Assembly (NCBI GenBank): GCA_017305555.1 | Contig: JAFKKM010000059.1 | Coordinates: 1 to 33,182 of the forward strand | Reading direction: 5' to 3' | Origin: Hyphomicrobiales bacterium | Lineage (GTDB): Bacteria; Pseudomonadota; Alphaproteobacteria; Rhizobiales; Xanthobacteraceae | Length of the DNA: 33,182 bases | Shown: in pieces, positions 1 to 33,182 of the stretch | Position numbering within the stretch: position 1 is the stretch's first letter | Layout of the letters: each line of letters starts with the position of its first letter | Notes under the pieces: model-generated | The model's input: only the letters and a program-made list of their open reading frames with translations | Told to the model about the DNA's origin: nothing | Databases searched by the model: none | Program-made: the position numbers and the translations under genes

Positions 1-85
1 GCAGCCCCGTGATCCGCTCCAGCCGCCCATTGCGGCCAAAGCCCGCCGGCAGAAACGCATCCACAAAACTGCTTTGCTCCGACAT
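1..85 (-). CDS. Unidentified protein, N-terminal fragment only
   Basis: Only the first 28 codons are inside the window; the gene continues past the left edge. The ATG (complement of 83-85) has a clear GGAGG ribosome site 8 bases upstream, which supports a real start. The visible peptide begins MSEQSSFVDAFLPAGFGRNG and shows no signal peptide or membrane segment. I do not recognise the family from this stretch. It is co-oriented with the cupin gene to its right, separated by about 210 bases in which I see no gene. Confidence 0.55.
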   Translation of the reverse strand, partial: MSEQSSFVDAFLPAGFGRNGRLERITGL

Positions 86-295
86 CCACGAAACCTCCGG
101 TCTCGACCGCTATTGAATCACAAACATGCCCTTTTGCAGAGGTCTCGCGTAGGCGGGGACCCATACGCCGTATCGCTAATGATGTCCGAGGTGATCGTGA
201 TCCTGGATGGACCGTGGCTCTGATCTCGGCTACCAGGGGTTATGGGCCTACGCCACGCGGGGCCAACGGCTTTCGTGCTGCCGATTTCGAACGCA

Positions 296-814
296 TCATA
301 ACAGCAGTTCCGTTCGATACTTGGCCGCCAGCGCCTTCGCGCGCTGTCCGCGCTCGGCCCGTTCGGCGTCGCTGAGCTTGGGAGGTGCCGCGTTGCGGCT
401 GTCGACGGGATCGCCGACGGCCATGAAGAACTCTTCCTGTCCCGCCGGCGTGCACATGCAGAGAAGCCGTGCGGCCTTGTCCGAGGTGTTCTTGAAAAAA
501 TGGGGCGCATTGGCGGGGATATTTACGGTCGTGCCAGCGCTCGCCCGGTGCACGTTGCCCCGGAAGGTCAATTCGATTTCGCCATCCAGAATCGTAAACA
601 TCTCTTCGAAGTCGTGACGGTGCGGCGGCGGGCCACCTCCGGGCGGTACGAGCATTTCAATCAGGCAGTAGCGACCGGCGGTATCCGCACCGGTCACGAG
701 AATGGTGTAGATGCCACCTGCGACAGCGACGGTGCGCAGCTTGGGATCGTCCGCATGGGCGACCGTGAGTTGGGTTTGAGGATTATCGGCCGGAATGTTG
801 GCGGTGGTGTTCAT
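296..814 (-). CDS. Cupin domain-containing protein
   Basis: A 172-residue single-domain cupin. The first cupin motif is clear: GGGPPPHRHDFEEMF (about residues 62-76) supplies the His, His and Glu metal ligands, followed by a Gly-rich turn and a second motif around NIPANAPHFFKN (about 101-112) with the last His. No signal peptide or helix-turn-helix domain is present, so this is a stand-alone small-molecule-binding or enzymatic cupin rather than a regulator. Its substrate cannot be read from the sequence. The start at 814 was chosen because GGGAG lies about 10 bases upstream and the cupin fold begins soon after; the frame is open a further 46 codons, but that extension looks like noncoding sequence. 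sspB lies about 200 bases upstream on the same strand. Confidence 0.85.
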   Translation of the reverse strand: MNTTANIPADNPQTQLTVAHADDPKLRTVAVAGGIYTILVTGADTAGRYCLIEMLVPPGGGPPPHRHDFEEMFTILDGEIELTFRGNVHRASAGTTVNIPANAPHFFKNTSDKAARLLCMCTPAGQEEFFMAVGDPVDSRNAAPPKLSDAERAERGQRAKALAAKYRTELLL

Positions 815-1016
815 CCAATGGCTCCCTCGGGGACACAGATCGCAAAGGTCGTGACAAACTGATTTGCCGCGGTGATGCAGGGGCCTGCGAATGCGGGGCG
901 ACAGCAGAAAACGCGGGCTGACATCGGCCCCACGATTCACTGCGAATACCACCTGCTTGTGACGCCGGGATCACCACGCGACGCCGCGCAACGGCATCGC
1001 GAAATCAAATGCGCGA

Positions 1017-1535
1017 TTACTTCTTGCGGAAGCGGTCGAGCCGGACGACCTCGGCGCCTTCGCTTGGCTTCGGCGGCTCGTCGTCGGCGGTTGCGTCGGG
1101 GGCGGTCGTCGCCGCCGGCGCTGCAGCGGCGGATGGCTGTGTTTCGGTCTGATCCGTCACCAGTGCACCGTCAGCGCTATCGGCGGTTTCGAATTGCAGG
1201 CCGAACTGCACCGACGGATCGAGGAAACTCTTGATCGCGCTGAAGGGGACGACCAGCCGTTCCGGAACGCCGCCGAACGACAATCCCACTTCGAAGCGAT
1301 CCGGCGTCACCACGAGATCCCAGAACTGGTGTTGCAGGATGATGGTCATTTCCTCCGGATACTGCGACAGCAGCCGGGACGATATCTTCACGCCCTCGGC
1401 CTTCGAAAGGAACGTGATGTAGAAATGATGATCGCCGGGCAGGCCGTGCTCGGCGGCGTCGGTCAGCACTTGCCGCAGCACGCCGCGAAGCGCGTCGCGT
1501 GCCAGGACGTCGTATCTGATGTGATCGGTGGCCAT
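1017..1535 (-). CDS. sspB: SspB family ClpXP protease adaptor
   Basis: A 172-residue protein of the alphaproteobacterial SspB type. The folded domain covers about residues 1-120: it opens MATDHIRYDVLARDALRGV and carries the conserved stretches HFYITF, PEEMTIILQHQFWDL and FGGVPERLVVPF. A low-complexity Ala/Thr/Pro-rich linker follows, and the protein ends in a short basic tail, VVRLDRFRKK, in the position where SspB proteins carry the ClpX-docking peptide. SspB binds ssrA-tagged proteins and hands them to ClpXP in the cytoplasm. The gene sits just downstream of the ssrA (tmRNA) gene on the same strand, with about 200 bases between them, which supports the assignment. The start ATG is the complement of 1533-1535. 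Confidence 0.9.
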   Translation of the reverse strand: MATDHIRYDVLARDALRGVLRQVLTDAAEHGLPGDHHFYITFLSKAEGVKISSRLLSQYPEEMTIILQHQFWDLVVTPDRFEVGLSFGGVPERLVVPFSAIKSFLDPSVQFGLQFETADSADGALVTDQTETQPSAAAAPAATTAPDATADDEPPKPSEGAEVVRLDRFRKK

Positions 1536-1739
1536 CGGTCATTCTCTTGGGGTTGCCGCGCCGACCGGACCCGCGGACACCTCCGCCGCCCGACTCGCTA
1601 TTGGCGCCATGCTACTCCCGCGCCGGGCGCAGGTCAGCAGGCAGCGCGGATCGATGTACAGGACAATATAACGAAACGCGCCCGGCCATCCGGAAGTGCC
1701 CGTCGATAAAAAGAAGTACGTCGATAGATCAAGGTTGAG

Positions 1740-2063
1740 TGGAGGCTTCTGTTGCCAGGTGCCTCCGAACCCCGCCTAGCGGAGCTTAACCCACTAGGAC
1801 TTTAGACTTGGTCTTTCAAACTGCTTACGCAGCCTGAGCAACCGGAGCAAAGTTGTCGTTTGCAACTATTGCATAGCCCGATAACGGCGGAACCATACCG
1901 AGAAAAAACACGCCCTTTACGCCCTCGTCGATCCTGTTTCGCCCCCGCCGAAGCTCCGTGTTCCGATCCGGAAGGGAGCTTGGGTGGAGGCGCCGGGTGC
2001 TGCCCCCGGGTCCGAATGGTTTATTGCGACGGCCATTTATTTCCATAGCCGGCGAACCGGCCT
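1740..2063 (-). ncRNA. ssrA: Two-piece (circularly permuted) tmRNA
   Basis: All hallmarks are visible on the minus strand. The acceptor piece comes first: a GCCGG-TTCG-CCGGC hairpin (2048-2061), a T-arm with 5-bp stem and 7-base loop (1993-2009), and a 3' acceptor strand CGCCTCC (1986-1992). A linker hairpin follows (AAGCTCC/GGAGCTT, 1951-1981). The coding piece then begins with GGGGGCG (1940-1946), which pairs with the acceptor strand, followed by AAACAGGATCGACG. CGACG (1926-1930) can pair with CGTCG (2027-2031) as helix P2. The reading frame at 1863-1825 encodes ANDNFAPVAQAA and a stop, the tag known from Bradyrhizobium relatives. A GGAGGC/GCCTCC hairpin (1742-1767) lies at the 3' end. No CCA is encoded directly after the presumed discriminator. 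The outer ends are approximate. Confidence 0.93.
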
Positions 2064-2215
2064 GCCCAATATAGGGGGCCAGGCGATCCGGCGAAAGCCC
2101 TGCGTCGGTTTGCCCGTCCGGCAGGGCAGGCATGCGGCGGCTCCGCGCGCGGCGCAGGCGGGGCCGCCGAAAACGCAGCTTGGTGGCGATGTGCGAAGGC
2201 TTAGAGTCTGCGCCG

Positions 2216-2815
2216 ATGCCATCCGATTCTCCCGCCGCCGGGCTCCCGCTCGAACCGCCGCCGCCGGCCTTGCCGGGGAGGTTCGCGTTGTTCGTGGCGT
2301 TCGCCAAGATGTCGCTGGCGGGCTTCGGCGGGGTGCTGGTGTTCGCGCGACGCGCCATCGTCGACCAGCACCGCTGGATGAGCGCCGACGAGTTCAATGA
2401 AACCTTCGCGCTGTGCCATTTCCTTCCCGGCCCCAATATCGTCAACCTGTCGGTGGTGTTCGGTGCCCGGATTCGCGGCCTCACCGGGAGCATCGCCGCC
2501 TTTCTCGGACTGCTGGCGCCGCCGTTCCTGATCGTGACAACGCTGGCCGTGCTCTACGCGCATTTCGGCGACGTCCCGGCGTTGCGGCGGGTGCTGAACG
2601 GCGTGTCCTGCGCGGCGGTCGGGCTGCTGCTGGCGGTGACGTGGCGGATGATGCTGCCGCTGCTGAAACGGCGCGAACCGGTCGCGCTCGTCATGCTGGT
2701 CGTGGTCTTCGCCGCGGTCGGCGTCCTGCGATGGCCGTTGCCGCAGGTGCTGCTGGCGACGATCCCGCTCAGCATCGGCGTGACCTGGCTGGCGCGGCGG
2801 AGGCGCGCGACATGA
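2216..2815 (+). CDS. Chromate transporter, N-terminal-type half protein
   Basis: About 199 residues carrying one CHR domain. Family signatures are LAGFGGVLVFARRAIVD near the N-terminus and the FLPGPNIVNLSVVFG motif with Pro-Gly-Pro-Asn, followed by four to five hydrophobic segments. CHR proteins export chromate, or act as chromate/sulfate antiporters, in the inner membrane. This is a half-size (short-chain) form; the next gene, overlapping by 4 bases (ATGA), supplies the other half, so the two probably form a heterodimer equal to one full-length ChrA. The start is uncertain: ATG 2216 gives a typical N-terminus, ATG 2189 is also in frame, and neither has a strong ribosome site. The gene is divergent from ssrA. 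Confidence 0.82.
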   Translation: MPSDSPAAGLPLEPPPPALPGRFALFVAFAKMSLAGFGGVLVFARRAIVDQHRWMSADEFNETFALCHFLPGPNIVNLSVVFGARIRGLTGSIAAFLGLLAPPFLIVTTLAVLYAHFGDVPALRRVLNGVSCAAVGLLLAVTWRMMLPLLKRREPVALVMLVVVFAAVGVLRWPLPQVLLATIPLSIGVTWLARRRRAT

Positions 2816-3342
2816 CAAGTATCGGCGCCCTGGTCAGCATCGCGCTCGCGTTCGGCTGGCTGTCGTTGTTCGCGGTGGGCGGCGCGGCCGCCGCCATCCC
2901 CGAAATCCACCGTATCGCCGTCGATCTCAACCACTGGATGACCGACACGCAGTTCGCCGACGCTTTCGCGATCGCGCAACTGTCGCCCGGGCCCAACGTG
3001 CTGATCGTCTCGCTGGTCGGCTATCAGGTGGCGGGGATCGCCGGGGCGCTGGTGGCGACCTTGGCGATGTGCGTGCCGACGGCGGCCTTGGCCTACACTG
3101 TCAGCCGGCTGCTCACCCGGGCCGGCGATTCGCCCTGGCCGGCACTGGTGCAGGCGGCTCTGGTTCCGCTCTCGATCGGGCTGATGGCCGCGAGCGGTCT
3201 GGTCCTGGCCTTTGCCGCCGACGGCACCGCCGCAGCCGTGGTGCTGACGCTGGTGGCGGCGGTGTTGGCGGCCACGACCTCGGTCAACCCGGTGTGGCTC
3301 TTGGTCGCCGGCGGCGTGCTCGGCCTGCTGGGGTGGATTTGA
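2812..3342 (+). CDS. Chromate transporter, C-terminal-type half protein
   Basis: A 176-residue second CHR half-protein, translationally coupled to the preceding one through an ATGA overlap. It carries FAVGGAAAAIPEIHR in place of the FGG motif and the matching QLSPGPNVLIVSLVGY motif (about residues 55-70), then several hydrophobic helices. Its motifs differ enough from the upstream gene that this is an ancient domain pair and not a recent duplication. No resistance regulator such as chrB, and no metal-resistance genes, are adjacent, so chromate may not be the main physiological substrate; that part is inference. Confidence 0.85.
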   Translation: MTSIGALVSIALAFGWLSLFAVGGAAAAIPEIHRIAVDLNHWMTDTQFADAFAIAQLSPGPNVLIVSLVGYQVAGIAGALVATLAMCVPTAALAYTVSRLLTRAGDSPWPALVQAALVPLSIGLMAASGLVLAFAADGTAAAVVLTLVAAVLAATTSVNPVWLLVAGGVLGLLGWI

Positions 3343-3453
3343 GGGGTTTCGACCGGGGATAGGAACCTCCACATTGTCCCCAGCATATTTCCCGGCCGCC
3401 GGTCGTGTCGTCCTGCCCGGGGCGTTAGATTGAGCGGAACGAAACGGACCCTC

Positions 3454-4248
3454 ATGCACCAGTATCACGACCTGCTCGAACGCATTCTCGCCGATGGCGT
3501 GGAAAAGCACGACCGCACCGGCACCGGCACGCTGTCGGTGTTCGGCCATCAGACGCGCCACAATTTGGCCGCAGGATTCCCGCTGCTCACGACGAAGAAG
3601 CTATCCCTCAAATCGATCATTCACGAACTGCTCTGGTTCCTGAAGGGCGACACCAACATCAAGTATCTGAAGGACCACGGCGTCTCGATCTGGGACGAGT
3701 GGGCAGATGAGAATGGCGACCTCGGTCCGGTCTATGGTTCTCAGTGGCGCTCATGGCCGGCGCCGGATGGACGCAGCATCGATCAGATCGCCAATGTCGT
3801 CGACATGATCCGACGCAATCCGGATTCGCGGCGGCTGATCGTCTCGGCATGGAATCCGGCCGAGGTCGACAAGATGGCATTGCCGCCGTGCCATTCCCTG
3901 TTTCAGTTCTATGTCGCGAACGGCAAGCTGTCCTGTCAACTCTATCAGCGCTCCGCCGATGTGTTTCTCGGCGTGCCGTTCAACATCGCATCCTATGCGT
4001 TGCTGACGATGATGGTCGCACAAGTCACTGGCTTGAAAGCAGGTGAATTCATTCACACGCTTGGCGACGCGCATCTCTATTCCAATCATCTGGAGCAGGC
4101 GCGCTTGCAATTGACGCGCGCGCCGCGCGCGTTGCCGACGATGACGCTCAATCCTGACGTGAAGGATATCTTCGCCTTCCGCTACGAGGATTTCACGCTG
4201 ACGAATTACGATCCGCATCCGCACATCAAGGCCGAGGTCGCGGTGTGA
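3454..4248 (+). CDS. thyA: Thymidylate synthase
   Basis: ThyA methylates dUMP to dTMP using methylene-tetrahydrofolate, releasing dihydrofolate that the next gene (folA) recycles. With the ATG at 3454 the protein is 264 residues, the same length as E. coli ThyA, and aligns without gaps by eye: the catalytic cysteine is C146 in PPCHS, the arginines are R21 (DRTGTGT) and R126/R127 ([13 protein letters not shown]), and [20 protein letters not shown] and [13 protein letters not shown] are intact. A TTG eight codons upstream (3430) is in frame but would add residues absent from the family. The stop overlaps the GTG start of folA by 4 bases. Confidence 0.97.
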
Positions 4249-4781
4249 GCGGAGCGACATCGGCGCAACTTGAAATCGTGCTGCTCGTTGCGATGGCCGA
4301 GAACGGCGTGATCGGTCGCGACAACACTATTCCATGGCGCTTGAAGACCGATCAGCAACGCCTCAAGCAGATGACGCTCGGCAAACCGATCGTGATGGGC
4401 CGCAAGACGTTCGTTTCGCTGCGTCGCCCGTTGCCCGGACGCACCAACATTGTGATTACGCGCGACCCTGCATTCCGGGCGGCAGGTGCGGTGGTGACGG
4501 ACTCGTTGGCACACGCGCTCGAGGTCGCACGCGGCGATACGCTGCGGCGTTTCGCCACTGAGATTGCGGTGATCGGTGGCGCCGAGATTTACGCGCAGGC
4601 GATGCCGTTCGCGGATCGGCTCGAAGTTACGGAAGTTCACGCATCGCCCGAGGGCAATACCCGATTTGCCGTCATCGATCCGGCGATATGGCAGGAAACG
4701 GCGCGCGAGCGTCACAGTGCTTCGGCCGACGACAGCGTCGATTTCTCTTATGTGAGCTATCGGCGGCGTACGCGCCATTAA
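4245..4781 (+). CDS. folA: Dihydrofolate reductase
   Basis: A 178-residue DHFR that reduces dihydrofolate to tetrahydrofolate with NADPH. Visible signatures are [18 protein letters not shown], where D36 matches the catalytic aspartate (D27 in E. coli), the NADPH-binding [10 protein letters not shown] and NIVITRD, and [23 protein letters not shown]. The start is GTG, overlapping the thyA stop (GTGA), a common coupling arrangement. The pair supplies both halves of the thymidylate cycle. An about 220-base spacer with a promoter separates it from hflK, so the two blocks are probably separate transcripts. Confidence 0.96.
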
Positions 4782-4916
4782 CCGACCCGAGGCCTTTCGC
4801 ATTGACAATCGCGGTTCGGCGCTTAGTTCCAATCTGGCGCGCATTTCGCCGGAAATGCGATTCCGGGGTGTTTCTGGCCGTACGTGCAACGCGTTAACAC
4901 GCCGCAACAAGCTGCG

Positions 4917-4945
4917 TTGTAAGGGCCGGGGGCGTCCCCTATAAA
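4917..4945 (+). promoter_or_regulatory. Candidate hflK promoter
   Basis: TTGTAA (4917-4922) and TATAAA (4940-4945) are separated by exactly 17 bases and sit about 60 bases upstream of the hflK start. The CCCC just before TATAAA also resembles a heat-shock sigma-32 -10 element, which would suit a protein quality-control operon. The sequence alone does not decide between the two. Confidence 0.5.
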
Positions 4946-4961
4946 GCCGTGCAGGTTATTC

Positions 4962-4990
4962 GCTGGGCCGGAAGTTCTCGTCCGGCCAGC
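4962..4990 (+). promoter_or_regulatory. Hairpin directly upstream of the hflK ribosome site
   Basis: GCTGG-GCCGGA (4962-4972) can pair with TCCGGC-CAGC (4981-4990) around an 8-base loop, with a single bulged G. It ends four bases before the GAGGAGG ribosome site of hflK. This could be a 5' UTR stabiliser or translation-modulating structure. There is no T-tract, so it is not a terminator. Confidence 0.4.
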
Positions 4991-5006
4991 GCCGAGGAGG
5001 TTGTCG

Positions 5007-6161
5007 ATGCCGTGGAAGAATCAAGGCGGAGGTCCGTGGGGCTCGGGTCCGAAAGGGCCGTGGGGTTCCGGCCCTCAATCTACGGGTCCGAAACCGCCTG
5101 ATCTCGAAGACCTGCTGCGGCGTGGTCAGGATCGCCTGCAATCGATTTTGCCTGGCGGCCATATGAGCACGATGGGCGTTCTTCTCCTCATCGTTGCGGG
5201 CTTGGCCATCTGGGGCCTGTCCGGCTTCTTCCGGGTGCAGCCCAACGAACTCGGCGTGGTATTGCGCTTCGGCAAACATGTGCGCACCGTACAGCCCGGT
5301 CTGAATTATCATTTGCCATATCCGATCGAGACGGTGTTGCTGCCGAAGGCGCTCCGCGTCTCCACCCTCAATATCGGCATGACGATGTCGCAGGATCCGG
5401 CGCGGCGCGGTGCCGTGATGCGCGACGTTCCGGAAGAGAGCCTGATGCTGACCGGCGACGAGAACATCGTCGACGTCGATTTCACCGTGCTGTGGCGGAT
5501 CAAGCCGGACGGTGTCGGCAATTTCCTGTTCAACATTCAGAATGCCGAAGGCACCGTGAAGGCCGTCGCCGAAAGCGCGATGCGCGAACTGATCGGGCGC
5601 TCTGAAATCCAGGCGATTCTCACCGGCGCGCGAACCAATATCGAAAATTCGGTTCAGGACCTGATGCAGCGCACGCTGGACAAATATGGCGCCGGCGTTC
5701 TGATCCAGCAGGTGCAGATGCAGAAGGTCGATCCGCCGCAACAGGTGATCGATTCATTCCGCGACGTTCAAGCGGCGCGCGCCGACCTCGAGCGCTTGCA
5801 GAACGAAGCGCAGACCTACGCCAATCGCGTCATCCCCGACGCGCGCGGCCGTGCAGCGCAGATCGTGCAGAATGCCGAAGGCTACAAGGAGCAGGCCATC
5901 GCCGAGGCCAAAGGCCAAAGCTCGCGCTTCCTGCAAGTCTATCAGGCTTACAAGCTTGCGCCCGACGTGACGCGCGAGCGAATCTATCTGGAAACCATGG
6001 AGCGTGTGCTCGGCGGAGCCGACAAGCTGATCTACGATCCCGGAGCATCCGGGTCGCAGGGCATCGTGCCTTATCTGCCGCTCAACGAATTATCGTCGCG
6101 GCGGGCCGCGCCGCCCCCGGCGGCCACTCAGCCCAACAAGCCGAACGGGAGCGCACGATGA
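5007..6161 (+). CDS. hflK: FtsH protease modulator HflK
   Basis: HflK is a membrane-anchored SPFH/prohibitin protein that, with HflC, forms a large periplasmic-side complex around the FtsH protease and limits its access to membrane proteins. The 384-residue product has a Gly/Pro-rich cytoplasmic N-terminus with repeated PWGSGP, one membrane segment (about residues 55-73), then the SPFH domain starting FRVQPNELGVVLRFGK and a long Gln/Glu/Ala-rich coiled coil (QVQMQKVDPPQQVIDSFRDV onwards). The tail is Pro/Ala-rich. The start ATG 5007 follows GAGGAGG by 6 bases. hflC overlaps its stop by 4 bases. Confidence 0.95.
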   Translation: MPWKNQGGGPWGSGPKGPWGSGPQSTGPKPPDLEDLLRRGQDRLQSILPGGHMSTMGVLLLIVAGLAIWGLSGFFRVQPNELGVVLRFGKHVRTVQPGLNYHLPYPIETVLLPKALRVSTLNIGMTMSQDPARRGAVMRDVPEESLMLTGDENIVDVDFTVLWRIKPDGVGNFLFNIQNAEGTVKAVAESAMRELIGRSEIQAILTGARTNIENSVQDLMQRTLDKYGAGVLIQQVQMQKVDPPQQVIDSFRDVQAARADLERLQNEAQTYANRVIPDARGRAAQIVQNAEGYKEQAIAEAKGQSSRFLQVYQAYKLAPDVTRERIYLETMERVLGGADKLIYDPGASGSQGIVPYLPLNELSSRRAAPPPAATQPNKPNGSAR

Positions 6162-7075
6162 GAGCCGGAGTTTCAGGGATCGTCGCGCTGCTGTTGCTGC
6201 TCGTCGTGTTGGTGATCGGCTATAGCTCGCTGTTCACGGTACGCGAAACCGAGCAGGTGCTGCTGGTGCGGTTAGGCGAACCGGTGCGCGTCGTCACCGA
6301 GCCGGGCCTGCATTTCAAGGCTCCGTTCGTCGATACGGTCATCAGCATCGACAAGCGGATTCTCGATCTGGAGAACCCGTCGCAGGAAGTCATCGCCTCG
6401 GACCAGAAGCGCCTCGTGGTCGATGCGTTCGCACGCTATCGCATCAAGGATGCGCTGCGCTTCTATCAGAGCGTCGGGACGATTCAGGCGGCCAATCTTC
6501 AGTTGACGGCGCTGCTCAACGCATCGCTGCGCCGTGTGCTCGGTGAAGCCACCTTCATTCAAGTGGTGAAGGACGAGCGCGAGACATTGATGGCTCGGAT
6601 TCGCGAACAGCTCGACAAGGAAGCCGGCGGTTACGGCATTTCCGTTGTCGACGTCCGCATCCGCCGCGCCGACCTGCCGGACCAGAACAGCCAGGCGGTC
6701 TATCAGCGGATGCAGACCGAGCGTCAGCGCGAAGCGGCCGAGTTCCGCGCGCAAGGTGGGCAGAAGGCGCAGGAAATTCGCTCCAAGGCGGATCGCGAGG
6801 CGACGGTGATCGTGGCCGATGCCAATTCGCAGGCCGAACAGATTCGCGGTCAGGGTGACGGCGAGCGCAACCGGCTGTTCGCCGATGCCTACAACCAGGA
6901 TCCGGGCTTCTTCGCGTTCTATCGCTCGATGTCGGCCTATGAGACCGGCCTCAAGCATAACGACACCCGCTTCCTGTTGCGGCCGGATTCGGATTTCTTC
7001 CGCTTCTTCGGCAACCCGTCGGGCAAAACGTCTAACGGTGGACCGCGTGCGCAAGGGACTGCCGACTCCAAGTAG
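6158..7075 (+). CDS. hflC: FtsH protease modulator HflC
   Basis: The partner of HflK in the HflKC complex. It has 305 residues: an N-terminal membrane helix (about residues 6-25, rich in Leu/Val), an SPFH domain beginning FTVRETEQVLLVRLGEPV, the family motifs FVDTVISIDKRILDLE and GYGISVVDVRIRRADLP, and a coiled coil with Gln/Arg/Glu repeats (QRMQTERQREAAEFRAQGGQ). The ATG lies inside the hflK stop (ATGA), giving translational coupling and hence balanced synthesis of the two subunits. The C-terminus FFRFFGNPSGK is followed by a short polar tail. Confidence 0.95.
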   Translation: MRAGVSGIVALLLLLVVLVIGYSSLFTVRETEQVLLVRLGEPVRVVTEPGLHFKAPFVDTVISIDKRILDLENPSQEVIASDQKRLVVDAFARYRIKDALRFYQSVGTIQAANLQLTALLNASLRRVLGEATFIQVVKDERETLMARIREQLDKEAGGYGISVVDVRIRRADLPDQNSQAVYQRMQTERQREAAEFRAQGGQKAQEIRSKADREATVIVADANSQAEQIRGQGDGERNRLFADAYNQDPGFFAFYRSMSAYETGLKHNDTRFLLRPDSDFFRFFGNPSGKTSNGGPRAQGTADSK

Positions 7076-7335
7076 TCGGTATTTCCGGTGGAAACGGGCG
7101 GATTAGCAAGAATGCCGAGTTCGGCGTCGCCTTACGGCGGTGCCGGCATCGGTCATGATGGCCGTGCTCGGCATTGCCGATCGATGGACGCTCGCCGCGT
7201 GTCCCTTCCTTGAACGAAGTCAATCAGTAAAAAGCCGGTGCCCCGGCGGTCCGATCGTGCTCTAATCGCAGTGAGGAACGCGATTCACTGGCGGACGAAC
7301 CGCGAGAAGCGTGGAGCAAGGGAGGTTGCCATCCG

Positions 7336-7536
7336 ATGAGGTCTATAGCGTTTGCCGACTTCCTCATCGGCGTGGGAATGCTGCTCGTGATCGAAGGCCT
7401 GCTCTTTGCTGCCGCCCCGGGCTGGATGCGCCGGGCGATGGAGAGCGTGCTGCACACCCCTGATATCATCCTCCGGTTGTCCGGCATCGGGACGGCGGTT
7501 CTTGGCTTGATCGTGATCTGGCTGATCCGGTGGTAG
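7336..7536 (+). CDS. DUF2065 small membrane protein (YjeT family)
   Basis: A 66-residue protein with two hydrophobic segments (about residues 6-25 and 47-64) and a short amphipathic link containing PGWMRRAM. It matches the DUF2065 family, which commonly lies between hflC and a degP-type gene in this bacterial group. Its function is not established. GGGAGG about 12 bases upstream supports the ATG. The about 260-base gap after hflC contains only a long-loop inverted repeat (7111-7119 with 7167-7175). Confidence 0.88.
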   Translation: MRSIAFADFLIGVGMLLVIEGLLFAAAPGWMRRAMESVLHTPDIILRLSGIGTAVLGLIVIWLIRW

Positions 7537-7724
7537 ACGTGCGGCGCGTGCCGGTTGCATCGTGAACGGCGGCGCCCGTCAATTTGCCGCAATCCCTGCC
7601 GCTGATAGCGGTAATATAACAACGGCTTGATTTCCGGGCGCTTGCGCCGGCTCTGCTTTCAGGCACAGTGCGGCTCGTGATGCCGATTCAAGCCATCCAC
7701 CTCGTTGCAGGAGATATCTCGAAT

Positions 7725-9254
7725 ATGACCGAAGCAGTTCCGACTCTGGGTGGCCGACTGCGGCAAGGGCTGATGGCGATCTGTCTTGGTACCAGTCTTG
7801 GCATGGCGAGCTTCGGGACGGCGGGCATACTGCTGCCGACGCCGGCGCAGGCGCGCGGGCCGGAAGGCATTGCCGATGTCGCCGAGAAAGTGATCGACGC
7901 CGTCGTCAACATCTCGACGACGCAGAACGTCGAAGCCAAGGGTGGCGGCGATAAGCGCGTGGTGCCGCAACTACCGCCGGGATCGCCGTTCGAGGAGTTC
8001 TTTGAAGACTTCTTCAAGAATCGGCGTGGACCGGGCGGCGACAAGGGCGGCAATGGTCCCCGTGCGCACAAGGTCAATTCGCTCGGCTCCGGCTTCATCA
8101 TCAGCACCGATGGTTACGTCGTCACCAATAATCACGTCATCGCCGACGCCGACGAGATCAACGTCATCCTCAACGACGGCACCAAGGCGCGCGCGGACCT
8201 GGTCGGCGTCGACAAGAAGACCGATCTTGCGCTGCTGAAGTTCAAGCCGGAGAAACCCTTGACCGCGGTGAAGTTCGGCGACTCCGATGCGCTGCGGCTC
8301 GGCGAATGGGTGATCGCCATCGGCAACCCGTTCAGCCTTGGCGGCACGGTGACGGCGGGCATCGTCTCGGCGCGTAACCGCGACATCAATTCGGGGCCTT
8401 ACGACAGCTACATTCAGACCGACGCGGCGATCAATCGCGGCAATTCGGGCGGCCCGCTGTTCAATCTCAATGGCGAAGTGGTGGGCGTTAACACGGCGAT
8501 CATCTCGCCGTCGGGCGGTTCGATCGGCATCGGCTTCGCTGTGCCGTCGAAGACCGTCTCGCGCGTGATTGAGCAGCTGCGCGAGTTCAAGGAAGTGCGG
8601 CGTGGTTGGCTCGGCGTGCGTATCCAGCAGGTCACCGACGAGATCGCCGAAAGCCTCAACATCAAGCCGGCGCGTGGCGCGCTGGTTGCCGGCATCGACG
8701 ACAAGGGACCGGCGAAGCCCGCGGGTATCGAGCCGGGCGACGTCATCGTCAAGTTCGACGGCAAGGATATCAAGGAGCCGAAGGATCTGTCGCGCGTGGT
8801 GGCGGATACGCCGACCGGCAAAGCGGTGGATGTTCTCATCATCCGCAAGGGCGCGGAGCAGACCAAGCAGGTGACGATCGGTCGCCTCGACGATGCGCCG
8901 ACGCCGGTGCGTGTCTCGACGAAATCGAACGGCGACACCGTCGAGAAGACGGTGACGCAGAAGGCACTCGGTCTCGACCTCGCCAACATCAGCAAGGATC
9001 TGCGCGGACGCTACAAGATCAAGGACTCGGTGAAAGGCGTCATCATCACCGGCGTCGACGACGGCTCCGACGCCGCGGAGAAGCGGCTCAGCGCCGGCGA
9101 CGTGATCGTCGAGGTGGCGCAGGAGGCGGTTGCCAATGCCGCCGATGTCAAGAAACGCGTCGATCAGTTGAAGAAGGACGGCAAGAAGTCGGTGCTGTTG
9201 CTGGTCTCGAACGGCGAGGGCGAGTTGCGCTTCGTCGCGGTGAGCCTGAAATAG
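7725..9254 (+). CDS. degP: Periplasmic serine protease of the DegP/HtrA (Do) family
   Basis: An envelope-stress protease and chaperone. The product has 509 residues. A signal peptide ends at TPAQA (cut after residue 43). A trypsin-like domain has the triad H137 (TNNHVIADAD), D167 (KKTDLALLK) and S241 (GNSGGPL), and two PDZ domains follow (about 285-370 and 410-500), the usual DegP layout. The acidic Phe-rich stretch FEEFFEDFFKN before the protease domain is typical of the family's flexible LA loop. ATG 7725 was chosen because AGGAGA lies 10 bases upstream and the signal peptide starts there; upstream in-frame starts would add 15-19 residues. Its place after hflKC and DUF2065 suggests a membrane and periplasm quality-control cluster. 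Confidence 0.95.
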   Translation: MTEAVPTLGGRLRQGLMAICLGTSLGMASFGTAGILLPTPAQARGPEGIADVAEKVIDAVVNISTTQNVEAKGGGDKRVVPQLPPGSPFEEFFEDFFKNRRGPGGDKGGNGPRAHKVNSLGSGFIISTDGYVVTNNHVIADADEINVILNDGTKARADLVGVDKKTDLALLKFKPEKPLTAVKFGDSDALRLGEWVIAIGNPFSLGGTVTAGIVSARNRDINSGPYDSYIQTDAAINRGNSGGPLFNLNGEVVGVNTAIISPSGGSIGIGFAVPSKTVSRVIEQLREFKEVRRGWLGVRIQQVTDEIAESLNIKPARGALVAGIDDKGPAKPAGIEPGDVIVKFDGKDIKEPKDLSRVVADTPTGKAVDVLIIRKGAEQTKQVTIGRLDDAPTPVRVSTKSNGDTVEKTVTQKALGLDLANISKDLRGRYKIKDSVKGVIITGVDDGSDAAEKRLSAGDVIVEVAQEAVANAADVKKRVDQLKKDGKKSVLLLVSNGEGELRFVAVSLK

Positions 9255-9269
9255 CGAGCCTGAATTAGC
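9242..9269 (+). repeat. 14-base tandem duplication across the degP stop
   Basis: Positions 9242-9255 and 9256-9269 are two adjacent copies of GAGCCTGAAATAGC with one mismatch (A to T). The first copy contains the degP stop codon, so the duplication leaves the protein unchanged. Confidence 0.7.
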
Positions 9270-9284
9270 ATCGCTGACTTTTCT

Positions 9285-9366
9285 CGTCATTGCGAGGAGC
9301 AAAGCGACGAAGCAATCCAGTTCCATAGTTGGCTTCTGGGTTGCTTCGCGTTGTTCGTAGTGGCGA
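9285..9366. repeat. Palindromic intergenic repeat, degenerate copy
   Basis: The stretch starts CGTCATTGCGAGGAGC and contains GAAGCAATCCAG, followed after a short spacer by the weaker reverse arm CTGGGTTGCTTCGCG. The same element occurs at 17520-17601 with better-matched arms. It lies between the convergent genes degP and arsC. I associate such elements with Bradyrhizobium-group genomes, where they sit in many intergenic regions. Confidence 0.7.
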
Positions 9367-9377
9367 TTGCAGTCGAA

Positions 9378-9734
9378 TTATCGTGGCAACAGGTCCAGCA
9401 CGCGTTCGGGCGGGCGGCAAAGTCGTACACCCTTCGGCGTTACGACCAGTGGCCGCTCGATCAGCACCGGATGCGCGGCCATTGCATCGAGCAAGGCATC
9501 GTCATCGGCGGTGTCGAGTTTCAACTCGTGATAAATTGCTTCCTTGGCGCGGATCGCCTGTCGTGGCGTCAGTCCGGCGCGGCTCAGCAAGTCTTTGAGT
9601 TCGGCGCGGTCCGGCGGCGTTGCCAGATATTCGATGATGGTCGGCGCAATGCCGGCGGCGCGGATCAACTCCAGTGCGCCGCGTGAATTGCTGCATTTCG
9701 GGTTGTGGTAGATGGTGACGTCGCGCTCGGTCAT
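9378..9734 (-). CDS. arsC: Arsenate reductase (glutaredoxin-type ArsC family)
   Basis: A 118-residue thioredoxin-fold protein. The catalytic cysteine is C14 in YHNPKCSNSR. The arginines that position arsenate in the E. coli enzyme have counterparts at R62 (AIRAKE), R94 (LIERPLV) and R107 (LCRPPER), so it looks catalytically complete. It would reduce arsenate to arsenite using glutathione and glutaredoxin. No arsR, arsB or acr3 gene is adjacent. It instead starts three bases after the serB stop on the same strand, so the two are likely co-transcribed. Stand-alone ArsC/YffB-like proteins of unknown substrate are common, so the arsenate role is probable but not certain. Confidence 0.88.
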   Translation of the reverse strand: MTERDVTIYHNPKCSNSRGALELIRAAGIAPTIIEYLATPPDRAELKDLLSRAGLTPRQAIRAKEAIYHELKLDTADDDALLDAMAAHPVLIERPLVVTPKGVRLCRPPERVLDLLPR

Positions 9735-9737
9735 GGT

Positions 9738-10631
9738 TCAGACGCTTGCGAATTCGGTGCGCTTATAACCCTGCGCATAGAGCAACGCGGTAAGGTCGCC
9801 GTGATCGATCCGCGCATGAGCCGCCGCCGCAACCGCCGGCTTGGCATGATAGGCGACGCCGAGGCCGGCATCCTGAACCATGCCGAGGTCGTTGGCACCG
9901 TCGCCGACCGCCAGCGTTTCGATGCCGTCAATGTCGAAGGCCTCGCGCAATTCGCGCAGCGTTGCGAGTTTCGCTTCCCGCCCCAGGATCGGCTCAGCCA
10001 CCGTGCCGGTGAGCTTGTCGTCCTCGACCAACAATTTATTGGCGCGGTTTTCCTGAAAGCCGACCATTTCCGCGACCTTCGCGGTAAAGGCGGTGAAGCC
10101 GCCGGACACCAGGCAGGTATATGCGCCGTTCGCGCGCATGGTGCCGACCAGTTCGCGCCCGCCGGGCGTGAGGGTGATGCGTTGCTTCAACACTTCATTG
10201 ATAACGCTGACCGGCAAGCCCTTGAGCAGCGCGACGCGCTCGCGCAGCGCCGGCTCGAACGCAATCTCGCCCCGCATGGCGCGCTCGGTGATGGCTGCGA
10301 CATGGGCTTTCAGTCCGGCGAAGTCCGCCAGTTCGTCGATGCACTCCTGGCCGATCATGGTGGAATCCATGTCGGCGAGAAAAAGTTTCTTGCGCCGGTT
10401 GGCCTGAGGCTGCACGACAACGTCGATCGGTAGATCGACGCGCGCCTCGCGCAGCCGGTCGGCGATGGCGTTGAGGTCCTCCGTGCTGGTGAACGGGATA
10501 TCGACCGCGACCTCGTCGAACAGCCAGTGCGCGTGGCCTGCCGAGGGCAGGATGGCGCGCGCGCCATCGACGATGGTGGAATCGAGCGCCGGATTGGCGG
10601 GATTGCAGATGAGCGTGGCGACGAGGGACAT
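9738..10631 (-). CDS. serB: Phosphoserine phosphatase
   Basis: SerB removes phosphate from O-phosphoserine in the last step of serine synthesis. The product has 297 residues. An N-terminal ACT-like regulatory region (about 1-75) is followed by a HAD-type phosphatase domain with nucleophile D87 and acid D89 in [13 protein letters not shown], motif II in [10 protein letters not shown], and motif IV in [16 protein letters not shown]. The cytoplasmic enzyme looks complete. The ATG (complement of 10629-10631) lies only 16 bases from the miaA ATG on the other strand, and no strong ribosome site is visible. arsC follows with a 3-base gap. Confidence 0.94.
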
Positions 10632-10647
10632 CGTGGATTCGCGGAAA

Positions 10648-11562
10648 ATGAGCACCAAGGCTGTGCTTATCGCAGGGCCGACCGCGAGCGGCAAGTCGGC
10701 GCTGGCGCTCGAACTGGCGCGGGCGCATCACGGCGTCGTCATCAACACCGATTCCATGCAGGTCTATCGCGATCTCCGGGTGATCACCGCGCGGCCGACG
10801 CCGGAGGAGGAAGCACAGGTTCCGCATCGGCTTTACGGCCATGTCGATGCCGCGGTGAATTGCTCCGCCGGCATGTGGGTGTCCGATGCGGAGCATGTGC
10901 TCACGGACGCGCGGGCCGAGGGACGCTTGCCGATCTTCGTCGGCGGTTCCGGGCTTTACTTCAAGGCATTGACGCACGGGTTGTCGGCGGTGCCGCCTAT
11001 TCCGGCCGAGGTGCGCGAAGCGGTGCGGGCACGGCTCGACCGCGAGGGTCCCGAGATGCTGCACGAGGCGTTGCGAACGCGCGATCCGATTTCGGCAGAA
11101 CGGCTGAAACCGCGCGACCGCAGCCGCATCGCCCGCGCGCTGGAAGTGGTCGAGGCCACCGGCCGCTCACTGACCGACTGGCACCGTGAGGGGTTGCCAC
11201 CGCTGTTGCCGCCGGATCAAGTCACGGCGATCTTTCTCGCACCGGAGCGCGACCAACTTTACAACCGCATCGACGCCCGCTTCGGAACGATGCTGGCGAA
11301 TGGCGCGCTTGATGAGGTGCGGTGGTTGGCAAGCCGCGATCTCGATCCGTTGTTGCCGGCCATGAAAGCCCACGGCGTCCCGGCGCTAATCCGGCATCTG
11401 GCGGGCGAACTGTCATTGAAGGAGGCCGCTGCCATCGGTCAACTCGATACCCGCCGCTACGCCAAGCGGCAGTTCACCTGGTTTCGGCACCAACTTCCGG
11501 AATTCGCGTGGGTCGCCCCGGCGGACGCCGCCTCATGGTTGACCCGCGCAATTTTATTCTAG
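10648..11562 (+). CDS. miaA: tRNA dimethylallyltransferase
   Basis: MiaA transfers dimethylallyl to A37 of tRNAs that read UNN codons. The product is 304 residues with P-loop GPTASGKS (residues 10-17), the substrate-binding [11 protein letters not shown] (D35, S36, Q38), the family signature [15 protein letters not shown], and the tRNA-contact motif [13 protein letters not shown] near the C-terminus. The ATG at 10648 starts the conserved domain directly. A GTG at 10633 is in frame and has GAGGGA four bases upstream, so the true start may be there. The gene is divergent from serB. Confidence 0.95.
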
Positions 11563-11603
11563 CGGAACCGCCGCCGGAGGCGTAGTTTTGCGCCATAGCG
11601 GTG

Positions 11604-11632
11604 TTGACCTGAGGATTTCAGGCTTCTATAAC
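11604..11632 (+). promoter_or_regulatory. Promoter of the ilvB leader transcript
   Basis: TTGACC (11604-11609) and TATAAC (11627-11632) are separated by exactly 17 bases, a near-consensus housekeeping promoter. A 5-bp inverted repeat, CCTGA-N5-TCAGG (11608-11622), lies within the spacer and could be an operator. Transcription would start near 11639, about 25 bases before the leader peptide. Confidence 0.7.
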
Positions 11633-11662
11633 CGCGCAACCTTTGAGAAGTTACGGCGACCC

Positions 11663-11728
11663 ATGCGCAATAAAGTTACCGGCCTCCTTATTATCGTCGT
11701 ACCCTGGCACACCGCCGGGGGTGGCTGA
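11663..11728 (+). CDS. ilv leader peptide (attenuator)
   Basis: A 21-codon reading frame whose product is MRNKVTGLLIIVVPWHTAGG plus a final Gly. It contains two Leu, two Ile and two Val codons in an unbroken run (residues 8-13), with one further Val earlier: the three end products of the pathway encoded just downstream. It lies between a strong promoter and an intrinsic terminator ahead of ilvB. In classical attenuation, a ribosome stalled on the LLIIVV codons when the charged tRNAs are scarce prevents terminator formation. The peptide itself probably has no other function. Confidence 0.85.
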   Translation: MRNKVTGLLIIVVPWHTAGGG

Positions 11729-11779
11729 CGTCACCCCGAATTCGGGCGGTGTGTGCGGGGGCCTCTTGGGCCCCTTTTT
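11708..11779 (+). terminator. ilv attenuator: leader hairpins and intrinsic terminator
   Basis: Three structures are visible. CACACCGCC (11708-11716) pairs perfectly with GGCGGTGTG (11745-11753). Inside that, GGGGTG (11718-11723) pairs with CACCCC (11732-11737). The terminator stem GGGGCC (11758-11763) pairs with GGCCCC (11769-11774) around a 5-base loop and is followed by TTTTT, A, TTTT. A competing pair, CCCCG (11734-11738) with CGGGG (11756-11760), would take up the left arm of the terminator and is a candidate antiterminator. Which structure wins under stalling is inference. Confidence 0.8.
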
Positions 11780-11846
11780 ATTTTGGACTTCTCGAAACTG
11801 GACTTCCGACTTCAAGCCGCGCCAGCCGGCGCATCCGGAGAGAGCT

Positions 11847-13625
11847 ATGAGCGACAGCAAGAGCCACGATGCCAATCAGATGACCGGTGCGGCGATGATC
11901 GTCCGCGCCATGGTCGATCACGGCGTCAAACACATCTTCGGCTATCCGGGCGGCGCGGTACTTCCGATTTACGACGAGATTTTCCAGCAGAGCGACGTCG
12001 AGCACATTCTGGTCCGGCACGAGCAGGGCGCGGGTCACGCCGCGGAAGGCTATGCACGCTCCACCGGCAAGCCGGGCGTCGTGCTGGTGACCTCCGGTCC
12101 CGGCGCCACCAACATGGTGACGCCGCTCGCCGACGCACTGATGGATTCGATCCCGCTGGTGTGCATCACCGGGCAGGTGCCGACGCATCTGATCGGCAAC
12201 GACGCCTTCCAGGAATGCGACACCGTCGGCATCACGCGGCCCTGTACCAAGCACAACTGGCTGGTCCGTGACATCAAGGATTTGGCGAAGGTGCTGCACG
12301 AGGCGTTCTACGTCGCGACCACCGGCCGTCCGGGGCCGGTCGTCGTCGACGTGCCGAAGGACGTGCAATTTGCGACCGGCACATACACGCCGCCGCGCAA
12401 GTCCGACGTGCATGTGTCTTACAAGCCGCAGACCAAGGGCGATCCCGGCCAGATCCGCAAGGCGATCGCGCTGATGGCCAATGCCAAGCGGCCGGTGATC
12501 TACACCGGCGGCGGCGTCATCAACGCCGGCGGTGACGCCTCGCAGACGCTGCGCGCGCTGGTCGAAGCCACCGGCTTTCCGATCACCTCGACCTTGATGG
12601 GACTTGGGGCGTATCCGGCATCGGGCAAGAACTGGCTCGGCATGTTGGGGATGCACGGCACCTACGAGGCCAACATGGCGATGCACGATTGCGACGTCAT
12701 GCTGTGCATCGGCGCGCGTTTCGACGACCGCATCACCGGTCGCACTGATGCGTTTTCGCCCGGTTCGAAGAAGATTCACATCGATATCGACCCGTCGTCG
12801 ATCAACAAGAACATCCGCGTCGATGTTCCGATCATCGGTGACGCCGGCAGCGTGATGGAAGATCTTTTGAAAGCCTTCAAGGCGGAAGGCAAGAAGCCGA
12901 AGATCGATCCGTGGTGGTTCGAGATCGGTCGCTGGCGCGCGCGCAATTCGCTGGCCTACAAGAAGAGCGACGACATCATCCTGCCGCAGTACGCGATCCA
13001 GCGGCTGTTTGAGGCGACGCGTGGCCACGACACTTACATCACCACGGAAGTCGGCCAGCATCAGATGTGGGCGGCGCAGTTCTTCGGTTTCGAGGAGCCG
13101 CACCGCTGGATGACCTCGGGCGGCCTTGGCACCATGGGCTACGGCCTGCCGGCGGCGCTCGGCGTGCAGGTGGCGCATCGCGACAGCCTCGTCGTCGACA
13201 TCGCAGGCGATGCCTCGGTGCAGATGACGATGCAGGAAATGTCGTGCGCGGTGCAGCACAATTTGCCGATCAAGATATTCATCCTCAACAATCAGTACAT
13301 GGGCATGGTGCGCCAGTGGCAGCAACTGCTCCATGGTAATAGGTTGTCGCATTCCTACACCGAAGCGATGCCGGACTTTGTCAAGCTGGCGGAAGCCTAT
13401 GGCGGCGTCGGGATGCAGGTGATCAAGCCGGGCGATCTCGACGGCGCGCTGCATGAGATGATCAAGGTGAAGAAGCCGGTGCTGTTCGACTGCCGCGTCG
13501 CGGCGCTGGAGAACTGCTTCCCGATGATCCCGTCCGGCAAGGCGCATAACGAGATGCTCTTGCCGGCCGAAGCCAACGACGATGCCACCGCCAAGGCGTT
13601 CGCCGGCGGCAAGGCGCTGGTGTGA
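11847..13625 (+). CDS. ilvB: Acetolactate synthase, large (catalytic) subunit
   Basis: This ThDP-dependent enzyme condenses pyruvate with pyruvate or 2-oxobutyrate in the first common step of Val, Leu and Ile synthesis. The product has 592 residues in three domains: an N-terminal PYR domain with the catalytic glutamate E59 in VRHEQGAGHAAEGYA, a central FAD-binding region (TGRTDAFSPGSKKIHIDID), and a C-terminal ThDP domain with GDASVQMTMQEM and ILNNQYMGMVRQWQ. ATG 11847 was chosen because GGAGAGAG lies just upstream; the frame is open further left but that region is the attenuator. The gene is also called ilvI in this group. The regulatory subunit follows after a 134-base spacer holding a repeat. 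Confidence 0.96.
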   Translation: MSDSKSHDANQMTGAAMIVRAMVDHGVKHIFGYPGGAVLPIYDEIFQQSDVEHILVRHEQGAGHAAEGYARSTGKPGVVLVTSGPGATNMVTPLADALMDSIPLVCITGQVPTHLIGNDAFQECDTVGITRPCTKHNWLVRDIKDLAKVLHEAFYVATTGRPGPVVVDVPKDVQFATGTYTPPRKSDVHVSYKPQTKGDPGQIRKAIALMANAKRPVIYTGGGVINAGGDASQTLRALVEATGFPITSTLMGLGAYPASGKNWLGMLGMHGTYEANMAMHDCDVMLCIGARFDDRITGRTDAFSPGSKKIHIDIDPSSINKNIRVDVPIIGDAGSVMEDLLKAFKAEGKKPKIDPWWFEIGRWRARNSLAYKKSDDIILPQYAIQRLFEATRGHDTYITTEVGQHQMWAAQFFGFEEPHRWMTSGGLGTMGYGLPAALGVQVAHRDSLVVDIAGDASVQMTMQEMSCAVQHNLPIKIFILNNQYMGMVRQWQQLLHGNRLSHSYTEAMPDFVKLAEAYGGVGMQVIKPGDLDGALHEMIKVKKPVLFDCRVAALENCFPMIPSGKAHNEMLLPAEANDDATAKAFAGGKALV

Positions 13626-13650
13626 GTTCAGAGAGCAACACAACAAAGCG

Positions 13651-13726
13651 GTCATGCGCGGACTTGATCCGCGCATCCATCATTCTTCAAAAGTGATGGA
13701 TTGCCGGGTCAAGCCCGGCAATGACG
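13651..13726. repeat. Paired-hairpin repeat between ilvB and ilvN
   Basis: Two adjacent palindromes form a larger inverted structure. GCGCGGACTTGATCCGCGC forms one hairpin. After the spacer come TGATGGATTGCCGGGTCAAG and its complementary arm ending CCCGGCAATGACG (to 13726). The outer GTCAT and ATGAC also match as an inverted pair. I associate this type of extragenic element with Bradyrhizobium-group genomes. It lies inside what should be one operon. Confidence 0.75.
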
Positions 13727-13759
13727 CCCCGGATAATTTTGAGAGGTCGAGATACGACA

Positions 13760-14302
13760 ATGAACCAGCCTGCCTCCGCCTATTTCATGGAAGAGCGCCA
13801 CGACCCTAACGAGACCCACACCTTGTCGGTGCTGGTCGCCAACGAGCCCGGCGTTCTCGCGCGGGTGATCGGTCTGTTCTCCGGCCGCGGTTACAACATC
13901 GAAAGTCTCACGGTGTCGGAGACCGAGAGCCAGAAGCACGTCTCGCGCATCACTATCGTCACCACCGGTACGCCGATGGTGATCACCCAGATCAAGCACC
14001 AGCTCGATCGCATGATTCCGGTCTATCAGGTCGTCGACATGACGCTGACCGGCCGTTCCATCGAGCGCGAACTGGCGATGGTGAAGGTGAAGGGCTCCGG
14101 CGATCAGCGTATCGAGGCGATGCGACTTGCCGAGGTGTTCCGTGCCCGCGTGGTTGACGCCACCAACGAGAGCTTTGTGTTCGAGATCACCGGCGCGACC
14201 TCCAAGATCGATCAGTTCGTCAACCTGATGCGTCCGATCGGTCTGGTCGAGGTGTCGCGCACGGGCGTTGCCGCCATCTCACGCGGCCCCGAAGGAATGT
14301 GA
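13760..14302 (+). CDS. ilvN: Acetolactate synthase, small (regulatory) subunit
   Basis: A 180-residue regulatory partner of the preceding large subunit; it stimulates the enzyme and binds valine for feedback control. An ACT domain spans about residues 19-95, with the typical LSVLVANEPGVLARVIGLFSG opening (written here in part: ANEPGVLARV) and RGYNIESLTV. The second domain contains ELAMVKV, FRARVVDAT and MRPIGLVEVSRTGVAA, as in full-length IlvH/IlvN. The ATG at 13760 directly precedes the usual N-terminus, and GAGAGG lies about 14 bases upstream, rather far. The gene is also called ilvH. Confidence 0.95.
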   Translation: MNQPASAYFMEERHDPNETHTLSVLVANEPGVLARVIGLFSGRGYNIESLTVSETESQKHVSRITIVTTGTPMVITQIKHQLDRMIPVYQVVDMTLTGRSIERELAMVKVKGSGDQRIEAMRLAEVFRARVVDATNESFVFEITGATSKIDQFVNLMRPIGLVEVSRTGVAAISRGPEGM

Positions 14303-14316
14303 GCAGCGACTGACGC

Positions 14317-15192
14317 ATGAAGCCGGTCGACATCTTCTGTGCCGTTCTGGTGGCCGTCATCTGGGGGCTGGGGTTCATCGCCAGCCGTCTGGCGCTGGAT
14401 GAGCTTTCGCCGTCGATGATGACGGCGTTGCGTTTCGCCATCGCGGCGGTGCCGTGCCTGTTCATCCGCAAGCCGAAGGTGTCGTGGCCGATCCTAATCG
14501 TGATCAGCCTGACGATGTTTCTGTTTCAGTTCCTGGCGCAGTCCTACGGAATCGCGGAGGGCGTGCCGGTCGGCCTCACCAGCGTGATCGTGCAAAGCCA
14601 GGCGCTATTCACCATCGCCTTCGCTGCCATCGCGTTCCACGAAAAGCCGACGTCGATTCAGATACTGGGAATTGGCATTGCCACCATCGGGCTGCTGATG
14701 ATCTGCGGCACCGTCGGCTTCGACTTCTCGGTCGGCGCGTTTGCAGTGCTGATGATTTCGCCGGTGAGTTTTGCGATCGGCAATCTGTTGCTGCGTCTCG
14801 CGCATGATGTGCCGATGTTCGATCTATTCGCGTGGCTCTATCTTATCCCGCCGCTGCCGCTGTTTGCGTTGGCGTTGATCGTCGATGGGCCGCAGGCGAG
14901 TTGGCACGATCTCACGCATATGTCGCTCACCGGTGTGCTGAGTATGCTGGCCATCGGCATCTTTACCACCAGCTTTGGTTATTGGTTGTGGGGACGGCTG
15001 CTGCGCACCTACACGGCGGCGCAGGTGACGCCGTTTGCGTTGCTGGTGCCGTTCGTCGGCGCGGCGTCGTCCGCCGTCGTGTTCCATGAGAAGTTCGGAT
15101 TCCTGCGTCTCGCCGGAATGCTGACGGTAATGGCAGGGATCGCGGTGATGCTCTTGTCGCGTCGTCCGCCGGCGCCGGTCGGGGCGGGGTAG
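14317..15192 (+). CDS. EamA/DMT-family inner membrane transporter
   Basis: A 291-residue protein with about ten hydrophobic helices arranged as two EamA repeats. The first opens with AVLVAVIWGLGFIASRLALDE and the second ends TPFALLVPFVGAASSAVVFHEK, the paired motif of drug/metabolite exporters. Its best resemblance is to the EamA/YdeD exporters of cysteine-pathway metabolites, but substrate cannot be assigned from sequence alone. It starts 14 bases after ilvN and probably belongs to the same transcript, so an amino-acid-related export role is plausible. Confidence 0.88.
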   Translation: MKPVDIFCAVLVAVIWGLGFIASRLALDELSPSMMTALRFAIAAVPCLFIRKPKVSWPILIVISLTMFLFQFLAQSYGIAEGVPVGLTSVIVQSQALFTIAFAAIAFHEKPTSIQILGIGIATIGLLMICGTVGFDFSVGAFAVLMISPVSFAIGNLLLRLAHDVPMFDLFAWLYLIPPLPLFALALIVDGPQASWHDLTHMSLTGVLSMLAIGIFTTSFGYWLWGRLLRTYTAAQVTPFALLVPFVGAASSAVVFHEKFGFLRLAGMLTVMAGIAVMLLSRRPPAPVGAG

Positions 15193-15199
15193 CCAAGCC

Positions 15200-15811
15200 A
15201 TGGTTGCGATGTCCCAGCAATTGCTGTTGGCTTTCCTGGTGTTCGCCGTCGTGACGCTGTTCACGCCGGGGCCGAACAACGTCATGCTGTTGTCCTCCGG
15301 GCTGAATTTTGGCGTCCGCCGCACGCTGCCGCATGTGGCCGGGGTGACGATCGGCTTTGCGGTGATGGTTGCGGCGGCCGGTCTCGGCTTCGGCGCGGTC
15401 TTTGCCACCTATCCGGTGCTACAAACCGTTCTGAAGTACGCAGGCGCAGCCTATCTGGTGTACCTCGCGCTCGTGATCGGATTGTCCAAAGCGCCTGAGC
15501 CGGGCGATGCCGATCGACGCAAGCCGATGACGTTCCTCGGCGCGGCGGCCTTCCAGTGGGTCAACGTCAAGGGCTGGGTGATGATCATCGGTACTATCAC
15601 GGCCTATGCGGCGATGGCGACCTATCCGTGGAACATTCTGACGCAGGCCGGGATATTTCTGTGTTTCGGCTTCCTGTCGTCGTTGACCTGGGCACTGTTC
15701 GGCAGATGGCTGCAACCGCTGGTGAAATCGCCGTGGGCGGTGCGGACGATTAACTGGTCAATGGCGGCGCTGCTGCTCGGCTCGCTCTATCCTGTGCTGG
15801 CGGAAGGCTGA
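15200..15811 (+). CDS. LysE/RhtB-family amino acid exporter
   Basis: A 203-residue protein with about five to six membrane helices. The family motif appears early as TPGPNNVMLLSSGLNFG (about residues 22-38), followed by GVTIGFAVMV, a Tyr/Leu-rich helix AAYLVYLALVIGLSKAP, and FQWVNVKGWVMIIGT, all typical of LysE/RhtB proteins that export amino acids such as threonine or homoserine lactone. It starts 7 bases after the EamA gene. An in-frame ATG at 15209 is an alternative start. Two exporters placed between ilvN and ilvC suggest an overflow role for amino acids, which is inference. Confidence 0.9.
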   Translation: MVAMSQQLLLAFLVFAVVTLFTPGPNNVMLLSSGLNFGVRRTLPHVAGVTIGFAVMVAAAGLGFGAVFATYPVLQTVLKYAGAAYLVYLALVIGLSKAPEPGDADRRKPMTFLGAAAFQWVNVKGWVMIIGTITAYAAMATYPWNILTQAGIFLCFGFLSSLTWALFGRWLQPLVKSPWAVRTINWSMAALLLGSLYPVLAEG

Positions 15812-15824
15812 AACGAGGCCAGGC

Positions 15825-15863
15825 CATGCGGAAAACCGGTTTCCCCTTTGGGGCAAAATGCTT
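15825..15863. repeat. Short intergenic repeat (GGAAAACCGGTTTCC type)
   Basis: The stretch begins CATGCGGAAAACCGGTTTCC and runs to CAAAATGCTTT. It contains the perfect palindrome GGAAAACCGGTTTCC apart from one base. It resembles the element at 24655-24703 and a repeat I associate with Bradyrhizobium-group spacers. Confidence 0.5.
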
Positions 15864-15887
15864 TAGAGAACGGCAGAATTTTCAGTT

Positions 15888-15911
15888 GGGTTTCTGTGGC
15901 TTCAGAAACCC
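15888..15911 (+). promoter_or_regulatory. Perfect 9-bp hairpin upstream of ilvC
   Basis: GGGTTTCTG (15888-15896) pairs perfectly with CAGAAACCC (15903-15911) around the loop TGGCTT. It ends 61 bases before the ilvC start. No T-tract follows, so it is not a standard terminator. It could be part of an ilvC leader RNA, a stabilising 3' end for the lysE message, or an operator. Confidence 0.5.
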
Positions 15912-15957
15912 GCATTCATCCGAAAATCCATCCATCCGGGCAATCGTGCCCGCCTGA

Positions 15958-16992
<1,035 letters not shown>

Positions 16993-17017
16993 GCACTTAT
17001 CGCTCCTGTTATTCGGA

Positions 17018-17047
17018 ACGCGCGGGCTTGACCCGCGCGTTTCTTTT
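17018..17047 (+). terminator. Intrinsic terminator of ilvC
   Basis: A perfect 9-bp stem, ACGCGCGGG (17018-17026) with CCCGCGCGT (17032-17040), around a 5-base loop and followed by TTCTTTTTT. It lies 26 bases after the ilvC stop. Confidence 0.9.
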
Positions 17048-17087
17048 TTGGGAAGCTGTTTCGTTCATTTGCGCGTTGGAGCTTGCC

Positions 17088-17483
17088 ATGCCGCATCGAC
17101 GATTGTTGGGAGCCGCCGTTGCGGCCGGCGTTCTGGCCGGAGTGTCGCTGGCACACGCGGCTGACGATGCGCGCTATAGCTCGGAGTACCAGAGCTGCGC
17201 CAAGGGTTCGACCGTCGATATCGAGCAATGCGTCGGGCGGCTGACCAAAGCATGGGATCAACGGCTCAATACGGCTTATCAGAAGCTGCTCAAAGGCAAC
17301 CGCAAGGCCTACAAGATGCGCATCGCGCAACGGCTCTGGGTTCAGTTCCGCAACGCCAATTGCCGTTACTATGGGGCTGGCGAGGGCACCATCCGGCGAC
17401 TTGAATTTGCCGAATGTATGCGCAGCACCACGGCGCACCGCGCGTTGGAACTGGAAGATCTGCTGAAGGGGCCGGGCGGCTAG
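17088..17483 (+). CDS. Secreted LprI/DUF1311-family protein
   Basis: A 131-residue exported protein. A signal peptide of about 25 residues ends AHA before ADDARYS. The mature part has the DUF1311/LprI layout: a CAKGSTVDIEQCVGRLTKAW opening with two cysteines, DQRLNTAYQKLL, RIAQRLWVQFRNANC, and a final CMRSTTAHRALEL, giving four cysteines that could form two disulfides. Some family members inhibit host lysozyme; the role here is unknown. The upstream open frame overlaps ilvC and its terminator and is not part of the gene. It probably has its own promoter because the ilvC terminator lies directly before it. Confidence 0.88.
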   Translation: MPHRRLLGAAVAAGVLAGVSLAHAADDARYSSEYQSCAKGSTVDIEQCVGRLTKAWDQRLNTAYQKLLKGNRKAYKMRIAQRLWVQFRNANCRYYGAGEGTIRRLEFAECMRSTTAHRALELEDLLKGPGG

Positions 17484-17519
17484 GGGAATTGTCGCGTATC
17501 GACGACAGGCTTCTCCTTC

Positions 17520-17601
17520 CGTCATTGCGATGAGCGTAGCTACGAAGCAATCCAGTTCTTCCGTGTGGCCTCTGGATTGCTTCGCTTCGCTCGCAATGAC
17601 G
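17520..17601. repeat. Palindromic intergenic repeat, well-preserved copy
   Basis: An 82-base near-palindrome. The left arm is CGTCATTGCGATGAGC with GAAGCAATCCAG; the right arm is CTGGATTGCTTCG with CGCTCGCAATGACG ending at 17601. It is the same family as 9285-9366 but with both arms intact. It lies between two convergent genes and could fold into a long hairpin on either transcript. Confidence 0.8.
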
Positions 17602-17604
17602 AAT

Positions 17605-19167
17605 CTAGTGTGCAGTTTCTTTTGCCCTGATCTCCTCCCACAGCCACCTTGCAACATCGGCTGCCGACTGGCTGCCGCTGGCGCGCAGATTGGCCTCACG
17701 CATCGTTGCGATATCGATCTTGCCGAGTAGTGGTGCAAGTGCATCGCGCAGCGCAGAGTCGTTTTCGCGTTTCGGCGCGAGCAGCACGATTGCATCATAC
17801 GGTGGAACGGCGTGCTTCGGATCGTTCAGCACCACGAGATCGTATTTCGCGATCAGCCCGTCGCTGGTGTAGCCGGCGATCACATCCACCTCGCCGGCGG
17901 CGACGGCGGCATACATGAAGTCCGGCTGCATCTGGCGCTGCTGCCGAAAGGTGAGGCTGTAGGCTTTGCGAAGGCTGGCCCATTCCGGGCGCGAGAAAAT
18001 CTCATAGTCGCCTGCGACCGACATCTCACCGGCATGGGCGGCGAGATCGGCGATGGAATGGATGCCGAGCGCTTCGGCCCGTGCGCGCGGCATCACCAGT
18101 GCGTAGGCATTCTCGAAGCCGAGTTCGCCGAGTAGGGTGACGTGCTGTTTTCCAAGCGCGGCTTTCAGATCGCCCAGCACTTCATCGCGCGGTTTGATGT
18201 CCGTGCGGTGCATCTGGTTCGCCCACAGCGTCCCGGAGTAATCGACGTAGGCGTCGATATCGCCGCTTTCGAGCGCATTGAAAATGACGCTGGAGCCGAG
18301 GCCCTCGCGGGTCGTTGCCGGCAGCCCTGCCGCTTGCAACCGTTGCGTCAACAAAGCTGCGAGAATGTATTGCTCGGTGAAGGTCTTTGCGCCGACGACA
18401 TAGCTCTGCCGGGCACGCGACAGCGACGGCATCAACGCCGCCGCGATCAGCAGCACCACGCCGATTACGCCCATCGTCGTACGAATTCGGCTCCGGCGCC
18501 GCGCGCCGGTCTCGATCAGCGCCAGTATCTGATCGACAATCAGTGCCAGCACCGCCGATGCCGCGCAACCGAACAGCACGAACACCCAATTCTGCGTCTG
18601 CAAGCCGGCGAAGATGTAGTTGCCGAGGCTGGTCTGGCCGATCGGCGTCGACAGCGTTGCGGTGCCGATCACCCACACCGCAGCAGTGCGGATGCCTGCC
18701 ATGATCACTGGCAGCGCCAGCGGCAGTTCGACCATCCGCAACGATTGCCGCGGCGTCATGCCGACGGCCTGCGCCGCCTCGAGGATGGCGAGATCGATCC
18801 CTTGCAGTCCGGTGATGGTATTGCGCAGCACCGGCAGCATCGAATAAAGCGCCAGCGCCAGCATCGCGGGCAGGAAGCCGAACGCCGAAAAGCTGAAGCC
18901 GAACCATTGTGCCGTCAGGGCCGCGAGCGCCAACAATAGCGGATAGAACAGTGCCAGCAGCGCGAGACCCGGCACGGTCTGCACGGTGCTGGCGAAGCCG
19001 AGCAGGGCGCCACGCAGACTTGGCCGATGTCGTGCCAGCAAGGCCAACGGCAAGCTGACCAGGAGGCCGAGCACGAGTGCGGCGAGGCTGACGCGCACAT
19101 GATTGCCGAGATAATCCGGCAGATGCGCCAGCGCGTCGGTCCAGCGCGGATCGGACCACAGATTCAT
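17605..19167 (-). CDS. Osmoprotectant-type ABC transporter, permease fused to binding protein
   Basis: A 520-residue fusion. Residues 1-215 or so form an OpuCB/ProW-like permease with five to six helices and the EAA-type loop EAAQAVGMTPRQSLRMVELPL that contacts the ATPase. A further helix around 230-250 (TTMGVIGVVLLIAAALM) leads into an OpuAC/OpuCC-type substrate-binding domain (about 262-510) that begins VVGAKTFTEQYILAALL and contains YVDYSGTLW and VIAGYTSDGLIAKYDLV. Such domains bind glycine betaine, choline or related compounds; the exact ligand is not readable. Its start overlaps the stop of the ATPase gene by 4 bases, so the two genes form a complete importer. Confidence 0.92.
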   Translation of the reverse strand: MNLWSDPRWTDALAHLPDYLGNHVRVSLAALVLGLLVSLPLALLARHRPSLRGALLGFASTVQTVPGLALLALFYPLLLALAALTAQWFGFSFSAFGFLPAMLALALYSMLPVLRNTITGLQGIDLAILEAAQAVGMTPRQSLRMVELPLALPVIMAGIRTAAVWVIGTATLSTPIGQTSLGNYIFAGLQTQNWVFVLFGCAASAVLALIVDQILALIETGARRRSRIRTTMGVIGVVLLIAAALMPSLSRARQSYVVGAKTFTEQYILAALLTQRLQAAGLPATTREGLGSSVIFNALESGDIDAYVDYSGTLWANQMHRTDIKPRDEVLGDLKAALGKQHVTLLGELGFENAYALVMPRARAEALGIHSIADLAAHAGEMSVAGDYEIFSRPEWASLRKAYSLTFRQQRQMQPDFMYAAVAAGEVDVIAGYTSDGLIAKYDLVVLNDPKHAVPPYDAIVLLAPKRENDSALRDALAPLLGKIDIATMREANLRASGSQSAADVARWLWEEIRAKETAH

Positions 19168-19967
19168 GAGGCAGGATTCCGTGGCAGCAGGTCGCGCAGC
19201 CTCTCGGCTTGGCGGCGCGGTGTTTGCAGCAGGGCGTCGACATCGGCGTCATCCACACTCGCGAGTTCGCGAGCTGTGCCTTGCGCGAAGATGCGTCCCT
19301 CGCGCATCACCGCGATGCGATCCGCCAGCAGCACGGCTTCCGCCATGTCATGAGTGATCATGATGGTGGTCAGGCCGAGTTCTCGGTGAAGGCTGCGGTA
19401 GTCTTCGCCAAGTCCATCGCGCGTCAGCGGATCGAGGGCCCCGAACGGCTCGTCCATCAGTACGATACGCGGGCGCGCCGCCAGCGCGCGGGCAACGCTG
19501 ACGCGTTGGCGTTGGCCGCCGGACAATTGGTGCGGCAGCCGATCGCGATGGGCAGCGGGATCGAGCCGGACCAGCGCCATCAATTCATCGACGCGCACGC
19601 CGATCTGCGCAGCCGGCCATCCCAACAATTTCGGCGTGATGCCGATATTGTCCGCGACGCTCATATGCGGAAACAGGCCGCCGCTCTGGAATACGGTGCC
19701 GATGCTTCGCCGCAATGCGATGGCGTCGACATTTGCGATGTCGGCACCATCGATGGTGATATGGCCGCCGTCGGGTGCGATCAGCCGGTTGGCGAGGCGC
19801 AGCAGCGTGGTCTTGCCGGAGCCCGACGCGCCGACGATGGCGAGAAATTCGCCGGACGCGACCGCCAGCGAGACATCGTTCACCGCCAACACCGGCGGCG
19901 TGCCACGGCCGCCATCGAAATGCTTGCGGACATGCTCGAACGAGATCAAGGGCGATGTGACGTTCAT
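19164..19967 (-). CDS. ABC transporter ATP-binding protein, osmoprotectant (OpuCA/ProV) type
   Basis: A 267-residue ATPase with Walker A GASGSGKTT, Q-loop region TVFQSGGLFPHMSV, signature LSGGQRQRVSVARAL, Walker B RIVLMDEPFGALD and the switch histidine in MITHDMAEA. It lacks the C-terminal CBS pair seen in many OpuCA/ProV proteins and ends shortly after the ATPase core, so osmolarity sensing through CBS domains is unlikely. It is the first gene of a two-gene operon with the fused permease/binding protein. The ATG (complement of 19965-19967) begins the conserved domain; no strong ribosome site is visible. Confidence 0.93.
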   Translation of the reverse strand: MNVTSPLISFEHVRKHFDGGRGTPPVLAVNDVSLAVASGEFLAIVGASGSGKTTLLRLANRLIAPDGGHITIDGADIANVDAIALRRSIGTVFQSGGLFPHMSVADNIGITPKLLGWPAAQIGVRVDELMALVRLDPAAHRDRLPHQLSGGQRQRVSVARALAARPRIVLMDEPFGALDPLTRDGLGEDYRSLHRELGLTTIMITHDMAEAVLLADRIAVMREGRIFAQGTARELASVDDADVDALLQTPRRQAERLRDLLPRNPAS

Positions 19968-20095
19968 GCTGGGTTTGCAGTAACACAGCGGCGAGATCGC
20001 ACCAAGCAAGGGGCGTCCTTGCAGATCGTCGCTGGCAGTTGGATTTTTCCAACGGAACCGGATTTAATGCATGGTGCCACAGCAGAGGACACTCA

Positions 20096-20926
20096 GTGCA
20101 GACGACGAGCACATCAGCACCGGCAATCGAACTGGATGAGGCCAGCGTCGCGTTCCGGCTCGCCAATGCGCGTGTCTATACGGCGGTCGAGCGCGCCAGC
20201 CTCGCGGTGCGCGACGGCGAGTTCATTGCCATTGTCGGCCCCACCGGTTGCGGCAAGTCGACTTTGCTTAATCTCACTGCCGGGCTATTGGCGCCGGCCT
20301 CGGGCGCGGTCCGGATTTTCGGCGCGCCGCTAACCTCGCTCAACCGGCAGGCCGGCTACCTGTTTCAGGCCGATGCGCTGTTTCCGTGGAAGACCGCGCT
20401 GGAGAACGTCGCGATCGGGCTCGATATCGCTGGCGTATCGCAGGCCGAAGCGCGCAAGCGTGCGGAAGGCTGGCTCAACGCTGTCGGCCTCGGCGCGTTC
20501 GGCAATCGCTATCCGCATATGCTGTCGGGCGGTCAGCGCAAGCGCGTTGGCCTTGCGCAGGTGCTGATCCGCGATCCGAAGATCCTGCTGATGGACGAGC
20601 CGTTCGGACCGCTCGACGCGCAGACCCGGCAGATCATGGGCAACCTGCTGCTCGATCTGTGGACGGCGGATCGCAAAGCTGTGTTGTTCGTGACGCACGA
20701 TCTCGAGGAAGCGATCGCGCTGGCGGATCGCGTCGTCATCATGTCGGCGGGGCCAGGCTCGCGCATCATCGGTGATTGGCAGGTGGCGTTGCCGCGTCCG
20801 CGCGATATTTTTGAGATACGACTCGACAAGGATTTCCATGCGCTCCATCGCGACATCTGGGGCGTGCTGAAGGCCGAGGTCGCGAAAGGCTATGAGCACG
20901 CGGCGCCACCCACCAGCGCGGCGTAG
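20096..20926 (+). CDS. Orphan ABC transporter ATP-binding protein, NitT/TauT type
   Basis: A 276-residue ATPase of the nitrate/sulfonate/taurine class. It has Walker A GPTGCGKST, the aromatic Q-loop YLFQADALFPWKTALENV typical of SsuB/TauB proteins, signature LSGGQRKRVGLAQVL, Walker B KILLMDEPFGPLD and VTHDLEEA. The start is GTG at 20096, with AGAGGA 7 bases upstream; an in-frame upstream start at 20039 has no ribosome site. No permease or binding-protein gene accompanies it: the next gene is on the other strand. Its partners must be encoded elsewhere, or it serves a shared permease. It is divergent from the osmoprotectant system. Confidence 0.92.
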   Translation: MQTTSTSAPAIELDEASVAFRLANARVYTAVERASLAVRDGEFIAIVGPTGCGKSTLLNLTAGLLAPASGAVRIFGAPLTSLNRQAGYLFQADALFPWKTALENVAIGLDIAGVSQAEARKRAEGWLNAVGLGAFGNRYPHMLSGGQRKRVGLAQVLIRDPKILLMDEPFGPLDAQTRQIMGNLLLDLWTADRKAVLFVTHDLEEAIALADRVVIMSAGPGSRIIGDWQVALPRPRDIFEIRLDKDFHALHRDIWGVLKAEVAKGYEHAAPPTSAA

Positions 20927-20944
20927 CCGACGCCGAAACGAAAC

Positions 20945-21520
20945 TTATCCGGGCACCATGATGCGACTGCGCAGCATCAGCCGCGCGCGGCCCAGTTTCC
21001 GCAGCAACGTTCGCTCGGCGTCGCGTCGTCCGGCCGGGTAGCCGCCAAGCGCCTCGAAATGCCGTCGTGCGATGACGAGGCCTTGATCAGGCGAGGGACC
21101 GGATAACAGCCGCAGGATGTGAGCCGCCGCTGCCCTCACACCCTGATCGGCATAGGGCGAGCGGGCGTAGCGCAGGATCGCGGCGCGGGGTGCCGGCGCG
21201 CTGGCCATTCGGTCGATGAACTGCGCGGTCTCGTCGATCCAGCTCAGGTCCGGCACCGTGCCCGGGTGCAGGAACATCAGCCACGGCGCGCGCGCCTCCT
21301 TCACCCCGGCGGCGAGCGCGTCCGCGCGCGATCCCTTGCAGACCAGATAATCGCAACCGGCAACGTCCGCCACGCGCGCGACGGTGTCGGTGTCGCCGCG
21401 ATCCACCAGCACGACGTCCTGGATCAGGCCGGCGGTCACGCCCGGCACCAGCGCGGCGAGGGTCGCCACTACCGGCGGCTCCTTACCCTCGGTCGGGATG
21501 ATGACGCTGAGCATCGGCAT
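20945..21520 (-). CDS. GT2-like glycosyltransferase-fold protein, active site degenerate
   Basis: A 191-residue protein with the opening of a family 2 glycosyltransferase: MLSVIIPTEGKEPPVVATLA, then VVLVDRGDTDTV where active enzymes have a VDDGSTD-like motif, and LMFLHPGTVPDLSWI where they have an LDAD (DxD) motif. The DxD position reads HPG, so the metal-nucleotide site seems lost. It has no membrane segment and is shorter than most GT2 enzymes. It may be a non-catalytic or altered-specificity member. GGGAGTG about 10 bases upstream supports the ATG at 21520; an ATG six bases later is also possible. Confidence 0.78.
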   Translation of the reverse strand: MPMLSVIIPTEGKEPPVVATLAALVPGVTAGLIQDVVLVDRGDTDTVARVADVAGCDYLVCKGSRADALAAGVKEARAPWLMFLHPGTVPDLSWIDETAQFIDRMASAPAPRAAILRYARSPYADQGVRAAAAHILRLLSGPSPDQGLVIARRHFEALGGYPAGRRDAERTLLRKLGRARLMLRSRIMVPG

Positions 21521-21612
21521 CTGTTGCGGTCACTCCCGGAGATCCCAATGGTGACGCTTCTAGCATTTTTCCGCGTTGCGGAGGCGGGGCGCCGCCGGGC
21601 GAAGATCAAAAG

Positions 21613-21621
21613 TTATCCACA
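21613..21621 (+). promoter_or_regulatory. Perfect DnaA-box sequence
   Basis: TTATCCACA (21613-21621), the strict DnaA box consensus, lies 18 bases before the SOS box of the radical SAM gene. A single 9-base match can occur by chance, so a role is unproven. Confidence 0.4.
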
Positions 21622-21638
21622 GGCTGTCGTTCGCAAAT

Positions 21639-21653
21639 GTTCTTGATATGTTC
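21639..21653 (+). promoter_or_regulatory. LexA (SOS) box, alphaproteobacterial type
   Basis: GTTC-N7-GTTC (21639-21653) is a perfect match to the direct-repeat LexA site used by alphaproteobacteria. It overlaps the likely -35 element TTGATA (21643-21648), which is followed after 16 bases by TAGCAT (21665-21670). A LexA dimer bound here would block the promoter of the radical SAM gene. Confidence 0.8.
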
Positions 21654-21677
21654 TTATGGCGTGCTAGCATCCAATCC

Positions 21678-22847
21678 ATGAGCAAAGCCTCCAGCGCCCT
21701 CAAGCACCCGCCGGTCTCCCCAGCCTCGGCCCCCACCGAACCGGCGGGTGCATCTCCCTCGTTTTCGGAGATCGCGATTGCGATCGACCGCGAGCGGCGA
21801 CGCGGTCGCGGGGCGCAGTCGAATGCCAGCGGACGTTTCGAGGCGGAGGCGCGCGTCACCTTCGACGACGGCTGGCAGAGCCTCGACGAGTTACCGCCGT
21901 TCAAGACGACGGTGGCGCTCGACACCTCGCGCAAGGTCATCACCCGCAACGAGTCTCCCGATATCGGCTTCGACCGTTCGATCAATCCCTATCGCGGCTG
22001 CGAGCATGGCTGCGTTTATTGTTTCGCGCGGCCGACCCACGCTTATCTCGGGATGTCGCCGGGGCTGGATTTTGAATCGAAACTGTTCGCCAAGCCGGAC
22101 GCGCCGGCATTGCTGGAGAAGGAACTGGCGGCGTCAGGCTATGAGCCGAAGATGATCGCCATCGGCACCAACACCGATCCCTATCAGCCGATCGAGCGCG
22201 AACACAAAATCATGCGCGGCATTCTAGAGGTGCTGGAGCGCGCCGGGCACCCGGTCGGTATCGTCACCAAGTCGGCGCTGGTGATGCGCGATATCGATAT
22301 CCTGTCGCGGATGGCGCAACGCAATCTGGTCAAGGTGGCGCTTTCGGTCACATCGCTCGATCCGAAACTGGCGCGCACCATGGAGCCGCGCGCATCGACG
22401 CCGCCGAAACGGCTCGAGGCATTGCGGCAGTTGTCAGCAGCGGGGATTCCGACCACGGTGATGGTGGCGCCGGTGATCCCGGCGCTCAATGACTCGGAGA
22501 TCGAGCGCATTCTCGATTCTGCAGCCCATGCAGGCGTCAGGGAAGCGAGCTACGTGTTGTTGCGCCTGCCGCTGGAAGTCCGTGACCTGTTCCGCGAATG
22601 GCTGATGGCGCATTATCCTGATCGCTACCGTCACGTCTTCACGCTGATCCGTGAGATGCGCGGCGGCCGCGATTACGATTCACAGTGGGGCACGCGGATG
22701 AAGGGCACCGGACCGATAGCCTGGATGATTGGCCGTCGGTTCGAGATGGCTTGCGAGAGGCTGGGCCTCAACAAGCGGCGATCAAAACTGACCATGGATC
22801 ATTTCTCACGGCCGCCGCGCAACGGCCAGCAACTCAGTCTGTTTTAG
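21678..22847 (+). CDS. PA0069-family radical SAM protein (SplB-like), SOS-controlled
   Basis: A 389-residue radical SAM protein. The cluster cysteines are C108, C112 and C115 in RGCEHGCVYC, within the conserved SINPYRGCEHGCVYCFARP region. The Gly-rich SAM-binding and barrel motifs MIAIGTNTDPYQPIE, GIVTKSAL and TVMVAPVIPALND follow, and the C-terminus ends QLSLF. The family is related to spore photoproduct lyase (SplB), a DNA repair enzyme, but its reaction is not established. The SOS box directly upstream argues for a DNA-damage role. No ribosome site precedes the ATG, and the predicted transcription start falls at or just before it, so the message may be leaderless. The VOC gene follows after 10 bases. 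Confidence 0.92.
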   Translation: MSKASSALKHPPVSPASAPTEPAGASPSFSEIAIAIDRERRRGRGAQSNASGRFEAEARVTFDDGWQSLDELPPFKTTVALDTSRKVITRNESPDIGFDRSINPYRGCEHGCVYCFARPTHAYLGMSPGLDFESKLFAKPDAPALLEKELAASGYEPKMIAIGTNTDPYQPIEREHKIMRGILEVLERAGHPVGIVTKSALVMRDIDILSRMAQRNLVKVALSVTSLDPKLARTMEPRASTPPKRLEALRQLSAAGIPTTVMVAPVIPALNDSEIERILDSAAHAGVREASYVLLRLPLEVRDLFREWLMAHYPDRYRHVFTLIREMRGGRDYDSQWGTRMKGTGPIAWMIGRRFEMACERLGLNKRRSKLTMDHFSRPPRNGQQLSLF

Positions 22848-22857
22848 GGAATGTAAT

Positions 22858-23313
22858 ATGAGTCCCGAACGGCCTGTGCCGGTAGCGAAACTGACGGTCG
22901 TGACGCTGGGCGTTAGCGATATGCGCCGGAGTATCACGTTTTACGAGGCGCTGGGCTTCGCGCGGCGGATGCGTGCCACCGGCGAAGAGGTGGCTTTCTT
23001 CGAGACCGGCGGCGCCGTGCTCGCGCTCTATCCATGGTCTCGGCTGGCCGAGGATGCGGCCTTGGCGGATCAGCCACGCCCGCAAGGGTTTCGCGGCATG
23101 ACGCTGGCCTGGAATTGCGCGTCGGAGCAGGACGTCGACGCTGTCCTGGCATTCGCTGTCGCGCAAGGCGCGACGCTGCTCAAGTCGGCGCATCGCACGG
23201 ACTATGGCGGCTACTCCGGATACTTTACCGACCTCGACGGTCATCCATGGGAAGTGGTCGTTGCGCCAGGGATCGAGGTCGGCGCGGATCGGCGGGTTCA
23301 TTTGCCGGATTAA
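22858..23313 (+). CDS. VOC-family (glyoxalase/bleomycin-resistance fold) protein
   Basis: A 151-residue single VOC domain. It shows the paired beta-alpha-beta-beta-beta modules: KLTVVTLGVSDMRRSITFYE at the start and YSGYFTDLDGHPWEVVVAPG near the end, the latter carrying the usual Asp-Pro/His-x-Trp-Glu signature with a metal-ligand glutamate. It could be a small-molecule lyase or an antibiotic-binding protein; the substrate is unknown. It starts 10 bases after the radical SAM stop on the same strand and should be co-transcribed, placing it under the same SOS box. That co-regulation is inferred from spacing only. Confidence 0.88.
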   Translation: MSPERPVPVAKLTVVTLGVSDMRRSITFYEALGFARRMRATGEEVAFFETGGAVLALYPWSRLAEDAALADQPRPQGFRGMTLAWNCASEQDVDAVLAFAVAQGATLLKSAHRTDYGGYSGYFTDLDGHPWEVVVAPGIEVGADRRVHLPD

Positions 23314-23354
23314 TTCGGTGACGCACTGCACCGTTTGGAGCGCGGTCGCATGGC

Positions 23355-23684
23355 TCAATGCGCGATCTTGGTGGTGAGGTTCAGCCCGACCGCGCCGACC
23401 ACGATCAGCGCGATGAACAGCATCTGTATGACGCTCAAGGATTGGCGCAGAAACATCGCGCCGATCAGAGAGATCAGAACCACACCGGCCCCGGACCAGA
23501 TGGCATAGGTGACGCCGACCGGAATGCGGGTCAGTACCTGCGACAATGCCCAGAAGCAACCGGCGAAAATGGCTAGAGAGAGCAGGCCGTAAATCGGCTT
23601 GTCGAAGCCTTCGGATTTGGTGAGCAGCGTGGTCGCGGTCACTTCGGCGACAATGCTGACGGCGAGAAGTCCCCAGGCGTTCAT
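23355..23684 (-). CDS. SMR-family multidrug efflux protein (EmrE type)
   Basis: A 109-residue, four-helix small multidrug resistance protein. The essential membrane glutamate is E14 in VSIVAEVTATTLL. PVGVTYAIWSGAGVVLISL (helix 3) matches EmrE/Qac-type exporters of cationic compounds better than the guanidinium exporters of the Gdx/SugE type. It would work as a proton-coupled antiporter dimer in the inner membrane. The start at 23684 gives the standard length; the longer open frame upstream includes noncoding sequence shared with the rnhB promoter region. Two hairpins lie 46-94 bases upstream of its start. Confidence 0.9.
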   Translation of the reverse strand: MNAWGLLAVSIVAEVTATTLLTKSEGFDKPIYGLLSLAIFAGCFWALSQVLTRIPVGVTYAIWSGAGVVLISLIGAMFLRQSLSVIQMLFIALIVVGAVGLNLTTKIAH

Positions 23685-23729
23685 GATCGATTCCTTGTTG
23701 CCGGCTTCGGCGGATGCCGTTCGGTAACC

Positions 23730-23778
23730 GTCGCACCGTCGTGCGACAATCCCGTGCATGGTCGCGGTTCCACGGGAT
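23730..23778 (-). promoter_or_regulatory. Tandem hairpins upstream of the SMR gene
   Basis: Two perfect stems lie one base apart: ATCCCGTG/CACGGGAT (8 bp, 23749-23778, 14-base loop) and GTCGCAC/GTGCGAC (7 bp, 23730-23747, 4-base loop). They lie in the divergent SMR-rnhB spacer. The loops do not match the ACGR loops of the guanidine-II riboswitch. They may be a leader structure or protein-binding sites; no function can be assigned. Confidence 0.4.
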
Positions 23779-23839
23779 AGCGGGTACATCGCCCGGTTCC
23801 CGGTTGCACGGGGCGCGCCGCTTGCCGCACCATCGCGCC

Positions 23840-24568
23840 ATGATTCGAGCAACTCCTGCCATCAAGCCGAAGAAGAAGCCGGACGCCGCCGCGCCGACGT
23901 TCTCGCGCGAACGCGCGTTGATTAAGCGCGGGATCTGGCCGGTGGCGGGATGCGACGAGGCCGGCCGTGGGCCGCTGGCCGGACCGGTGGTGGCCGCCGC
24001 CGTGGTGCTCGACCCGAAGCGCATTCCCAAGGGGCTCGACGATTCCAAGCGGCTGACGGCCGCGCGGCGCGAGGAGCTGTTCGAGGAGATTTGCGCCACC
24101 GCCTCCTGTGCCGTGGCGTTCGCCTCGCCGGCGCGGATCGAGCGCGACAACATCCTGCGTGCCTCGCTGTGGGCCTTGGCGCGCGCGGTCCAGGCGTTGC
24201 CCGAGATGCCGCGGCACGTCTTTGTCGACGGTCGCGACCGCATCGATGCGCCCTGCGACTGCGATGCGGTGATCGGCGGGGACGAGTTGGTGCTGTCGAT
24301 CGCGGCGGCCTCGATTATCGCCAAGGTGTCGCGCGATCGGTTGATGTGCCGGCTGGCGCAGGATTGTCCGGGCTATGGCTTCGAGGTTCACAAGGGGTAT
24401 GGCGTGCCGGCGCATATGGAGGCGTTGCGCAGGCTCGGGCCGAGCGTTCATCATCGACGGCTTTTCGCGCCGGTGATGGCTGCGGCCGCGCGATTGCAGG
24501 TCACCGTCGAAGCGGATCGCATTGCCGTCGAACAGACGGTGATTTCGGTCGACGCCGCCGCCGGCTGA
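23840..24568 (+). CDS. rnhB: Ribonuclease HII
   Basis: RNase HII removes ribonucleotides and RNA primers from RNA-DNA hybrids. The product has 242 residues with a basic, disordered N-terminus (KPKKKP) and then the catalytic core. D39 and E40 are in [18 protein letters not shown], including the GRG motif that recognises the RNA-DNA junction. D130 is in HVFVDGRD and D166 in IIAKVSRDR, completing the acidic site. ATG 23840 was chosen because upstream in-frame sequence is the noncoding spacer shared with the SMR gene; no strong ribosome site is visible. The protein is longer than E. coli RnhB owing to both tails. Confidence 0.95.
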
Positions 24569-24575
24569 GGCAGTT

Positions 24576-24594
24576 GCCCCTTTCGCGAAGGGGC
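24576..24594 (+). terminator. Weak terminator-like hairpin after rnhB
   Basis: GCCCCTT (24576-24582) pairs with AAGGGGC (24588-24594), seven bases after the rnhB stop. It is followed by ATTATC, not a T-tract, so termination may need Rho. Confidence 0.4.
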
Positions 24595-24654
24595 ATTATC
24601 ACAAATCGTTCTCTTATCGCCCCTGCGACGGCGTCGGAGTAAGCCACCACTCTT

Positions 24655-24703
24655 GAGCGTGATCCCGAAAAGTGGAAGCTGGTTTTCGGACAGGATTATG
24701 CTC
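24655..24703. repeat. Short intergenic repeat (GAGCGTGATCC...GCTC type)
   Basis: The element begins GAGCGTGATCCCGAAAAGTG and ends GGATTATGCTC, with inverted ends (GAGC/GCTC). It closely resembles a short repeat I associate with Bradyrhizobium-group spacers and is related in layout to 15825-15863. Confidence 0.6.
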
Positions 24704-24784
24704 GAACGAAAGATAACGACGGGTCTGATTCAACGCCGTTGGATCGGACCTTAAGGGCGGCAAGCGTCAACGCAGCCGGGGCTC

Positions 24785-26305
24785 ATGCGATTTTCCTCCC
24801 TCATCGTCGAACTGATCCGTGCCCGGCCGCGTCTGGTGATGTGGCTCGCGGTGCTGGCGCAGGCCGCGTTGTGGCTGCTGGTGCCGCTCCTGATCTATCG
24901 CAGTCCGCCCGGCGATCTCGCCAACCTGCTGGCGTTCGGCCGCGAATATCAGGTCGGGACCGATCTCGGTCCGCCGTTGGCGTTCTGGCTGGCCGATGTG
25001 GCGTTTCGGCTCGCCGGCAATCACATGTTCGGCGTCTACGTTCTGTCGCAGCTTTGCTTCGTGGTCACCTTCGCGGCGCTCTATGCGCTGGCGCGGGCCA
25101 CCGTTGGCGGGCCTCATGCCGCGCTGGCGGTGCTGCTGACGGTCACCGCGACGGCATTCGGTGCCGCCAATGTCGAATTCGGTCCCGACGTGCTGGCGTG
25201 CCCGCTCTGGGCGCTCATCCTGTGTCATGCGTGGCGGATCATCGGGCAGGGCGATCACCGCGCGTGGTTCGCGCTGTCGATCGAGGCCGGGTTGCTGTTG
25301 TTGACCACTTCGGCCGCCGGATGGCTGTTGCTGCTGGTGGTCGGCTTCGCGCTAATGACGGCACGCGGACGGCGTGCGTTCGGCTCGTTCGATCCGTGGT
25401 TCGCGGCGCTGGTCGTCGCGGTGCTGGTGCTGCCCTATGCGGTGTGGCTGATCCGCGCCGGCACGCTGATCTGGCCGGCCTGGCCTGAGGTCTCGGACCC
25501 GCGCGAACTGGCGCGCACGTGGGGCTGGATGATCGGCGGCCTGCTGCTGGCCTTGCTCGGCATGGCGTTTCTCATCGCGCTCAATTCGCGGGTCGTACAC
25601 CGCAAGCTGCTGCGCGGGCGCGACAGCGCGCCGGGCGTGCGACGGCTGCCGGTCGATCCGCTGGCCCGGCCTTTTGTGTATTTCTTCGCGCTGGCGCCCG
25701 CATTCGTCGGCAGCGTGATCGCGGTGTTATTCAGGTTCGACGTCATTGCCGGCGGCGCCGGCATCGCGCTGCTGATGTCGGGACTTGCGGTCGTGGTGGC
25801 GACCGGCGATCTGATCTATCTGCGCCGCCAGCAGGTCCTGCGCGCGGTCTGGGCGGCGGCGATCGTCGCTCCGGCGCTGGCGTTGCTGGTCATGGCGTTG
25901 ATCCAGCCCTGGATCGGCGCGACGCAGATGCCGACCTCGCTGCCGGGCCACGCCATCGCGAAATTCTTTGGCGACAGTTTCCAGCGCCGCATTAATCGGC
26001 CGTTGCCGGCGGTGGTCGGCGATCCACAGCTTGCCGCGCTGATCGGGCTCGGCCCGTCGCGGCCGCATCTGTTGCTCGCCACCGCACCCGAGCGCGGGCC
26101 ATGGCTGACGCCTGAGAAGTTCAATGAAGTGGGTGGCGTCGTGGTGTGGCGCGCGTCGGATACTGCCGGCACGCCGCCGACGGATATCGCCAGCCGGTTT
26201 CCGGGCCTCGTGCCGGAAGTGCCGCAAAGTTTCGACTGGCTGGTGAACGGCCGCGTTGCGCCGCTGCGGATCGGCTGGGCCATCGTGCGGCCGAAGATGC
26301 CGTAG
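24785..26305 (+). CDS. GT39-like membrane glycosyltransferase
   Basis: A 506-residue membrane protein with about ten hydrophobic segments. The order fits the dolichyl-phosphate-mannose / ArnT-like GT39 superfamily: a first helix (LVMWLAVLAQAALWLLVPLL), then a short periplasmic loop with an acidic region (SPPGDLANLLAFGREYQVGT), GPPLAFWLADVAFRLAG, and later helices and a C-terminal soluble portion (about 400-506). Such enzymes transfer sugars from lipid carriers to envelope lipids or proteins; neither donor nor acceptor is readable here. The ATG 24785 begins the first hydrophobic region. Its stop codon directly abuts that of the convergent uracil-DNA glycosylase gene. Confidence 0.72.
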   Translation: MRFSSLIVELIRARPRLVMWLAVLAQAALWLLVPLLIYRSPPGDLANLLAFGREYQVGTDLGPPLAFWLADVAFRLAGNHMFGVYVLSQLCFVVTFAALYALARATVGGPHAALAVLLTVTATAFGAANVEFGPDVLACPLWALILCHAWRIIGQGDHRAWFALSIEAGLLLLTTSAAGWLLLLVVGFALMTARGRRAFGSFDPWFAALVVAVLVLPYAVWLIRAGTLIWPAWPEVSDPRELARTWGWMIGGLLLALLGMAFLIALNSRVVHRKLLRGRDSAPGVRRLPVDPLARPFVYFFALAPAFVGSVIAVLFRFDVIAGGAGIALLMSGLAVVVATGDLIYLRRQQVLRAVWAAAIVAPALALLVMALIQPWIGATQMPTSLPGHAIAKFFGDSFQRRINRPLPAVVGDPQLAALIGLGPSRPHLLLATAPERGPWLTPEKFNEVGGVVVWRASDTAGTPPTDIASRFPGLVPEVPQSFDWLVNGRVAPLRIGWAIVRPKMP

Positions 26306-27160
26306 TCAGGTCGCGGGCGCGCTCGTAGCGGCGTCGAGCGCTTTCGAAATTGCGCGCAGGTCCTGCCAGGCGAGCCGCTTGTGGATCGGTTGCCGCAGCA
26401 GATAAGCCGGATGGAACATCGCCATCGCACGAATGGTGCGCGTGCCGGTGTCGTAGTTGTGCCAGCGCCCGCGCGTGCGCATGATGCCGTCCTTCAATTC
26501 AAGCACCGCGTGCGACGACGGCTTGCCAAGACATACCAGCACGTCGGGATCGACCAGTTCGATTTGCCGTTTGATGAATGGCAGACAGATTTGCGTTTCC
26601 TGTGGCGAGGGATCGCGGTTGCCCGGCGGTCGCCACGGAATGACATTGGTGATGTAGGCGGTGGTGCGGTCGAGCCCGATGGCGCCGATCATGCGGTCGA
26701 GCAGCTTGCCGGAACGGCCGATGAACGGGATACCTTCAAGGTCCTCGTCGCGGCCCGGTGCTTCGCCCACGAACATGATGCGCGCCTGCGGGTTACCGTC
26801 GGCAAATACCAGCCGTGTCGCGGTCTGCTTCAGCGCGCAGCCGTCGAAGGTTTCCAGCAGCGCCCGCAATGCTTCGAGCGTCGGTGCGGTGCGTGCTGCG
26901 TCGCGCGCCGAAGCAATGGCGACGTCCGGCGCGGGCGCTGTTGCCGCCGGTGCGCGGGGAATCGCCGCCGGCGCGGGGGGAGGGCGACGAATATTGGCGG
27001 TCGGCGCGGCGACTGGCGGCGGGGTTGCGATCTCCGGATCGAGCAGCCGGTTCGGCGGTTCCTCCAGCAAGGCGCAGTCCACCCCGGCTTCGAGGTAAAA
27101 CGCCAGCAGTTCGCGCGCGGTCGGCGGCGGCTCGGCAGTCGGTGGGGACGGGGTGTTCAT
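26306..27160 (-). CDS. Family-4-like uracil-DNA glycosylase, iron-sulfur site incomplete
   Basis: It excises uracil from DNA. The product is 284 residues with a Pro/Ala-rich N-terminal extension (about 1-90) and then the glycosylase domain: MFVGEAPGRDEDLEGIPFIG (about 129-148, the active-site GEAPG motif), NVIPWRPPGNR, and the DNA-intercalating MFHPAYLLRQP (about 248-258). Family 4 enzymes hold a [4Fe-4S] cluster with four cysteines in C-x2-C...C...C spacing. Here C108, C192 and C210 fit three of them, but the first (expected at 105) is Phe. C29 lies in the extension. Alphaproteobacterial relatives may share this loss. The ATG is the complement of 27158-27160. Confidence 0.88.
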   Translation of the reverse strand: MNTPSPPTAEPPPTARELLAFYLEAGVDCALLEEPPNRLLDPEIATPPPVAAPTANIRRPPPAPAAIPRAPAATAPAPDVAIASARDAARTAPTLEALRALLETFDGCALKQTATRLVFADGNPQARIMFVGEAPGRDEDLEGIPFIGRSGKLLDRMIGAIGLDRTTAYITNVIPWRPPGNRDPSPQETQICLPFIKRQIELVDPDVLVCLGKPSSHAVLELKDGIMRTRGRWHNYDTGTRTIRAMAMFHPAYLLRQPIHKRLAWQDLRAISKALDAATSAPAT

Positions 27161-27285
27161 GCGGGGATATTAGGACATCGGCTGTCCGGGGTGAAATATT
27201 CTTCCTGCATTTCCGTGGTTGTTCTTCCGGAAAAAATCGGAAACAAGAGGGCTTAGAAGCATTCTCGTTTGTCTGGGGTGAGAAC

Positions 27286-28944
27286 ATGAGCACCGAAGAG
27301 CTGCCGCCGCGCGAGTCCATGGAGTTTGATGTCGTGATCGTCGGTGCCGGGCCATCCGGGCTGAGCGCCGCAATCCGCCTCAAGCAACTCAACGCCGATC
27401 TGTCCGTCGTCGTGGTCGAGAAGGGCTCCGAAGTCGGTGCGCATATTCTCTCTGGCGCGGTGATGGACCCGACTAATCTCGACAAGCTGATCCCGGATTG
27501 GCGCGAGGACTCGGACTGTCCGCTCAAGACCCAGGTGAAGGACGACCAGTTCTACCTGATGACGAAGACCGGCGGCATCAAGCTGCCGAACTTCCTCATG
27601 CCGCCGCTGATGAACAATCATCATTGCTACATCACGTCGCTTGGCATGGTGTGCCGCTGGTTAGGTGCGAAAGCCGAAGCGCTCGGCGTCGAAATCTATC
27701 CGGGCTTTGCCGCCGCCGAAGTGATCTATGGCGAGAACGGCGAGGTGCGCGGCATCGCGACCGGCGACATGGGCATCGCCAAGGACGGGACGCACAAGGA
27801 TTCCTACACGCGCGGCATGGAACTGCTCGGCAAATACACCTTGTTCGCCGAAGGTGCGCGCGGCAGTCTGACCAAGCAACTGATCGCTAAGTTCTCGCTC
27901 GACAGAAATTGTGAGCCCGGCAAGTTCGGCATCGGCCTCAAGGAAATCTGGCAGATCGATCCTGCCAAGCATAAGAAGGGCACGGTGCAGCATTCGTTCG
28001 GCTGGCCGCTCGACAACAATACCGGCGGCGGCTCGTTCCTCTATCACTATGACGACAATCTGGTGGCGATCGGCTTCGTCGTGCATCTCAACTACGACAA
28101 TCCGTATCTCTACCCGTTCGAGGAATTCCAGCGCTTCAAGACGCACCCGATGATCAGGGATACCTTCGCGGGCGCCAAGCGGCTCGCTTACGGATCGCGC
28201 GCGATCACCGAGGGTGGCTATCAGTCGGTGCCGCGCCTGACCTTCCCGGGCGGCGCGCTGGTCGGCTGCGCTGCGGGCTTCGTCAACGTGCCGCGCATCA
28301 AGGGCATTCACAACGCCATGGCGAGCGGAATGCAGGCCGCCGAACATCTCGTGGCCGCATTGGCCGCCGGCCGCGCCAATGACGAACTGGTCGAATACGA
28401 AAACGGCTGGCGCTCGTCCTCGATCGGCAAGGACCTCTATCCGGTTCGCAACGCCAAGCCGCTGTGGTCGAAATTCGGTACCCTGCTGGGGAACGCGCTC
28501 GGCGGTTTCGATATGTGGTGCAACACGCTCGGCTTCTCGCTGTTCGGCACCATGTCGCACGGCAAGAATGACGCCAAGTCACTCAAGCCGGCGAAGGACT
28601 ACCAGCCGATCGCCTATCCCAAGCCGGACGGCAAGCTGACGTTCGATCGCCTCTCGTCGGTGTTCCTGTCGAACACCAACCACGAGGAAGATCAGCCGCC
28701 TCACCTCAAGGTGAGGGATATGGCCTTGCAGAAGTCGTCCGAACTCGAAGTCTTCGCCGGCCCGTCCAATCGCTATTGTCCGGCGGGCGTCTACGAATGG
28801 GTGGAGGAAAGCACCGGGCCGCGCTTCCAGATCAACGCGCAGAACTGCGTCCACTGCAAGACCTGCGACATCAAGGACCCGAACGGCAACATCACCTGGG
28901 TGCCGCCGGAAGGCGGCGGCGGTCCGAACTACGAAGCGATGTGA
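27286..28944 (+). CDS. Electron transfer flavoprotein-ubiquinone oxidoreductase
   Basis: ETF-QO passes electrons from electron transfer flavoprotein, reduced by fatty acid and amino acid oxidation, to ubiquinone at the inner membrane. The product has 552 residues. The FAD-binding motif is VVIVGAGPSGLSAAIRL (about residues 15-31). The family motifs GAHILSGAV and GYQSVPRLTFPGGALVGCAAG follow. The C-terminal [4Fe-4S] cysteines are C498 (NRYCPAGVYEW), C521, C524 and C527 (QNCVHCKTCDIKDP). The start ATG 27286 has GGGGTGAG just upstream; the open frame to its left overlaps the divergent uracil-DNA glycosylase gene and is not coding. Confidence 0.96.
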   Translation: MSTEELPPRESMEFDVVIVGAGPSGLSAAIRLKQLNADLSVVVVEKGSEVGAHILSGAVMDPTNLDKLIPDWREDSDCPLKTQVKDDQFYLMTKTGGIKLPNFLMPPLMNNHHCYITSLGMVCRWLGAKAEALGVEIYPGFAAAEVIYGENGEVRGIATGDMGIAKDGTHKDSYTRGMELLGKYTLFAEGARGSLTKQLIAKFSLDRNCEPGKFGIGLKEIWQIDPAKHKKGTVQHSFGWPLDNNTGGGSFLYHYDDNLVAIGFVVHLNYDNPYLYPFEEFQRFKTHPMIRDTFAGAKRLAYGSRAITEGGYQSVPRLTFPGGALVGCAAGFVNVPRIKGIHNAMASGMQAAEHLVAALAAGRANDELVEYENGWRSSSIGKDLYPVRNAKPLWSKFGTLLGNALGGFDMWCNTLGFSLFGTMSHGKNDAKSLKPAKDYQPIAYPKPDGKLTFDRLSSVFLSNTNHEEDQPPHLKVRDMALQKSSELEVFAGPSNRYCPAGVYEWVEESTGPRFQINAQNCVHCKTCDIKDPNGNITWVPPEGGGGPNYEAM

Positions 28945-28955
28945 CACGAACGCGT

Positions 28956-28986
28956 GAACGTGACCGGTCAGTCGCCGGCCACGTTC
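28956..28986 (+). other. Hairpin after the ETF-QO gene
   Basis: GAACGTG (28956-28962) pairs with CACGTTC (28980-28986), and CCGG pairs with CCGG inside it, separated by one unpaired base on each side. The loop is 7 bases. It begins 12 bases after the stop codon. No T-tract follows, so it may protect the message end or act with Rho. Confidence 0.45.
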
Positions 28987-29185
28987 CCGCCACAGTGCGG
29001 GTGCCAGCAGGAACAAGCTGAGGCAGGGGCAGTTGCACGGTGAGATGGGTTCGCCGGTTCCGGCCGTCGAGGTCGTCGTCGCCTTGCGGATCAAGGCCAA
29101 ACGCTGCATTGTCGCGCCCTCGGATAGGGCCGTGTCGGTCATGAAACTTGGTCTGTCCGCAAATTCCAGGAGCTGGCTCGTCGTG

Positions 29186-30967
29186 ATGTTCTCTCGTTTC
29201 AAAAGCCTGACGGTAATCGCGCTCGCCGCATCCGCGCTGGTGCTGCCGGGACCGCTGGCGGCGCAGACGCCGGATCATCCGACCGATTCGTCGGCAACCT
29301 TTCCGACGCGTCAGGACTTGCGCGACATGACGGTGGCCGGCAGCTATCTCGCCGCCCGCCACGCCAGCATCGAACGCGATGCCACCGCCGCCGCGGAGTT
29401 TTATCGCTCGGCGTTGCGCAAAGACCCAAAGAACAACGAACTGCTGGACCGCGCTTTCATCTCCTCGCTGGCTGACGGCAATATCGACGAAGCCGTCAAG
29501 CTGGCCGGACGAGTGCTCAAGATCGACAAGTCGAACCGCGTGGCGCGGCTGGTGATCGGCGTTCACGATCTCAAGCAGAAGCGCTACGAGGCGGCGCGCC
29601 GCAACATCAATCAGTCGGTGCGCGGCCCGATTACTGATCTGGTCGCGACGCTGTTGGTGGGCTGGGCCGAATTCGGCGCCGGAAACGCGAAGGGCGCGGT
29701 CGCCGACATCGATAAGCTGACCGGACCGGAGTGGTATCCGGTGTTCAAGGATCTGCACTCCGGCCTGATCATGCAACTGGCCGGCAACGAGAAGGATGCC
29801 GGCGTGCGGCTGGAGCGCGCCTACAAGCTCGACGAGACGGCGCTGCGGGTGATGGATGCCTATGCGCGCTGGTTGTCGCGCGGCAAGGACGGTGCTCCGG
29901 CGGCGGAAGCGATCTACGAGGCGTTCAACAAGAAACTCGCCCGTCATCCGTTGGTGGTCGAGGGCATCCGCGAAACCAAGGCCGGCGCCAAGCTGCCGCC
30001 GTTGGTCGATTCGCCGCAGGCCGGCGCCGCCGAGGCGCTGTACGGCATCGGCGCGTCGCTGACCCGACGTGGCGGCGAAGACCTCGCGTTGGTCTATCTG
30101 CAATTGGCGCTTTACCTGCAACCCAATCACGCATTGGCGCTGCTGTCGCTCGGCGATCTCTATGAGTCGGTGAAGAAGCCGCAGATGGCAATCAAGGTCT
30201 ATGAGCGCGTGCCGGAGCGTTCGGCCCTCCACCGTAACGCGCAGGTGCAGATGGCGACCGATCTCGATGCGTCCGACCGCAGCGACGAGGCGATCAAGAT
30301 TTTGCAAACCGTGACGAAGGATGATCCGAGCGACGTCGAGGCGATCATGGCGCTCGGCAACATCGAGCGCGGTCGCAAGAAGTTCGCCGATTGCGCGGTG
30401 ACCTACACCAAAGCCATCGATCAGTTGACCGGGTCGGAGAACAACAACTGGGTCTATTATTACTTCCGCGGCATCTGCGAGGAGCGTTCCAAGAACTGGG
30501 ATAAGGCCGAACTCGACATGAAGAAGGCGCTCGAACTGAAGCCCGAGCAGCCGCATGTTCTCAATTATCTCGGATACTCGTGGATCGATCGCGGCCTTCA
30601 CCTCGACGATGCCATGAAGATGATCAAGCGCGCCGTCGACCAGCGGCCGGACGACGGCTACATCGTCGACTCGCTCGGCTGGGCTTACTACCGCATCGGC
30701 AACTACCAGGAAGCGGTGAAGAATCTCGAACGCGCCATCGACCTCAAGCCCGAAGATCCGACGATCAACGATCACCTGGGCGACGCTTATTGGCGCGTCG
30801 GCCGCACGCTGGAAGCGCGCTTCCAGTGGGCGCACGCGCGCGATCTGAAGCCGGAAGCGGACGAACTGCCGAAGATCGAAGCCAAGATCGCAAACGGCCT
30901 GCCGGCCGATGAGACACCGGCGGCGGCGTCGGCAGACAAGAAGAAAGACGAAGGCAAGGGCGGCTGA
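29186..30967 (+). CDS. Secreted tetratricopeptide-repeat protein
   Basis: A 593-residue exported protein. Its signal peptide MFSRFKSLTVIALAASALVL ends near AAQ (about residue 27). TPR units fill most of the mature chain: recognisable copies include ATAAAEFYRSALRKDPKNNE, NYQEAVKNLERAIDLKPEDP, and two adjacent ones near 440-500. The last 25 residues are charged and disordered. TPR proteins mediate assembly or protein contacts; a periplasmic or outer-membrane location follows from the signal peptide. GTG 29183 directly precedes the ATG and has better spacing from AGGAG (10 bases), so the start could be either. ispE follows 61 bases later. Confidence 0.88.
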   Translation: MFSRFKSLTVIALAASALVLPGPLAAQTPDHPTDSSATFPTRQDLRDMTVAGSYLAARHASIERDATAAAEFYRSALRKDPKNNELLDRAFISSLADGNIDEAVKLAGRVLKIDKSNRVARLVIGVHDLKQKRYEAARRNINQSVRGPITDLVATLLVGWAEFGAGNAKGAVADIDKLTGPEWYPVFKDLHSGLIMQLAGNEKDAGVRLERAYKLDETALRVMDAYARWLSRGKDGAPAAEAIYEAFNKKLARHPLVVEGIRETKAGAKLPPLVDSPQAGAAEALYGIGASLTRRGGEDLALVYLQLALYLQPNHALALLSLGDLYESVKKPQMAIKVYERVPERSALHRNAQVQMATDLDASDRSDEAIKILQTVTKDDPSDVEAIMALGNIERGRKKFADCAVTYTKAIDQLTGSENNNWVYYYFRGICEERSKNWDKAELDMKKALELKPEQPHVLNYLGYSWIDRGLHLDDAMKMIKRAVDQRPDDGYIVDSLGWAYYRIGNYQEAVKNLERAIDLKPEDPTINDHLGDAYWRVGRTLEARFQWAHARDLKPEADELPKIEAKIANGLPADETPAAASADKKKDEGKGG

Positions 30968-31028
30968 TTGAATAGCCGATTGGCCGCGCCTTAATCGCTC
31001 CCAGGATGGATTTGGATTTGACGGTCGT

Positions 31029-31949
31029 ATGACAACGCACGGCAACATCGATACGGATGTCAAATCCCCCGCATTGGCGGACGAAGCGCGCGCCAAGGTC
31101 AATCTGACCTTGCGGGTGCTCGGCCGCCGCGCCGACGGCTATCACGATCTTGCCAGTCTAGTGGTCTTTGCCGATTGTGCGGATCGATTGACGCTTGAGG
31201 CGGGAGCGGAACTCGGCCTTGCGACCAGCGGTCCGGGCGGTGGCGAGTGCGGCGCCACTTCGGACAATCTGGTGCTGAAGGCAACGCGGTTGCTGATCGA
31301 GCGCGTGCCTGACTTGCAGGTCGGTGTCTTTGCGCTCGACAAGCGGTTGCCGGTCGCGGCCGGGATCGGCGGCGGTTCGGCGGACGCAGCGGCGGCGTTG
31401 CGGTTGCTGGCACGGCTCAATGCGCTCGGGCTCGATGATCCACGCATCATGGAGGCGGCGCGTTTGACGGGGGCTGATGTCCCGGTCTGCCTCGCCTCGC
31501 AAAGTTCGGTGATGACCGGGATCGGCGAACAGTTGTCGTCGGTGCGCGTGCCGAAGATGCCTTGCGTGATGGTCAACCCACGCGTTGCGGTGGCGACGGT
31601 GGAGGTGTTCACCGCGCTCGGCCTACGCAAGGGCGAGATATTGACCGACGTGACCGATGTGGTCCGCTCGCGGAAGTGGCCAACCGAAGAGTCGTCGGTC
31701 GAGGAATGGCTGAAGGCCTTGGGACATGCGGCCAACGACCTTGAAGCCCCGGCGATCAAGATTCAGCCGGTCGTCGGCGACGTGTTGTCGGCGCTCCGCA
31801 ATTTGACTGGTGTGCGGCTGGTGCGGATGTCGGGGTCGGGCGCGACCTGTTTCGCGTTGTTCGATAGCGACGCCGAGGCCCAGACAGCAGGACAGATGCT
31901 GCAATCAAGCCGGCCGCAATGGTGGGTCCACGCCGGTACCCTTGGCTGA
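31029..31949 (+). CDS. ispE: 4-diphosphocytidyl-2-C-methyl-D-erythritol kinase
   Basis: IspE phosphorylates CDP-methylerythritol in the non-mevalonate isoprenoid pathway. The product is 306 residues, a GHMP-kinase fold. The N-terminal ARAKVNLTLRVLGRRADGYH holds the substrate lysine, the ATP-binding motif is PVAAGIGGGSADAAAALRLL, and the third motif is RMSGSGATCFALF. All three are complete. The first 18 residues before the domain are polar and longer than in E. coli. The gene probably shares a transcript with the TPR gene. No terminator is visible after it. Confidence 0.95.
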   Translation: MTTHGNIDTDVKSPALADEARAKVNLTLRVLGRRADGYHDLASLVVFADCADRLTLEAGAELGLATSGPGGGECGATSDNLVLKATRLLIERVPDLQVGVFALDKRLPVAAGIGGGSADAAAALRLLARLNALGLDDPRIMEAARLTGADVPVCLASQSSVMTGIGEQLSSVRVPKMPCVMVNPRVAVATVEVFTALGLRKGEILTDVTDVVRSRKWPTEESSVEEWLKALGHAANDLEAPAIKIQPVVGDVLSALRNLTGVRLVRMSGSGATCFALFDSDAEAQTAGQMLQSSRPQWWVHAGTLG

Positions 31950-32026
31950 AGCCGGTCGGTGTTGTGGCGACACCCTGCTAGGATAGGGGTGCGGAGAGAA
32001 CTCAAGCTACGCTTCGAATAACTTGC

Positions 32027-32053
32027 AATCATTTCGCGAGTCGCGCGATGATT
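32027..32053. other. 27-base imperfect palindrome
   Basis: AATCAT (32027-32032) mirrors ATGATT (32048-32053), and CGCG mirrors CGCG around a central AGT. It lies between ispE and the disrupted regulator. It may be an operator or an mRNA hairpin; there is no T-tract. Confidence 0.4.
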
Positions 32054-32063
32054 GTGCCGACGC

Positions 32064-32091
32064 CCGATTGTCTTGGTCCGATTGTCTTGGC
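32064..32091 (+). repeat. 14-base tandem duplication before the regulator
   Basis: CCGATTGTCTTGGT (32064-32077) is followed at once by CCGATTGTCTTGGC (32078-32091), 13 of 14 bases identical. It ends 6 bases before the ATG of the disrupted LuxR-type gene, in the space where its ribosome site should be. Confidence 0.75.
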
Positions 32092-32097
32092 AGACGT

Positions 32098-33182
32098 ATG
32101 GTAGCTTCTCGACCGTCATTCGACCTGGCCGTGCAATCGTTGCTCGATGCAGCGATCGACCCGACGCGCTGGAGACGATCGCGCAATATACTGAGTCGAC
32201 TGGCGTGGTGCTGCTTCAGATCAAGGGGCGAGGACCGGGGACTCCTCACAGCCGAGCACTTGACGAAGGCCTTGATGCTTATTTTCGAGAGGGATGGTAT
32301 CTCCGCGATGAGCGTATGCGCGGCCTGCCCGCCATGCATCGCAAGGGGATCTTCGTCGATCAGGACTTCGCCAGTTCGGACGAGCTTGCAAGGTCCGACT
32401 ATTACAGTTTCCTTCGGAAATACGGTTTCAACTGGTCGGCGGGTATTGGCTTTTCCAATGGCGATGACGAATGGTGCATGGTCGTTGAGCGGGGTGATAA
32501 GCAGGGTTTGGTCACACCGGAAGAGCAAGCGGATTGGGTTCGTTTCGCCCCTCATCTCAGCCGAACCGCGTTGCTCTCGCGGAATCTTTCGTTCGCGAAT
32601 GCCACCGGAATGGTGGACGCTTATCAGTCACTGGGCTGCCCGAGCTTTCTGCTTGATCGCGACGGGCGTGTGATCCGCGTCAATGCTGTCGCCGAAAAGC
32701 TGATCGGCGATGGGCTCAGTCTCGCGCAAGGCGTGCTCGGATGCAGCCTGGCCGACGATAATCGGGAGCTTGCCGGATTGGTGGCACGGCTCTGCCGCTC
32801 GCCGGGGATCGCTGATACCGATGCCCTGCCGCCCGTTGTCGTTCGCCGCCCGACCAAGCGCCCGCTGATCGTCGAGGGCATTCGCATCACGGGGATGGCG
32901 AGTGCCGTATTCTCGTCGGCAAAGGCGATCTTGCTGGTTTCGGACACCGAACGTCCGTCAGCCAGCCCGTCGATGGATTTGCTGCGCGAGACGTTCAGTC
33001 TCACACGGGCGGAAGGGGCGCTGGTTTCTCATCTCGTGCGTGAAGTGCCGTTGCCGCTGGCTGCCGAGCTATTGGGTATTTCGTTTGAAACCGCACGCTC
33101 GCATTTGAAGCGTATCTTCGCGAAGACCGGCACCAATCGGCAATCCGATCTTTTGAGGTTGATCGGACGATTTCATCCCTTG
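32098..33182 (+). pseudogene. LuxR-type transcription regulator, frameshifted; 3' end outside window
   Basis: Frame 1 from the ATG at 32098 reads MVASRPSFDLAVQSLLDAAI, then DPTRW, the normal N-terminus of this regulator type. After codon 25 (32170-32172) it continues as nonsense. The sense sequence resumes one frame back, overlapping at 32169, as LETIAQYTESTGVVLLQIKG. It then stays open without a stop through to the window end. This second frame contains DAYFREGWYLRDERMRGLPA and a C-terminal helix-turn-helix: FSLTRAEGALVSHLVREVPL and AELLGISFETARSHLKRIFA, then KTGTNRQSDLL. The likely cause is a small deletion at 32170. The alternative is a sequencing error. The frame-2 open stretch alone, from about 32052, has no conventional start. 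Confidence 0.75.

Follow-up and report, generated by a model that had tools for sequence, protein, structure and literature searches.

A PA0069-family radical SAM gene under predicted LexA control, with a probably leaderless start and a clamp-type C-terminal peptide

Few enzymes of the radical SAM superfamily are known to work on DNA, and none, to our knowledge, has been shown at the replisome. The closest described systems come from two directions, repair enzymes of the radical SAM superfamily and proteins of the SOS response. LexA control of splB, whose product was called a predicted photolyase, was predicted in 2012 in alpha- and betaproteobacteria, in passages of a paper that covers genomes with multiple chromosomes (PMC3323433), and a passage elsewhere describes splB (COG1533) as SOS regulated in several species (PMC8565304). 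In Streptomyces a gene described as radical SAM, vnz_31145, is placed in the LexA regulon in the relevant part of PMC9380542; the figure of 19.97 given there for mitomycin C is taken to be an RNA-seq fold change. The PA0069 family is defined by NF033668, a 'hypoth_equivalog' model with no named function, and LexA control, a leaderless start and a clamp motif are not in its description.

The window considered here, a whole stretch of 33,182 nucleotides, contains a gene whose 389-residue product matches NF033668 at 585.2 bits (cut-off 360) over model positions 1-348 of 348, full length and with nothing in the match that differs from the family, which bears out its identification as a PA0069-type radical SAM protein in an earlier, preliminary description of this DNA. 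Against the model for the actinobacterial sister family, Rv2578c (NF038135), the protein reaches 228 bits, below the cut-off of 430; the two families are separate. Both hallmarks of the superfamily, CxxxCxxC and a match to PF04055 (70.4 bits), are present. The features of the locus are as follows.

20945..21520, minus strand: GT2-like glycosyltransferase gene, a divergent and conserved neighbour (profile match below cut-off)
21639..21653, plus strand: LexA box GTTCTTGATATGTTC, perfect GTTC-N7-GTTC, conserved in 108/109 loci
21643..21648, plus strand: -35 element TTGATA, inside the LexA box
21662..21670, plus strand: extended -10 element, TG at 21662-21663 followed by TAGCAT at 21665-21670
21678..22847, plus strand: PA0069-family radical SAM protein, 389 aa (NF033668, 585 bits)
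21999..22022, plus strand: CEHGCVYC, the CxxxCxxC iron-sulfur/SAM motif, residues 108-115, invariant in 27 aligned sequences
22830..22844, plus strand: C-terminal QLSLF, residues 385-389, fitting the canonical beta-clamp-binding motif
22858..23313, plus strand: VOC/glyoxalase-fold protein (PF00903; PDB 3bqx closest), 151 aa, probably the second gene on the transcript
23355..23690, minus strand: SMR (EmrE/Qac-like) transporter gene, between the VOC gene and rnhB (profile match)
23714..24568, plus strand: ribonuclease HII ORF, domain beginning at about residue 60-78

The window gene and the LexA-controlled splB of PMC3323433 are the same class of gene with LexA boxes, and two species of that paper, S. 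meliloti and Paracoccus denitrificans, have PA0069-family genes with the alphaproteobacterial box (GTTC-N7-GTTC, hereafter the alpha box), from which we infer that the published splB is the PA0069 family. The regulation is therefore known in kind. Since LexA control of splB had already been predicted, the additions made here are the clamp-like tail and the leaderless geometry, neither of which, unlike the situation for the window gene, is mentioned in sections 7 and 8 of PMC3323433. Both the tail motif and the published LexA prediction had been missed in the preliminary description.

The perfect LexA box overlapping the -35 element was correctly recognised at the outset, TTGATA (21643-21648) lying within the box at 21639-21653. 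The only promoter-like match in 21500-23420 is TTGATA-16-TAGCAT, in which a TG stands ahead of TAGCAT; it agrees with consensus at 9/12 positions, the mean number of promoter-like matches in shuffled sequence being 0.4; the TTG at the -35 place within the box is kept in most, not all, relatives. In the window GTTCTTGATATGTTC is the sole site with two or fewer mismatches (0.02 expected). The bare GTTC-N7-GTTC pattern was rejected as proof of LexA control, as its frequency is near chance both in the window (2 observed, 1.03 expected) and in the 5.17-Mb genome (150, compared with 115 for the reversed control), and the second match in the window, a GC-rich one at 26712-26726 on the minus strand inside the uracil-DNA glycosylase (UDG) gene, is probably due to chance. 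It is conservation in relatives, and not the frequency of the bare pattern, that is decisive for the significance of the box. A refined pattern, GTTCNNNNTNTGTTC, with T at box positions 9 and 11, was picked after inspecting the bare-pattern sites of the genome and gave 15 sites against 1 in the control. The 14 that lie outside the window were inspected and include positions upstream of recA and lexA, and at several no target gene was recognised; the names recA, imuA-like and UDG-like were given from translations, and lexA also by PF01726. One of these refined boxes (L149, C153:14185) has an imuA-like ORF on one side and a divergent UDG-like ORF on the other, and at C33:22404-22436 two of them (L014/L015), in opposite orientation and with starts 18 bases apart, have in their vicinity an ORF of 91 aa that looks secreted and, on the other strand, one of 42 aa.

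Conservation was followed in two sets of loci, the best 80 of 586 relatives in named genomes and 30 loci from the bacterium's own family (198 genomes searched, 191 with a match, 186 over cut-off), making 110 loci in which L114 is the window itself. L074, with only 43 bases upstream, was left out, and in the remaining 109, all with at least 400 bases upstream, a perfect GTTC-N7-GTTC was found within 420 bases of the domain in 108; in the sole exception, L059, the first GTTC reads ATTC. The scan of homologous loci that had been proposed as a check thus found the box conserved. Six pairs of upstreams are identical between the sets, which leaves 102 distinct ones. Wider samples were drawn from the order (121 genomes, 106 with a match, 101 over cut-off) and the phylum (150, 62 and 57, respectively, so that the family is frequent in the phylum), and from a subset of the matches 130 loci were taken and 129 parsed, some of which may duplicate genomes of the first set. 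The alpha box was present at 2/2 loci of the family, and elsewhere in the order and class at 102 of the 107 sampled loci (87/91 in the order and 15/16 in other alphaproteobacterial orders); four of the five misses (L188, L189, L190 and L256) show a box-like site that departs from the pattern at one position, and in L279 there is no such site. None of 20 loci outside the alphaproteobacteria has the alpha box, and 12 of them, including L212 with only 199 bases upstream, have a perfect E. coli-type box, CTGT-N8-ACAG. With L214 added the figure becomes 13/21, where mononucleotide shuffles predict 0.14; the remaining eight loci have no such box even when one mismatch is allowed. Two of four actinobacterial Rv2578c-type sister genes have CGAAC-N4-GTTC and two have no box, and three more distant radical SAM genes have neither a box nor a clamp motif, one of them ending EQLGF. 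The loci are biased to high scorers, so that near relatives are over-represented in these counts. The conservation at 108/109 loci, together with the switch to CTGT-N8-ACAG at 13/21 non-alphaproteobacterial loci, supports LexA control of the radical SAM gene, as had been proposed from the window alone, and it is probable that this soil bacterium turns on a likely DNA-repair enzyme upon DNA damage.

The ATG of the radical SAM gene is at 21678 and transcription is predicted to start at or next to it. An extended -10 element of the form TGnTA has been reported, in passages of PMC4842269, for leaderless mRNAs in Bradyrhizobium. Promoter geometry was compared among the closest relatives, from which 65 distinct upstreams were taken (loci L033-L073, L075, L077 and L113-L142). 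The 30 loci L113-L142 come from the same family and the others were picked by likeness; L041 was omitted for its runs of N and L059 for want of a perfect box. The distance from box start to ATG is nearly fixed, being 38 in 47 upstreams, 39 in 16, 34 in one and 40 in one. TGnTA is present in 47/65; in 46 of these TTGnnn precedes at a 16-base spacing. The T of the element stands 12 bases ahead of the ATG in 38 upstreams and 13 in seven, a position that would put +1 on or adjoining the A of the ATG. A Shine-Dalgarno (SD) core (GGAG, GAGG or AGGA between -18 and -4) was found before the radical SAM ATG in none of the 65, compared with 20/23 at the VOC starts of the same loci where the alignment begins from residue 1. 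The relatives therefore agree with the earlier statement that no ribosome site precedes this ATG, and the near-fixed spacing, the frequency of TGnTA and the lack of an SD core argue, as was also suggested earlier, that the radical SAM mRNA is probably leaderless. Upstream in-frame starts (a TTG at 21576 and an ATG within the box) were rejected, since the difference between distances of 38 and 39 among relatives shifts the frame. Changes in the first 14 codons, in ungapped comparisons of close relatives, number 432, 389 and 371 at codon positions 3, 1 and 2, respectively, and with so little codon-position signal they give no help in showing that these codons are translated.

Amongst all 102 distinct upstreams (from the best 80 of 586 and the 30), 85 have an in-frame ATG 34-44 after box start. 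AGGA precedes the ATG in 17 of the 85, none of which is among the 65 close upstreams, and there it is part of TAGGAAT, which may be the -10. The remaining 17 of the 102 have no ATG at 34-44, and in 10 of them the next ATG downstream is preceded by an SD-like core. In L076-L110, mostly Mesorhizobium and its kin, the box and a TAGGAAT-like -10 are kept. In some members of this group, which includes Phyllobacteriaceae-like loci, position +40 reads ATC rather than ATG and another ATG comes later, in some cases with an SD core, and it seems from this that the start has moved between leaderless and leadered forms. The bacterium's own genome has two other refined boxes with an ATG at 38-41. In one (L153, C174:13204) the box GTTCTTGATCTGTTC is followed 41 bases on by an ATG that opens a 92-aa ORF, possibly a second gene with a like promoter layout; in the other (L150) the box-linked ATG opens a 420-aa ORF on the strand opposite lexA, which is taken as spurious. 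With its near-fixed geometry the window promoter offers a compact example, found in nature, of an SOS gene that is probably leaderless.

The clamp-binding motif is Q-aliphatic-x-[L/M]-[F/L], with QLxLF as its strongest form, in the passages of PMC11139829 that define it, and the last five residues of the window protein, QLSLF, fall within this definition. Amongst the 110 loci (best 80 of 586 plus 30), QLxLF occurs within the last 30 residues at 88, and of the other 22, 21 end QLxLL and one QMSLF; Q[LM]x[LM][FL] is found in the last 15 residues at 109. For tail statistics 227 distinct proteins out of 239 were used, and again the last 15 residues were taken. QL[SD]LF was found in 103 of the 227 (0.12 expected from shuffled tails), Q[LM]xL[FL] in 199 (1.65 expected) and the loose form Qxx[LM][FLWI] in 220 (13.7 expected). 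Outside the class several tails read QGELF or QQQLF. Q[LM]xL[FL] is missing from 28 tails and the loose form from seven (L107, L191, L193, L198, L250, L273 and L283), amongst which L107 has QLxLF further inside the protein and L193 has a tail, QMALDL, that fits a six-residue form of the clamp motif. In the best 80 of 586 loci none of the 329 other ORFs of at least 250 aa has Q[LM]xL[FL] in its tail and one has the loose form. Sixty-five QLSLF tails are encoded by 30 different DNA sequences, which indicates that it is the peptide rather than the DNA that is conserved. Two of the four Rv2578c-type proteins read, those with a Gram-positive-type LexA box, end QLRLL or QLTLL, and the two without a box, from Arthrobacter and Tsukamurella, end QEPLF and QESLF. 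At the non-alphaproteobacterial loci L199-L230 the second tail residue is aliphatic (L, M or I) in 10/13 with a box and 1/8 without (Fisher p 0.0075, on counts made by eye from loci that are not independent, with kinship uncorrected), as if SOS control and clamp affinity had evolved together.

Pol II and Pol IV are under LexA control. A C-terminal clamp-binding peptide is given for these SOS polymerases in the part of PMC11139829 that deals with them. The window protein would resemble them in joining such a peptide to LexA control, and differs from them in being a radical SAM enzyme rather than a polymerase. That the tail matches the docking tag of repair polymerases suggests that the enzyme works at the replication fork. 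No literature link between the PA0069 family and the sliding clamp was found at the level of titles and abstract openings in partial result lists. It could be argued that the gene is indeed an SOS-controlled one for radical SAM repair, and that Q-L-x-L-F is nevertheless part of the fold or binds a partner other than the clamp, given that the L 18 places and the F 13 places before the last residue are conserved (0.95 and 1.00), so that the tail could pack on the barrel. This we regard as unlikely, because the peptide belongs to the class with the highest clamp affinity in the passages of PMC11139829 concerned, it stands at the C-terminus after a variable stretch, residues 386-389 of the structure model have pLDDT under 50, and QLRLL and QLTLL recur after different linkers in two of the four actinobacterial sister proteins. 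Docking on the clamp remains the preferred role for the tail.

The chemistry is approached through the fold. The structure model of the radical SAM protein has a pLDDT of 63, with residues 1-111 and 116-137 under 50, and the best PDB match of this low-confidence model in Foldseek is spore photoproduct lyase (SPL) 4rh0, a weak one (E 1.3e-5, TM 0.40, 15% identity). Spore photoproduct lyase requires a further catalytic cysteine, C140, which is named in the titles of the Foldseek SPL matches. Beyond Cys 108, 112 and 115, which are conserved by construction in the 227 sequences picked by CxxxCxxC and are also invariant in the 27 aligned sequences, no cysteine column of the 227 exceeds 44%, and the lack of a conserved fourth cysteine makes the exact spore photoproduct lyase scheme unlikely. 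A plain SplB under SOS control, which would reverse the thymine dimer 5-thyminyl-5,6-dihydrothymine in vegetative cells as in the 2012 paper, would account for SPL being the first and fourth Foldseek matches (4rh0 and 4fhf) and for the name splB given to the LexA-controlled alpha/beta gene in passages of PMC3323433. It is nevertheless improbable in view of the cysteines, the 15% identity and the profile search of PDB sequences, which gave chance-level matches alone and no SPL. The window protein shares with SplB the radical SAM motif, has SPL as its best, though weak, fold match, and differs in its lack of a conserved fourth cysteine, its low identity, its LexA box and its clamp-like tail. No second copy of the protein was found in its own genome at E 0.001. 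The superfamily is diverse and Foldseek also gives maturases, NifB and lipoyl synthase, so a damage-response role on RNA, protein or a metabolite might be considered; it is very improbable, as the top fold match is SPL and as boxes of three lineage-specific LexA types together with a clamp-like tail point to DNA.

The reading we favour, and hold with fair confidence on the strength of comparative sequence and a structure model, is that the gene is repressed by LexA and induced by damage, and that its product is a radical SAM enzyme of DNA repair held on the replication clamp. In the undamaged cell LexA on 21639-21653 would cover the -35 element and block RNA polymerase, and upon damage RecA-stimulated LexA cleavage, a known pathway, would free the promoter. 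By comparison with relatives, the transcript would begin on the ATG or no more than a base or two from it, so that the radical SAM protein would be made from a leaderless mRNA and the VOC protein by read-through. Through its last five residues, QLSLF, the radical SAM protein would bind the beta sliding clamp and so be kept at replication forks or at gaps; there a 5'-deoxyadenosyl radical formed by its [4Fe-4S]/SAM centre would reverse or modify a DNA lesion. The broader proposition, to which we give somewhat better than an even chance, is that there are widespread SOS-induced radical SAM DNA-repair enzymes, loaded on the clamp by a C-terminal peptide and carrying out radical lesion chemistry at the fork, with LexA control kept in Proteobacteria and at least part of Actinobacteria despite three LexA motif forms, and with a leaderless start and a repressor site overlapping the -35 in the present bacterial group. 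A clamp-binding tail and LexA boxes in several lineages would place the PA0069 family at the replication fork during damage, and its function, unnamed in the NCBIfam model, would become testable by simple assays.

The VOC gene starts at 22858, 10 bases after the radical SAM stop as originally noted. The two genes were described as a unit, which holds in the window and not as a general layout, a VOC gene being downstream at 45/110 loci (best 80 of 586 plus 30) and, in the best 80 of 586 taken alone, at 28. The VOC model (pLDDT 82) has as its nearest structures the uncharacterised VOC protein 3bqx, the closest by sequence, and the mitomycin-/bleomycin-binding MRD protein 1kmz (TM 0.65), and its fold neighbours also include TnmS1 and TioX. 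Metal-dependent VOC proteins of the Fos/glyoxalase type use two His and one Glu as ligands. With one invariant His in 21 sequences a canonical two-His metal site is not expected here, and a Fos-type resistance enzyme was rejected, the best Fos model giving 30.9 bits against a cut-off of 171. There is little likelihood that the locus is chiefly a drug-resistance operon, in which a natural product that damages DNA is sequestered by the VOC protein, with the radical SAM protein cleaning up, for although the fold neighbours 1kmz, TnmS1 and TioX and the single invariant His fit such a role, no VOC gene was found at 65/110 loci (best 80 of 586 plus 30), the closest structure by sequence is uncharacterised and VOC folds are generally alike.

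As first described, genes for RNase HII and uracil-DNA glycosylase lie within 6 kb, the latter being of family 4. UDG was rejected as part of the unit, since in the window no LexA box stands at the start of its gene. In 62 of the best 80 of 586 loci the GT2-like gene lies upstream on the opposite strand, and it is probably a separate unit. A tblastn search for the SMR gene gave no match, at E values of 1e-6 or less, among the best 80 of 586 loci, some of which end too early. The RNase HII domain begins at about residue 60-78 of its ORF, so that translation probably starts further in than the ORF does. Among the best 80 of 586 loci, some being cut short, 72 have RNase HII downstream on the same strand, and it may be co-induced in the SOS transcript of relatives, though not obviously in the window. 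Over 22848-24568 of the window, the order from radical SAM and VOC genes to rnhB is broken by the opposite-strand SMR gene.
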